Below are positions 1 to 49,281 of a DNA stretch of 49,281 bases, one piece after another. Origin of the DNA: Candidatus Tayloriibacteriota bacterium (GTDB lineage: Bacteria; Patescibacteriota; Minisyncoccia; Phycocordibacterales; PALSA-1337); NCBI GenBank assembly GCA_028286665.1, contig JAQBRD010000013.1, forward strand, positions 1 through 49,281, in the 5' to 3' direction. The position numbers were made by a program, and so were the translations under genes. Positions within the stretch are counted from its first letter, which is position 1. Each line of letters starts with the position of its first letter. The notes beneath the pieces are model-generated. The model saw nothing but the letters and a program-made list of their open reading frames with translations, made no database searches and was not told the DNA's origin.

Positions 1-96
1 TGATTCCATCACGTAGTTGATGAACTTCGAAACCTTCTCTGATTCGTAGACCGGCTCTGCTTTGAGCGGGTGCTTATTCTTTATTCTTCGTCGCAT
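1..96 (-). CDS. rpsG: 30S ribosomal protein S7, N-terminal fragment
   Basis: The first 32 codons of a gene that runs off the left edge of the window. The peptide starts MRRRIKNKHPLKAEP and continues with VSKFINYVMES, which matches the conserved N-terminus of S7 (basic start, then the K-F-I-N helix). S7 binds the 3' major domain of 16S rRNA and starts head assembly of the 30S subunit. It lies 27 nt downstream of rpsL on the same strand, the usual rpsL-rpsG order of the str operon. No strong ribosome-binding site is visible before the ATG. Confidence 0.93.
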   Translation of the reverse strand, partial: MRRRIKNKHPLKAEPVYESEKVSKFINYVMES

Positions 97-123
97 ATAT
101 TTGTGTTATGAATTAGGAAAGGA

Positions 124-540
124 TTACTTGGCTGCCTTCGGTCGCTTGTTTCCGTACTGGCTTCGACCTTTTCGTCGCTTCTCAACGCCGGTCGCATCGA
201 GCACTCCTCGAACGACTGTGTATCGGAGACCGACATCCTTCACTCGACCTCCTCGGAGGAGAACGACTGAGTGTTCCTGGAGCGTGTGACCTTCTCCTGG
301 GATGTATGCAGTGACTTCGATTCCATTAGAGAGTCGTACTCGGGCGATCTTTCGGATAGCTGAGTTCGGTTTCTTCGGAGTCTTCGTGGTGACCTTGATG
401 CACACGCCTCGCTTGAACGGAGCAGGCATGAAACCCGGTCGGTTCTCGATGGTGTTGAAAGTTCGGGTAAGCGCGATCGACTTCGACTTTCGAGTGAAGC
501 GCGTACGATTCTTTCGGACCAATTGATTGATTGTTGGCAT
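124..540 (-). CDS. rpsL: 30S ribosomal protein S12
   Basis: A protein of 138 residues that starts [10 protein letters not shown], the universal S12 start. It contains the decoding-centre segments T-P-K-K-P-N-S-A around residue 56 and [10 protein letters not shown] around residue 90. S12 sits at the 30S A site and helps check codon-anticodon pairing. The reading frame is open for 34 codons further upstream, but that extension does not look like S12, so the ATG at 540 was chosen. Of 18 arginine codons, 16 are CGA, one CGT and one CGC. It is followed by rpsG, probably as one operon. Confidence 0.97.
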
Positions 541-714
541 TCGTAAATTGCTGATTAACGCTATAGCCGCGGGCATCTCGGCGCCCATTTCGGCCTCTTT
601 ATAATGCAGAGAGCTGACTTTTTTCACCGAGTGGTTACTCAACTCTTGCGGAATCGCTGGTCTGGCTTGGCTTGTAGGCCGTTGCCGGAAGTGGCGAAAC
701 GTGGGGATACTCTA

Positions 715-882
715 CTATATATGGGGAGGAAAGGCAATATTTTTGGCAGATGCAGAAATTAGTATTGAATTCATATTTTTATCCCTATTTTGGGCATACG
801 TTTTATCTACTCCTAATACGATACTAAAGACTATGGCAATTCCAATAAAGACAGCAATGACGATATGAATATAGTTTTTCAC
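715..882 (-). CDS. Small signal-anchor peptide, possible remnant of a substrate-binding protein
   Basis: A 55-codon ORF with a GTG start. It begins VKNYIHIVIAVFIGIAIVFS, a basic residue followed by about 22 hydrophobic residues, like the signal anchors of the SBPs elsewhere in the window. It then has about 30 residues with no recognisable domain and stops. It sits divergent to the TrmB gene at 1060, where the other TrmB genes have a full SBP. It may be a decayed SBP whose mature part is lost, or a genuine small secreted peptide. The hydrophobic segment is seen; the rest is inference. No Shine-Dalgarno sequence is near. Confidence 0.4.
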   Translation of the reverse strand: MKNYIHIVIAVFIGIAIVFSIVLGVDKTYAQNRDKNMNSILISASAKNIAFPPHI

Positions 883-1011
883 TAATTGATTTAATTACAA
901 TAGATACTGATCCATAGCAGTGTTATACTGCCTCCTTAAATCGTCAATGGTGTTTTTTGGATAATTAGTATTCGAGGCTTATGTAGTAAGGGTATTTATC
1001 AATATAAATAT

Positions 1012-1034
1012 ATTTGTTAATTATTTTGACAAAT
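1012..1034. promoter_or_regulatory. Candidate operator, inverted repeat ATTTGT-N11-ACAAAT
   Basis: A perfect 6-bp inverted repeat whose right half overlaps a TTGACA hexamer at 1027-1032, 25 nt before the TrmB start at 1060. The TTGACA could be a -35 box, although no good -10 follows. The half site resembles the TTGTCA elements near the other TrmB genes. Function is inferred from position only. Confidence 0.4.
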
Positions 1035-1059
1035 AAAACTAATTTAAATCCAACTTAAA

Positions 1060-1806
1060 ATGGAATTTGATAAGCAATTGCAGCTATTAGGTTTGCCTGA
1101 AAAAGAAGCGCGAGTCTATATCCACGCCCTATCTCTAGCTTCCTTTAATGTATCGCAGATATCGGAGCGATCGAGTTTAAAAAGGCCGACCTGCTATTTG
1201 ATTCTTGAAGAATTAGCTAAAAAGGGATACGTATCAAGAATCCCGAATATGAAAAAGGTACATTATCGAGCTGAGCCGCCGGAGGTTGTTGTTCGCCAAG
1301 CAGAAAATAACGTGAACTTTGCTCACAAATTGCTGCCGAAACTAAATGAAATCTACAGAAGAGATCGAAAAATGCCTGTCGTACGATATTATTCAGGCCA
1401 ACAGGGATTTAGAAATATATTTGAGGATACGCTAAAGAGCAAAGCTAAGAATTTCTACAACATCAGCGGATCTGTTGATGTGCTCAAAATAGCAGGGATT
1501 GAATTTGCTAAGAATTATGTATCGAGAAGAGTTCAGAAAAAGATCAGTATTCAGAATGTTCGTCCGAAGAGTTATGACTACCTGCATGAAGAGCTCCACG
1601 AACAATCAAGTAGCTATTTAAGAGAAGTTAGATTTACGCCTCCAGATATAGATTTTCTAGACACAATATTTGTCTATGGAAATAAAGTTGCAATACTTTC
1701 AGCGAAAAAAGATAACTTTGCAGTACTGATCGAAAGCCAAGAAGTCGCAGATACGCACCTCGCGCTCTTCAAGGCGCTCTGGAGAGTTTCAACGCCGGGA
1801 ATATAG
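1060..1806 (+). CDS. TrmB-family transcriptional regulator
   Basis: A protein of 248 residues. Residues 9-70 form the TrmB winged helix-turn-helix: L-G-L-P-E-K-E-A-R-V-Y, then a recognition region K-R-P-T-C-Y and a wing near Y-R-A-E-P-P. A linker helix with charged residues (75-110) leads to a C-terminal PLD-like effector domain starting near M-P-V-V-R-Y-Y. TrmB proteins bind DNA as dimers and respond to small molecules, classically sugars in archaea. The gene faces the 55-codon ORF at 882 rather than a complete SBP. It has no Shine-Dalgarno sequence and is followed at once by a strong terminator. The family is firm; the ligand is unknown. Confidence 0.88.
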   Translation: MEFDKQLQLLGLPEKEARVYIHALSLASFNVSQISERSSLKRPTCYLILEELAKKGYVSRIPNMKKVHYRAEPPEVVVRQAENNVNFAHKLLPKLNEIYRRDRKMPVVRYYSGQQGFRNIFEDTLKSKAKNFYNISGSVDVLKIAGIEFAKNYVSRRVQKKISIQNVRPKSYDYLHEELHEQSSSYLREVRFTPPDIDFLDTIFVYGNKVAILSAKKDNFAVLIESQEVADTHLALFKALWRVSTPGI

Positions 1807-1835
1807 AAAACCGCCGGCATGCCGGCGGTTTTCTT
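1807..1835. terminator. Bidirectional intrinsic terminator
   Basis: An 18-bp perfect palindrome, CCGCCGGCATGCCGGCGG, flanked by AAAA on the left and TTTTCTT on the right. It lies between the convergent genes ending at 1806 and 1861 and can stop transcription from both sides. Confidence 0.92.
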
Positions 1836-1860
1836 ATGAGTGTTACTTTTTTATTTCTCT

Positions 1861-2997
1861 CTATTTCCCATACTTCACATACTCCCCATTCTTCACCGTC
1901 CAAAGCTCCATGTCGTAGATGACAGTTCGATCATCCTTGTATTTGAAATTCTTGATCGCAGGATTCTCGTATGCGTATGATTTCACCTGCTCGCCGACAT
2001 TCGCGCCTCCGCTGACGCCCTTCTCCATCGCGCCGACGACATAATGCGCGACATCGAAGCCGAGCGCGCTCGTGTAGTCAGGATCGATAGTGTTCGCCTT
2101 CTTGAAAGCGTCCATGAAATGCTGCGAGAAATTGCTTGGTGCGATTCCAGGAGCAAGAGTTCCTTCTACTGACGATCCGAAGTCCTTGAGGTTCTTCGTA
2201 TCGACGTCGATGAAGGTGATGCGCATGCCGTTGAAGCCGGCTTCCTTGAGCTGCTTCGCGAGGAGAAGCGCGCCAGACGGAGCGTCGGTCGCTGTGAAGA
2301 CCGCATCGGCGCCTGCTGACTTGATCTTCGCGGCTGTCGTGCGGAAATCTTTGAGGTCCTTCACGAGGTCATTGTGAACGATCGAGTAGCCGAGCTCTGG
2401 CGCGTATTTCTCGACGACTTTCTGCGAGTTGATGCCGAAATCTGAGTTGCTGTCGACGATGGCCATCTTCTTCACGCCAGCATCGGTGATGGCCTTGAAA
2501 GCAGTCTTGATCTGATCCTCCGCTGTCGGATATCCGCAGAAGAGATTGTCGTACTGCGCGAATGCATCGCTGCAGTAGCTGAAGGTGAAGACGAATTTGC
2601 CTGCAGCCTTCGCGGCCGGAGCTACAGCCATCGCCTCCTCAGGAACATATGTGCCGATGATGACGTCGACATGATCGACATCGAGCAGCTTGTGCGCAGC
2701 AGTGACCGCATCGGTCGGCTTCGAATGACTGTCTTCATAGATGAATTGCGCTTTGCTGCCGATCTCTGATTCAGCGATCCGGACGCCTTTGTAGATCTTC
2801 TCTCCAGTGATCGCAGCATCGCCGGTTCGCGGAATGATGACGCCGATCTTGAGCGGACCTGCAGCCGTCTTGCCTGATGATGAAACGATCAGGACGAAGA
2901 TGATGGCGAGAACGATGAGAACGACGATCGCGATCGCAGAATTCTTGTAGCTTTTCTTTTGAGGTTCCATGATGAAGGGGTTATTGATAATACTCAT
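1861..2997 (-). CDS. Branched-chain amino acid-type substrate-binding protein
   Basis: A type I periplasmic binding protein of 378 residues (369 if it starts at the ATG at 2970). After a cytoplasmic stub and a hydrophobic anchor (about residues 20-40, A-I-V-V-L-I-V-L-A-I-I-F) comes L-K-I-G-V-I-I-P-R-T-G-D-A and K-G-V-R-I-A, the first strand and helix of the Leu/Ile/Val-binding fold. There is no lipobox cysteine, so it is probably membrane-anchored by the signal segment. TATAAT lies 2 nt before the upstream ATG, so the internal ATG may be the real start. It follows the TrmB gene at 3041 by 43 nt on the same strand. No permease or ATPase gene is adjacent; ligand unknown. Confidence 0.85.
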   Translation of the reverse strand: MSIINNPFIMEPQKKSYKNSAIAIVVLIVLAIIFVLIVSSSGKTAAGPLKIGVIIPRTGDAAITGEKIYKGVRIAESEIGSKAQFIYEDSHSKPTDAVTAAHKLLDVDHVDVIIGTYVPEEAMAVAPAAKAAGKFVFTFSYCSDAFAQYDNLFCGYPTAEDQIKTAFKAITDAGVKKMAIVDSNSDFGINSQKVVEKYAPELGYSIVHNDLVKDLKDFRTTAAKIKSAGADAVFTATDAPSGALLLAKQLKEAGFNGMRITFIDVDTKNLKDFGSSVEGTLAPGIAPSNFSQHFMDAFKKANTIDPDYTSALGFDVAHYVVGAMEKGVSGGANVGEQVKSYAYENPAIKNFKYKDDRTVIYDMELWTVKNGEYVKYGK

Positions 2998-3040
2998 CTA
3001 TTATAATCAGATCCTCCCTCAGCACAAATCCGCCGAGCCG

Positions 3041-3817
3041 CTATTTTGCCTTGCTTGGCTGCGTCATCCCCCACATCGTCTTGAAGACCTCGCGCATGTT
3101 CTCGGCCATCGCCGCATCGTGGATTTCAACCATATAGAATGGCGCCTTGCGAGTGTATACCATGATGAGATAGTCGCCGACGACCCAGGTGGTCGAAGTG
3201 AATTGAGATGTGGGGAGGAAACGGATATCACGCATGCCTAGTTTCCCCTTCATCTTCTGCTCGATCTGCGAGACGTTGCTGAAGAGGCGGACTTTGAAAT
3301 TGGTCGCTTTGAATTTGTCCCCGGCCCATTCGACCCATTCCTGATACTGCTCGACGAAGCTGTGATCCTGGAAGCCGTACATCGCTCCGTCAGGGTCAGT
3401 GATCGACCGCTGCCATCGGGCGATGTTGTGATAGAGAAAATCGCTGATCCCGCCCTGCTCGACGAAACGGATCTTCGGCACTGAGAAATTCTTTTCGGCA
3501 GTGAGTACGCGGAGACTTTCGACCGCGGCGTCGACGATTTCTTCTTTCTTCTTCAGCTCGCTCTTCGATTTCTCGATCGATGCTTTCAAGCTCTCGGGCG
3601 GAAGCGCGACGAGATGGAAGCTTTTGTCGGCGAGGTCTTCTGAGATGACGCCTTTCGAAATGAGCGTCTTCGCCACGCTATAGACGGTGGGGCGGTTGAG
3701 CTTGGTGACCTTTGCGATCTTCGACGGCGTGGACTTCCCGAGGGTGAGGACTGCGAGATAGACTTCAGCCTCTTTCTTCGAAAAACCGAGCTGTTCGAGC
3801 GTGTTTTTGATTTCCAT
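3041..3817 (-). CDS. TrmB-family transcriptional regulator
   Basis: A protein of 258 residues with an N-terminal winged helix-turn-helix (L-G-F-S-K-K-E-A-E-V-Y-L at 10-21 and N-R-P-T-V-Y-S-V at 41-48). A charged linker helix near 75-105 follows, then a PLD-like effector domain ending F-K-T-M-W-G. It stands between two SBP genes: 1861 is downstream on the same strand, and 3928 is divergent across 110 nt. It may control both. Its promoter is unusually clear: TTGACA, 18 nt, TATACT, then 6 nt to the ATG. The mRNA is therefore probably leaderless. Confidence 0.9.
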   Translation of the reverse strand: MEIKNTLEQLGFSKKEAEVYLAVLTLGKSTPSKIAKVTKLNRPTVYSVAKTLISKGVISEDLADKSFHLVALPPESLKASIEKSKSELKKKEEIVDAAVESLRVLTAEKNFSVPKIRFVEQGGISDFLYHNIARWQRSITDPDGAMYGFQDHSFVEQYQEWVEWAGDKFKATNFKVRLFSNVSQIEQKMKGKLGMRDIRFLPTSQFTSTTWVVGDYLIMVYTRKAPFYMVEIHDAAMAENMREVFKTMWGMTQPSKAK

Positions 3818-3927
3818 AGCTATAGTATATGGGTTTTACGTACATGTTGTCAATCTATGTTCAACACTTATTGACGTTTATGTAAATAAAATATATTCTT
3901 ATCTATGTCAAGATAATCAACCAATAT
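3818..3927. promoter_or_regulatory. Divergent promoters between a TrmB gene and an SBP gene
   Basis: For the minus-strand TrmB gene: TTGACA (3853-3848), an 18-nt spacer, then TATACT ending 6 nt before the ATG. For the plus-strand SBP: TTGACG (3871-3876), a 17-nt spacer, then TATTCT (3894-3899). The two -35 boxes form an inverted repeat GTCAA-N17-TTGAC. A second inverted repeat, TGTTG-N12-CAACA (3845-3866), covers the TrmB -35 box. One regulator bound here could switch both genes. Confidence 0.6.
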
Positions 3928-5046
3928 ATGAAATCAAACAAGAACATTTTCATCGGAAGCCTGATTGTGATCGCAATTACCGCCGTCGCGACCTTTGCAA
4001 ACTATCGGAATCTCCCGCAACAAACAGCTTCGCAAGAAACGATCCGAATCGGCCTCGACTATGCCCTCTCAGGCGCAGCTTCGATCTGGGCTGAGAACGG
4101 CAGGAAGGCCGCGCAAATGGCAGCAGATGAGATCAATGCTGCCGGTGGCGTGAACGGACACAAGCTCGAGCTCGTCATCGAGGACAGCAAGACTGATCCG
4201 AAATCCGGCATTGCCGCTTTCGACAAGCTCACGAGCATCGACAGCATCCATATCGTGCTCGGCGACAGCTGGTCATTCATCACGAATCCGCTCATCCCGC
4301 TCGCTGACAAAACAAAGACCATTCTCATCTCCCCTACCGTCATGGATGCATCCGTCGAAGGCAGCAGCCCGTACTTCTTCACCCTCGGGCATACCGTCGA
4401 CAGCCAGGAAAATGCAGTGCGGAAATTCTTCTCATCAAATCCTGAGATCAAGACGGTATATAACGTCTGTTGGAATGATGCGTGGGGCACAAATCACACA
4501 GCACTCCTTCATAAGATAGCCTCCGAACTCGGCATTCGCATAGCAGGCGAAACATGCACGGGAGATTTCGGCAGCAACTACCGAACTGAAGCGGCAAAAG
4601 TAAAGGCATCCCATGCCAATGCGGTATTTCTTACAAGTACGCATGAGGACGATGCAGTAAGAGCGCTTGTTGATCTGCATGTTCCCGTAAAAATCCTCAC
4701 TACAACAGGCATGGTTGAAGCGGTACATGCTCGCAATTTTCCGCTCTCGTATACCAAAAACCTCTGGTTCATGGACTGGGTTCCGAATGAGGGTTTCATG
4801 AAGAAGTTTCATGACAAGTACGGAACGTATCCGATCATGGAACCGCAGAACCATTACGAAGCAGTGTATGCTGTTGCGAAAGCGATAGAGAAAAATCCAA
4901 ATGATGTGCTCGCAGGACTCAAGCAGGTGAAATATAGCGGCGCCGACGGAGACATCGATTTCACAGGCAATCCAATCAGGATCAACAAGGCGGAGGCGAA
5001 ACTCTATACATTCGGAGCGAATAGGGAACTTATCGAAGCGAAGTAA
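3928..5046 (+). CDS. Branched-chain amino acid-type substrate-binding protein
   Basis: A protein of 372 residues. Residues 7-24 form a hydrophobic signal segment with no lipobox cysteine. The mature part has the type I binding-protein signature: I-R-I-G-L-D-Y-A-L-S-G near 41, M-A-A-D-E-I-N-A-A-G-G-V-N-G near 68, then L-E-L-V-I-E-D-S-K-T-D-P. It is divergent to the TrmB gene at 3817 and has no transporter genes beside it. Its 3' end overlaps the convergent Nudix gene by 17 nt. It could deliver a ligand to a transporter encoded elsewhere or act as a ligand sensor; the sequence does not decide. Confidence 0.87.
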   Translation: MKSNKNIFIGSLIVIAITAVATFANYRNLPQQTASQETIRIGLDYALSGAASIWAENGRKAAQMAADEINAAGGVNGHKLELVIEDSKTDPKSGIAAFDKLTSIDSIHIVLGDSWSFITNPLIPLADKTKTILISPTVMDASVEGSSPYFFTLGHTVDSQENAVRKFFSSNPEIKTVYNVCWNDAWGTNHTALLHKIASELGIRIAGETCTGDFGSNYRTEAAKVKASHANAVFLTSTHEDDAVRALVDLHVPVKILTTTGMVEAVHARNFPLSYTKNLWFMDWVPNEGFMKKFHDKYGTYPIMEPQNHYEAVYAVAKAIEKNPNDVLAGLKQVKYSGADGDIDFTGNPIRINKAEAKLYTFGANRELIEAK

Positions 5047-5551
5047 ATTCTGAATAGAATTCGAGGGATTTCTTCGCGATAGCATCTCCATGCTGTCCCC
5101 AATCGAAGAATGCGCGGAAGTCCTTCTGATCGACAAGCTGGATCGCATCGATGTCGCCATCTGGATCAGCGATGAACGGACCGATCGGTTCGACGATTGC
5201 GACGAAGCGCGCCTGATGCGCGACGACGGACGGCTTCCTGTCTGTTCCTGATTCGAAAGCGACCTTCTCATAGCCGAGCGGCTTCATGGCGATGACTCTC
5301 ATATTGCTCTCTTCCCTGATCTCTCGGATCATCGTCTCCTCGAGCGTCTCGCCGGGTTCGCACTTCCCTCCGGGCATTTCCCAGACGCCGCGCTTCACCG
5401 CGTGGACAAAGACGATCTTGTCTCCACAGAAGCAGATAGCTCCAGCGGAAAAGAATATAAGATGCCTGTAGGGATCGAAGCTGTCGACCTCATAATAGGT
5501 TCCACTCTTGGCCTTGCCAGCTTTCGACGTGAATGAATAATTTAATTCCAT
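5030..5551 (-). CDS. Nudix hydrolase
   Basis: A protein of 173 residues with a nearly complete Nudix box near residues 62-84: G-K-C-E-P-G-E, seven residues, then R-E-I-R-E-E; the usual glycine after it is Asn. Nudix enzymes cleave nucleoside diphosphates linked to another group and need Mg2+ held by the R-E-x-x-E-E glutamates. The C-terminal part has a D-P-D-G-D-I motif and an F-D-W-G segment that recur in the Nudix protein at 17155, so the two are paralogs. It follows the M50 protease gene by 11 nt, probably as one operon. Substrate unknown. Confidence 0.9.
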   Translation of the reverse strand: MELNYSFTSKAGKAKSGTYYEVDSFDPYRHLIFFSAGAICFCGDKIVFVHAVKRGVWEMPGGKCEPGETLEETMIREIREESNMRVIAMKPLGYEKVAFESGTDRKPSVVAHQARFVAIVEPIGPFIADPDGDIDAIQLVDQKDFRAFFDWGQHGDAIAKKSLEFYSEFTSLR

Positions 5552-5562
5552 ATCAGACTGAG

Positions 5563-6174
5563 TTACTTTGCCCCGGTGATTATGGTGAAGAGGAGCGGCA
5601 CGATCGGCGCGATGAGCCTCCAGAGGAAGAGGACGATGATGACCATGAGGAAGAGGGAGTAACGCTCGATGCTGAAGCGGATGCGTTCGAAGCGAGGAGT
5701 CGGCGGAAAGAGCGAGAAGAGGATCTTCGAGCCGTCGAGCGGCGGAATCGGGATAAGGTTGAAGACGGCGAGGACGATATTCACGAGGACGACGTACGCG
5801 GCGAGATTCACGAACGAGCCGGAGAACAGCGTCGAGTAACGGATGGTGAATCCGAAGATGACAGCGATGAGGAGATTCGATGCAGGACCTGCTGCTGAAA
5901 TGAGGAATTCGCCGAGGCGGCGGTTCTTCACATTATATGGGTTCCAAACGACCGGTTTCGCCCAGCCGAAGGTGAATCCGCCGAGGGATGTGATGATCGG
6001 GACGATGACCGAACCGAAAAGCTCGAGGTGCTTGAGCGGATTGAGCGTGAGGCGTCCGTCGAGGCGCGGGGTCGGGTCGCCGAGCAATTCAGCCACATAT
6101 CCGTGCGAAAACTCATGGATGACCACGGACATGATGAGGATTATGATGCTGAAAATGAGTGAAATTGGCTCCAT
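5563..6174 (-). CDS. Site-2 protease-like zinc metalloprotease (peptidase M50)
   Basis: A membrane protein of 203 residues. The zinc motif H-E-F-S-H is at 20-24 inside the first transmembrane helix. The third ligand motif, N-L-I-P-I-P-P-L-D-G, is at 139-148 with Asp147. These are the two hallmarks of the short S2P/M50 family, whose members cut within the membrane. Four or more hydrophobic segments are visible. There is no PDZ domain, so it is the minimal form common in small genomes. It is the first gene of a two-gene unit with the Nudix gene at 5030. Confidence 0.92.
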   Translation of the reverse strand: MEPISLIFSIIILIMSVVIHEFSHGYVAELLGDPTPRLDGRLTLNPLKHLELFGSVIVPIITSLGGFTFGWAKPVVWNPYNVKNRRLGEFLISAAGPASNLLIAVIFGFTIRYSTLFSGSFVNLAAYVVLVNIVLAVFNLIPIPPLDGSKILFSLFPPTPRFERIRFSIERYSLFLMVIIVLFLWRLIAPIVPLLFTIITGAK

Positions 6175-6254
6175 AACGCGTGCAAATGGCTATACTACTT
6201 GCTTAATTTATACTATATGATACCATGTCGTGACGTTTAAGTAACAATATTTAT

Positions 6255-6497
6255 ATGGCAAAAGTCTGTGCAATCACAAAAGTAGGTTCAATGATGGGCG
6301 GTCGATATTCGAACGCCACTCGAGCGACGCAATACAATCCTTGCGGCGCTATCCGAAAGTACCCAAACCTCCAGAAGAAGCGAATCTACGTTCCTGAGCT
6401 CAAGAAGACTTTTGTCCTCACGATCTCTACTCGAGCCCTGAAGACCATCCAGAAGAACGGCGCATTCGCCACTCTCAAGAAGGCAGGCCTCATATAA
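6255..6497 (+). CDS. rpmB: 50S ribosomal protein L28
   Basis: An 80-residue basic protein. The start M-A-K-V-C-A-I-T-K, the G-G-R-Y-S-N-A segment and the V-L-T-I-S-T-R-A-L-K-T-I motif identify L28, a 50S protein needed for late assembly. All five arginines are encoded by CGA. It is monocistronic and followed by its own terminator. No Shine-Dalgarno sequence precedes the ATG. Confidence 0.95.
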   Translation: MAKVCAITKVGSMMGGRYSNATRATQYNPCGAIRKYPNLQKKRIYVPELKKTFVLTISTRALKTIQKNGAFATLKKAGLI

Positions 6498-6530
6498 TAG
6501 CTGACGGCTTCGGCCGGCCACGCTTACAGG

Positions 6531-6560
6531 AAAACTCCGCGAAGGCGGGGTTTTTCTTTT
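6531..6560 (+). terminator. Intrinsic terminator after rpmB
   Basis: Hairpin ACTCCGC-GAAG-GCGGGGT with one G-T pair, followed by a T-rich run TTTTTCTTTT. It lies 34 nt after the rpmB stop. Confidence 0.85.
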
Positions 6561-6651
6561 GCGTCAGCATCAGTTTTTCTGCCCGCTGTACACTCTTCCC
6601 TTTTTCCGCATAAGGAGTAGAGTGGGGTAAATTGTTCGGTCTTAAAAACGT

Positions 6652-7158
6652 ATGGAAACATCATCCAACAGGATCAGTGCATCCATCATCGTCTCGACAG
6701 GTTTCAAGGTTTTCGAAATCGGAAAAGGAATGGAATTCTGCGTGCTTCTGGTGCTCAAGAACGAGAGCGACGATCCGAAGAAAGTCGCAGCCGGCAAATG
6801 GACTTTTGCCGGAGGAAAACGCGAAGGCGAAGAGAGCTCGAAAGGCTGCGCTCAGCGTGAGAACATGCAGGAGGTAGGCTTCTGGATCACGGAGAAGGGG
6901 CTGATCAGGATCGGGTGGATCGAGGGCTATGCGACGCGAGGTTCGACGGAAAGACTCTGGAACGTCGCGGTGTATACTACGCACCATGACGAATTTCTGC
7001 CAGAGATAATCCTCGAGCCGGCCGAGCTGCAAGAGTACCGTTGGTTCCGTTTCAGCGAAATACCCTGGGACAAGATGATGTCGAGCGATGTGCGGTGGCT
7101 GCCGAAAGCGATAGACATGAAGGAGTTTCACGAAATCGTATATTTCGATGAACTCTGA
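6652..7158 (+). CDS. Nudix-like protein with a degenerate Nudix box
   Basis: A protein of 168 residues with the Nudix fold pattern: W-T-F-A-G-G-K-R-E-G-E-E near 57-68, then the box continues as R-E-N-M-Q-E-V-G-F. The consensus is R-E-U-x-E-E-x-G-U, so the first glutamate of the metal-binding pair is Gln here and the hydrophobic position is Asn. Activity may be reduced or altered. A W-F-R-F-S-E-I-P-W segment near 133 is typical of Nudix C-termini. It is clearly different from the two paralogs at 5030 and 17155. It stands alone and ends at a strong terminator. Confidence 0.75.
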   Translation: METSSNRISASIIVSTGFKVFEIGKGMEFCVLLVLKNESDDPKKVAAGKWTFAGGKREGEESSKGCAQRENMQEVGFWITEKGLIRIGWIEGYATRGSTERLWNVAVYTTHHDEFLPEIILEPAELQEYRWFRFSEIPWDKMMSSDVRWLPKAIDMKEFHEIVYFDEL

Positions 7159-7167
7159 GCATCAACT

Positions 7168-7200
7168 GCCTGCCGGTTTCAATCGGCAGGCTTTTGTTTT
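7168..7200. terminator. Intrinsic terminator, shared by convergent genes
   Basis: Perfect 8-bp stem GCCTGCCG / CGGCAGGC with loop GTTTCAAT... closing at 7184, followed by TTTTGTTTT on the plus strand. It overlaps the last codons (K-P-A-D-stop) of the minus-strand gene ending at 7179. Confidence 0.88.
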
Positions 7201-8186
7201 GCCCCGATGACACGCAGAGTCACGCCGTCGGAAACGAATTCGACAGTCTTCTCCCGATCGAGCCCGAGCACGCGGAGCTTCTGCGCAGAATATGCGAACA
7301 GATCGAATGGAGGATCTTTCGGAGGTGCGGGCTTTTTCAGCGGCACAGGTTTCGGAGGCTTTGGCAGTGCGGGTGGTTTCGCTTTCGCTGGTTTTCCTGA
7401 TTTTGTCAGCTTCGGCGGCTTGGGCGGTTTCGGTATTGGAGGAGGCTTTGGTTTCGGCAATGCCTTCACGATCTCAGGCTTCGGTTTCGGACGCAAAGGC
7501 ATCTTCGAAACGACCAGATATTTCGGGCTTGCCGAATCGAAGAAGAATGCAGAGATGCGAGCCTGCGAGGCGCTCCGGAACTGAAGAACATCTGCCGAAT
7601 TTTTGCGACCGAATCGCTCAGTGAACATTTCCTGATCTTTCCGCGACAGGATATCTGCAAGCAGAAAAGACGCTTTTCCATATGAAAGCTTGAGCATTGA
7701 AGACGCCGATGATGTGCCAGCTGAGATAGATTCGAGCACGACCTGATTCCCTTTCATTTCATCGAGAACGATGCGCAGGCCGCTGCTCGAGTCCGCAGTA
7801 CCGATCCTTTCTGTCGATGAGGCGAGGCTGATCGTTTCACCGATATCATATCGGCTCGCGACATCTGTCAGGCCGATCCCATTTGCTGGATCAGCAGGAT
7901 ATATGACGGTATCGATGCGATGACGATAGAATGGCATGACGTCGGTGAGCTTGCGGATGATGTCGCTGCCCTGTCCGCCGCCCACGAGTGCAGTCTTCCC
8001 CTGCGGAGTTCGTATGAAGATGGCTGAGCCTTTCGCAACATCGAAGAAATAGACCTCGAGCAGCAGCTCGCGGTGCTCCCAATGCCAGACATACCAGCCG
8101 AACCAGGCCGAAAGAGCGATAGCGGCAGCAATCGGCATGAGGGCCTTCTTCTTTTTGACGATTCCCTGTAACAGGCGTTGGAACAT
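7179..8186 (-). CDS. Membrane-anchored ComEC-type beta-lactamase-fold protein, metal site lost
   Basis: A protein of 335 residues. Residues 16-36 are a membrane anchor. Residues 42-225 follow the C-terminal metallo-beta-lactamase domain of ComEC: L-L-L-E-V-Y-F-F-D-V, I-F-I-R-T-P-Q-G-K-T, then I-D-T-V-I-Y-P-A-D-P-A-N-G-I-G-L. In active members that last stretch is T-H-P-H-x-D-H-x-x-G-L, so the H-x-H-x-D-H zinc ligands are absent here, and I-D-G-G reads V-G-G-G. Residues 230-293 are a Pro-Lys-rich tail. It is probably a non-catalytic partner of the ComEC channel gene at 10958. The frame stays open upstream to 8555, but that part overlaps the SOD gene, so the ATG at 8186 was chosen. Confidence 0.75.
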   Translation of the reverse strand: MFQRLLQGIVKKKKALMPIAAAIALSAWFGWYVWHWEHRELLLEVYFFDVAKGSAIFIRTPQGKTALVGGGQGSDIIRKLTDVMPFYRHRIDTVIYPADPANGIGLTDVASRYDIGETISLASSTERIGTADSSSGLRIVLDEMKGNQVVLESISAGTSSASSMLKLSYGKASFLLADILSRKDQEMFTERFGRKNSADVLQFRSASQARISAFFFDSASPKYLVVSKMPLRPKPKPEIVKALPKPKPPPIPKPPKPPKLTKSGKPAKAKPPALPKPPKPVPLKKPAPPKDPPFDLFAYSAQKLRVLGLDREKTVEFVSDGVTLRVIGAKQKPAD

Positions 8187-8330
8187 AGCGGCATCATAGC
8201 AACTGAAGGTAAAGAGGCTTTCAAGGAAGTCTGAAATAAGAATGAAATGCTGCGGAAATTTGCGGCGGTCCCAAAATATGCGACAATAGCCGCATAGCAC
8301 TAACAGCGAATTAATAAGCAAAAAACTCCC

Positions 8331-8930
8331 ATGATCAAGAAATTCGAAGAAAAAGTATTCACTATCCCTACACTGAAAGGCCTCACGCCGAAGTCTATCG
8401 GCGAGCACCTCAAGCTCTATGCCGGCTATGTGAAGCATGCCAATCTCATTCTCGAGAAGCTCGAGGAAATGAAAGCTGACTCGGAAAAGAACGCGTACGC
8501 GATGGGCGAAATCATGCGACGTTTCGGCTTCGAATTCAACGGCATGCGAAATCACGAGGTCTACTTCGCATCATTCGAGGGCGGCCCGAAACCGGTTCTC
8601 GGCACAAGCGCGCTCAAAGTAGCGATCGAGGCTGAATGGGGTTCATTCGACGGATGGCTCACAAGCTTCAAGGCGCTCGGCCTCACCCGAGGCATCGGCT
8701 GGGCAATGCTCTACTACGACCGATCATCGGGACGGCTCATCAATGCATGGATCGACGAGCAGCACCTCGGACAGCTCCAGAACTGCGCGCTCGTCCTCGG
8801 CCTCGACATGTGGGAACACTCATTCGTCGCTGACTATCAGCCATCGGGCAAGAAGCAGTATGTCGAAGACTTCTTCGCGAATCTCAACTGGGAGGTGATC
8901 GAGAAGAATTTCGCAGAGGCGACGAAATAA
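8331..8930 (+). CDS. Superoxide dismutase, Fe/Mn family
   Basis: A protein of 199 residues that converts superoxide to oxygen and hydrogen peroxide. All four metal ligands can be placed: His26 in G-E-H-L-K, His75 in R-N-H-E-V-Y-F, and Asp159 with His163 in L-D-M-W-E-H-S-F. The A-D-Y-Q-P segment after them is also typical. Iron or manganese cannot be told apart by eye. There is no signal peptide, so it is cytoplasmic. It stands alone between convergent neighbours and ends at a strong hairpin. No Shine-Dalgarno sequence is seen. Confidence 0.95.
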   Translation: MIKKFEEKVFTIPTLKGLTPKSIGEHLKLYAGYVKHANLILEKLEEMKADSEKNAYAMGEIMRRFGFEFNGMRNHEVYFASFEGGPKPVLGTSALKVAIEAEWGSFDGWLTSFKALGLTRGIGWAMLYYDRSSGRLINAWIDEQHLGQLQNCALVLGLDMWEHSFVADYQPSGKKQYVEDFFANLNWEVIEKNFAEATK

Positions 8931-8952
8931 CACCGGTTTCGATAAGTAAAAT

Positions 8953-8980
8953 AAAAACGCCACATTGTGGCGTTTTTCTT
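8953..8980. terminator. Bidirectional intrinsic terminator
   Basis: Perfect 11-bp stem AAAAACGCCAC-ATT-GTGGCGTTTTT with an A run on one side and a T run on the other. It lies between the SOD gene and the convergent SBP gene ending at 9005. Confidence 0.93.
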
Positions 8981-9004
8981 ATTTGAATACTGACTGATTA
9001 GAGA

Positions 9005-10129
9005 TTAGTCCACCTTTACAGGCATTCCCTTCACGAGCTTATATATGCTTTCCGATATCGGTGCCGCGCCGTTTGAACCCATCGATATTTCACCGGTGAT
9101 TCCTGCATAGGATCGAATTCCAAGAAGGCCTTCTTTTATTTTTCTTGCATCAACATTTCCGCTGATTGATGGGAGGATTTTCTGAGTGAGTATGTTAACT
9201 ACATCATATGCAGGATGCGTCGTCAGCGGCAGAATTGGAGATCGACCAACCGAAGCGATGAATTTATTATTGAATGACTTTGCGAGCACATTGTCCGGAC
9301 TCGCATCCCAATACGCAAAGAGTGTTCCTTCGGCGTATCCCTGCGCGGCTTTCTGAGCTCCAGGACTCGTGATAGTTCCTGTCGCAAGGAATGGAGCCTT
9401 GATACCGATATCGCGGGCCTCCTTCATAATGACACCTGTTTCATCGTGGCCAAGAAGAACAAGTGCGTTCGGATTTGCAGCCTTGATCTTCGAAAGCTGT
9501 GTCTTGAAATCCTTATCATCGTAATTGAATGATTCAACAGTTGTTTTTCCTCCCGCTGCTTCGTATGTCTTTCTGAAAGAATCGGTCACGAGCGACATGA
9601 ATATGTCCTTTGTCGAGTACATAACACCCGCAGAGAGCTTCTTTTCAACGATCAGACGCTGCGCGAGAGATTTACCGATCGATTCAGTTTCAGTAGCGAC
9701 GCAGAAAATATTGTTCGATGCATCTGCAAGCTGCGCATTGCAATCGAGCGGATCAACAACGATAACCCCATCCTTCTTTGCGAGATCTTTGATAGCGAAG
9801 ACTCCGCCATATGTCGCGACCAGGATGATTTTCACATGATCGCTGTCGACAAGCTTATGGTACGCTGAAACGGTGTTCTTTGTGAGGTACTGATCATCTT
9901 CGGAAACAAGCTTTATCGGACGACTAGACACGCTTCCCTTCATGTTCGCTTCATCGACAGCTATCTGGACAGCTTTGATCGCATCCATTCCAAGAACCGC
10001 AGAAGGACCAGTCAAGGGGCCGATATAGCCAATGACGATAGGCTCGACTACCACTATTCTGTTAGAATAGGCTATGCAGCCAACAACGACTATCAGAAGC
10101 ACCGCGAACAAAAAGATTATCTTTTTCAT
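9005..10129 (-). CDS. Branched-chain amino acid-type substrate-binding protein
   Basis: A protein of 374 residues with a signal segment K-K-I-I-F-L-F-A-V-L-L-I-V-V-V-G-C. The V-V-G-C could be a lipobox, which would make this a lipoprotein, unlike the other SBPs here. The mature part has I-V-I-G-Y-I-G-P-L-T-G-P-S-A-V-L-G-M-D-A and K-A-V-Q-I-A-V-D-E-A, the classic Leu/Ile/Val-binding start. An in-frame ATG at 10162 lies 4 nt after a TATACT box and could be a leaderless start; the ATG at 10129 fits the signal peptide better. Divergent to the TrmB gene at 10232. No transporter genes are nearby. Confidence 0.87.
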   Translation of the reverse strand: MKKIIFLFAVLLIVVVGCIAYSNRIVVVEPIVIGYIGPLTGPSAVLGMDAIKAVQIAVDEANMKGSVSSRPIKLVSEDDQYLTKNTVSAYHKLVDSDHVKIILVATYGGVFAIKDLAKKDGVIVVDPLDCNAQLADASNNIFCVATETESIGKSLAQRLIVEKKLSAGVMYSTKDIFMSLVTDSFRKTYEAAGGKTTVESFNYDDKDFKTQLSKIKAANPNALVLLGHDETGVIMKEARDIGIKAPFLATGTITSPGAQKAAQGYAEGTLFAYWDASPDNVLAKSFNNKFIASVGRSPILPLTTHPAYDVVNILTQKILPSISGNVDARKIKEGLLGIRSYAGITGEISMGSNGAAPISESIYKLVKGMPVKVD

Positions 10130-10162
10130 GATGTAGGTGATTAAATTGGTATTGACTTTCAT

Positions 10163-10231
10163 AAGAAGTATAGCATACTATATACATATCTGTCAACTAT
10201 ATTAGATGACAATTTATATTATCAAAAAACC
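10163..10231. promoter_or_regulatory. Intergenic promoter and candidate operator of a TrmB-SBP pair
   Basis: On the minus strand TTGACA (10196-10191), an 18-nt spacer and TATACT form a near-consensus promoter that ends 4 nt before the ATG at 10162. An inverted repeat TGTCA-N11-TGACA (10191-10211) covers its -35 box. The plus-strand TrmB gene has only an AT-rich TATATT/TATTAT region (10215-10222) about 10 nt before its ATG. Confidence 0.6.
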
Positions 10232-10990
10232 ATGCAAAATAAGCCTAAAATCAACATAATAGACTTGGGATTCTCAGAAAATGACGCTTTGGTTTATCAA
10301 GCGCTTATTCAGGACGGCCCCTCTCCTGCTGGCAATATCATCTCTAAAACCAAGCTGCATAGAAATGTCGTATACACATCACTTGATCATCTAATCGATA
10401 AGAAGCTTGTTTCGTCGAAAAAAAAGAACGCGAAGGCAATTTTCGAATCAATTTCACCGGATATCCTCGTGACAGAATTTAAAGAGAAACAGAAGGCAGC
10501 CGAAGACTTGCTCGAATATTATGCCGAAACAAGCAAGAACAAGGAGGTTCAGGAAATTTCGGTGCACGAGGGCAATGACGAGTATCTGCGGCTGCTCACG
10601 ACGCTGCTCGAATCGATGCCGAAAGGCAGCACAAAATATGTGCTCGGTACCGGCGGCGAAGATTTCATGAAATACACGATGCACCCGCTTTGGGAGCAAT
10701 ATCATAAGGCCGCGTCGAAAAATTCGATCAGAATACGCATGCTCGGTTATTCTTCGCAGAAAGCATCGATCGAGCCCGATACGAAGGAAATGAAGATGTA
10801 TGAAACAAAGTATATCGATTCTGCCAATCCGAATCCTGCAGGAATTCACATATATCCTGAAATCGATACGGTGCTCAACATCATTTACTCAAACAAATAT
10901 CTACCAGTGACCGCAATACGGATCAAAAACAAAGCGCTTACTGCTGGATATCTCAATCTATTCAACAACCTCTGGAATGGTGTGAAGTAA
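10232..10990 (+). CDS. TrmB-family transcriptional regulator
   Basis: A protein of 252 residues. The helix-turn-helix covers about residues 12-70 (L-G-F-S-E-N-D-A-L-V-Y-Q-A-L, then H-R-N-V-V-Y-T-S-L). A helix with E-K-Q-K-A-A-E-D-L-L follows, then an effector domain in which K-Y-V-L-G-T-G-G-E and N-N-L-W-N-G-V mark the start and end of the PLD-like fold. It is the regulator of the divergent SBP at 9005. Its 3' end overlaps the convergent comEC gene by 33 nt. No Shine-Dalgarno sequence is seen. Confidence 0.88.
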   Translation: MQNKPKINIIDLGFSENDALVYQALIQDGPSPAGNIISKTKLHRNVVYTSLDHLIDKKLVSSKKKNAKAIFESISPDILVTEFKEKQKAAEDLLEYYAETSKNKEVQEISVHEGNDEYLRLLTTLLESMPKGSTKYVLGTGGEDFMKYTMHPLWEQYHKAASKNSIRIRMLGYSSQKASIEPDTKEMKMYETKYIDSANPNPAGIHIYPEIDTVLNIIYSNKYLPVTAIRIKNKALTAGYLNLFNNLWNGVK

Positions 10991-12331
10991 AGCTCCCTCT
11001 TCGACTTCTTTCGGCTTCCTGAAATACAGATACAGACAGAAATAGCCGACATATGTCAGGCACATTGCCATGAATGAAAAAGATGTCACGGCAAAGACCG
11101 CGCCAGGCAAATGCGCAGCAGTCCGCACCGTCCACAGCTCATATGAAAGGAATGCGTGAGCTGGCACCGCAAATGCGACCGCGATCCAATGCCATGCAAA
11201 TCCGCCGAGACCGATAGCGGTGACGACGAACATGGTCGCTGGAATGATCGGCAAGACGACGATATTTACAAGAACTCCGATGATCGAGATCTGCCCCATG
11301 AGATAGAAGATGAAGGGCGACACGAGGATCTGGGTAGCCATCGTCGTCGCGATAAGCCCGCGGATTCCGAGGAGTTCCGGAATCTTCCAGCGTTCGAGCA
11401 GGCCTTCGATCGGCGATGCGAGGAGGATGAGCGCAAGCGTCGCGAGGAATGAGAGCTGAAAGGACGGATCGTAGATGAGGATGCTTGGATTCTGGAAAAG
11501 CATGAGATATGCGGCGATGCCGAGAGCTCTTCCTACCTGATATTTCCGATAGAGAAGTTCTCCGACAAGGGCAATCATTCCCATGAGGCATGAACGGACG
11601 ACGGTCGCTCCCCCGCCGACCAGAATACAGAACAGGATCATGCATATGCCGCCAGTGATGATCGCAGCTGATCGCGGCATGGATGAGAACGAGAGCACCC
11701 GGCGGATGGCCGCAGCGACGATGGTGATATTGAAGCCTGACAGCACGACGATATGAATGAGTCCGGCGCGGCGGAAATCATCGACGAGGTCTTTCCCAAG
11801 TGCGCTTTTTTCGCCGACGACAAGCCCGCCCGCGAGCGCAGCATGCGGCTCGCCGAGCACTGACGTGATATGCGAGAGAAATGCGCGCTTGATCCATATG
11901 AGCGAAGCCACGATGATACTTCCTTTGCCGTGCGAGATGACACGCACCGTAGGATTCTTCACCTGGTAGTAGATGTCGTCCTTCGACAGGAAATGCTCGT
12001 AGTCGAACGAACGGCCATTCGAACTTTCGATCGGCCGAGGTTTGAAAAGATTGCGGCCTGAGATTTCAATCTCATCGCCATATGCATATCGAGGATAGCG
12101 CGACGTCTGCACGAGCACTCTGATTTCATCTGAATTTGAAATAGCGACAGGAAAAGACTGCATCAGGCCTTTATCCTCTGGATCCGCGTCGATCACGCCT
12201 ATATACGCATTCTGGCGCGGCAGTCTCGGCGGCGAATGATGGAAGAATAGCCAGAAGCGCATTCCGAGCAGGAGGAGGGCGACGACAAATATGATCTTTT
12301 CTATTTTCTTTCGTCTTGATGCGATTTTCAC
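10958..12331 (-). CDS. comEC: ComEC/Rec2 DNA-uptake channel, lacking the beta-lactamase domain
   Basis: A protein of 457 residues with a GTG start. An N-terminal two-helix region and OB-like domain (about 15-140, Y-G-D-E-I-E-I-S-G) precede the competence core: L-A-G-G-L-V-V-G-E near 165, then A-G-L-I-H-I-V-V-L-S-G-F-N near 189. About eight further transmembrane segments follow. ComEC forms the inner-membrane pore for single-stranded DNA during natural transformation. The usual C-terminal metallo-beta-lactamase domain is absent; the protein ends in a short hydrophilic tail. The matching degenerate domain is a separate gene at 7179-8186. With the type IV pilus genes at 29.9-35.8 kb it suggests DNA uptake. 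Confidence 0.9.
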   Translation of the reverse strand: MKIASRRKKIEKIIFVVALLLLGMRFWLFFHHSPPRLPRQNAYIGVIDADPEDKGLMQSFPVAISNSDEIRVLVQTSRYPRYAYGDEIEISGRNLFKPRPIESSNGRSFDYEHFLSKDDIYYQVKNPTVRVISHGKGSIIVASLIWIKRAFLSHITSVLGEPHAALAGGLVVGEKSALGKDLVDDFRRAGLIHIVVLSGFNITIVAAAIRRVLSFSSMPRSAAIITGGICMILFCILVGGGATVVRSCLMGMIALVGELLYRKYQVGRALGIAAYLMLFQNPSILIYDPSFQLSFLATLALILLASPIEGLLERWKIPELLGIRGLIATTMATQILVSPFIFYLMGQISIIGVLVNIVVLPIIPATMFVVTAIGLGGFAWHWIAVAFAVPAHAFLSYELWTVRTAAHLPGAVFAVTSFSFMAMCLTYVGYFCLYLYFRKPKEVEEGALLHTIPEVVE

Positions 12332-12402
12332 CTCTGCATTCTACGCTTCGGGTATGAAATTTATTTCAAAGAAATATGAAATGTCCCGCTTTGCTTCAGC
12401 TA

Positions 12403-13155
12403 TCATTTACCGCTCCAGTGCACGATCCGCCGTTCAGCAAGAGCAAATATCGCATTGAGGACATAGCCGAGAACTCCAGTCAGGAATATGGCGGCGTACA
12501 TGCCAGGCAGATCATACGTGATCTGAAAATCGATTATCCTATGCCCGAGTCCGACATTGGTGCCGACGAACATTTCCGCGGCAATGATGATGAGCACGAT
12601 CCATGCTATTGCATTGCGGATTCCGACGAAGATCTGCGGCAGGCTTTCCCAAAATATAACCGATCGAAATATCTGAAGCCTGCTTGCGCCCATGATCTGC
12701 GCGGCGAGTATGCGGGATTTTTTGGAATGCATGACGCCATATGCGACATTGAAAATAATGACGACCGAAGAGCTGATTGCTGCGACGGCAATCTTCGACG
12801 CATCGCCGATGCCAAAGACGATCATGAAAAGCGGAAAGACTGCCAGAGGCGCGAGCGATCTGCAGAAATCAATGATGAATTCGAGGCTGCGATATGCCTT
12901 TTCGAATCCGCCAAGGAGAAGGCCGGCAGGCAGACCGATTCCAGCCGCTACAATAAAAGAGACGGAGATCCTGAACAGTGTCGCGAAGATATCGGGAAAG
13001 ATGCCGCCGTCTGAAAATATTTTCAGGAGCTTGCCGAATACGGCGACCGGGCTTGGCAGGAAAAATGCATTCACCAGATGGAAACCTGTGATGGCTGCCC
13101 ATATCAGCAGAAACAGTATCGGCCCGACGTATGCGTATTTTTTCATAGGCTTCAT
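12403..13155 (-). CDS. ABC transporter permease, NitT/TauT (SsuC) type
   Basis: A membrane protein of 250 residues with about six hydrophobic segments. The start F-F-L-P-S-P-V-A-V-F-G-K-L is typical of the SsuC/TauC family. The EAA loop that couples to the ATPase is A-A-Q-I-M-G-A-S-R-L-Q-I-F-R, about residues 150-163. This family carries nitrate, sulfonates, pyrimidine precursors and related small molecules. Its start overlaps the stop of the ATPase gene by 4 nt (ATGA), so the two are translationally coupled. It is the last gene of an SBP-ATPase-permease operon. Confidence 0.92.
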   Translation of the reverse strand: MKPMKKYAYVGPILFLLIWAAITGFHLVNAFFLPSPVAVFGKLLKIFSDGGIFPDIFATLFRISVSFIVAAGIGLPAGLLLGGFEKAYRSLEFIIDFCRSLAPLAVFPLFMIVFGIGDASKIAVAAISSSVVIIFNVAYGVMHSKKSRILAAQIMGASRLQIFRSVIFWESLPQIFVGIRNAIAWIVLIIIAAEMFVGTNVGLGHRIIDFQITYDLPGMYAAIFLTGVLGYVLNAIFALAERRIVHWSGK

Positions 13156-13901
13156 ATGGTTTCAGTTTTCAGGAATGCGTTCAGGACGGCATCCTTGGTC
13201 CGATGGAAAGCTTCTGATTTCAGCGTGTCGATGTTTCTCGGGAATGCGAGCGGATTATCGACAGACGCGATGACCTTCGCAGGCTTTGACCCGAAGACAA
13301 CGATGCGGTCGGACAGATGCACTGCTTCCTCAATGTTATGCGTGATGAGGACTATTGTCGGACGATATGCGAGAAAATAGGCCTGCAGATGCTTCCGAAG
13401 CTTCAGATTATTCCCGTAGTCGAGCGCCGAGAACGGTTCGTCGACAAACAGGAGCTTCGGCCGAGTGATAAGCGCTCTCAAAAAAGCGAGGATCTGCTGC
13501 TGGCCGCCGCTCAACTCATATGGATACCGCTCCCAATCGCAGTCGAATTCAAACAATTTCTGCAGCTCATCGATCCGCTGCGCGATGAATTCCCTGCTCT
13601 TCCCCTGAAATTCAAGCGGCAATGCGAGATTCTCGAAATTCGTCCGCCACGGCAAGAGCGAATCCCGATAGTTCTGGAAGATATAGCTGAATTCGCGATG
13701 ATCGAAGCCGTCGATAGTGAAAATTCCCCCATCATGCCGGACGATGCCTGCCAGGATATTGAGCAGCGTCGATTTCCCTGACCCATTCGGCCCGAATATG
13801 GATGTGATCTTGCCAGCTTCTATTTCAAGATTGAGGTTCCCATACAGCTCGCCCCCATTGAAGCTTTTTCTGATATCCCTGATCGAAATAAGGCTTTTCA
13901 T
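13152..13901 (-). CDS. ABC transporter ATP-binding protein, NitT/TauT (SsuB) type
   Basis: A protein of 249 residues with all nucleotide-binding motifs: Walker A G-P-N-G-S-G-K-S-T at 37-45, Q-loop Gln near 76, signature L-S-G-G-Q-Q-Q at 130-136, Walker B L-L-F-V-D-E-P at 150-156, and the switch His188. It powers the permease at 12403. It starts 29 nt after the SBP gene and overlaps the permease gene by 4 nt. It is the only ABC ATPase in the window. Confidence 0.95.
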   Translation of the reverse strand: MKSLISIRDIRKSFNGGELYGNLNLEIEAGKITSIFGPNGSGKSTLLNILAGIVRHDGGIFTIDGFDHREFSYIFQNYRDSLLPWRTNFENLALPLEFQGKSREFIAQRIDELQKLFEFDCDWERYPYELSGGQQQILAFLRALITRPKLLFVDEPFSALDYGNNLKLRKHLQAYFLAYRPTIVLITHNIEEAVHLSDRIVVFGSKPAKVIASVDNPLAFPRNIDTLKSEAFHRTKDAVLNAFLKTETI

Positions 13902-13930
13902 TTGGGTGCGAATTACCTTATACCAAATTC

Positions 13931-14929
13931 TTATTGGCGATACATGAGGTCAATGGCTCGCACCGGGTTTTCGATGACTTTATACTTCGCGAAGACATCG
14001 ATGAATTTCTGCACCGATGCGACATCGTTCGCATTCATATCAGCAGACATCTTGTACGTTGGAAGATTCACTGACTTCGAAAGCTCAATCGTAAGCGCGG
14101 TATGCCCGACCAGATGCGGCCGGGCTGCTGCAATATCCGCGTCGAGTTCCTTCGTTGCCCTATCGAAGACAGCAAGGACTTTTTCGAATGCTGCGGGATC
14201 TTTTTTCATGAATGAAACTGAAACATCTCCTACGCCAGCGTAGAAAGGGTTCGAGATGTACCGAAGATTCGGAGATATGACGAGATCCCGCGATGCGCCG
14301 AGAGATTTCGCGATAGTGAGTACCGGCTCAACCGCGAGAAGAGCATCTACTTGCTTCGTTGCCAATGCCTGAGCTTGAAGCGGAACAGCGAGCTCGACGA
14401 GCGTCACATCCCTATTGATATCGAGGCCGTTCATGTCGAACATATTCCGCGCGATCGTCCTCCACTGGATTCCCGGCAACAAGCCGATTTTCTTGCCCTT
14501 GAGTTCGGCAATCGTTTTCACCTGGCTATCTTTCTGAACAATGAGCGCTTCTGCGATATGTGCATCGTCTCCTCCCTGCACCGCGAATATCTTGAGCGAG
14601 CCTGGCTTTTTGCCTTCAGCGACAGCAGTGATTCCGGTAGCAGCAGCCATGGCCACATCGATTTGACCGGAAAGAAGCGCGTCGATGATCTGATTCGGCG
14701 CTTCGAATTTGGTAACCTCGGCGTCGATTCCAGCGTCTTTGAAATAACCCTTGTCAATCGCAACATAGAGCGGCAATGCATGAACGACCGGCAGGTAGCC
14801 GATTCGGACCCTGATAAGAGCATTGCCCTGCGATGCTGGCGAAACTTTCCTATTCGAAAAGCCGATTACTACTGCAAGAATCAAGACAAGAACGCCAATG
14901 CTGAGCCATATTTTGTGGGTGTTTTTCAT
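13931..14929 (-). CDS. ABC transporter substrate-binding protein, NMT1/SsuA type
   Basis: A protein of 332 residues with a signal anchor at 7-25 (W-L-S-I-G-V-L-V-L-I-L-A-V-V-I-G-F). The mature start I-R-V-R-I-G-Y-L-P-V-V-H-A-L-P-L-Y-V-A and the segment L-L-S-G-Q-I-D-V-A-M-A-A-A-T-G-I are typical of type II binding proteins for sulfonates, nitrate or thiamine precursors. I-A-E-L-K-G-K-K-I-G-L-L-P-G is the usual hinge strand. An upstream in-frame ATG at 14956 would place extra residues before the signal segment, so 14929 was chosen. First gene of a complete transporter operon, divergent to the TrmB gene at 15068. Confidence 0.92.
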   Translation of the reverse strand: MKNTHKIWLSIGVLVLILAVVIGFSNRKVSPASQGNALIRVRIGYLPVVHALPLYVAIDKGYFKDAGIDAEVTKFEAPNQIIDALLSGQIDVAMAAATGITAVAEGKKPGSLKIFAVQGGDDAHIAEALIVQKDSQVKTIAELKGKKIGLLPGIQWRTIARNMFDMNGLDINRDVTLVELAVPLQAQALATKQVDALLAVEPVLTIAKSLGASRDLVISPNLRYISNPFYAGVGDVSVSFMKKDPAAFEKVLAVFDRATKELDADIAAARPHLVGHTALTIELSKSVNLPTYKMSADMNANDVASVQKFIDVFAKYKVIENPVRAIDLMYRQ

Positions 14930-15067
14930 ACTTTCGAATGTTAGCTGATTCAGCAATCATGGCCCATATTGGTGAATCTGTCATATATGTCGACGAATGC
15001 ATGATAATTGACTGATGTATACTTATTATGTATTGTTATACTGTTGTCGGAATTTCCGACATCTTTT
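14930..15067. promoter_or_regulatory. Intergenic region with a 17-bp palindrome before a TrmB gene
   Basis: A perfect palindrome TGTCGGAA-T-TTCCGACA at 15045-15061 ends 6 nt before the TrmB ATG. It directly follows a TATACT box (15037-15042), so it would cover the transcription start. This is the right place for an autoregulatory operator. The string TATACTGTTGTCG is nearly repeated before the TrmB gene at 20830. Confidence 0.65.
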
Positions 15068-15814
15068 ATGAAAAAGAATCATCTTACCGGAATACTGCTT
15101 GAATTAGGCCTCGACGAACATGAATCTATGGTCTATTTCGCCCTGCTTTCGCTTGGGCCGACGACTATTCTGAAAATCGCACAAACTACAGAAATCAAAA
15201 GAACGACGGTATATTCAGTCATCACTTCCCTGAAACAGAAGGGCCTCGTGAATATCCAGGTCACCGGCTTCAAGAAGAAATTCGTCGCGGAAGATCCCGC
15301 GAAACTCGAATCGATGCTCGAGACGAAAAGGTCACGCCTGAAGGAACTCCTGCCGGAATTCTCCGCGCTCTACAATCTCCAGGGCGGCGAAAGCTTCATC
15401 AAATTCTATGAGGGGCTTGAGGCTGTGAAGAATGTCTATGAAGGCCTCATCCGAGACATCCGCCCAGGCGAAGATTACATCGTCATCGGAAATCAGGACC
15501 AGTGGATAACGCTCGATGAGCATTATTTCAAAGATTTCCTTTTTCGGCGCGCAAAGCTGCCGATAAAGATCCGCATGCTCTTCCAAGATACGCCGCTCGC
15601 GCATAAATGGAAAAACGAGCAGCGCAATTTCAATTCGATCATAAAAATCCTGCCGAAGAATACGGCCTTGAAAACAAATCTCGTGATCACGCCGCAGCGA
15701 GTGCTCATCCATCAGCTCACTGAGCCGATCCTAGGAATAGTTATCGAAAATAAGAGCGTCATCCAGATGCACCGGGAGATGTACGAGATCATCTGGAAGT
15801 CGCTGAAGGACTAG
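15068..15814 (+). CDS. TrmB-family transcriptional regulator
   Basis: A protein of 248 residues. The winged helix-turn-helix covers residues 8-70 (L-G-L-D-E-H-E-S-M-V-Y-F-A-L-L; K-R-T-T-V-Y-S-V-I). The effector domain starts near F-I-K-F-Y-E-G-L and ends M-Y-E-I-I-W-K-S-L. It is closest to the regulator at 20830: both have K-N/H-V-Y, P-G-E/D-x-Y-x-V-I and M/K-L-L/F-F-Q-D. The frame is open upstream to 15008, but that stretch runs through the palindromic operator, so the ATG at 15068 was chosen. It probably controls the divergent ABC operon. Confidence 0.9.
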   Translation: MKKNHLTGILLELGLDEHESMVYFALLSLGPTTILKIAQTTEIKRTTVYSVITSLKQKGLVNIQVTGFKKKFVAEDPAKLESMLETKRSRLKELLPEFSALYNLQGGESFIKFYEGLEAVKNVYEGLIRDIRPGEDYIVIGNQDQWITLDEHYFKDFLFRRAKLPIKIRMLFQDTPLAHKWKNEQRNFNSIIKILPKNTALKTNLVITPQRVLIHQLTEPILGIVIENKSVIQMHREMYEIIWKSLKD

Positions 15815-15821
15815 AGTGGAC

Positions 15822-16616
15822 CTATTTGGACTTCGACCCGAATTCCGCAGCAATCGCCCGCTCCTCTCCTGGAGAAAGTGCCTTCTTGAATCGCGCGCGC
15901 TTTCCTTTCACTCGAGCTTCGCATTCGGCCCAAGAGTAATGGACCATGACCTTTCCATCGACTTCGCTCACATAGGAATAGGCCTTTGCTTTCGAACGGC
16001 TGTTCTTTTCGCTTTTTTCTGCAGATTTTTTCTTGGTGGCTTCGGTGTCGATAGAGATGTCGAGAATATTTGAAACGAGATAGTCTGCAAAGGTGCCTCG
16101 ATAGAGTGACGGCTTGAGCGACGGGTCATTTTTCAAAATACTATCTGCGAAACCCGTCGCGATCTCATCGCAGCGTTCATTGCCGGCGATGCCGACGTGG
16201 CCGCCGACATATTTCCAAGAGATGCGCGCGCCGGTCGCTCGTTCAGCTGCAGCAACCGCGCTCATGAGCGCTTCCCAGAGGTCGCGATTCTGGACCTCTT
16301 CCTTTGCTGCGGTAATCCAGCCCTTCGCCTGCCAGCCTTTCACCCACTTCGTGATGCCATTGATGAGGTATGAGGAGTCGGTGTGGATGGCGATCTCTGA
16401 AGCATCTTTCGCTTTTAATTCTCGGCCAATATGCGCGAGAGCTTCAGCTGCAGCCATGATCTCCATGCGGTTGTTCGTCGTGCGTGTCTCGCCGCCGCCG
16501 AGTTCGATCACCTGAGAATCAGCCGCTGAAACAGCGCCAGCGACTATGACCGATCCCCAACCGCCAGGGCCAGGATTTCCGCGAGACGATCCATCAGTGA
16601 ATACGGTTATTTTCAT
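15822..16616 (-). CDS. rnhA: Ribonuclease HI with a C-terminal hybrid-binding-like domain
   Basis: A protein of 264 residues that cleaves RNA in RNA-DNA hybrids. The catalytic residues are Asp8 (F-T-D-G-S), Glu52 (N-N-R-M-E), Asp80 (H-T-D-S-S) and Asp150, with His140 nearby. After a Lys-rich linker (about 196-212) a small domain contains Y-S-W-A-E-C-E-A-R-V-K-G and A-R-F-K-K-A-L-S. It resembles the hybrid-binding (viroplasmin-like) domain that eukaryotic RNase H1 carries at the N-terminus; here it is C-terminal. The -10 box TACAAT lies 6 nt before the ATG, suggesting a leaderless mRNA. Convergent with the TrmB gene, 7 nt apart. Confidence 0.93.
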   Translation of the reverse strand: MKITVFTDGSSRGNPGPGGWGSVIVAGAVSAADSQVIELGGGETRTTNNRMEIMAAAEALAHIGRELKAKDASEIAIHTDSSYLINGITKWVKGWQAKGWITAAKEEVQNRDLWEALMSAVAAAERATGARISWKYVGGHVGIAGNERCDEIATGFADSILKNDPSLKPSLYRGTFADYLVSNILDISIDTEATKKKSAEKSEKNSRSKAKAYSYVSEVDGKVMVHYSWAECEARVKGKRARFKKALSPGEERAIAAEFGSKSK

Positions 16617-16633
16617 GGAGTGATTGTATCAGA

Positions 16634-17155
16634 TTACGCGGCTTTGGACAGAATCCCGTTGATGAATTCGGTCTTGCGGCGATAGTAGGCTTGCGTGCTG
16701 AGGCCGTTTCCCTCTTCCTTCATCTTCGCATATGCGGCGAGCGCGTCCGGATGACTCTTCAGGTATCCTTCGAAACGGCAGCCGTCGGTCCAGCTTCGGC
16801 CTTTCTCATTCACGAGAAAAATTTCGGCTTTCGCGCCATCGATGCGCGTGACGAAACGCGCTCGGTCCAATGCGTATACGCTTCCCGGCTTGCCGAAGAT
16901 ATCTTCGAGCGGAATGAGCATCGAATCGAATTTTTCAGCTGAAACTGGAATATAGATATCGAGCTCGCCCTGCCCTGAAATTCCCATGCTGCTTGCGCCG
17001 CAATGATGAACCGGCACGCTGCTGCCGATGAGGGATGCGATGAGCTTCTTGATGCGTTCGAATTTTTCGGCGGCTTTCGGATCGTGCGGGAGGATAACAG
17101 TGCAGTTATCGTCCTGCAGATGCGCAAGCCATTTTTCCTGGTCGGGAGTGATCAT
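16634..17155 (-). CDS. GrpB-like nucleotidyltransferase-fold protein
   Basis: A protein of 173 residues. The segment V-P-V-H-H-C-G-A-S-S-M-G-I-S-G-Q-G-E-L-D-I-Y matches the H-x-G-S-T-S-V-x-G-x-x-x-K-P-x-I-D-I motif of the GrpB/UPF0157 family, with Lys-Pro replaced by Gly-Glu. The family is related to nucleotidyltransferases; the exact substrate is not known. Its ATG overlaps the TGA of the Nudix gene at 17155 by one base (TGATG), so the two are coupled. It is the third gene of a recJ-Nudix-GrpB unit. Confidence 0.75.
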   Translation of the reverse strand: MITPDQEKWLAHLQDDNCTVILPHDPKAAEKFERIKKLIASLIGSSVPVHHCGASSMGISGQGELDIYIPVSAEKFDSMLIPLEDIFGKPGSVYALDRARFVTRIDGAKAEIFLVNEKGRSWTDGCRFEGYLKSHPDALAAYAKMKEEGNGLSTQAYYRRKTEFINGILSKAA

Positions 17156-17670
17156 CAATTTTGAGTGTTTTTATCTAAATCCATCTGCGCTTTTATCTCC
17201 AAAGCCCGAGCCATGAGATGATCGCCGACCACACCCCAATCGAAGTATTCTTTCTTATACTCTTTCGGATCAATGAGCCGCATTTCAGTAATGTCGCCGT
17301 CGGGATCGCTTACGAAAGGACCGTACGGTTCGACGATGCAGACCGAGCGGGTCTGGGATACCATTCCCTGCGCTTCATATATGTCTTGGCATCCGATGAA
17401 TCGATGGCTGATCACTCTCATATTCGTTTCTTCCTTTACCTCCCTGATCACAGCAGATCGAGCATCTTCGCCTTTTTCAACGCCGCCGCCTGGCGGAGTC
17501 CAGTATCCTTTATTCTCGGCATAGACTACGACTAATTTATCCTTATAAAAACAATAGGCGTGGACGCCTTTGATCTTCTTGCCTTCGAGATCGAGCTCGC
17601 TTTCGATATCGCGATATATGACATTGAGGACTTGCCCTGATCGGTTTATGAGAGTGGATTTGATTTCCAT
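17155..17670 (-). CDS. Nudix hydrolase
   Basis: A protein of 171 residues. Nudix box near residues 64-86: G-G-V-E-K-G-E, seven residues, R-E-V-K-E-E-T-N-M; all metal-binding glutamates are present and the trailing Gly is Asn, as in the paralog at 5030. The C-terminal P-Y-G-P-F-V-S-D-P-D-G-D-I and F-D-W-G-V-V-G-D also match that paralog. The ATG at 17670 has an AAGG before it and lies 7 nt after the recJ stop. The frame continues upstream within recJ but does not look like protein of this family. Confidence 0.9.
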   Translation of the reverse strand: MEIKSTLINRSGQVLNVIYRDIESELDLEGKKIKGVHAYCFYKDKLVVVYAENKGYWTPPGGGVEKGEDARSAVIREVKEETNMRVISHRFIGCQDIYEAQGMVSQTRSVCIVEPYGPFVSDPDGDITEMRLIDPKEYKKEYFDWGVVGDHLMARALEIKAQMDLDKNTQN

Positions 17671-17677
17671 ATGCGCC

Positions 17678-19537
17678 TTACAGTATATCAACAATTCTGA
17701 GTCGCAGCTCCGGCCTTCCCCGGAACATCGATTTCTCGAATGTGGCAACGAGCGAGAGCTGCTCGCCAGCGGAAAGCTTGCGGCCTGCGCCGAGCTTCTC
17801 TTCCCAGCTTTCGGCTGTCATGAAGAAGCCGATGGCTTTGGTGCGGCCGCCCGGACCGAATGAGAGCTCGAGATGATTGCCTTCCTTGCCGAAGCCTTTG
17901 ACCTCGGTCGGCTTCACGCTCTTGAACATGAAGAGCGGCTTGGGATTGCCGGTGCCGAATGGCGCGAGCTGCTCGATCTTGCTGTAGGTATCCCAAGAAA
18001 CATGATCGATGGTGAGTTCTGCGTCGACGAAAAGCTGCTCGCCGGTGCCGCTGGCTTCGTCGGATGCGCGGGTGGCTTTCTGTTTCACGAAGGCCTCATT
18101 CAGACGTTCCTCGACTTTGTGTACCATGCCAGGTTCAACTGCGAAACCTCCTGACTGCGAGTGTCCGCCGAATTGAATGAAGGTGGGCGAGGACTTTTTT
18201 GCTGCTTTGCCTTTCTTATCTGTCGCATCAGCAGCCTCCCCGATCGCCTGCGCATCGCGCATGAGCGCGACGAGATTGCTCACGCCGTCGGAACGGCATG
18301 AGCCTTTGAGGATGCCTTCGCCGTCGCGGCCCCAGAGATATACTGGGCAATTGAATTCTTCAGCGAGGTTGTTGGCGGCTAGTCCGAGGAGCGACGGCTT
18401 CCATGATGGATTCCCCGCGAAGATGACGCCGGTCGGCGCATTGCTGTAGCGCTCTTTCACGACTTTCTTAACTTCCTTCACAAGCTGAGCGACTGTAGTC
18501 TTGCGCTCGTCATTGATCGCGTTGAGATGATCTGCAGCGAGTGATGCTTCGGTTTCATCCTGCGTTGCGAGCAAGCGGAAAGCATCCATCGGCACGCCCA
18601 TGCGCGAAGCAGCGTTGATGCGCGGGCCGATGGTGAAGCCGATGTCTTCCTCGACGAGATGCTTCTGCTGCACCTTCAATTTCGAGAGGAGCTTTACGAG
18701 GCCGACGCGCGGCGACATGCGGAGAACCTTGAGGCCATAGTGCGCAAGCGCGCGATTCTCGCCAGTGAGCGGGACCATGTCCGAAAGTGTCGCTATGCCG
18801 ATCATATCGAGCAGCCACTTTTCCCAGCCGGGCTTCACGATCGATTCGCCGGTCTTCGGATCGATGAATGCCTTCGTCTCGTTGCCGCGGATGATGAGCG
18901 CCTGGATGAGCTTGTAGATGACGCCGGCGCCGCAGAGCATCTTTTCAGGATACTGACAGTCGGAGCGCTTGGGGTTCACGACGGCAAAAGCGGGCGGAAG
19001 GAGTTCCGTTTCAATTCCACCGACGAGAACTTGTGTCGGGAGATGGTGATCAGTGACGATGACATCGATCCCTTTCGATTGCGCGAGCTTCACGAGTTCG
19101 ACGTCGGCGATACCGCAGTCGATGGTGATGAGGAGGCGGACTTTTTCATCGGCGAATTTCTCGATCGCGTCCTTGTTGAGGCCGAATCCTTCGTCGTGGC
19201 GGTGCGGGATATAGTTTGTGAAATTCTTGAAGACGATCTTCTTGAAGAAGTCATGGAGCGCGACGCCGGCAGGAATGCCGTCGGTGTCATAGTCGCTATA
19301 GATGACGGTCTTCTGATCCTCGCGATAGGCTTCGAGGATTCGGGTCACGGCGGTTTCGATGCCGGCGAGCTTGAACGGGTCGTGCGTATCGCGATCATAG
19401 TCGGGAGTGAGAAATATAGCCGCAGTTTCAGCATCAACTATGCCACGATGGTAGAGGAGGTGCGCAAGAAAATCTGGATATTGCACCAGATTTTTCCTTG
19501 CATCGTCGGGAATTCTTTGGCGCACAGAGTATGACAT
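17678..19537 (-). CDS. recJ: Single-stranded-DNA-specific exonuclease RecJ
   Basis: A protein of 619 residues. DHH-family metal motifs: S-D-Y-D-T-D-G at 81-87, I-T-I-D-C-G-I near 138 and V-T-D-H-H-L-P at 161-167. The DHHA1 region has F-G-G-H-S-Q-S-G-G-F, and a C-terminal OB-like domain follows. RecJ degrades single-stranded DNA 5' to 3' in recombination and mismatch repair. A TATACT box lies 7 nt before the ATG, so translation may start on a leaderless mRNA. It is followed closely by the Nudix and GrpB-like genes. Confidence 0.96.
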   Translation of the reverse strand: MSYSVRQRIPDDARKNLVQYPDFLAHLLYHRGIVDAETAAIFLTPDYDRDTHDPFKLAGIETAVTRILEAYREDQKTVIYSDYDTDGIPAGVALHDFFKKIVFKNFTNYIPHRHDEGFGLNKDAIEKFADEKVRLLITIDCGIADVELVKLAQSKGIDVIVTDHHLPTQVLVGGIETELLPPAFAVVNPKRSDCQYPEKMLCGAGVIYKLIQALIIRGNETKAFIDPKTGESIVKPGWEKWLLDMIGIATLSDMVPLTGENRALAHYGLKVLRMSPRVGLVKLLSKLKVQQKHLVEEDIGFTIGPRINAASRMGVPMDAFRLLATQDETEASLAADHLNAINDERKTTVAQLVKEVKKVVKERYSNAPTGVIFAGNPSWKPSLLGLAANNLAEEFNCPVYLWGRDGEGILKGSCRSDGVSNLVALMRDAQAIGEAADATDKKGKAAKKSSPTFIQFGGHSQSGGFAVEPGMVHKVEERLNEAFVKQKATRASDEASGTGEQLFVDAELTIDHVSWDTYSKIEQLAPFGTGNPKPLFMFKSVKPTEVKGFGKEGNHLELSFGPGGRTKAIGFFMTAESWEEKLGAGRKLSAGEQLSLVATFEKSMFRGRPELRLRIVDIL

Positions 19538-19563
19538 GCACCAGAGTATACCATTTGCTGAAG

Positions 19564-20682
19564 TTACTTGTATTCGGCGAATTTTTCGTTCTTTACTATC
19601 TTGAATACGTTCAGCTTCGTCACCGAATGATCTTTCGGATCGATGGTGATCGAACCGCTCACGCCGTCATAATTCCGGACATTCGAGAGATTTTCTGACA
19701 TGCAGTCGGTGTTCCCTGCGCATGCGACGTACGCATCGGCCTGGAGATGGATCGCATCATACGCGTTCGATGCGAGGACGTCCGGAAGTTCGCCATACGC
19801 CTTCTGATACTTCTGTTCGAAACTCATGACTTTGTCATTCCGAATCGCAGGCTGCGACGACGAGAAGATGAGGCCTTCAGCAGCAGCTCCAGCATACTCG
19901 AGCACCGTCGGATCCTCTGACTCATAGTCCCCGACCAAGGTCGACTTGATGCCGATCTCGCGCGCCTGCTTCACCGCATTGCCGAACGATACGCCGAAGT
20001 GGATGATGATGACGACATCGGGATTGAGCGCCTTGATCTTCGTCATTTCTGTCCTGAATTCAGTCGCATCCGGCGCTTTCTTTTCAGTGAGCACGACCTT
20101 TCCGCCGCGCGCTTCGAAAGACTTCGTAAAATTGTCCTTATAGCTCTCGCCGAACGATGAAGCGAGATGCACGATGGCGACGGTCTTCGCATGGAGCTTG
20201 TCGGTCACGAAATTCGCGAGAGTTTCCGAGTCATTTCTGATCGTGAAATTAGTCGAGAAGACATATTTCTTGTTGAGCACAGATTCTGGATTCGCCGCAG
20301 TATTGAAGAAGATGACTTTCGAATTTTCAGCGATCGGCACGACTGCATCTTCGCCGAAGAGGCAGAACGCCGAGCTGATCACTTTCACATGATCTGCATT
20401 GACGAGCTGCTGAGCCGCATTGAGGGAGGATTTTGCATCGCACGCGTCCTGGTAATTGATCGAGAAATCCTTGATCTGGCCTGATGCGACGACTTCCTGC
20501 CGAGCAAGCTCCATGCCGTTGCGCATATGCTCGCCAAGGACCGAAATCTGGCCGGTAAGCGGCGCAATCGCTCCGAAGACGACCTTTTCAGAACTGATGG
20601 CCTGCTTGCTTGCTGTGATATACCAAACCCCGAGGATTGCGACAATGACGATGATAGCGGTGATAATCTGTGTCTTTTTCAT
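19564..20682 (-). CDS. Branched-chain amino acid-type substrate-binding protein
   Basis: A protein of 372 residues with a signal anchor at 5-22 (I-I-T-A-I-I-V-I-V-A-I-L-G-V-W-Y) and no lipobox cysteine. V-V-F-G-A-I-A-P-L-T-G-Q-I-S-V-L-G-E-H and G-M-E-L-A-R-Q-E-V open the type I binding fold; Y-Q-D-A-C-D-A-K-S and N-A-Y-D-A-I-H-L-Q-A-D-A-Y are also typical. The frame is open upstream to 20745, but the signal segment begins at the ATG at 20682. A promoter TTAGAC-N18-TATACT (about 20732-20727 for the -10) serves it. Divergent to the TrmB gene at 20830; no transporter genes adjacent. Confidence 0.88.
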   Translation of the reverse strand: MKKTQIITAIIVIVAILGVWYITASKQAISSEKVVFGAIAPLTGQISVLGEHMRNGMELARQEVVASGQIKDFSINYQDACDAKSSLNAAQQLVNADHVKVISSAFCLFGEDAVVPIAENSKVIFFNTAANPESVLNKKYVFSTNFTIRNDSETLANFVTDKLHAKTVAIVHLASSFGESYKDNFTKSFEARGGKVVLTEKKAPDATEFRTEMTKIKALNPDVVIIIHFGVSFGNAVKQAREIGIKSTLVGDYESEDPTVLEYAGAAAEGLIFSSSQPAIRNDKVMSFEQKYQKAYGELPDVLASNAYDAIHLQADAYVACAGNTDCMSENLSNVRNYDGVSGSITIDPKDHSVTKLNVFKIVKNEKFAEYK

Positions 20683-20829
20683 ATGTGTATAGGAGTTATA
20701 TTGACTATCTTTAATAATCATTGGATAGTATACCGATAGAATCAAAAACAGTCTAAATTGTTTATCTAAATAGATTATGTGCTACAATAGCTATAATATA
20801 AGTCCTATAATGTTGTCGAATATATAAAC
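20683..20829. promoter_or_regulatory. Divergent promoter region of a TrmB-SBP pair
   Basis: On the minus strand TTAGAC, 18 nt, TATACT gives a promoter for the SBP with a leader of about 40 nt. On the plus strand a TATAAT at 20806-20811 is followed directly by GTTGTCGAAT. The same layout, TATACT then GTTGTCGGAAT, precedes the TrmB gene at 15068. A short palindrome ATCTA-AA-TAGAT lies at 20764-20775. Confidence 0.55.
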
Positions 20830-21597
20830 ATGAAAGATAATTTTAAAGACAATGGGATACTTATATCCCTCGAAAACATTGGATTGAGTCACAATGAAGC
20901 CGCGGTCTATCTCGCCTGCCTCGGCATCGCCCAGCCTACGGTGCTTCAGATATCGAATTCGTCGGGAGTGAAACGAGCAAGCGTATATGCCGTCCTCAAT
21001 TCCCTGATCCAAAAAGGTCTCGTTTTCGTGAAAATCGCCGGAATGAAGAAGTTCTATAAGGCTGAGCATCCTGAGAAGCTTACGAAAATGTTTGACTTGG
21101 AACGAGAGCTCTTCAGCAAGAAGCTTCCCCAGCTCGTTGAAATGTATACGCATTATGGCGATGAACAGGTCATCTCGCATCATCAGGGCCTGACAGCCGT
21201 AAAACACGTCTATGCTGACATCCTGAGTATGCTGAAGCCGGGCGACTACTATTATGTGATTTCGAACATCAAGGGATGGCAGGGTCTTGATGAGGAATTC
21301 TTCATGGGACATGTCGAGGAACGTTCGCATATGGGAATCGATACGAAATTGCTCTTTCAGGATTCCGACGTGACGCAGCGGCGCATCAGAATGCAGCAGC
21401 TGTATAATGAGAAGATCCGCGTCCTTCCGAAGGAAACCGTCCTCGACATAGATATCGCAATTACTCCCTACAGAATAGTCATGCTCCAGCTTTCAGGCAA
21501 GGTAAGCGCAATCGTCATGTCGAATCAGAGCATCATTTCCGCCCAGAAGCAGATGTTCGAGATCATGTGGAATGATAGAAAGGACGTCCAGGCATAA
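20830..21597 (+). CDS. TrmB-family transcriptional regulator
   Basis: A protein of 255 residues. Residues 14-78 are the winged helix-turn-helix (I-G-L-S-H-N-E-A-A-V-Y-L; K-R-A-S-V-Y-A-V-L). A linker helix near 85-110 precedes the effector domain, which begins near V-I-S-H-H-Q-G-L and ends M-F-E-I-M-W-N. It is paralogous to the regulator at 15068, and both share the promoter string TATA(A/C)TGTTGTCG. It probably regulates itself and the divergent SBP. A HIT-family gene starts 17 nt downstream and may be read from its own promoter. Confidence 0.9.
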   Translation: MKDNFKDNGILISLENIGLSHNEAAVYLACLGIAQPTVLQISNSSGVKRASVYAVLNSLIQKGLVFVKIAGMKKFYKAEHPEKLTKMFDLERELFSKKLPQLVEMYTHYGDEQVISHHQGLTAVKHVYADILSMLKPGDYYYVISNIKGWQGLDEEFFMGHVEERSHMGIDTKLLFQDSDVTQRRIRMQQLYNEKIRVLPKETVLDIDIAITPYRIVMLQLSGKVSAIVMSNQSIISAQKQMFEIMWNDRKDVQA

Positions 21598-21614
21598 TTT
21601 GCTATACTAATTCT

Positions 21615-21980
21615 ATGAAAAACGAAACATGCATCTTCTGCAAAATCATCGCTCGCGAAATTCCGTCGACCGTCGTCTATGAAGACGATCGCTTCATCGC
21701 ATTCCTCTCGATTGCGCCCCGATCTCCGGGACATACGCTCGTCGTGCCGAAGGAGCATCACCGATGGGTCTGGGATGTGCCGCAGTTCGACGAATGCTTC
21801 GCTCTCGCTCGTCGCATCGCGCTCGCGCAGCGGAAGGCTTTTGGCCAAGACCTCATCTGCTCGCACGTCGAAGGCGAAGAAGTTCCCCACGCGCACATCT
21901 GGGTCTATCCGGATGTTACTACCGCAGGAGACAAAAAGGATTTTGTTGGGAATGCGAAGCGAATCATCGAGAAGCTCTAA
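21615..21980 (+). CDS. HIT-family protein
   Basis: A protein of 121 residues related to nucleotide phosphoramidases and Ap4A hydrolases. The N-terminal C-I-F-C-K-I zinc pair, the A-P-R-S-P-G-H-T-L-V-V-P-K segment and the E-V-P-H-A-H-I-W-V motif place it in the family. The usual histidine triad is H-x-H-x-H; the third position is Trp here. The middle histidine, normally the nucleophile, is present, so activity may remain. TATACT lies 6 nt before the ATG, again suggesting a leaderless mRNA. Its stop overlaps the convergent trpA gene by 4 nt. Confidence 0.9.
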   Translation: MKNETCIFCKIIAREIPSTVVYEDDRFIAFLSIAPRSPGHTLVVPKEHHRWVWDVPQFDECFALARRIALAQRKAFGQDLICSHVEGEEVPHAHIWVYPDVTTAGDKKDFVGNAKRIIEKL

Positions 21981-22735
21981 CGATCGAGGGGAGGTTTCAT
22001 GCTCTTCAAGAGTTTCGCTGCAGCATCTTCGCCCCCGCCGCTACTGAACGCCCTCAGAAGCGCGCTTCCGACCACCGCGATATCAGCGAGGCCAGCGACC
22101 GCCTCAACATCTTTGCGGGATGAAATGCCGAAACCGAGCGCGATTTTGATATCCGACTGCTTCCGAATCGCTTCGATGACCTTTTTCAGATCAGCTGAAA
22201 TGGAAGTCTGTCCGCCGGTCGTTCCCCGCTTCGTCGTGCAATAGATCATTCCTTGGGAGCAAGCGATGGATCGTTTCAGACGATCTCCGCTCATTGAGGG
22301 TGAAACTACCTGGATCAGATTCAGTCCATATTTCTTCGAGCATGCGAGCAGCTCTTCGCCCTCTTTCGAATCGAATGGCAGATCGGGGACGATGAGTCCT
22401 GAAACTCCTGCCGCCACAGCCTGACGGCAGAAGCTGTCGATGCCGATGCTCATGATGGGATTCGAGTACGACATGATTACGATCGGTACACCGAACTTCG
22501 AAACCTTATGACAGAAAGCGAATATTTCTTTCGATCTGAATCCGTTCTTCAATGCGACATGGCAGGCTTCGACGATCGTCGGACCGTCCGCGACCGGCTC
22601 GGAAAACGGCATCTGGATTTCGAGGATGTTTGCGCCAGAGGCAGCGAAGGTTTCCGCGAGCCTGAGAGAAGCGCCGGTGTCCGGATATCCAGCGACGAGA
22701 TGCGCCATTATTTCAATCTGTTTTGCATTTTTCAT
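21977..22735 (-). CDS. trpA: Tryptophan synthase alpha subunit
   Basis: A protein of 252 residues that splits indole-3-glycerol phosphate into indole and glyceraldehyde-3-phosphate. The catalytic Glu (about 40) and Asp (about 50) sit in L-E-I-Q-M-P-F-S-E-P-V-A-D-G-P-T-I-V. G-L-I-V-P-D-L-P-F near 120, G-T-T-G-G-Q near 176 and L-G-F-G-I-S near 207 are the usual loop-6 and phosphate-binding segments. It starts 13 nt after trpB. No other trp genes are in the window, so indole glycerol phosphate or indole must come from elsewhere. Confidence 0.96.
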   Translation of the reverse strand: MKNAKQIEIMAHLVAGYPDTGASLRLAETFAASGANILEIQMPFSEPVADGPTIVEACHVALKNGFRSKEIFAFCHKVSKFGVPIVIMSYSNPIMSIGIDSFCRQAVAAGVSGLIVPDLPFDSKEGEELLACSKKYGLNLIQVVSPSMSGDRLKRSIACSQGMIYCTTKRGTTGGQTSISADLKKVIEAIRKQSDIKIALGFGISSRKDVEAVAGLADIAVVGSALLRAFSSGGGEDAAAKLLKSMKPPLDR

Positions 22736-22748
22736 AGTGCTGTTTATA

Positions 22749-23975
22749 TCAGTAGTTAGTTATTTCTTCCTTGAGAAAATCGCCGAATTTCTCGTCCTTG
22801 AGCGCTCGAGCGATATTGAATATGTCCTTGTCGCCTCTGCCGGAAATATTGACGACGAGCAGCTGGTCCTTGCGCATCTTCGGAGCGAGCCTCATCGCAT
22901 GCGCGAGCGCGTGGGATGATTCGAGCGCAGGAATGATGCCCTCGAGCTTGCAGAGCATGCTGAAAGCATCGATTGCTTCGACGTCGGTTGCGGAGACAAG
23001 GCCGAGGCGCTTGCGCTCGTAGAGGTCGGCTAATTCTGGACCGAGGCCTGGATAATCAAGTCCTGCAGCGACGCTGTGCGTCGGGGCGATCTGTCCGTCC
23101 TCGTCCTGGATGACGAGCGATTTGTATCCTTGGAATATGCCGAGCTTTCCAAATTCTGATCTTGAAGCATTGAAGCCTTTCTTTCGTCCCGTGCCGCCAG
23201 CTTCGACGCCGATGAGCACGACCTTCTCATCTGGAATGAATTCCGCGAACGCCCCGATGGCATTGCTGCCACCGCCCACGCAGGCGACGATGGCATCGGG
23301 GCCTTTCCCTTCGCGCTTCAGCAATTCTGCCTTGATCTCCTTTCCGACGATCGACTGGAACTCGCGATTCATCGTCGGATACGGATGCGGACCGAGCACA
23401 GAACCGAGGACATAGTGGCAGCCTTCGATATTATTCATCCAATACTTCATCGCTTCATTCACTGCATCCTTGAGCGTCTTGCTGCCGTAGTCGACTGGGA
23501 CGACTTCGGCTCCAAGGCGCTCCATGAAGAAGACGTTCGGCCGCTGGCGCCGCATGTCGGTCGATCCCATGAAGACTTTGCATTTGAAGCCGAACTTCGC
23601 AGCAACGGTCGCAGTCGCGACGCCGTGCTGCCCTGCTCCTGTTTCAGCGATGAGCTTATCCTTGCCGAGACGCTTCGCGATGAGGGCCTGGCCGATGCAA
23701 TGCGTGATCTTATGAGCGCCCGTATGATTCGCGCCTTCGTTCTTCAGGTAGATCTTCGCTCCTCCGAGCTTCTTCGTCAGATTCGCTGCTAAGATGAGCG
23801 GCGTCGGCCTGCCGGAGAAATCCTTCAGCATCGATCTGAATTCATCCTTGAATTCCTTCGACCGCATCGCCTTGTCGAAAGCATCTGACAGCTCCTGCAG
23901 CGGCGCAGTGAGCATCTCGGGAACATATGCGCCTCCGTACTCTCCGAAAAATCCTTTGTTCACATTTTTTTTCAT
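22749..23975 (-). CDS. trpB: Tryptophan synthase beta subunit
   Basis: A PLP enzyme of 408 residues that joins indole and serine to tryptophan. The start F-F-G-E-Y-G-G-A-Y-V-P-E, the PLP lysine in N-H-T-G-A-H-K-I-T-H, the E-T-G-A-G-Q-H-G-V-A-T-A segment and the phosphate loop V-G-G-G-S-N-A-I-G identify the TrpB1 type that pairs with TrpA. The lysine is usually followed by I-N-N; here it is I-T-H, and the preceding residues are E-G-A rather than E-D-L. It follows the small gene at 24075 by about 100 nt, in a unit headed by a T-box. Confidence 0.96.
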   Translation of the reverse strand: MKKNVNKGFFGEYGGAYVPEMLTAPLQELSDAFDKAMRSKEFKDEFRSMLKDFSGRPTPLILAANLTKKLGGAKIYLKNEGANHTGAHKITHCIGQALIAKRLGKDKLIAETGAGQHGVATATVAAKFGFKCKVFMGSTDMRRQRPNVFFMERLGAEVVPVDYGSKTLKDAVNEAMKYWMNNIEGCHYVLGSVLGPHPYPTMNREFQSIVGKEIKAELLKREGKGPDAIVACVGGGSNAIGAFAEFIPDEKVVLIGVEAGGTGRKKGFNASRSEFGKLGIFQGYKSLVIQDEDGQIAPTHSVAAGLDYPGLGPELADLYERKRLGLVSATDVEAIDAFSMLCKLEGIIPALESSHALAHAMRLAPKMRKDQLLVVNISGRGDKDIFNIARALKDEKFGDFLKEEITNY

Positions 23976-24011
23976 ATATTTTTAATTACTGATAATGTCT
24001 TGATGTTACTT

Positions 24012-24039
24012 TCTCGTGTTTTGTGATGCGCACACGAGA
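24012..24039. repeat. Inverted repeat in the trpB leader
   Basis: Perfect 8-bp inverted repeat TCTCGTGT-N12-ACACGAGA, 37 nt before the trpB start. No T run follows on either strand, so it is not a simple terminator. It might protect or separate the trpB message from the upstream small gene. Confidence 0.45.
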
Positions 24040-24074
24040 GCGCTTGACGGACCTGCCGTCTTCCGGAACGATCG

Positions 24075-24290
24075 TCAGCCGATCAGTTCGTATCCGATAT
24101 CGCCGCGGCGGTTCTGTTCCGCGAGCAATTGCCCGTACCAGAGAATCGTCGCCTGCCGCTGTTCCCGTTTCCGGTCTTCAGTGGATCCAGCGAATTTTTC
24201 TGCATAATACGGCTTGAGTTTTTCCCTGATCTCCTCGATAGTCATCGGGGGTTCGGGAATATCCGACGCGAGCATTGCGAATTCATCCAT
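24075..24290 (-). CDS. Small hypothetical protein between a T-box and trpB
   Basis: A protein of 71 residues starting MDEFAMLASDIPEPP, or 82 residues from an in-frame ATG at 24323. The downstream ATG has AAAGGA six bases before it, the better ribosome-binding site. The sequence is hydrophilic, mostly helical in appearance, with M-T-I-E-E-I-R-E-K-L-K-P-Y-Y near 15-28 and a basic R-K-R-E-Q-R-Q segment. No signal peptide or known domain is seen. It lies directly after the T-box terminator, so it is the first gene under that control. Its function is unknown. Confidence 0.55.
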   Translation of the reverse strand: MDEFAMLASDIPEPPMTIEEIREKLKPYYAEKFAGSTEDRKREQRQATILWYGQLLAEQNRRGDIGYELIG

Positions 24291-24340
24291 AGCTTTCCTT
24301 TCTCTTGCTGATTCGATTTTCATCCATGTCCCTGAAAAAC

Positions 24341-24700
24341 AAAAAACCCCTCGTCTATTCACCTGCAAAAAGCAGATAAAGGGACGAGGAATCTCGTGGT
24401 GCCACCCTTGCTTCCGAAACAAGATCCGCCGCACTGGCAGGCTCCCGCTTCGCTTATCGACTCATGCGCCTTTCGGCAGACATCGATTTTCCCTTGATTA
24501 CGGAGGAATCCGGATCTCCACTTGCGCAGAGATCTTCCTGCCTTTCGGCGAACCAGGCCCAATCCCCCACACCGCAGGGGACCTGATTCTTGGAATTTAT
24601 CTGGGAATATCATATCCCCGCTGGAAATCTTTTGCAAGCTCTCCTGCAAACAGAGTCTCCATGGGCTTTGACTAAAAAGCCCGATTGAAGCAATATGACT
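24341..24700 (-). promoter_or_regulatory. T-box riboswitch (tRNA-sensing leader)
   Basis: The antiterminator is unmistakable: AAGGG (24409-24405), the 7-nt bulge TGGCACC, ACGAG, a short loop, then CTCGT and CCCTT. The alternative terminator pairs CCTCGTC (24389-24383) with GACGAGG (24355-24349), followed by TTTTTT. In T-boxes the bulge TGGN pairs with the NCCA end of uncharged tRNA; N is C here, so the tRNA should have discriminator G73, as tRNA-Trp does. Upstream is a long Stem I-like hairpin (GAATCAGGTCC / GGGCCTGGTTC) with a GGTG-containing apical loop. The specifier codon could not be placed with confidence. Tryptophan is inferred from trpBA. Confidence 0.85.
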
Positions 24701-24754
24701 ATGGACTAGGATTTTTCCTACAGCTGTCCAGCGCAAACGAAACAAGGAGGCTAG

Positions 24755-25480
24755 GTGAAAAAACAAAAAGAAGAAGGGAGACACCCCTTCCTCGCAACAC
24801 TGCTCGACGGATCGGATGCTTCATGGGAATCGATCGAGCCTCGGATACTCGTCTGCGGCTTCGAACGATTCGGACCATATCCGGAAAACTCGACGCAGCT
24901 GCTTGCCGAAAGCATCGAGGGGAAGCAGATCGGCGAACACAAGATATTCACCATGATCTTCCCGCCGACGATTCCCGAAGAAGACCGCGGAATGGCTGCA
25001 TTCGAAAAAGCGAGAGCCATCGATGCGCTTGGCATCGTCTGCCTCGGCATGGGTTCTGAGAAACCGGGCTTATGCATCGAGACGGCGACATTCAATCGTA
25101 TCGACAATGCGACATACTGCCCGCCGGAACTGAATGGCAGTTCGATTCGCACTGATCGGCCGCGTCACGAAGGCCTGTCGCTCGATATCAACAGATGGAA
25201 TATCCAAGCCTTTCGCAAAAAGGCAGCTCAGGAGGGCATCACGACTGCCCTTTCGATAGATCCGGGCGGATACTGCTGCAATCATCTGATGTATCAGATG
25301 CGGCTGGCTCAGGAATTCCATATGAATCGAGATACGCCCTGGATCTATATCCACGTGCCCTGCTCTCCGGAATGCATTCCGAAGCCGCTCGGCGGATTCA
25401 AGAAAAAAGGAAAAGTATTCCTTCCGATCAAGACGCTCGAACGAGGGCTAGCATTGCTCCTCGAGAATGCGTCCCTTTAG
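24755..25480 (+). CDS. pcp: Pyroglutamyl peptidase (peptidase C15)
   Basis: A protein of 241 residues that removes N-terminal pyroglutamate from peptides. L-V-C-G-F-E-R-F-G-P-Y-P-E-N-S matches the family start G-F-x-P-F-G. The catalytic triad can be placed as Glu in I-E-T-A-T-F-N, Cys in D-P-G-G-Y-C-C-N-H and His in I-H-V-P-C-S-P-E. The GTG start has a strong Shine-Dalgarno AAGGAGG four bases before it, which is rare in this window. Arginine codons are mixed, with only a few CGA. It is divergent to the T-box transcript and may have been acquired by transfer. Confidence 0.88.
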   Translation: MKKQKEEGRHPFLATLLDGSDASWESIEPRILVCGFERFGPYPENSTQLLAESIEGKQIGEHKIFTMIFPPTIPEEDRGMAAFEKARAIDALGIVCLGMGSEKPGLCIETATFNRIDNATYCPPELNGSSIRTDRPRHEGLSLDINRWNIQAFRKKAAQEGITTALSIDPGGYCCNHLMYQMRLAQEFHMNRDTPWIYIHVPCSPECIPKPLGGFKKKGKVFLPIKTLERGLALLLENASL

Positions 25481-25520
25481 AAAAATCGCGCTGCTCCCAT
25501 AGGGACCAGCGCGATTTTCA
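25481..25520 (+). terminator. Intrinsic terminator after pcp
   Basis: A long stem AAAATCGCGCTG / CAGCGCGATTTT with an inner TCCC-ATA-GGGA stem, followed by TTTTC. It lies directly after the pcp stop and can also act for the convergent gene ending at 25552. Confidence 0.92.
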
Positions 25521-25551
25521 ATTGAGATGCTTCTTATGATGAAGCCGATAT

Positions 25552-27210
25552 CTAATTCACCGTCACCAGGCTCAATTCCGAGAAGCGGATGCCGACGACG
25601 AGGCCTCGACCGAAGTCGACCGTAGCACCATCTGATGAAACCGATGTGACTTTGCCGATCGCGCCGCGGCCGATCGGCTGATCGAGTCGTCCTTCGAGAG
25701 TATCCTGAACATATGAACCGACTGCGATATCGCCGGGGGTCTTCGTCCATGATTTGCCCTGCGCTCGAAGCTGGCCTTCGACAGAGTCGGAAGCAGCAGC
25801 GTCAGTAGAATGCCAGTAATATCTGGACTGAACGACAGGATTCGTCACCGTGAGGAGCGAGAGTTCAGAAACTCGGATGCCGACAGCATAGCCGCGGCCG
25901 AAATCGACCATAGCAGTGCTCTGCGATACCGAGCTGTCATAGGTCACGTATGAGACCTTTCCGATAGCGCCGCGGCCGACTGGCTGATCGAGGCGGCCTT
26001 CGAGAATATCCTGCACATACGATCCTGCAGTGATATCGCCTGATGCTTTTGCCCACGTCTTATTCTGAGCGCGGAGCTGGCCTTCGATAGAATCAGATGC
26101 AGCAGCATCGCTTGAATGCCAGTAATATCGAGATTGTACCTGAACGACCGGCGACACTACTGAGAGAAGCGAAAGCTCCGACGCGTGAATTCCTACTGAA
26201 TAGCCTCGGCCGAAATCGACCGTAGCATCGAGCTGGCCGTTGGCGTTATAGCTCACTGAAGTGACCTTTCCGATCGCGCCTCTTCCTCGAGGCTGATCGA
26301 GGCGGCCTTCGAGAATATCCTGCACATATGATCCTGCAATTATCGTTCCGTATGATTTCGTCCACGTCTTGCCTTGAGCGCGGAGCTGGCCTTCGACAGA
26401 GTCGGAAGCTGCTGGGTCAGTAGAGTGCCAGACGTATTGCGTCTGAACAACCGGAGGAGTGACGACGACAGGGCTGATGACATAGAGCGGCGAAAGCTCG
26501 GAGAATCGGATGCCGACAGCATAGCCGCGGCCGAAATCCACCATGGCGACGCGCTGCGAAGTCGAGCTGTCATAAGAAACCGAGGTTACCTTGCCGATAG
26601 CTCCGCGGCCGACTGGCTGATCGAGGCGGCCTTCGAGAATATCCTGCACATATGAGCCGACAGTGATGTCTCCTGATGACTTCGACCATGTATTATTCTG
26701 AGCGCGGAGCAGGCCTTCGACAGAGTCGGAAGCTGCTGGGTCAGTAGAATGCCAGCCATATCGAGTCTGAACAATAGGAGAGCAGATGAGTCCGACTGGG
26801 CAAACGATTCCTCGAAGATCCGAGTTTGCGATCGGGTTCCAGACAGGAACTGCAGCGACTGGCGTCGAGGTCGCGCCGTTGCAATCGATATCTCGAATCT
26901 TGGCTCGCGTAACCGGTCCTACATATCCGCTCGCGCTGATATTGTTTGCAAGCTGGAATGCCCGCACTGCTGCAAATGTCTTTTGTCCGAAGAATCCAGA
27001 TGGCTGAGAGCTGAGATAGCCTCGGCTATTCAGGAAATCCTGAAGAGTCGATACGCTGCTATCCGTCGTATCGCGCGCGCCGTAGCGCAAATTCGCGCTG
27101 ATGACGGCGCATGAAGGGATGGCTGACGGATCGACGTCGGCTTGCTGAGCGAATGCGGAAATAGGACTAATGGCTGCGATGAACGCTGCAATTGCTATTA
27201 TTTTTTTCAT
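25552..27210 (-). CDS. Secreted peptidoglycan-binding protein with four tandem repeats
   Basis: A protein of 552 residues. Residues 1-22 are a signal peptide ending A-F-A-Q. A peptidoglycan-binding (PGB_1-like) domain follows at about 50-108: T-L-Q-D-F-L-N-S-R-G-Y-L, G-F-F-G-Q-K-T-F-A-A-V, G-Y-V-G-P-V-T-R-A-K-I. After a Pro-rich linker come four repeats of about 95 residues (149-243, 257-351, 359-454, 461-550). Each has Y-x-W-H-S-T-D-P/A-A-A-S-D-S, S-Y-V-Q-D-I-L-E-G-R-L-D-Q-P, G-R-G-A-I-G-K-V and V-D-F-G-R-G-x-x-V-G-I-R-x-S-E-L. The last part looks like a small beta barrel of SH3 type. It probably binds the cell wall; the repeat ligand is unknown. Confidence 0.88.
   Translation of the reverse strand: MKKIIAIAAFIAAISPISAFAQQADVDPSAIPSCAVISANLRYGARDTTDSSVSTLQDFLNSRGYLSSQPSGFFGQKTFAAVRAFQLANNISASGYVGPVTRAKIRDIDCNGATSTPVAAVPVWNPIANSDLRGIVCPVGLICSPIVQTRYGWHSTDPAASDSVEGLLRAQNNTWSKSSGDITVGSYVQDILEGRLDQPVGRGAIGKVTSVSYDSSTSQRVAMVDFGRGYAVGIRFSELSPLYVISPVVVTPPVVQTQYVWHSTDPAASDSVEGQLRAQGKTWTKSYGTIIAGSYVQDILEGRLDQPRGRGAIGKVTSVSYNANGQLDATVDFGRGYSVGIHASELSLLSVVSPVVQVQSRYYWHSSDAAASDSIEGQLRAQNKTWAKASGDITAGSYVQDILEGRLDQPVGRGAIGKVSYVTYDSSVSQSTAMVDFGRGYAVGIRVSELSLLTVTNPVVQSRYYWHSTDAAASDSVEGQLRAQGKSWTKTPGDIAVGSYVQDTLEGRLDQPIGRGAIGKVTSVSSDGATVDFGRGLVVGIRFSELSLVTVN
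25560..26770 (-). repeat. Four tandem coding repeats of about 290-310 bp
   Basis: The 3' three quarters of the 25552 gene consists of four units that are clearly similar in DNA as well as protein; for example, GGCTGATCGAGGCGGCCTTC recurs in three of them with few changes. Close DNA similarity suggests recent duplication or gene conversion, and makes the copy number likely to vary between strains. Confidence 0.85.
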
Positions 27211-27242
27211 GCACAAAGCATAGCAAACTCGGCTGAAAAGGC

Positions 27243-27890
27243 CTAATGAGAGGGATTCGATTTGCGCCTGCTGTCGATGATCATCGTCGCGATCACCGCA
27301 GCGACAATGAGGCCGAAAGTCGCATATTCATGAATATGGATGCGGAGGAAAGCATCCGCGAGAATCGAGAGTCCGACATACGCGATGATGCCGTAGGCCG
27401 TCTTGATGAGCGACGGGAATCTGCCCATGAGGACGAGCATGATCGGCGTGATGAAGAGCATCGTAGCGATGCCGACAAGGACTCCGAATACGACGTATGA
27501 AAAATGGCTGGAGATGCCGACTGCCCCGACGATATTGTCGATGCTGAATACGAGATCGGCGATGGCAATCTCAGCGATGACTTTCCCGAAGCGATGCTGC
27601 TTGAGGAGCGCTGGCTCCTTGCTGTCTGCTCGGAAGAAATGCGCGTATGCGAGATAGCAGAGATAGAGTCCGCCGAGGATCTTCACCGATGGATTCCGGA
27701 TGATGATTGTCGCGAAGAACAGGCAGATGACGCGGAAGATCGCACCGATGCCGATGCCGAAATAAATCGCCTTCTTCTGCTGCGGCACCGGCAGCTCTTC
27801 CGCAAGCGACGCATTCACGAGGGCGTTGTCGACGCTGAGCATGAGCTCGAGGATTGCGATGCTGAAAATAGTGGAGATGATCTCGAGCAT
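27243..27890 (-). CDS. TerC-family integral membrane protein
   Basis: A protein of 215 residues with seven or so hydrophobic segments. Two copies of the family motif are visible: L-E-L-M-L-S-V-D-N-A-L-V-N-A near 14-27 and A-D-L-V-F-S-I-D-N-I-V-G-A-V near 111-124. The aspartates of these S-x-D-N motifs lie in the membrane and are linked to metal ion movement; family members have been tied to manganese export and tellurite resistance. It is the last gene of the run tpiA-pgk-terC, 17 nt after pgk. Confidence 0.92.
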   Translation of the reverse strand: MLEIISTIFSIAILELMLSVDNALVNASLAEELPVPQQKKAIYFGIGIGAIFRVICLFFATIIIRNPSVKILGGLYLCYLAYAHFFRADSKEPALLKQHRFGKVIAEIAIADLVFSIDNIVGAVGISSHFSYVVFGVLVGIATMLFITPIMLVLMGRFPSLIKTAYGIIAYVGLSILADAFLRIHIHEYATFGLIVAAVIATMIIDSRRKSNPSH

Positions 27891-27907
27891 GTTTGCTGAG
27901 TATGCGA

Positions 27908-29095
27908 TTATCTCTCGAGCGCCTTGATGCCTGGCAGCGTCTCATTCGCGAGGAAGTCGAGCATGGCGCCGCCTCCGGTAGAGATGAACGTGAACTTGCT
28001 TTCGATGCCGAGCTCGGCGATGGTTGCGAGCGTATCCCCTCCTCCGACGATGGTCTTGGTTCCGCGGCTGGTAGCTTCGGCGATCTTCTGGGCGAGCGCG
28101 AGCGTCGGCTGCTTGAAGCCTCGCTCGTAGAATCCGATCGGTCCGTTCCAGAGGACGTACTTCGCCTGCGCGATCTTTTCGCCGAGCGCGCGGAGGGTTT
28201 CAGGGCCGACATCATAGATGACATCATCCGGAGAGACTGCGTCGACCTGCTTCACGGTTGCCTTTGCAAGATCAAGCGCTCCTTGAGCTGCGGCTACCGG
28301 ACCGACGATGACATCTGACGGAAGCATGAGCTTCGGAGCGAGCGCGCCTTGGGTGAAACGTGAAAGATTGAAATCCTGCGACGAGACGACGGACTTGCCG
28401 ACCTCATATCCCTTTTCCTTGAAGAAATCATTCGCGAGCGCGCCGCCGACGAATACCGTGTCGGCGAGATTCATGAATTTCTCGATGAGCGGGAGCTTAG
28501 TATCGAATTTCGCGCCGCCGAGGATGAAAAGGAACGGCCGGCCGGTAGCCTGATCAGGATGGAAAGCGCTGCTCAGATTGACGATCTCCTGCTCGAGGAG
28601 CGGTCCGCAATAGCTCGGGATGAATTCAGTGACGGCTGAAACCGATGCATGCTCTCGGTGCGATACTGAGAACGCGTCATTGATATAGATGTCGCCGAGC
28701 GATGCGAGCTCCTTCGCGAAGGCGCGATCGTTCTTCTTCTCTCCCTCATTCATGCGGAGATTTTCGAGGAGGATGACGCCGCCTTCGGGCATGGCAGCGA
28801 TTTCAGCCTGAGCATTGCGATAATTCTTCACGAACGTGCACGCGATGCCGAGCATCTTCAAGCGGTCAGCGACTGGTGCGAGGGTAGGTCCCCCGTCAGC
28901 TTCGATGGTCTCGATATGCGCGATGATGATGGTCCGAGCGCCTGCTGATTTCAGGAGATTGATCGTCGGGATAGCCATGCGGATGCGGAAATCATCGACG
29001 ACGCGGCCCTTTGCGACTGGCACATTGAAATCGAGGCGGATGAGCGCTTTCACTCCCTTCAGGTCGGCCGGCTTGATTTCGCGAAGAAATTTCAT
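27908..29095 (-). CDS. pgk: Phosphoglycerate kinase
   Basis: A protein of 395 residues, the normal length. It moves phosphate from 1,3-bisphosphoglycerate to ADP in glycolysis. A-L-I-R-L-D-F-N-V-P-V at 17-27 is the family signature; D-A-F-S-V-S-H-R-E-H-A-S near 140, F-I-L-G-G-A-K-F-D-T-K near 190 and the nucleotide site G-G-G-D-T-L-A near 350 are present. The R-x-H-A substrate motif reads R-E-H-A. It follows tpiA by 29 nt. Confidence 0.97.
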   Translation of the reverse strand: MKFLREIKPADLKGVKALIRLDFNVPVAKGRVVDDFRIRMAIPTINLLKSAGARTIIIAHIETIEADGGPTLAPVADRLKMLGIACTFVKNYRNAQAEIAAMPEGGVILLENLRMNEGEKKNDRAFAKELASLGDIYINDAFSVSHREHASVSAVTEFIPSYCGPLLEQEIVNLSSAFHPDQATGRPFLFILGGAKFDTKLPLIEKFMNLADTVFVGGALANDFFKEKGYEVGKSVVSSQDFNLSRFTQGALAPKLMLPSDVIVGPVAAAQGALDLAKATVKQVDAVSPDDVIYDVGPETLRALGEKIAQAKYVLWNGPIGFYERGFKQPTLALAQKIAEATSRGTKTIVGGGDTLATIAELGIESKFTFISTGGGAMLDFLANETLPGIKALER

Positions 29096-29124
29096 TTGTT
29101 TTTGTGATTGAGCTACTGCGAGGA

Positions 29125-29889
29125 TTAAAGTGCGTCGACGACCTTGAGCATTTCTGCGAAGCCTGACGGGTTGACGCTTTCGCGTCCGACGAGGAGTCCG
29201 TCGACGCCGCCCTTGGTGATGATCTCAGGAGCGTTGCGGAAATTCGCCGATCCTCCGTAGAGGATGCGCACGGACGAGGCTTCATCCTGGCCGTAAATAT
29301 CTGAGAGCACCTTCTTGATGAAAATGGTCATTTCCTGAACGACAGCGGGATCCATCGCGTCCTTTGCGCCGATAGCCCAGACCGGCTCATAGGCGATGAC
29401 GAGCTGCTTCACGCTTTTCTTCGAGATCTTCGAGAGCGAATTCCTGATCTGTTCCTTGAGCGGGTCGAGATATGCGCCTTGCGCATCGTGGACTTTTTCG
29501 CCGACGCAGACGATCGCATTCATCCCCGCTTCGATGACTTCGAAGGATTTCTTCGCGACCTGCTCGTCTGTTTCGCCCATCGCACGCCGTTCAGAGTGAC
29601 CGATGATGACCCATGAAACGCCGATATCGCGGAGCATCGGAGCGCCGATCTCTCCAGTGAACGATCCTCGAGGCTCAGTCCAGACATTCTGCACGCCGAG
29701 CTCGAGCGGAGTCTTGCTTTTCGCAGAAAGGACGAGGTTCGAATAGACATACGGAGGACATGCGACGACATCGGTCCGTTTCAGGCTTGCAACGGCCTTT
29801 TTCGTCTCCTTGATGATGCGCTTCGCTTCGGCTGCGCTGTCCGGATTCACTTTCCAATTCCCGACGATGAGTTTTCTTTTTGATGGCAT
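29125..29889 (-). CDS. tpiA: Triosephosphate isomerase
   Basis: A protein of 254 residues that interconverts dihydroxyacetone phosphate and glyceraldehyde-3-phosphate. The catalytic residues are Lys in V-G-N-W-K-V-N, His in W-V-I-I-G-H-S-E-R-R and Glu in I-A-Y-E-P-V-W-A-I-G. The phosphate loop Y-G-G-S-A-N is present. It starts 12 nt after the stop of the last pilus gene, so it is probably cotranscribed with the pilus operon. Confidence 0.97.
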   Translation of the reverse strand: MPSKRKLIVGNWKVNPDSAAEAKRIIKETKKAVASLKRTDVVACPPYVYSNLVLSAKSKTPLELGVQNVWTEPRGSFTGEIGAPMLRDIGVSWVIIGHSERRAMGETDEQVAKKSFEVIEAGMNAIVCVGEKVHDAQGAYLDPLKEQIRNSLSKISKKSVKQLVIAYEPVWAIGAKDAMDPAVVQEMTIFIKKVLSDIYGQDEASSVRILYGGSANFRNAPEIITKGGVDGLLVGRESVNPSGFAEMLKVVDAL

Positions 29890-29901
29890 GCACCCATTCT
29901 C

Positions 29902-31215
29902 CTATATTTCGCCCCAACTGACAACATCGTATCCTCCGGATGGTCCGGCAGCGAAGACCGTGCTTGGCAGGCCGGTGTCATACGTCACCTTAGCTGAGTT
30001 TTTAAGAGTTGTCTTATATGCAGTCACTTCTTTCAGATTTATGCTATTGCTCAATGCGATCAAGCCATGGCTTGCGTATACCACCAATGCTGCAGCGCCC
30101 TGACTCAGGGAGATAGCCTCGATAGCTCCGCCATTTTCCGCACTTGTATTTTGAGATACGAGAAATACGAAGGATCCGGGGGAACCCGAACCGCTGAAGG
30201 TGGCAGAGTTATTCACATCGATGATGCCGCTGCCGGTCGGATTCGAGGGATTGTCAGCGATGATAGCGACATTCTGAGTGCCGAGGCTGGTAGCTATCTT
30301 TATTGTCGGACTATTGCTGATGGTAATATTGCCGGTGATCCACAATGGACCGGTAATAGTTACAGTCGGCGAACCGCTAATCGAAAGATTGAAAGGGATT
30401 TTAAGCGGTCCGAGCGTCTTATTGGAAGTGATCACGCATGTGCCCGAGGAATAGCTGCCGCAGTCGCTGGTGAGCATGGTTCCTCCTGCTGTCGCGTCAG
30501 ACTCCCACTCGCTGATCTGATCGTCCGAAATAGGCAGCGAAGTCGTCGCCTGATCAGTGCTGCTTCCGTAGCGAGTTCCGGCGACCGTCGTATTCGTTAT
30601 CGTCTGATAATAAGCATCCTTGTCGATAGTCGTTCCTCCGCCACCGTTTCCGATCGTGTGCGCATACACTGAACTCGTCGAATGGATGCCGTAAACAAGG
30701 CCTGCGGCTCCTGCCGAAATCACGTCTCCGTATACCATATTTCCACCGGAGCCGATGACAGAACCTCCAGAATAGATATTCCCGATGACACTCGAGCTGT
30801 TGGACAACACAAATCCTCCTTGGCCTGATTGGACGCCGTAATGAAACGAGATTCCGGTACCGAGGGCGAACACTGCCTGCACCTTGCGAACAGCGTTATT
30901 GACGCTCGCCGTCGCGACGAACTGCTTTCCGGTCGCCGTAGTCGTTATCGCGGTTGTCGCAGTTCCCCCATTCAGCGTGAGCACCTCGGTAGATCCGAGC
31001 GTCTTTGCGCTTATCAAGCGGTAATACGCATCTTCAAGCGCGCCTTCTGCGAGATAGTAGCTTTTCTTGGATGAATAATTCTCCTGGCTGATCTTCACCT
31101 GCTTGAGAATCGGATTGGCGATGCCGAGGACGACAGTCATCGATATGAGCAGGAAGAAGATGACGACGGTGAGCATCACTTGTCCTTGCGTGTATTTTTT
31201 GGATGAAATTATCAT
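29902..31215 (-). CDS. PilX-like type IV pilus-associated protein
   Basis: A protein of 437 residues. The first 35 residues are Q-G-Q-V-M-L-T-V-V-I-F-F-L-L-I-S-M-T, a hydrophobic helix like that of PilX or minor pilins, but without a canonical G-F-x-x-x-E site (Q-V-M-L-T instead). Y-Y-L-A-E-G-A-L-E-D-A-Y near 53 is typical of PilX-type proteins. The long rest is rich in Gly, Ser and Thr with regular N-S-P-T-I-K-I and S-G-S-P-T-V-T-I strands, suggesting a beta-helix. It overlaps the prepilin gene at 31212 by 4 nt. It is probably a surface-exposed minor pilus component. Confidence 0.8.
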   Translation of the reverse strand: MIISSKKYTQGQVMLTVVIFFLLISMTVVLGIANPILKQVKISQENYSSKKSYYLAEGALEDAYYRLISAKTLGSTEVLTLNGGTATTAITTTATGKQFVATASVNNAVRKVQAVFALGTGISFHYGVQSGQGGFVLSNSSSVIGNIYSGGSVIGSGGNMVYGDVISAGAAGLVYGIHSTSSVYAHTIGNGGGGTTIDKDAYYQTITNTTVAGTRYGSSTDQATTSLPISDDQISEWESDATAGGTMLTSDCGSYSSGTCVITSNKTLGPLKIPFNLSISGSPTVTITGPLWITGNITISNSPTIKIATSLGTQNVAIIADNPSNPTGSGIIDVNNSATFSGSGSPGSFVFLVSQNTSAENGGAIEAISLSQGAAALVVYASHGLIALSNSINLKEVTAYKTTLKNSAKVTYDTGLPSTVFAAGPSGGYDVVSWGEI

Positions 31216-31733
31216 ATTCCTTTCATGATGACTGTGCTGTGATATTGCTTGGTCTTCGTGACGGACCCGCTCGTGCCGGTCACTGTCAGGTCGATCTTCA
31301 CTGCGCTCGTGCTCGAACTCGTAAGCTGGGTGAAGGTGAGGCTGGTCACTGATGCGCCGGAAACCGTAAGCGGTCCGCTATATGCCCCATTCACGTCGAC
31401 CTTGAGAATTCCGCTCTGTATGTAGAATTTCGTCGTCGTGCCCGTATTGGTAAGCGCGAGCACTCCAGGAGTCGAGCCGAGGGTGCTATTTGCGGTATCG
31501 ATGCTCGCAGCAGCTCGGATGTCCCGGACCATCCGTTCCATCGCATCGGTTCCTGCATGCTCGGCTATGCGCAGCGCTCCGAGTTTCCGGTACGAATCGT
31601 TGAATGAAAGCAGGGTGTTCACCATGAGAAGCATGATGACGACGAGCAGAGAAATGTATACGAGTGCTTCTATCAGCGTGAATCCCGCCTCTCTTGACCC
31701 TGCTCTTTTTTTCTGCAAGAAATTAATTTCCAT
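31212..31733 (-). CDS. Type IV prepilin-like protein
   Basis: A protein of 173 residues with a prepilin signal: basic leader, then E-A-G-F-T-L-I-E-A-L-V-Y and about 20 hydrophobic residues. Cleavage is expected after the glycine, leaving Phe with Glu at +5. The rest is a small Ser/Thr-rich beta domain. It resembles minor pilins of the PilW/GspJ type. An upstream in-frame ATG at 31748 would add five residues. Overlaps the gene before it by 11 nt. Confidence 0.88.
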   Translation of the reverse strand: MEINFLQKKRAGSREAGFTLIEALVYISLLVVIMLLMVNTLLSFNDSYRKLGALRIAEHAGTDAMERMVRDIRAAASIDTANSTLGSTPGVLALTNTGTTTKFYIQSGILKVDVNGAYSGPLTVSGASVTSLTFTQLTSSSTSAVKIDLTVTGTSGSVTKTKQYHSTVIMKGI

Positions 31734-32217
31734 AAATATTCGCGACATATGTAGAAATCGTCTGCGTCGTCGTGGCCTGGCCTTGCGAATAAGAAATCGC
31801 CGCAGTCACTTTCTTGGTATTCGCATCCAATGTGCCCGAGGATGCGATATCGCTGTTCGAATCTCGCTTCACGTCGTCAATGGTGATCTTGCGCAGGAAT
31901 GTCCCATCGACATACTGAGGAGTCGTCGTTGCTGCCCAGTATGAGCCGTTGAATGCGAGGTAATAGGTCGTCGAAGTCGATAGCGGAGCGATATACGCAG
32001 TCCAGCCTTTATCGCGGAGGAAATAGAGGGATTCGAGACCTTCTCCGAGGAGATAGGTGATCTCGGTATTCTTCTCATTCTGAATCGCATATTGCGTGTA
32101 TGCGGTATGCGAGGCGATGAGTGCCAAGATTCCCGTCACGATGATAGCCGAGCCGATAAGCACCTCGATGATGCTCATGCCTTTATTCGTCTGAATTTTC
32201 GGAATTTGTTTCTTCAT
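31723..32217 (-). CDS. Type IV prepilin-like protein
   Basis: A protein of 164 residues. The prepilin site is N-K-G-M-S-I-I-E-V-L-I-G-S; the residue after the cleavage Gly is Met instead of Phe, and Glu is at +5. The globular part contains E-G-L-E-S-L-Y-F-L-R-D-K-G-W, a segment often seen in PilV/GspI-type minor pilins of small genomes. It is the second of three prepilins in a row. Confidence 0.87.
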   Translation of the reverse strand: MKKQIPKIQTNKGMSIIEVLIGSAIIVTGILALIASHTAYTQYAIQNEKNTEITYLLGEGLESLYFLRDKGWTAYIAPLSTSTTYYLAFNGSYWAATTTPQYVDGTFLRKITIDDVKRDSNSDIASSGTLDANTKKVTAAISYSQGQATTTQTISTYVANIYGN

Positions 32218-32245
32218 GGATTGAATTCCTTTGCGCCGCCATCTC

Positions 32246-32725
32246 TTACTGAGAATCGACTACGCCTGTCTTATATATAGTAACAGTTTTTGAGAGAGAT
32301 GCCGATGGAGACGAGATCACGACAGTTCCATATTGCCCTGTTTCGCCGGTCACGCGATTGAAGACGACATTGCTCCCTCCGCCGAAAAGGCTTATTGAAA
32401 GGACCGCATCGGTCGCGACGAGATCGAAATTCAGATTCGATGAGCTCGTTGTCGCATACGTGCTTCCCGTGAACAGCGTTATCTTCGAAGTCGAGAAGTG
32501 AACGCCGTATGCGGAAGAATCCTTCGAGGAGAGGGACTGGCTTCGAGCTTGACGCAGCGTCTCCACGACTGTTTCTGTATCGGAGCTCAAGCCCTTGCTC
32601 TTTTGGAAGGTGACGAATACTCCCAACGTGATGGCCGAAAGCAGCCCGCTTATGGCGATAACGACCAGAATCTCGATGAGGGAGAATCCTGAGTTCCGCG
32701 GCAATTTAATGAGTGCGTGTTGCAT
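32246..32725 (-). CDS. Type IV prepilin-like protein, GspH/FimT type
   Basis: A protein of 159 residues. N-S-G-F-S-L-I-E-I-L-V-V-I-A-I-S is a standard prepilin site with Phe+1 and Glu+5. V-E-T-L-R-Q-A-R-S-Q-S-L-S near 60 is the helix end typical of the GspH/FimT family. The C-terminal part is beta-rich. It follows pilC by 15 nt and is the first prepilin of the operon. Confidence 0.9.
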   Translation of the reverse strand: MQHALIKLPRNSGFSLIEILVVIAISGLLSAITLGVFVTFQKSKGLSSDTETVVETLRQARSQSLSSKDSSAYGVHFSTSKITLFTGSTYATTSSSNLNFDLVATDAVLSISLFGGGSNVVFNRVTGETGQYGTVVISSPSASLSKTVTIYKTGVVDSQ

Positions 32726-32740
32726 CAGATCGCATTCGGT

Positions 32741-33964
32741 TTAGATCACATTCACCAATGAATACATCGGCGAAATCATGGCGAGTGCGAAGAATCCGAC
32801 GCCCGCTCCGATGAAGATCATGAGGAACGGCTCGATGATGGCGGATATGTCCTTCGTCCTCTCTTCGACGTCTTCTTCATAATATGCCGCGACATTGAGC
32901 AGCATTTCGCCGATCTTTCCGGTCTCTTCTCCGACCGCGATCATCTCTCCCAGGAAAATCGGGTACAGCTTCGAATTGTCAGTGAAGACCTTCGACATCT
33001 GCGAACCCTTCTTGATGACTTCCCCTGCGGTATCCAGGACTTTCTTGTAATGCACGTTCTGGATGACATCGCGCGTGATACTGACCGCATCGACGACATC
33101 GACTCCTGAAGTGAGGAGCGAGGAAAGAGTCCTGGCAGTTCTCGCAGCATTGACCTCTTTCACGATGCCGCCGACAGTGGGAATCTTCAGGATAGCGTAG
33201 TGAATGACGTATTTGCCCTGATCCTTCTTCGACCAGAAATAAAAAGCTGCCGCTGCGATGATGAGTCCTATGAATACGGAAAAGCCATGGTGCCTCATGA
33301 GATCGCTCGCGCCGAGCACCAAGCGTGTAGCGAAGGGCAGATCAAGCTTGAGCTCAGTGAACGTCTTCATGAGCGTCGGCACGATATACGTGAGCATGAG
33401 CGTCGCGATGAGGATCATGGCGAAAAGGATGATCGCCGGATACATCATCGCCCCGCGTACGCGGCGCTGAAGCGCATATGCTCGATCCATCTGGAGAGCC
33501 ACCAGCTTGAGCGACCCCGCGAGCGTTCCGCTCTGTTCGCCTGACCGGACCATGGAAATGAAGAGGGGCGTGAATACTTTCGGATATCCGGCAAGCGCAT
33601 CGGAAAGCGTCTTTCCTTCGCTGATCTGATTATTGAGCGTGCTGAGGATCTTCTTCAATTCCTTCTTCTTCGTCTGTCGCTCCATGACCGTCAGCGCTCG
33701 AGAAACAGCAAGGCCTGCTTCGATCATCGAACCGAGGTTTCGCGCGAAGATGATCTTTTCGTGGGTATTGATCGAAGCGAGGAATGGAAGGCTGAATGAG
33801 AAATTGAGAGGGTTGCGCGATCCGCGCTCATCGATGGAAATGAGCTCGTCGCCGGAATTCTTTATTGACTTGTATATTTCATAGCGATCCTCGGCTTCCT
33901 GCTCGCCGGTATAGACGTCGCCATCGCGCTTTCTCGCCTTGTACGTGAAGTGTGCCATTGGCAC
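32741..33964 (-). CDS. pilC: Type IV pilus inner-membrane platform protein PilC/GspF
   Basis: A protein of 407 residues with two repeated cytoplasmic domains. M-I-E-A-G-L-A-V-S-R-A-L near 90 and the second copy L-L-T-S-G-V-D-V-V-D-A-V-S near 292 are the family motifs, and three transmembrane helices lie at about 170, 220 and 380. The N-terminal K-A-R-K-R-D-G-D-V-Y is the usual start. It anchors the assembly ATPase and pilins. It starts 12 nt after pilB. Confidence 0.95.
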   Translation of the reverse strand: MPMAHFTYKARKRDGDVYTGEQEAEDRYEIYKSIKNSGDELISIDERGSRNPLNFSFSLPFLASINTHEKIIFARNLGSMIEAGLAVSRALTVMERQTKKKELKKILSTLNNQISEGKTLSDALAGYPKVFTPLFISMVRSGEQSGTLAGSLKLVALQMDRAYALQRRVRGAMMYPAIILFAMILIATLMLTYIVPTLMKTFTELKLDLPFATRLVLGASDLMRHHGFSVFIGLIIAAAAFYFWSKKDQGKYVIHYAILKIPTVGGIVKEVNAARTARTLSSLLTSGVDVVDAVSITRDVIQNVHYKKVLDTAGEVIKKGSQMSKVFTDNSKLYPIFLGEMIAVGEETGKIGEMLLNVAAYYEEDVEERTKDISAIIEPFLMIFIGAGVGFFALAMISPMYSLVNVI

Positions 33965-33976
33965 TATTATACACCA

Positions 33977-35764
33977 TTATTCAGAGATGACGCGCAAGAC
34001 TTCCTCGATCGTCGTCTGTCCCTGCACGGCTTTGAATATGCCGTCTTCTATCATCGTAAGCATGCCTTCTTTTTTTGCCTGGTCTTCGATCGCAGCCGAG
34101 GTTTCGCCTTTGATGATGAGCGCCCTGATTGTCGGGGTGACCTTGAGGATTTCATGGATGCCGATTCGGCCTTTGTATCCGTCCTCGCCTTCCTTCGTCG
34201 GAGCAGTCTTCCAGAACGGGATCTTGTCCCAATCGTCGCCTGCTTTGACGATCTTCTCTTCGCGGAGCTGCTTGAGCACGCGATCGAGATCGACGGTCTT
34301 CTTCAGCTGGGAAAGCTCGTCTTTCGTGAGGATATACTTCTCTTTCTCCTCAGTAAGGCGTCGAACGAGCCGCTGAGCGATGATGATATTGATAGTCGAG
34401 ACGAGGAGGAACGGCTCGATCTTCATATCGATCAGACGCGGAATGGCGCCCGCAGCGCTGTTGGTGTGGAGCGTCGAGAGCACGAGGTGGCCGGTGAGCG
34501 ACGCGTTGACCGCAAGGCTCGCCGTCTCTCCGTCTCGGATTTCTCCGACCATGATGATATCGGGGTCCTGTCGGACGAGAGTTCGGAGTCCCATGGAGAA
34601 TGTGAAACCGATCTCGGGTTTCACCTGCGTCTGATTGACCCGCTTCATCTGATATTCGATCGGGTCTTCGACTGTAGAAATATTGACGTCTGGCGTATTC
34701 AAAATATCGAGGATCGTATAGAGCGTCGTCGACTTACCGGAACCGGTAGGTCCTGTGGTGAGGATCATGCCTGTCGTCATCTTCGTCGCATGATGGATGC
34801 GCTCGAGGCCTTCGCCATGGAAGCCGAGCTTTTCGAGCGTGAAGCCGGAGACACCCTCGCGGAGGAGTCGCATGACTGTCTTCTCTCCGTAATACGTCGG
34901 GAGGATCGAGACTCGGAACGCGACTCGCTCCCCGTTGACTTCCACCTTGAATCGTCCGTCCTGTGGCATGCGCTTCTCGTCGAGCTTGAGGCTCGAGAGG
35001 ACTTTGATGCGGGCAGTGATCGAAGGCTCCGCGTTCTTCGGCAGGACCATGGCATCGCGGAGAAGACCGTCGATGCGGTATCGGACGAGGACCTGATCCT
35101 CTTCAGGCTCGATATGGATATCGGATGCGTTCTGGAGAATCGCATGCTTGAGTAGCGTTTCGACGATGCGGACGACTGGAAGATCTTCTGCGATCTTCTT
35201 GAGATCCTCTTCCGACGCTGGTCCTCCCCCATTCTCTTCGGCAATAGTCCGGAGAGCTGAGGACTCTTTTTGGATGATGTCGCCGAATTCCGCCTTGAGG
35301 CTCTTCTGATACTGGATGATCGCGTTTTTGATGGAATCGGCATCGGTGAGGCGCGGAAGTATCTTCAGATTGACTTTCTTCCGGATGAAATCGATCGCTG
35401 AAAGATTGTCGACGTCGAGCATCGCGACTTCGAGCGAATCCTCGTTGCGCTTGAAGGCGATGACGTTGTGCGTCCGAGCCACAGGCTCAGGAATAAGCGC
35501 CAACGTTTCGAAAGGAATCAGCCTTGCTTTCAAGTCGACGAACGGAATGCCGAGCACATACGCTTGTATGCGGCGCAACGTATCATCATCGATCTTTCCC
35601 TGCGAAACGAGGATGTCGCCCAAGGTCTTCTTCTTATTGGTCAGGATAGCAGGATCTGCCTTCGCTTGCTGGAGCAGCTCCTCCTCGGCAGCATCAAGGT
35701 CGGCCTTCGACACGAGGGCCGAGTCGAGAATGAATTTCTTGAGTTGTCCTTGTTCAACGTACAT
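33977..35764 (-). CDS. pilB: Type IV pilus assembly ATPase PilB/GspE
   Basis: A protein of 595 residues. N-terminal MshEN-like domain (about 1-160), linker, then the ATPase: Walker A G-P-T-G-S-G-K-S-T at 338-346, Asp box near 367, Walker B I-I-M-V-G-E-I-R-D at 403-411 and His box T-L-H-T-N-S at 431-436. It drives pilus extension. The family's tetracysteine zinc motif before G-Y-K-G-R-I-G-I-H-E is missing; the protein has no cysteine at all. It follows the surface-protein gene by 27 nt. Confidence 0.95.
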   Translation of the reverse strand: MYVEQGQLKKFILDSALVSKADLDAAEEELLQQAKADPAILTNKKKTLGDILVSQGKIDDDTLRRIQAYVLGIPFVDLKARLIPFETLALIPEPVARTHNVIAFKRNEDSLEVAMLDVDNLSAIDFIRKKVNLKILPRLTDADSIKNAIIQYQKSLKAEFGDIIQKESSALRTIAEENGGGPASEEDLKKIAEDLPVVRIVETLLKHAILQNASDIHIEPEEDQVLVRYRIDGLLRDAMVLPKNAEPSITARIKVLSSLKLDEKRMPQDGRFKVEVNGERVAFRVSILPTYYGEKTVMRLLREGVSGFTLEKLGFHGEGLERIHHATKMTTGMILTTGPTGSGKSTTLYTILDILNTPDVNISTVEDPIEYQMKRVNQTQVKPEIGFTFSMGLRTLVRQDPDIIMVGEIRDGETASLAVNASLTGHLVLSTLHTNSAAGAIPRLIDMKIEPFLLVSTINIIIAQRLVRRLTEEKEKYILTKDELSQLKKTVDLDRVLKQLREEKIVKAGDDWDKIPFWKTAPTKEGEDGYKGRIGIHEILKVTPTIRALIIKGETSAAIEDQAKKEGMLTMIEDGIFKAVQGQTTIEEVLRVISE

Positions 35765-35791
35765 GAATCGGGTGCGTAATGAGGCGTCGGA

Positions 35792-36922
35792 TTATTTCTC
35801 GATAGTCACTGACTTCTTCACGCAGGCATTGCCTCGGACTACGTAATTGATATTGTCAGTACAGGTGAACTGGCAGCTTGCGACGACCGTAGGGCATGAA
35901 GCGCTGAGGGATCCGGTCGTGCCGTTGAGATCGCTATCTTTACAGAGGGAGGCGTTCGAAGGAATCGAGCAGCTGCCAGTGACTACAGTAACCGGATCAC
36001 TGATAGTGATCGAATCCGAACAGGTGGAGGTAGCCGCAGGAGTCGAAGAATCAGTTACTGTGACGAATCCGTTCTTTGTTCCTTTGGTAGAGTACGACAT
36101 ATTCACTGACTGAGTATTTGGAACTCCTGATCGCTCATCGATGTTCCACGCATATGTATAGGGCGAAGTTCCGCCGCTTGGTGTCGCGCTCCATGTCGCA
36201 GCGATAGGCCCAGGAAGTGTCGCTGACGTAGGATTCGCAGAGCAGCTCAGCCGAACAGTCGGGTTGCCGATGATCGTCACGCAGCTATCAGTCAAAGTAC
36301 ATGTCGTAATAGAACCTCCTTGATCGAAACTGATCCAGCCGACGACGTTTCCTCCCCAGGCGCTGCCGACGACCTTGTTGTTGCCGTCGATGATGAGATT
36401 GTAATCGTATGCATCAGCAGCTTTTCGATTGAGGCTGACCCAGCCATCCCAATAAAGCCCGGTAGTACTCGGCGACAAGACGCCTTGAGCGTTTCCAGGA
36501 CCGCTTCCGATGCAGTTCTGACCGCTCAGCATATTCCACTGGCAAGCAGAGGTGAAGCGAGCCCAGCCGACGAGAGTTCCGCCGATTTTCTTCGCGATAG
36601 GGCCGGAACCTGCGCCCGGATCATCAGAAACTGACCCTGGAGGATTGCCTGTCACCGATCGATCGAATGAAAGCCAGCCGATATTATCCGACCATCCTTG
36701 TCCGCTCAAAGCTCCGCTTGATGCATCGATATCGACTCCGAAGAAAGGAGTGGATGATGAGTTGAAGGCGATCCAGCCGATATTATCCGACCATGCGTTG
36801 CCGCTCAGTCCGTTTGAAGCAGCTGCCCGAACCTGCATATGATTCGACGAGAACGAGGCGAATGCCCAGAGGAGAACTGCGCACGCCAACCCGACTCCGC
36901 ACAGTGATAATTTGGTTTTCAT
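35792..36922 (-). CDS. Secreted W-x-x-N-I-G-W repeat protein heading the pilus operon
   Basis: A protein of 376 residues with a signal peptide (about 1-33). The mature part begins with tandem motifs: G-N-A-W-S-D-N-I-G-W-I-A-F-N, G-Q-G-W-S-D-N-I-G-W-L-S-F-D, then weaker copies G-T-L-V-G-W-A-R-F, Y-W-D-G-W-V-S-L-N and G-S-A-W-G-G-N-V-V-G-W-I-S-F-D. A PKD-like region (Y-T-Y-A-W-N near 260) and a Cys-rich C-terminus with about eight cysteines follow. Such repeats are frequent on the surface of Parcubacteria. As first gene of the pilus operon it may be an adhesin or pilus-linked surface protein; that role is inferred. Confidence 0.82.
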   Translation of the reverse strand: MKTKLSLCGVGLACAVLLWAFASFSSNHMQVRAAASNGLSGNAWSDNIGWIAFNSSSTPFFGVDIDASSGALSGQGWSDNIGWLSFDRSVTGNPPGSVSDDPGAGSGPIAKKIGGTLVGWARFTSACQWNMLSGQNCIGSGPGNAQGVLSPSTTGLYWDGWVSLNRKAADAYDYNLIIDGNNKVVGSAWGGNVVGWISFDQGGSITTCTLTDSCVTIIGNPTVRLSCSANPTSATLPGPIAATWSATPSGGTSPYTYAWNIDERSGVPNTQSVNMSYSTKGTKNGFVTVTDSSTPAATSTCSDSITISDPVTVVTGSCSIPSNASLCKDSDLNGTTGSLSASCPTVVASCQFTCTDNINYVVRGNACVKKSVTIEK

Positions 36923-37044
36923 TTGTTTGACCTATTACAACGATTAATTATGGGCATATTTTACCACACAAATGCGGCAGGCCTAATAGAACCAAGGCAG
37001 AAAATAGCCCATCAAATGTGGATAACTGCGGATCCGCCCCGAAA

Positions 37045-37072
37045 TTGACAAATCGACAAAATCCGCTATAGT
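37045..37072 (+). promoter_or_regulatory. nusA promoter
   Basis: TTGACA (37045-37050), a 16-nt spacer and TATAGT (37067-37072), close to the sigma-70 consensus. The transcript would carry a leader of about 90 nt before nusA. Confidence 0.75.
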
Positions 37073-37083
37073 TACAGCATCTG

Positions 37084-37113
37084 AAGTTCGCTGCAAGGCG
37101 GACTTGATTTTTT
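37084..37113 (+). promoter_or_regulatory. Attenuator-like hairpin in the nusA leader
   Basis: Hairpin AAGTTCGC-TGCAAG-GCGGACTT followed by GATTTTTT looks like an intrinsic terminator, but lies between the nusA promoter and its start. GCGGAC in its right arm could instead pair with GTCCG at 37132-37136, giving an alternative fold. NusA promotes termination, so feedback control is plausible. Confidence 0.5.
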
Positions 37114-37169
37114 AGAAACCGGCCGGAACTCGTCCGTTTTGGCCGCACAATTAAATAACAACCAAATAT

Positions 37170-38330
37170 ATGTTTGATCTCAAAGTAATCCATTCCGTTC
37201 TCGAGCAGCTTGAACAGGAACGAGGCATCCCGAAGGAGAAGATGCTTGAAGCCATCGAGCTCGCGCTCGCGACCGCATACAAGAAAGAATACGGAAAGAA
37301 AGGCCAGATCGTCCGAGCTACGTTCGATATCAATACCGGCAAGACCGAATTCTATCAGGTGAAGGTGGTAGTCGATGAGACCAAGGTCATCATGGACGAC
37401 GCCGAGGCCGATGCGCAGGACGAAGATATGGAGAACATGACTGAAGATCAGATCCGAGTCCGTTTCAACCCTGAGCACCATATCCTCATTGCTGACGCGA
37501 AGAAGATCAAGAAAGACACCCACATCGACGACGAGATCGTATTCCCTCTCGAACAGAAGGCTGATTACGGCCGTATTGCGGCTCAGACTGCGAAGCAGGT
37601 CATCATCCAGAAGATCCGCGAAGCCGAGAAGGTCTCAGTGCTCGGCGAATTCGGAAAGAAGGAGGGCGAAATCGTCACCGGAACCGTGCAGCGCATCGAG
37701 CGTGGCGCGCTCTTCATCGATATGGGACGAGCGGTAGGCATCATGCCATATGAGGAGCAGATTCCAGGCGAACACTACAAGCAAGGCGAGCGAGTCCGCG
37801 CATATCTCTATGCCGTAGAAGAAAGCCCGAAAGGCATCATGCTCAAGCTTTCGCGATCGCATCCGAAGCTTCTCGCTGAATTGTTCAAGATCGAAGCCCC
37901 AGAAATCGCACAAGGCGTCGTAGAAATCAAAGCCGTAGCCCGCGAAGCAGGTTCGCGATCGAAGATCGCCGTGAAGTCGAATGACGACCATATCGATCCG
38001 ATCGGTTCTCTCGTTGGCCAGCGCGGCGTCCGAGTAAATACCGTGACAGCTGAGCTCGGCGGCGAAAAGATCGACATCATCGAATGGAACGAGGATACCG
38101 CGAAGTTCATCGAGGAAGCTCTTTCTCCAGCGAAAGTCGTCTCGATCGAACTCAAAAAGGAAGAAGCTCGTGCGCTCGTGAAAGTCGCGGAAGACCAGCA
38201 GTCGCTCGCTATCGGCAAAGGAGGACAGAATGTCCGACTCGCCGCGAAGCTCACTGGCTGGAAGATCGACATCCAGGCCGCAACTCCTGCTGCAGCCGCC
38301 GCTTCAAAGGAAGCATCGGACGAAAAATAA
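37170..38330 (+). CDS. nusA: Transcription termination/antitermination factor NusA
   Basis: A protein of 386 residues. The N-terminal RNA-polymerase-binding domain spans about 1-125 with an acidic insert (D-D-A-E-A-D-A-Q-D-E-D near 76). The S1 domain begins at I-V-T-G-T-V-Q-R-I near 168. Two KH domains follow: S-L-V-G-Q-R-G-V-R-V near 285 and L-A-I-G-K-G-G-Q-N-V-R-L near 352. There are no C-terminal acidic repeats, as in most bacteria outside the Proteobacteria. rimP, a common neighbour upstream, is absent. ppa follows 18 nt downstream. Confidence 0.97.
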   Translation: MFDLKVIHSVLEQLEQERGIPKEKMLEAIELALATAYKKEYGKKGQIVRATFDINTGKTEFYQVKVVVDETKVIMDDAEADAQDEDMENMTEDQIRVRFNPEHHILIADAKKIKKDTHIDDEIVFPLEQKADYGRIAAQTAKQVIIQKIREAEKVSVLGEFGKKEGEIVTGTVQRIERGALFIDMGRAVGIMPYEEQIPGEHYKQGERVRAYLYAVEESPKGIMLKLSRSHPKLLAELFKIEAPEIAQGVVEIKAVAREAGSRSKIAVKSNDDHIDPIGSLVGQRGVRVNTVTAELGGEKIDIIEWNEDTAKFIEEALSPAKVVSIELKKEEARALVKVAEDQQSLAIGKGGQNVRLAAKLTGWKIDIQAATPAAAAASKEASDEK

Positions 38331-38348
38331 TAATCAACTCTCAAAACC

Positions 38349-38900
38349 ATGAATCTACTTAACGATATCGAACCAGGAACACCGGATTCAATCAACGTCA
38401 TCATCGAGATCAACAAGGGCTCAAAGAATAAGTACGAGATCGACAAAAAGACCGGAATCATCGCTCTTGACCGGGCGATGCATACGGCGCAGGACTATCC
38501 GTACGATTACGGCTTCGTTCCTCAGACACACTGGGAGGACGGCGATGCATTGGATGTTGTCGTGCTCACGACTTACCCTCTTTTCCCTGGCGTCCTCGTC
38601 AGAGTTCGTCCAGTAGCGATCATGAGCATGACCGATAGCGGCGATGCAGATGACAAGGTCATCGCGGTACCGATCGATGACCCTCGATGGGATGATGTCA
38701 AAGACCTCCCCGATCTCAATGCGCATACGCTCCGGGAAATCGAGCATTTCTATTCTACTTACAAGAAACTGCAGAATAAGGAAGTCATCGTCAAGGACTT
38801 CAAAGGCAAAGATGCAGCGAAAGCAGCGTTCGTTCGAGGCGTCAAAATGTATAAAGACAAGAATTCGAAGGGTCTGAAAGCAAAGAAAGCATCAAAATAG
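38349..38900 (+). CDS. ppa: Inorganic pyrophosphatase
   Basis: A protein of 183 residues of the family I soluble type, which hydrolyses pyrophosphate to phosphate. E-I-N-K-G-S-K-N-K-Y-E near 21-31, Y-P-Y-D-Y-G-F-V-P-Q near 50-59 and the metal motif D-G-D-A-L-D-V-V-V near 65 are present. D-D-P-R-W near 105 and K-K-L near 137 complete the active site. It is cotranscribed with nusA and ends before a perfect hairpin. Confidence 0.96.
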   Translation: MNLLNDIEPGTPDSINVIIEINKGSKNKYEIDKKTGIIALDRAMHTAQDYPYDYGFVPQTHWEDGDALDVVVLTTYPLFPGVLVRVRPVAIMSMTDSGDADDKVIAVPIDDPRWDDVKDLPDLNAHTLREIEHFYSTYKKLQNKEVIVKDFKGKDAAKAAFVRGVKMYKDKNSKGLKAKKASK

Positions 38901-38944
38901 GCCTGAAAATAAGGCAAGGGATCAAGAATAACTGAATTTTTTGA

Positions 38945-38978
38945 AGCAAAAGAACTTCCCTGCGGAAGTTCTTTTGCT
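38945..38978 (+). terminator. Intrinsic terminator after ppa
   Basis: Perfect 15-bp stem AGCAAAAGAACTTCC-CTGC-GGAAGTTCTTTTGCT. A TATAAT hexamer at 38980-38985 directly follows and may be the -10 box of the next gene. Confidence 0.9.
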
Positions 38979-39028
38979 GTATAATGAGGAACATTGATTA
39001 TTATGGTAATAGCATTATAGAGACACAT

Positions 39029-39862
39029 ATGAAAATATCATTACATAAAGCCACATTCGGCATCCTGACTGCAGTCCTAGCACTCACTGTCATTGCTATT
39101 CCGGCAAAAGCAGAAGGTACGACGACTGATGTTCAGGTAAGCGCATCAGCGAGCATTGATGCTGGCGCAAGCACCTCGACGCACCCGATCGTACCTGCAA
39201 AGCAGCCGCTCCGGAGCAAGATCAACGATCGAATGGAAAAGATCAAGGAAAACGCTGCTCAGAACCGAGATCAGCGGAATAAGGTCCTTGAGGAGCGAAA
39301 GGACATCAAGAAAACAAGAATCGATCAAGTAAAAGATATCCGAACCGATGCGAAAGCAGAAATGAAGGCTGAGAAAGGCGATAAGGCAGCCCGGAAAGAG
39401 ACAATGAACAAGATGCGGAACGAAGTTTTCACAGCTCGAAGAGACGCGATCGTGAAGCAGCTCAATCTCTCGATCGAAAACCTCCAGAACATCAAGGCTC
39501 GAATCGATACTCGAATCGCAAAGCTCAAGGCTGACGGAAAAGACACGTCAGCAGCTGAAAAGATTCTTGCGACCGCAACAGAGAAAATCGCAGCTGCAAA
39601 GACCAATATCGACGCGCTTGCAGCCATAGTTCCCCCAGCGAATGCGACAGCTTCATCAAGCGCATCGGCAGAAACGGACCTGACGAAGCCGCGAGCACTT
39701 GCAGAAACAGCCATGAAAAGCGTCCGCGAAGCTCGAGATGTCCTGAAGAATGCCGTCGAATCAATCGCTCATAGCATGGGCCGAGAAATCGATCACAAAA
39801 CAGCGACAGGAACTGCGGTGACAGCCTCTACTACGGTTTCCGCATCAAGCACGAATCAATAA
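39029..39862 (+). CDS. Secreted coiled-coil protein of unknown function
   Basis: A protein of 277 residues with a signal peptide ending near A-K-A-E (about residue 30). Residues 60-215 are highly charged and helical: R-S-K-I-N-D-R-M-E-K-I-K-E-N, R-N-K-V-L-E-E-R-K-D-I-K-K, I-E-N-L-Q-N-I-K-A-R-I-D-T-R-I. The ends are rich in Ala, Ser and Thr. No enzyme motif is visible. The frame opens earlier at 38984, but that part is not signal-like, so the ATG at 39029 was chosen. It may be a periplasmic or surface structural protein. Confidence 0.75.
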   Translation: MKISLHKATFGILTAVLALTVIAIPAKAEGTTTDVQVSASASIDAGASTSTHPIVPAKQPLRSKINDRMEKIKENAAQNRDQRNKVLEERKDIKKTRIDQVKDIRTDAKAEMKAEKGDKAARKETMNKMRNEVFTARRDAIVKQLNLSIENLQNIKARIDTRIAKLKADGKDTSAAEKILATATEKIAAAKTNIDALAAIVPPANATASSSASAETDLTKPRALAETAMKSVREARDVLKNAVESIAHSMGREIDHKTATGTAVTASTTVSASSTNQ

Positions 39863-39895
39863 TACCATTCTGATTATCAGCAATAATACAAAAAT

Positions 39896-40201
39896 ATGGA
39901 TTCAAACAATACTCAGAACAGCGCGGGAAAGAAAGTCGGTCCGATCATCGGCGCGCTGATCATCATCATACTCCTCGTCGTAGCAGCTCTCTATGCATGG
40001 GGACATCGGCTCAACAAAGAAGCCGAACCGGCAGCCGATCAGGCGCAGGCAGTTCAGGCTTCCGCTGCAGCTCAGAATACGAACGCAGCTCCGGCAGCAG
40101 ATCAGACTGGCACGGCTGCAAAGATGAGCTCGTCAGATGATATCGACTCTCTCTCAAAGGATCTTGGTTCAGTCGACGCATCCAGCAGCAGCTCGTTCTA
40201 A
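39896..40201 (+). CDS. Small single-pass membrane protein
   Basis: A protein of 101 residues: short hydrophilic start, one transmembrane helix at 16-34 (I-I-G-A-L-I-I-I-I-L-L-V-V-A-A-L-Y-A-W), then an Ala/Gln-rich, low-complexity extracytoplasmic tail ending S-S-S-S-S-F. No known domain. It follows the coiled-coil protein by 33 nt and ends before a terminator, so the two probably form one unit. Confidence 0.7.
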   Translation: MDSNNTQNSAGKKVGPIIGALIIIILLVVAALYAWGHRLNKEAEPAADQAQAVQASAAAQNTNAAPAADQTGTAAKMSSSDDIDSLSKDLGSVDASSSSSF

Positions 40202-40231
40202 CGATCGACGCTCGGACGAAACGGAATCCTG

Positions 40232-40260
40232 CAAAAAATCTCCCGAGCGGAGATTTTTTG
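40232..40260 (+). terminator. Intrinsic terminator
   Basis: Stem CAAAAAATCTC / GAGATTTTTTG with loop CCGAGCG, followed by a short T-rich tail. It separates the small membrane protein from tig. Confidence 0.85.
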
Positions 40261-40356
40261 TTTCCGACTGAATATGCGCGTTACGAATTATTGCCTTCAG
40301 GCAATAACTTGCAAAATGCATCCCGCAACGATAGACTTGGAAAACTAAAAAAATAT

Positions 40357-41469
40357 ATGCAAAAAACAAACAAAGACACAGCCGGAACAAAGGCTTACTC
40401 GAACGTCGTAGTAAAGAAACTTCCGAAATCAGAAGTCGAGATCACTGGAACGATCGATGCTGCTGCTTTTGAAAAATTCCGCAACAAGGCTCTCAAGAAC
40501 ATCAACGAAGAATTGAGCATCGACGGATTCCGCAAGGGGCAGATTCCCGAAAAAGTCCTCGTCGCCAAAGTAGGCGAGATGCCGATCCTCGAGGAGATGG
40601 CGGAACTCGCGCTCGCGGCAGCCTATCCTGAAATAGTCGTCGAAGAAAAAATCGACGCGCTCGGACGACCTGAGATCCAGATCATGAAGATCGCTGCAGG
40701 CAGCCCGCTCGAGTTCAAGATTACCACCGCCGTCGTTCCGGAAGTGAAGCTTGCCGACTACCAGAAGATCGCGAAGGAAGTCGCCGCTGAATTCTCGAAG
40801 GATGAGGCGAAGCAGCTGGAGGTGACTGAGAAGGATATCGACGTAGCGATCGATCGCATCCGAAAATCATATGCAGAGCACAATCACGCCCATGACGAAA
40901 GCCATGATGAAATGTCGAAGGAAGATCACGACAAGGCGATCGAGGCTTCGATGCCTCCGCTCGACGATGCCTTCGCGCAGACTCTCGGCAAGTTCAAGGA
41001 CCTCGCAGAGCTGAGAGAGAAAGTCCGAGGAACTCTCGCGGACGACAAGAAGGATCAGCTCAAGGAAAAGCGACGCATCGCGATGTCAGATAAGATCAGC
41101 GATGGGACCGAAGTTGATATTCCGAAAGTCCTCGTCGACAGCGAAGTCCGACGCATCGAAGCTCAGTTCCGGGAAGATGTCGCCCGCATGGGAGTGACGC
41201 TCGAGGATTACGCGAAGCATGCGAAAAAGTCCATCGACGATCTCAGGAAGGAATGGATGCCGCACGCGGAGAAGAAAGCGAAGCTCCAGATCATCCTCAA
41301 CAAGATCGCTGAAGCAGAGAAGCTTCAGGCAGACGCGGTCGAGATCGAAGCAGAGGTGAAGCATATTGTCGACCACTACAAGGACGCGGACAACGAGCGC
41401 GCATACATCTATGCAGAGACAGTCCTCACCAACGAGAAAGTATTCCAGTTCCTCGAGGAAGCGAAATAG
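40357..41469 (+). CDS. tig: Trigger factor lacking the PPIase domain
   Basis: A protein of 370 residues. The ribosome-binding domain contains the signature G-F-R-K-G-Q-I-P-E near residue 57. After about residue 175 a typical trigger factor enters its FKBP-type PPIase domain; here it passes instead through a short His/Asp/Glu-rich segment (A-E-H-N-H-A-H-D-E-S-H-D-E) and then resumes with P-P-L-D-D-A-F-A-Q-T-L-G-K-F-K-D-L, the start of the C-terminal chaperone domain. It should still bind ribosomes and nascent chains but not isomerise proline. The ATG at 40357 was chosen; earlier sequence overlaps the terminator. Confidence 0.9.
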   Translation: MQKTNKDTAGTKAYSNVVVKKLPKSEVEITGTIDAAAFEKFRNKALKNINEELSIDGFRKGQIPEKVLVAKVGEMPILEEMAELALAAAYPEIVVEEKIDALGRPEIQIMKIAAGSPLEFKITTAVVPEVKLADYQKIAKEVAAEFSKDEAKQLEVTEKDIDVAIDRIRKSYAEHNHAHDESHDEMSKEDHDKAIEASMPPLDDAFAQTLGKFKDLAELREKVRGTLADDKKDQLKEKRRIAMSDKISDGTEVDIPKVLVDSEVRRIEAQFREDVARMGVTLEDYAKHAKKSIDDLRKEWMPHAEKKAKLQIILNKIAEAEKLQADAVEIEAEVKHIVDHYKDADNERAYIYAETVLTNEKVFQFLEEAK

Positions 41470-41498
41470 CATCCGCAGAACTGAATGATCAAAAAAGA

Positions 41499-42236
41499 TT
41501 AGAGGAAAATAACGAGCGAGATCGCTGAAACTACCGCAGTCTCCGCACGAAGAATCTGGGGTCCCATCGAAAGCATGGCGATCCCTTTTTCTTTGAAAAG
41601 GTCGAGTTCTTTCTGAGACCAGCCGCCTTCAGGCCCTATGTATGTGATTGTCTTTTTGTCTTTGATCCATGGAGCTGCAGCTGTTTCACCGTCAATGCGA
41701 AACAGGGGCGCAGTCGGTTCCCACGCCAGTGATTGTTTCGCGGATTCTGGCGTTCCTGAGAAAATCTCGATCGTCTCATCGAGTGAAACAGCATCGTGTA
41801 GGGTCGGCAGCGTTGCCCTGCCCGACTGTTCCGCGGCTTCAATGATGATCTTATGAAGGCGCTCGATATTGATATTCTTCTTTTCGCTCCGTTCAGCGAT
41901 GATCGGTACGATTTGTGAAACGCCGAGCTCTGTCGCTTTCTGCGCGATCCATTCGAAGGTATCCTTCTTCACGAGCGCAGCGCAAAGGATGGTTTCACGT
42001 TTCGCAACGACCATGTTCGTGCGAACCTCGAGGATTTTGGCAGCAGCTCCTCCGTCATCATCGTAACTCTCAATCTCGCAGACGAAATCAGATCCGCTTC
42101 CATCGAACAGAATAACTTGGTCTCCGGTCTTGAACCGAAAAACCTTCCTCCACTGGTCGGCTCCCCCGTAACGGGTGAGGGCACCCGCTGCTTGCGGCTC
42201 TATTTTTTCAGCGCTGTAAAATCTATGGAGTCTCAT
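41499..42236 (-). CDS. rsmE: 16S rRNA (uracil-1498-N3)-methyltransferase RsmE
   Basis: A protein of 245 residues of the SPOUT class. The start M-R-L-H-R-F-Y, the mid-segment E-W-I-A-Q-K-A-T-E-L-G-V, and the C-terminal knot motif Y-I-G-P-E-G-G-W-S plus I-L-R-A-E-T-A-V identify RsmE, which methylates the 30S decoding region with S-adenosylmethionine. It is on the opposite strand to its neighbours and convergent with tig. A TATAGA box 8 nt before the ATG suggests a leaderless or very short leader. Confidence 0.95.
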   Translation of the reverse strand: MRLHRFYSAEKIEPQAAGALTRYGGADQWRKVFRFKTGDQVILFDGSGSDFVCEIESYDDDGGAAAKILEVRTNMVVAKRETILCAALVKKDTFEWIAQKATELGVSQIVPIIAERSEKKNINIERLHKIIIEAAEQSGRATLPTLHDAVSLDETIEIFSGTPESAKQSLAWEPTAPLFRIDGETAAAPWIKDKKTITYIGPEGGWSQKELDLFKEKGIAMLSMGPQILRAETAVVSAISLVIFL

Positions 42237-42306
42237 GAGTTCAGTCTATACAAAAGGAGCGGGTTTAGCAAAAGTTCGAAACATGATCCACACCATCAGA
42301 AACTTC

Positions 42307-42334
42307 TTGCGAAACGCATAACATCGGGTATGAT
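42307..42334 (+). promoter_or_regulatory. clpP promoter
   Basis: TTGCGA (42307-42312), a 16-nt spacer and TATGAT (42329-42334), 43 nt before the clpP ATG. Confidence 0.6.
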
Positions 42335-42377
42335 GAGGTTACACCATTAATAAAAACAGCATAAACACCTTACCATC

Positions 42378-42947
42378 ATGTTAATCCCAACAGTCATAGA
42401 AAAGACAAGCTTCGGAGAACGCGCATACGACATTTATTCGCGCCTTCTCAAGGACAACATCATCTTCCTCGGAGGTCCTATAGACGACCATGTCGCGAAC
42501 ATCGTCATCGCGCAGCTCCTCTTTCTTCAATCAGAGGACCCGAAGAAGGACATCAGCCTTTACATCAATTCGCCAGGAGGGTCAGTGACCGCCACCCTCG
42601 CGATGATCGATACCATGAACCACATCAAGAACGACGTATCGACCGTCTGCGTCGGTATGGCAGCTTCCGGCGGAGCACTCGTCCTTTCTGCAGGTGCGAA
42701 GGGCAAGAGATACGCGCTTACGAATTCCGAAGTCATGATCCATCAGCCCCTCGGAGGCGCAGAAGGCCAGGCATCGGACATAGAGATCAGCGCGAAGCAT
42801 ATCCTCAAATTGCGAGAGAACCTCAACAAGATGCTTGCGAAGCATACCGGCCAGCCGTTCGCGAAAGTCGAGAAGGACGTCGACCGAGATTTCTTCATGT
42901 CAGCCGAGGAAGCGAAGAAATATGGCATAATCGACAAAGTACTTTAA
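42378..42947 (+). CDS. clpP: ATP-dependent Clp protease proteolytic subunit
   Basis: A protein of 189 residues. The catalytic triad is Ser97 (M-A-A-S-G-G-A), His122 (M-I-H-Q-P-L-G-G) and Asp171 (D-V-D-R-D-F-F-M). [10 protein letters not shown] near 62 lines the substrate path. The residue after the catalytic Ser is Gly rather than the usual Met. ClpP forms a 14-subunit barrel fed by Clp ATPases. The start L-I-P-T-V-I-E-K-T is typical. No clpX is adjacent. Confidence 0.96.
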
Positions 42948-43132
42948 TTGTGATACGGTACGAGAGTACTTATATTAATTTAATTTTGAATCCGTCTTTC
43001 CGAGGCTTACCTAATGAATCGCTTGCACCCACGAATATATCCATGAAACAATCCCAGTCGCGTCACACCGTTTCAATCCGCATTCACATAGATACATTAC
43101 TATAGTCAGTTAGGGCGAATTCGCCATTCGCA

Positions 43133-44662
43133 ATGTCATTAAAACTCGTCGCACTATTCCTCGCCCTCGCAGGCGTCGCAGGAATCGCAATCGGCTACTA
43201 TTTGCGGCTCATCATCTCCCTCGGAAAAAAGGGCTCGATGGAAATCGAGATAAAGGAGATGCTCCTGGGCGCGAAAGAAGAAGCAAAGAAGGTCGCCGCA
43301 GAAGCAGAATCGAAGACCAATAAATTCGCAGAAGAAGTCCGTCAGGATCTGAAAGAAAGAGAAGAGAAGAACAAGCAGGCTGAAACGCGACTCATCAAGA
43401 AAGAGGACCTGCTCGACCATCGGCAGACCGAGATCGACAAGGAAGTCGAGATCATCAAGGGCAAGATCAATGAGATCCGCCAGATCAAGGAGCGCGCGGA
43501 CAAGCTCGAACTCGACAAGAAAGCAGAGCTCGAGCGCGTCGCGAAGCTGTCATCAGAAGATGCGAAGAACGAGCTCCTGAAGACCGTCGAGAAGAACGCC
43601 GAAAGCGATCTGATCGTCCGCATCCAGAAGCTTGAGCAGTCAGGAGAAGAGATACTCGAGCAGAAAGCGAAGGACATCCTCGCCATCTCGATCCAGCGTC
43701 TCGCGAACTCAGTCGCGTCAGACATCATGTCGACGAGCGTCGTCATCCCGAATGACGAGATCAAGGGAAAGATCATCGGAAAGGAAGGACGCAACATCAA
43801 AGCCTTCGAGCGAATGACTGGCGTCGAAGTGATCGTCGATGATACTCCGGGAACAATCACCATCTCTTCATTCGATCCTGTCCGGCGCCATGTCGCGAAA
43901 CAGGCGCTCGAGGAGCTCATCAAGGACGGCAGGATCCAGCCGGCGAAGATCGAGAAGACCGTCGAAGATGCGAAGAATTCGATCAACAAGACCATCAAGG
44001 AAAAGGGAGAGCAGGCAGCATACGAATGCGGAGTCATCGGACTCGATCCGCGCATTCTCCTCATTCTCGGACGGCTTCATTTCCGAACGAGCTACGGTCA
44101 GAATGTCCTCCGCCACTCCATCGAGATGTCGCACATCGCAGGAATGATCGCTGAAGAAATAAAAGCCAACGTGGCGGTAGCGAAGGCAGGCGCCCTTCTT
44201 CACGATCTCGGCAAGGCGCTCGATCATGAAGTCGCTGGCACGCATGTCGAGATCGGCCGACGCATCCTCCAGAAATTCGGCGCGAGCGAAGATATCGTGA
44301 AAGCGATGCAGGCGCATCATGAAGAATATCCATATGAAACAGTCGAATCGCGAATAGTCCAGGCCGCAGATGCGATCTCAGGATCACGCCCAGGAGCTCG
44401 CAGCGACAGCATCGAGAATTATCTCAAGCGCCTCGGAGACCTCGAAGCGATCGCCAACGGCTTCAAAGGCGTCGAGAAGTCATATGCTCTCCAGGCTGGC
44501 CGCGAGATCCGCATATTCGTCACCCCAGAAGCGCTCTCAGACCTCGAATCCAGGAATCTCGCCCGCGATATCGCCCTGAAGATCGAGAAGGATCTCAAAT
44601 ATCCAGGCGAAATCAAAGTCACCGTCATCCGCGAGCTCCGAGCGATCGATTTCGCGAGATAG
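43133..44662 (+). CDS. rny: Ribonuclease Y
   Basis: A protein of 509 residues that starts mRNA decay. It has an N-terminal transmembrane helix (about 4-28), a long charged coiled coil (30-190), a KH domain (I-I-G-K-E-G-R-N-I-K-A-F near 218) and an HD domain (A-L-L-H-D-L-G-K-A-L-D near 350) that holds two metal ions. Length and order match the family. A 12-bp palindrome GGCGAATTCGCC at 43114-43125 lies just before the ATG and may be a control element. A strong terminator follows. Confidence 0.96.
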   Translation: MSLKLVALFLALAGVAGIAIGYYLRLIISLGKKGSMEIEIKEMLLGAKEEAKKVAAEAESKTNKFAEEVRQDLKEREEKNKQAETRLIKKEDLLDHRQTEIDKEVEIIKGKINEIRQIKERADKLELDKKAELERVAKLSSEDAKNELLKTVEKNAESDLIVRIQKLEQSGEEILEQKAKDILAISIQRLANSVASDIMSTSVVIPNDEIKGKIIGKEGRNIKAFERMTGVEVIVDDTPGTITISSFDPVRRHVAKQALEELIKDGRIQPAKIEKTVEDAKNSINKTIKEKGEQAAYECGVIGLDPRILLILGRLHFRTSYGQNVLRHSIEMSHIAGMIAEEIKANVAVAKAGALLHDLGKALDHEVAGTHVEIGRRILQKFGASEDIVKAMQAHHEEYPYETVESRIVQAADAISGSRPGARSDSIENYLKRLGDLEAIANGFKGVEKSYALQAGREIRIFVTPEALSDLESRNLARDIALKIEKDLKYPGEIKVTVIRELRAIDFAR

Positions 44663-44682
44663 ACGAAGCAGAGCGGAGAAAG

Positions 44683-44720
44683 AAAAGGAGCGATTTCAAA
44701 AATCGCTCCTTTTCTTTTTG
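44683..44720 (+). terminator. Intrinsic terminator after rny
   Basis: Stem AAAAGGAGCGATTT-CAA-AAATCGCTCCTTTT followed by CTTTTTG. Confidence 0.92.
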
Positions 44721-44815
44721 AAGACGCAGTATTGACATATGAGCCAATAACGGGTAATTTCAGCATATAGGAAGGGCTGTGTGGCCCTTTTATACTGTTC
44801 GTTCGTCGTCAACAA

Positions 44816-46315
44816 ATGCAGAATCGGCACAAAGTTATGAAAACAGCAACTCAGTTTCAGTCATCAGTCTTCGCAATCGGTCAATTGAATCTCAGCACCG
44901 GGTGCGAACAGATCGTCGTCGGCGGAAGGGATCGCTTCAAGCTCCTCCCCGCTGCCTTCGATAACAGCAACGTCCAGAAAATCGCATTCATCGGCTGGGG
45001 CAAGCAAGCTCCGGCGCAGGCCTGCAACCTCAGGGATTCGCTCCTCGAGTGCGGCAGCAAAGTGATCGTATCAGTCGGCCTGCGAAGCAATTCGCCGAGC
45101 CGCGCTGATGCCCGAGAAAAAGGGTTCACTGAAGCTTCAGGAACGCTCGGAGATATCGAGACGGTCGTCAGCGATGCGGATCTCGTGATCCTCCTCATCG
45201 AAGATCGCGCGCAAGTCAGCCGCTGGAAACAGATCATCGGATACATGAAGCCGTGCGCAACGCTCGGCTTGTCCCATGGATTCCTCATCGGCCGTCTGCA
45301 ATCGATCGGCGAAGTGCTCCGCGACGATATCAATGTGATCATGGTCGCTCCGAAAGGAGTCGGCAGCTCGGTTCGCGACCTGTATCTGAAAGGTCGGGAT
45401 ACCAACGGTGCCGGAATCAATGCCAGCGTAGCGATCTTCCAGGATGTTACCGGCAATGCTCTCGACGTCGCGCTTGCGTGGTCGATAGGCATCGGTTCGC
45501 CGATGACGTTCTTCACCACGATGATCCATGAAGTAATCAGCGATCTGACTGGCGAGCGAGCAGGGTTGCTTGCTGGACCGTGGGGATTGACCGAAGCCCG
45601 CTACAAGGCGCTCCGCGCCGTGGACATCGCGCCAATACCCTCATTCCTCCAGTCAGCAAAAGGACTTACGGGCATCGTGACGAAACTCATCTCAGAATAC
45701 GGCCTCCTCGGTTTCTATGAGAATCTCGAAACCCAATTCCAACCTGCTTTCGAACGAGGCTACATCCAGGCATATGCGGGATCGAAAAGACTCGTTGAGA
45801 AGATCTACGAGCACGTAGAATCGGGGCAGGAGATATCAGACGTGATTCTTGCGACTGATGCGTTGGAAACGACTCCGATGTCGCAGGTCGACAAAGGCGA
45901 AATGTGGACTGTCGCGCGCGAGGAGGGGCTTTATGGCCAAGATGTTCCCATGACCGAAAGACTCGCCTACACCGCCGGCATGTACATCGCAATGCTCATG
46001 GCGGGGATCGAAGTTCTCATCGCGAAAGGCCACAGCGGTTCGGAAGCCATCAATGAACAGCTTATCGAAGGGATCGATTCGCTCAATCAGCTCATGGACC
46101 GAAGCGGAATCGCCAACATGGTCGATAGCTGTTCGAAGACAGCTCGCATCGGCACCCGCACATGGGGTCCCGAATATGAGGAAATGTTCACGAAAGCCCA
46201 CGGCATTCCGACTGAAGGCAATGAAGGAATTTTCCAAAACTTCCTCAGAAGTCCTTTCCACGAAGATATCGAAGAGTGCTACAAGCTTCGTCCGTCTGTT
46301 CGTCTGGTTCAATAA
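44816..46315 (+). CDS. ilvC: Ketol-acid reductoisomerase, plant-type (class II)
   Basis: A protein of 499 residues. It converts acetolactate or acetohydroxybutyrate to dihydroxy acids in valine, leucine and isoleucine synthesis, using NADPH and Mg2+. The Rossmann motif I-A-F-I-G-W-G-K-Q-A-P-A-Q-A is at 56-69. Conserved residues are His154 (L-S-H-G-F-L), Lys180 (A-P-K-G-V-G), Asp243 and Glu247 (S-D-L-T-G-E-R), and Glu414/Glu418 (I-N-E-Q-L-I-E). Length and segments such as G-A-G-I-N-A-S and A-R-I-G-T-R-T-W match the long class II enzyme of plants and a minority of bacteria, not the 330-residue class I. The start may instead be the ATG at 44837. No other ilv genes are present here. Confidence 0.93.
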   Translation: MQNRHKVMKTATQFQSSVFAIGQLNLSTGCEQIVVGGRDRFKLLPAAFDNSNVQKIAFIGWGKQAPAQACNLRDSLLECGSKVIVSVGLRSNSPSRADAREKGFTEASGTLGDIETVVSDADLVILLIEDRAQVSRWKQIIGYMKPCATLGLSHGFLIGRLQSIGEVLRDDINVIMVAPKGVGSSVRDLYLKGRDTNGAGINASVAIFQDVTGNALDVALAWSIGIGSPMTFFTTMIHEVISDLTGERAGLLAGPWGLTEARYKALRAVDIAPIPSFLQSAKGLTGIVTKLISEYGLLGFYENLETQFQPAFERGYIQAYAGSKRLVEKIYEHVESGQEISDVILATDALETTPMSQVDKGEMWTVAREEGLYGQDVPMTERLAYTAGMYIAMLMAGIEVLIAKGHSGSEAINEQLIEGIDSLNQLMDRSGIANMVDSCSKTARIGTRTWGPEYEEMFTKAHGIPTEGNEGIFQNFLRSPFHEDIEECYKLRPSVRLVQ

Positions 46316-46353
46316 CCGTCGATATCGATATCTGTCATTTGTTTGTTATCCAA

Positions 46354-46386
46354 GCCTCCCGTACGAAAGTGCGGGAGGTCTTTATT
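46354..46386 (+). terminator. Intrinsic terminator after ilvC
   Basis: Stem GCCTCCCGTAC-GAAA-GTGCGGGAGGT with two G-T pairs and a GNRA loop, followed by CTTTATTTT. Confidence 0.85.
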
Positions 46387-46439
46387 TTACACACTGAATT
46401 TTGCCAAATCATCCTATTCATGTCGCTATTTTCGCCCTA

Positions 46440-46467
46440 TTGCGCAAAAAATGGCCTGTTATATAAT
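46440..46467 (+). promoter_or_regulatory. Promoter of the HU gene
   Basis: TTGCGC (46440-46445), a 16-nt spacer and a perfect TATAAT (46462-46467). It gives a leader of about 75 nt before the HU ATG. Confidence 0.7.
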
Positions 46468-46546
46468 GATTAGCGAGGTTAGAACTCAAATGCTCTTGCG
46501 GAAGCGGGCGCATAGAGTGGATCAATTATTAGTAACTACAAAAACT

Positions 46547-46819
46547 ATGAATAAAGCAGGAATCGTAGATGCAGTGCACGCAGTATTGGGCGGAACAAAG
46601 GTACAGGCAGAGCAGGCAGTAGAAGCGGCTCTCACTGCTATCGTCTCATCTCTCAAGAAGGGCGATGAAGTTTCTATCGCAGGCCTCGGCATCTTCTCAG
46701 TGAAGCAGCGAGCTGCGCGAGAAGCTCGAAATCCTCGAACAGGCGAGGCTATCAAGGTTCCAGCTATGAAGGTCCCTAAGTTCCGAGCAGCAAAGGCTCT
46801 CAAGGACGCTGTTAAATAA
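46547..46819 (+). CDS. hup: HU-family DNA-binding protein
   Basis: A protein of 90 residues, the standard HU length. M-N-K-A-G-I-V-D-A-V near the start, G-L-G-I-F-S-V near 45 and the DNA-binding arm R-N-P-R-T-G-E-A-I-K-V-P-A at 56-68 are diagnostic. HU bends DNA and compacts the nucleoid. All five arginines are CGA, in keeping with high expression. The frame is open upstream to 46343 but that stretch contains the promoter, so the ATG at 46547 was chosen. Confidence 0.96.
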   Translation: MNKAGIVDAVHAVLGGTKVQAEQAVEAALTAIVSSLKKGDEVSIAGLGIFSVKQRAAREARNPRTGEAIKVPAMKVPKFRAAKALKDAVK

Positions 46820-46865
46820 AGCGTCGATTCTCTCTTTAGATTTCGCTCGAGCGAATCCTAATAGC

Positions 46866-46902
46866 AAAAAACCGCTTCAGTCGTAAGACTGAGCGGTTTT
46901 TC
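46866..46902. terminator. Bidirectional intrinsic terminator after HU
   Basis: Stem AAAACCGCTTCAGTC-GTAA-GACTGAGCGGTTTT with one bulged T, with A and T runs on either side. It separates HU from the convergent secreted-protein gene. Confidence 0.9.
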
Positions 46903-46910
46903 GCTGCGGC

Positions 46911-47498
46911 TTATCGCCAATTCATCGGTGCCATCGACGGATCATGCATGTTGGCACGCTGAGAATAGCCGACATTCACATTTCCGCTATTCACGCTATA
47001 CGGCCTGATGCCGGTCCGTCCTTGATTTGCCACTCGCTGCCGCGCTATGTCTTCATTCGTGAATACCCCGGAAACCTGATCTCGACCAGCAGCACCAGGA
47101 CCCTGCCTGTCGTTGACGTTCGCATAAAGCCAGTTGCCGACCTGACCAGGATTGCTCGAAGATATGACTGGGCCTGCAAAATAGACATTTCTGCCATTGC
47201 CTGAAACATATCTCGCATCGACGACATATGTGTTGTTCATATAATCAGTGTACGTCATCTGGCCGCTTCCCTGGCAGCCGACGACCTGTCCCCTGCTCAT
47301 TCCGCAGGAATCCGATGTGGAATTTACTGAAAAATCAAAATTGCGCTGGCCTCCCTGAATATTGGCGCCGGCATTGCCGTTTATAGAAACAGGCTGCTGT
47401 CGTCGCGCTGCAGCTGAAGCGCCAGAGGGAAAAGCGAGCACGAGCGCAAGCGTGAGCATTCCGAGCATCGTACCGCTGAATCGAATGTTATTTTTCAT
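46911..47498 (-). CDS. Secreted protein of unknown function, paralog A
   Basis: A protein of 195 residues with a signal peptide ending near A-S-A-A (about residue 30). It aligns over almost its whole mature length with the neighbour at 47524: D-F-S-V-x-S, then D-x-C, V-V-G-C-x-G-S-G, T-Y-T-D, Y-V-S-G-x-G, F-A-G, S-N-P-x-x-V-G-N-W-L, V-S-G-V-F-x-N-E. Two conserved cysteines may form a disulfide. The C-terminal 20 residues are an extra polar tail. No known domain was recognised. It starts 25 nt after its paralog, probably cotranscribed. Confidence 0.75.
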   Translation of the reverse strand: MKNNIRFSGTMLGMLTLALVLAFPSGASAAARRQQPVSINGNAGANIQGGQRNFDFSVNSTSDSCGMSRGQVVGCQGSGQMTYTDYMNNTYVVDARYVSGNGRNVYFAGPVISSSNPGQVGNWLYANVNDRQGPGAAGRDQVSGVFTNEDIARQRVANQGRTGIRPYSVNSGNVNVGYSQRANMHDPSMAPMNWR

Positions 47499-47523
47499 TT
47501 TGTAGAAATTATTGGCTAGATTT

Positions 47524-48051
47524 TTATTTATTGCGTACTTTTACATCTCCCGAGGAGATCGCATACGGACCCTCCCCTGTCTGATTATGGATCGCGACTC
47601 TCAGACGCGATGAGACCTCATTGCTGAATACTCCGGAAACCATATCCTCTCCGACCCCACGCTTCTCATTATCTGTGACCTGCGCAAAGAGCCAGTTGCC
47701 GACCCAGTCAGGATTGCTTGCCGCGAAGATTCTTCCGGCAAACCAAACGTCATTTCCCTGGCCGGAAACATATGCAACTTCTACCGAATAGCTGTTCTTC
47801 TGATCGTCCGTATATGTGAGATGCCCGCTGCCTGCACAGCCTACGACATCTGAGCCTCTCAGCTCGCAAATATCCCCTATCGAGCGAACCGAGAAGTCCA
47901 CCATTCTATTGCCGCCAAGCGCGGTGAAATCGACGCGCCCCGAGGCGGAACTCTGAACCTTCGCAGCGGAAGCGTCGACTGGAAGAAAAGCTGCTGCTGA
48001 AAAAAGAGCCGCCCCGAAAATCGCACCCGTATAAAAATTTCGTATTTTCAT
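47524..48051 (-). CDS. Secreted protein of unknown function, paralog B
   Basis: A protein of 175 residues with a signal peptide (about 1-30, ending D-A-S-A-A). The mature part shares with paralog A the segments V-D-F-S-V-R-S, I-C-E-L-R-G-S-D-V-V-G-C-A-G-S-G, L-T-Y-T-D, Y-V-S-G-Q-G, F-A-G-R-I and V-S-G-V-F-S-N-E. The regular polar-hydrophobic pattern suggests a beta-sandwich. The frame is open upstream to 48120, but the signal peptide begins at the ATG at 48051. A recent tandem duplication is the simplest explanation for the pair. Confidence 0.75.
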   Translation of the reverse strand: MKIRNFYTGAIFGAALFSAAAFLPVDASAAKVQSSASGRVDFTALGGNRMVDFSVRSIGDICELRGSDVVGCAGSGHLTYTDDQKNSYSVEVAYVSGQGNDVWFAGRIFAASNPDWVGNWLFAQVTDNEKRGVGEDMVSGVFSNEVSSRLRVAIHNQTGEGPYAISSGDVKVRNK

Positions 48052-48150
48052 ATGTAGATGGAAACTTATTAGTAAAAACCTACCCGCGCAGTTGCGAATA
48101 TGAGCCGTTTTATACGGCATAGTATTACAAAGGAAAATCGATACTCGAAA

Positions 48151-49281
48151 TTATCTGCTGAGTTGCTTTGTTTTTCCTTCCTTAATAATGAAGAGTGAGT
48201 AGTGTGAATCGGTCCGGTCGTTCGAAGCATCAAAAGAGATCTTTCCGCTTAGGCCCTGATATGCAGCATTCTTAAGATGCTGCCGGACTTTATCCGAAGA
48301 ATCCTCACCAGCAGATCTCAAGGCCTCAGCAATGAGTTTTATAGCGTCATATTCAGCTGCACAAATATTTATTTGGGGACATTCAGCCCCGTATCTTTCC
48401 TTGTATTTCGAAAGCGGGACTGAGAGATCTTTTGATGTCTGGAATACATAATCCCCGCCAATCGCCCCTTCGAGCAGCATCGAATGCCCTCTGACGAGCG
48501 ATGCCGCCTTGACGATATTGTCATTCACGAAAAGATTAGGGTGAAATTGCATTTGCTCCATTTGCGTAAGCACGATTTCACCGCTTGGCACCGTCTGAAC
48601 ACTGACAAAGACAACTTCTGGTTTTACGCTTTTGATTTTTGCGATCTGAGAACGGACATCTTTCGATCCTGAAATGAATGATTCGCCACTTACAGCGACG
48701 CCGGTTCCTTCGAGAAAGCCTTCCAATGACAATTTCAAGCCCTTTGCATAGTCCGTCTCTTCATATATGACTCCGACTGTCTTATACCCTTTGCGCACGA
48801 TCTCATCAGCAAGAAGTTTTGCTTCCTGCTTATCTGATGCCCAGTTTCTAAAAAAGTTTGGCGAGATTCCGCTTAGCCTGTCAGCGCTTGTCACCGTACC
48901 GAGAAGAATTGCATTTTTCTTCTGCAGCGTTGGAGCGATGCTCGAAACCGTTCCGCTGCAAGCAACTGAAGTGAATATGCGTACATTATCTTGCGACAAA
49001 AGCTTTTCGAAAGCGGAAAGAGCTGTCTTTGGATCACATTTGTGATCTTCAAAAGCTATTTCCAAAGATTGCCCGTTGATTCCACCGTCTGCATTGATTT
49101 CATCCTGAGCGATCATAGCCATATTCTTTGCAGGCTCGCCATATGTTGCGAGGCCTCCAGACAGTGGTAGTAAAGCGCCTATTCGAATAATGCGCTTGAG
49201 ATTATCCTCTCTGATCCCTGAAAAGAAGTGGACAAGAAGGATAAAGATGACCAGGAAGATCAGAGCTGCAGCCGTATATTT
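48151..49281 (-). CDS. Branched-chain amino acid-type substrate-binding protein, 5' end cut off
   Basis: The last 376 codons of a gene that enters from the right edge. The visible part starts inside a hydrophobic anchor (A-A-L-I-F-L-V-I-F-I-L-L-V-H-F-F), then I-I-R-I-G-A-L-L-P-L-S-G-G-L-A-T-Y-G, M-I-A-Q-D-E-I-N-A-D-G-G-I-N-G and I-A-F-E-D-H-K-C-D-P-K-T, the type I binding-protein signature. It is close in pattern to the SBP at 3928. Any partner TrmB gene would lie outside the window. No transporter genes follow it. Confidence 0.87.
   Translation of the reverse strand, partial: KYTAAALIFLVIFILLVHFFSGIREDNLKRIIRIGALLPLSGGLATYGEPAKNMAMIAQDEINADGGINGQSLEIAFEDHKCDPKTALSAFEKLLSQDNVRIFTSVACSGTVSSIAPTLQKKNAILLGTVTSADRLSGISPNFFRNWASDKQEAKLLADEIVRKGYKTVGVIYEETDYAKGLKLSLEGFLEGTGVAVSGESFISGSKDVRSQIAKIKSVKPEVVFVSVQTVPSGEIVLTQMEQMQFHPNLFVNDNIVKAASLVRGHSMLLEGAIGGDYVFQTSKDLSVPLSKYKERYGAECPQINICAAEYDAIKLIAEALRSAGEDSSDKVRQHLKNAAYQGLSGKISFDASNDRTDSHYSLFIIKEGKTKQLSR

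Follow-up and report, generated by a model that had tools for sequence, protein, structure and literature searches.

A Short-Stem-I T-Box Leader, Very Likely Sensing tRNA-Trp, Ahead of trpBA in a CPR-Like Genome

The Locus and Its Host

The window, i.e., the whole stretch of 49,281 nucleotides that was analysed, carries on its minus strand a T-box leader (about 24341-24601) ahead of a 71-aa open reading frame (orf71), trpB and trpA. An earlier reading made without any database search, below called the sequence-only reading, had proposed a T-box ahead of a small gene and trpBA, and this gene order held. The genes and the promoter-like site are arranged as follows.

24609-24637, minus strand: promoter-like site TTGCAA-17-TATGAT, sigma-70-like (1 found against 0.3 expected in shuffles; function inferred from sequence alone)
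24075-24290, minus strand: 71-aa ORF with an ATG start, first of the operon (no Pfam match)
22749-23975, minus strand: trpB, tryptophan synthase beta (TIGR00263, 576 bits, cut-off 392)
21977-22735, minus strand: trpA, tryptophan synthase alpha (TIGR00262, 197 bits, cut-off 102)

The window genome comprises 0.93 Mb, and uL30 is absent from 31/31 genomes of its family and order while present in 13/14 controls. Loss of uL30 is a hallmark of the Candidate Phyla Radiation (CPR). Because of the genome size and the uL30 loss the host is regarded as CPR-like, as had been supposed. Alongside trpB, trpA is found in the window genome (G000) and in G083. In none of the five genomes with both trpB and the element (G000, G083, G126, G160, and G193), which are incomplete, was trpC (IGPS) found, so the operon probably completes tryptophan from an imported, salvaged indole or precursor, an inference as good as these incomplete genomes permit. 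A divergent gene at 24755-25480 on the plus strand, by eye pyrrolidone-carboxylate peptidase-like, starts about 120 bases from the promoter-like site.

Architecture of the Leader

An Rfam E-value search aligns the T-box model RF00230 end to end (model positions 1-219) with 24377-24600 on the minus strand, at 35.9 bits and E 2.1e-6. The sequence-only reading would have been refuted by the lack of such a match. The score is far below the RF00230 gathering score of 93 bits, and the leader would therefore be missed by routine annotation: at the gathering threshold, Rfam gives zero matches in the window. This curated cut-off (>=93 bits) is likewise missed by every relative. An RF00230 scan of the genome returns the leader as its sole T-box, and its folding lies 7.6 sd below dinucleotide shuffles.

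The leader starts at about 24601, 8-10 nt past the promoter-like site, where the first base of Stem I lies; the predicted transcription start is placed there by that site and shares its purely sequence-based footing. The range first proposed, 24341-24700, thus held at its lower end and extended too far upstream at its upper end, and 24601-24700 was rejected as a part of the T-box, since the element begins at about 24601 with the promoter-like site upstream. The parts of the leader are listed below in the direction of transcription.

24535-24597, minus strand: Stem I domain, a basal stem UUCC/GGAA around the specifier hairpin and a second small hairpin, forming a three-way junction (helix 1 covaries, 4/4 pairs)
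24554-24585, minus strand: specifier hairpin CAGG-UCCCC...GGGGA-UUGGG-CCUG with a 5-nt 3' bulge at 24558-24562 (helices 2 and 3 with double-sided changes in 11/13 pairs, 97% paired)
24559-24561, minus strand: specifier codon UGG (Trp), followed by the purine G24558 (UGGG in 60/60 alignable relatives; trp genes downstream)
24540-24549, minus strand: second junction hairpin GCC-GAAA-GGC, 3 bp in the window (hairpin of >=4 bp in 52/60 relatives, variable in sequence)
24513-24534, minus strand: Stem II with the internal motif UGC / AGUG (5/6 pairs changed on both sides; UGC...GUG invariant in alignment A1, described below)
24489-24512, minus strand: Stem IIA/B pseudoknot CGG-A-UUCCU-CCG-UAAUCAA-GGGAA with an F-box-like CCGUAA (pseudoknot helix 6 covaries)
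24456-24487, minus strand: Stem III (helix 7, double-sided changes in 5/5 pairs)
24410-24455, minus strand: variable linker, unconserved among relatives
24379-24409, minus strand: antiterminator with A1 AAGGG/CCCUU, the 7-nt bulge UGGCACC (24398-24404) and A2 ACGAG/CUCGU (sequence and RF00230 match)
24401-24404, minus strand: UGGC, predicted partner of the 3' GCCA of tRNA-Trp with G73 (N = C 47 / U 17 of 64; G73 in 18/18 tRNA-Trp)
24341-24389, minus strand: competing intrinsic terminator with a 7+9 bp stem and T6 (-24.5 kcal/mol alone; counterparts in 61/64 relatives)

On the minus strand the antiterminator (24409-24379) reads AAGGG-TGGCACC-ACGAG-ATTC-CTCGT-CCCTT and the terminator (24389-24341) reads CCTCGTCCCTTTATCTGC...GACGAGGGG-TTTTTT, overlapping the antiterminator. 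The segment CUCGUCCCUU is common to both, so the two structures are mutually exclusive. The antiterminator has the textbook T-box form, its 7-nt bulge between A1 and A2 conforming to the general UGGNACC. The claim of a complete antiterminator with a TGGCACC bulge and a competing T6 terminator was therefore upheld by the sequence, the fold energy and the RF00230 match.

Relatives and Structural Support

Weak RF00230 matches, none above the cut-off, occur in 35/100 related genomes, which refines the expectation that a T-box in a CPR-like genome would be unusual: the element is not rare in this lineage. By inspection, the matched leaders fall into two kinds. In the first, Stem I is ultrashort and the gene that follows is aspS, thrS, serS or ileS. 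The second kind comprises ten leaders, counting the one in the window; these are longer, and trpB and trpD are among their downstream genes. In G083 the second kind precedes a trpB-trpA-trpS operon.

The ten leaders of the second kind, the window's among them, form the alignment A1, from which the covariance model R1 was built. The structure tested on A1 consists of the basal stem, the specifier hairpin with its 3' bulge, Stem II, the IIA/B pseudoknot, and Stem III. In A1, 95.1% of 386 cells are paired and 28/39 pairs are changed on both sides; 0/500 shuffles match it on any measure, and slid structures pair at most 58%. In a larger alignment of 36 sequences, which was fitted to the model and hence is biased towards it, as A1 was not, 32/39 pairs have changes on both sides, again with 0/500 shuffles as good, and slid controls pair at 53% or less. 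The arms of the pseudoknot alternate together (UCCU/AGGA, UCCC/GGGA, UCUC/GAGA, UCGC/GCGA, AGCUC/GAGCU), and with this covariation and CCGUAA the T-box criterion of a IIA/B pseudoknot with an F-box is met. The helices of this RNA family are thus backed by strong covariation.

R1 finds 32 matches in 30/397 genomes of the order, and it matches 23/384 genomes of the class and 8/380 of the phylum, the window's own genome being included in all three counts; in total, R1-type switches are present in about 60 related genomes. A second model, R2, was built only from the class and phylum matches with the window sequence excluded. It finds the window at 24598-24452 on the minus strand (119 bits, E 8e-28), with no other match in the window. 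R1 scores the window leader, part of its training set, at 143 bits, the third of 36. No R1 match was obtained in 72 TrpB loci from other phyla, so a source outside the CPR was not found among them.

Specifier and Downstream Genes

In all 60 alignable sequences the 5-nt bulge is UUGGG, CUGGG, GUGGG or -UGGG, i.e., UGG followed by the purine expected behind a T-box specifier. The shortest relatives (L273, L274, and L276) lack the distal helix and carry UGGG in the apical loop. A specifier that clearly is not UGG would have refuted the sequence-only reading, and this was not encountered.

According to tblastn over 1.5-3.5 kb downstream, the trp genes among the 68 R1 loci are TrpB (8), TrpS (7, one of which, at L272, is a weak match that looks like TyrS), TrpE (6), and TrpD (5), such that TrpB, TrpS, TrpD or TrpE is present in about 25 of these loci. 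The same search found none of AspS, ThrS, SerS, and IleS there. The ultrashort T-boxes show the reverse arrangement: 27/28 lie ahead of aminoacyl-tRNA synthetase genes of other amino acids (AspS in 19, the rest ThrS, SerS or IleS), tblastn found no trp genes downstream of the 28, and the loop triplet, read by eye, tracks the gene (ACC for thrS, GAC or AAC for aspS, AUC for ileS). A full TrpB is encoded in nine genomes of the order, and in five of them the element immediately precedes trpB (co-occurrence P 2e-4). The remaining four lack the element, so the control of trpB by this element is not universal. In over half of the R1 loci, no Trp link is known for the genes that follow.

Several further arrangements were observed. 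Some aspS ultrashort T-boxes carry AAC (Asn) rather than GAC, and the ultrashort T-boxes of CPR relatives (L002-L029, L069-L074) have intrinsic terminators in 22/28. At L290 and L294, trpB lacks the Trp T-box; the leader there is of another, hairpin-like type and may be a control element of its own. Behind the Trp T-box, the gene of L084 best matches the tryptophan dehydrogenase ScyB (305 bits, below cut-off); a GCS2/YbdK-like carboxylate-amine ligase recurs with an AstE/AspA-like deacylase after it (L067, L086, L088, L092, L100, L284); and in L063, L064, and L068, of the window's family, two small uncharacterised proteins of about 133 and 77 aa follow directly.

A family of 250-277 aa proteins also lies behind the Trp T-box in relatives (L079:1853-2611, L259:1822-2613, L065, L066, L091, L094). 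Sequence searches against Pfam, NCBIfam and PDB returned nothing for it. By structure, the AlphaFold model of the family (pLDDT 92) is similar to cyclodipeptide synthases and to the Tyr/Trp-tRNA synthetases of class Ic (best E 1e-3; TM around 0.45-0.5). On the strength of this predicted model, the family could conceivably be an enzyme that uses Trp-tRNA and is itself under a tRNA-Trp switch.

Discriminator Base and tRNA Genes

Of 64 leaders, 47 have C and 17 have U as the variable base N of the T-box bulge, and none has A or G. The tRNA-Trp of relatives with R1-type leaders has G73 in 18/18 cases, to which the C of the window is complementary. The thrS T-boxes have N = A in 6/6, and the tRNA-Thr of the window genome has U73. 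A tRNA-Trp gene was not found in the incomplete assembly of the window genome (~94% complete; 28 tRNA matches recovered), and is presumably missing due to this incompleteness. The proposed comparison with the genome's own tRNA-Trp was consequently made with the 18 relatives, and on their tRNAs the claim that the C in TGGC fits G73 held.

Three genomes have a tRNA-Trp gene close to a Trp T-box, no more than about 200 bases away (G075:C2:38866, G289:C63:3233, G133:C16:19659). The window genome also contains a 157-base tRNA-like match (G000:C28:45284-45440) with an insert in or near the anticodon arm, which is not called by ARAGORN.

Comparison with Known T-Boxes

Canonical class I T-boxes (long Stem I, RF00230), such as the trp and glyQS leaders of Firmicutes, have several traits in common with the window leader. 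The specifier sits in a bulge on the 3' side with a purine after it, Stem II and Stem III accompany a IIA/B pseudoknot with the F-box-like CCGUAA, and a UGGN antiterminator competes with a terminator. By contrast, the window leader lacks the distal double T-loop module with which they bind the tRNA elbow: distally, its Stem I is only a hairpin whose variable loop mostly measures 5-20 nt, which does not satisfy the criterion of interdigitated double T-loops. Transcriptional T-boxes are said generally to require a long Stem I with this module (PMC7583486). The window leader also presents its specifier in a 5-nt bulge of an ordinary helix, not in an S-turn specifier loop, and in Stem II it has UGC/AGUG, conserved in the family, where canonical class I has the S-turn GAA/AGUA.

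A K-turn lies at the base of Stem I in nearly all T-boxes, and whether any T-box can function without one has been raised as a question (PMC7583486). Where canonical class I has its K-turn, the window has a three-way junction; a third helix occupies this site in the window and most relatives (hairpin of >=4 bp in 52/60), and a GA/GA K-turn signature, absent from the window leader, was recognised by eye in the short relatives L103, L105, L272-L274, and L276. The k-junction has the topology of such a third helix (PMC4005666), and a k-junction at the base of Stem I can be entertained as a possibility. The G.A pairs flanking the third helix are unconserved, and by eye a strict k-junction fits only some relatives.

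In Actinobacteria, the translational class II T-boxes of ileS, whose Stem I is ultrashort or short, resemble the window leader in having Stem II and the IIA/B pseudoknot without the elbow module. They differ in that the window uses a transcription terminator and a tryptophan specifier; the class II criterion of a sequestered ribosome-binding site is not met, an intrinsic terminator being present instead. The specifier is a side bulge in long or intermediate Stem I and lies in the apical loop in short Stem I (PMC7583486). The R1 family shows both placements, and its shortest members, with UGG in the apical loop, are in this respect like the short Stem I T-boxes of Actinobacteria. Outside Firmicutes, trp genes are also under T-boxes in Dehalococcoides (trpE and trpB-like; Chloroflexi, a different phylum; PMC2494555). 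The Rfam trpB ncRNA motif RF04312 also lies upstream of trpB, with a match in Vagococcus (L119), but has no match in the window leader, even at E up to 10.

The window leader thus has the features of all T-boxes wherever they can be tested, yet is neither canonical class I nor translational class II, and the plain T-box reading is refined accordingly, as the form is not the canonical one with a long Stem I.

Proposed Mechanism

The leader is very likely (probability about 0.93) a cis-acting, transcriptional T-box riboswitch that senses tRNA-Trp. The analysis directly shows the RNA family with its helices, the presence of UGG and UGGY, two competing hairpins, and an association with trp genes; the binding of tRNA, the sensing of its charge, and the switch are inferred by analogy from established T-box biology, without expression or binding data. 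In this model, the anticodon CCA of tRNA-Trp would pair with the specifier UGG (24559-24561) in the 5-nt bulge of the short Stem I hairpin, flanked by Stem II and the IIA/B pseudoknot. The 3' GCCA of uncharged tRNA-Trp would pair with UGGC (24401-24404) and stabilise the antiterminator, such that RNA polymerase reads through into orf71-trpB-trpA. With charged tRNA-Trp, the more stable terminator (24341-24389) would form and transcription would stop. A tRNA-controlled tryptophan synthase, as the sequence-only reading had envisaged, is thus supported as an interpretation. A strong hairpin that overlaps the 3' arm of the antiterminator and ends in a T run is present in 61/64 leaders, and the switch is therefore regarded as transcriptional. 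Against the overall reading stand the sub-threshold Rfam score, the lack of a tRNA-Trp gene in the assembly, the majority of R1 loci whose downstream genes have no known Trp link, and the Stem II S-turn consensus and K-turn, both of which are unrecognisable.

Alternative Explanations

One alternative is that the T-box governs the translation of orf71 and trpB rather than termination. In its favour, the short-Stem I T-boxes described so far are mostly translational (PMC7583486). However, the GC-rich hairpin overlaps the antiterminator and ends in T6, as in nearly all relatives, and the antiterminator ends about 90 nt before the operon's first start codon, which makes translational control very unlikely.

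A second possibility is a decayed or newly acquired stray element without function in the window genome. The leader is the genome's only T-box and the cognate tRNA-Trp is missing from the assembly, but every helix is intact, the R1 score is among the family's highest (with the window in training), R2 detects it without the window, and the same position before trpB is occupied in four other trpB genomes. This explanation is hardly tenable either.

A third alternative, a T-box for another tRNA, e.g., with a Gly specifier GGC in GCCGAAAGGCA (24539-24549), draws on a local resemblance to GAAAGGCA, the known glyQS specifier context, and was rejected as very improbable, since relatives have a hairpin of varying sequence at this place, all 60/60 of them keep UGGG with trp genes behind, and the U73 of bacterial tRNA-Gly is incompatible with UGGC.

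Implications

As transcriptional tRNA-Trp T-boxes, these leaders likely constitute a previously unlisted family with an unusually short tRNA-reading stem, its novelty being limited to the open-access literature searched. There, no report of T-boxes in CPR, Patescibacteria or Parcubacteria was found; subscription journals and TBDB supplements were outside the scope. A survey without CPR genomes (PMC2494555) lists T-boxes in Firmicutes, Actinobacteria, Chloroflexi, Deinococcus, and two Proteobacteria, and TBDB was compiled from Rfam, other lists, and an Actinobacteria scan (PMC7778990).

A bolder reading, towards which the evidence leans moderately, is that the CPR has a structural T-box class of its own. 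Its members would be transcriptional switches without the elbow module, with the specifier in a 5-nt bulge or in the apical loop of a minimal Stem I and with the basal K-turn replaced by a three-way junction. The tRNA-Trp regulon would comprise trp genes and uncharacterised families, one with a predicted cyclodipeptide synthase / class Ic tRNA synthetase fold.

The finding places tRNA-sensing riboswitches in the Candidate Phyla Radiation, with a phylum-wide spread hidden under the Rfam cut-off. The R1-type RNAs offer natural tests of the need for the elbow module in transcriptional T-boxes and of the need for the K-turn (PMC7583486). The invariant UGG also provides a handle on function, as a connection with tryptophan or its tRNA is probable for the uncharacterised genes that follow it.
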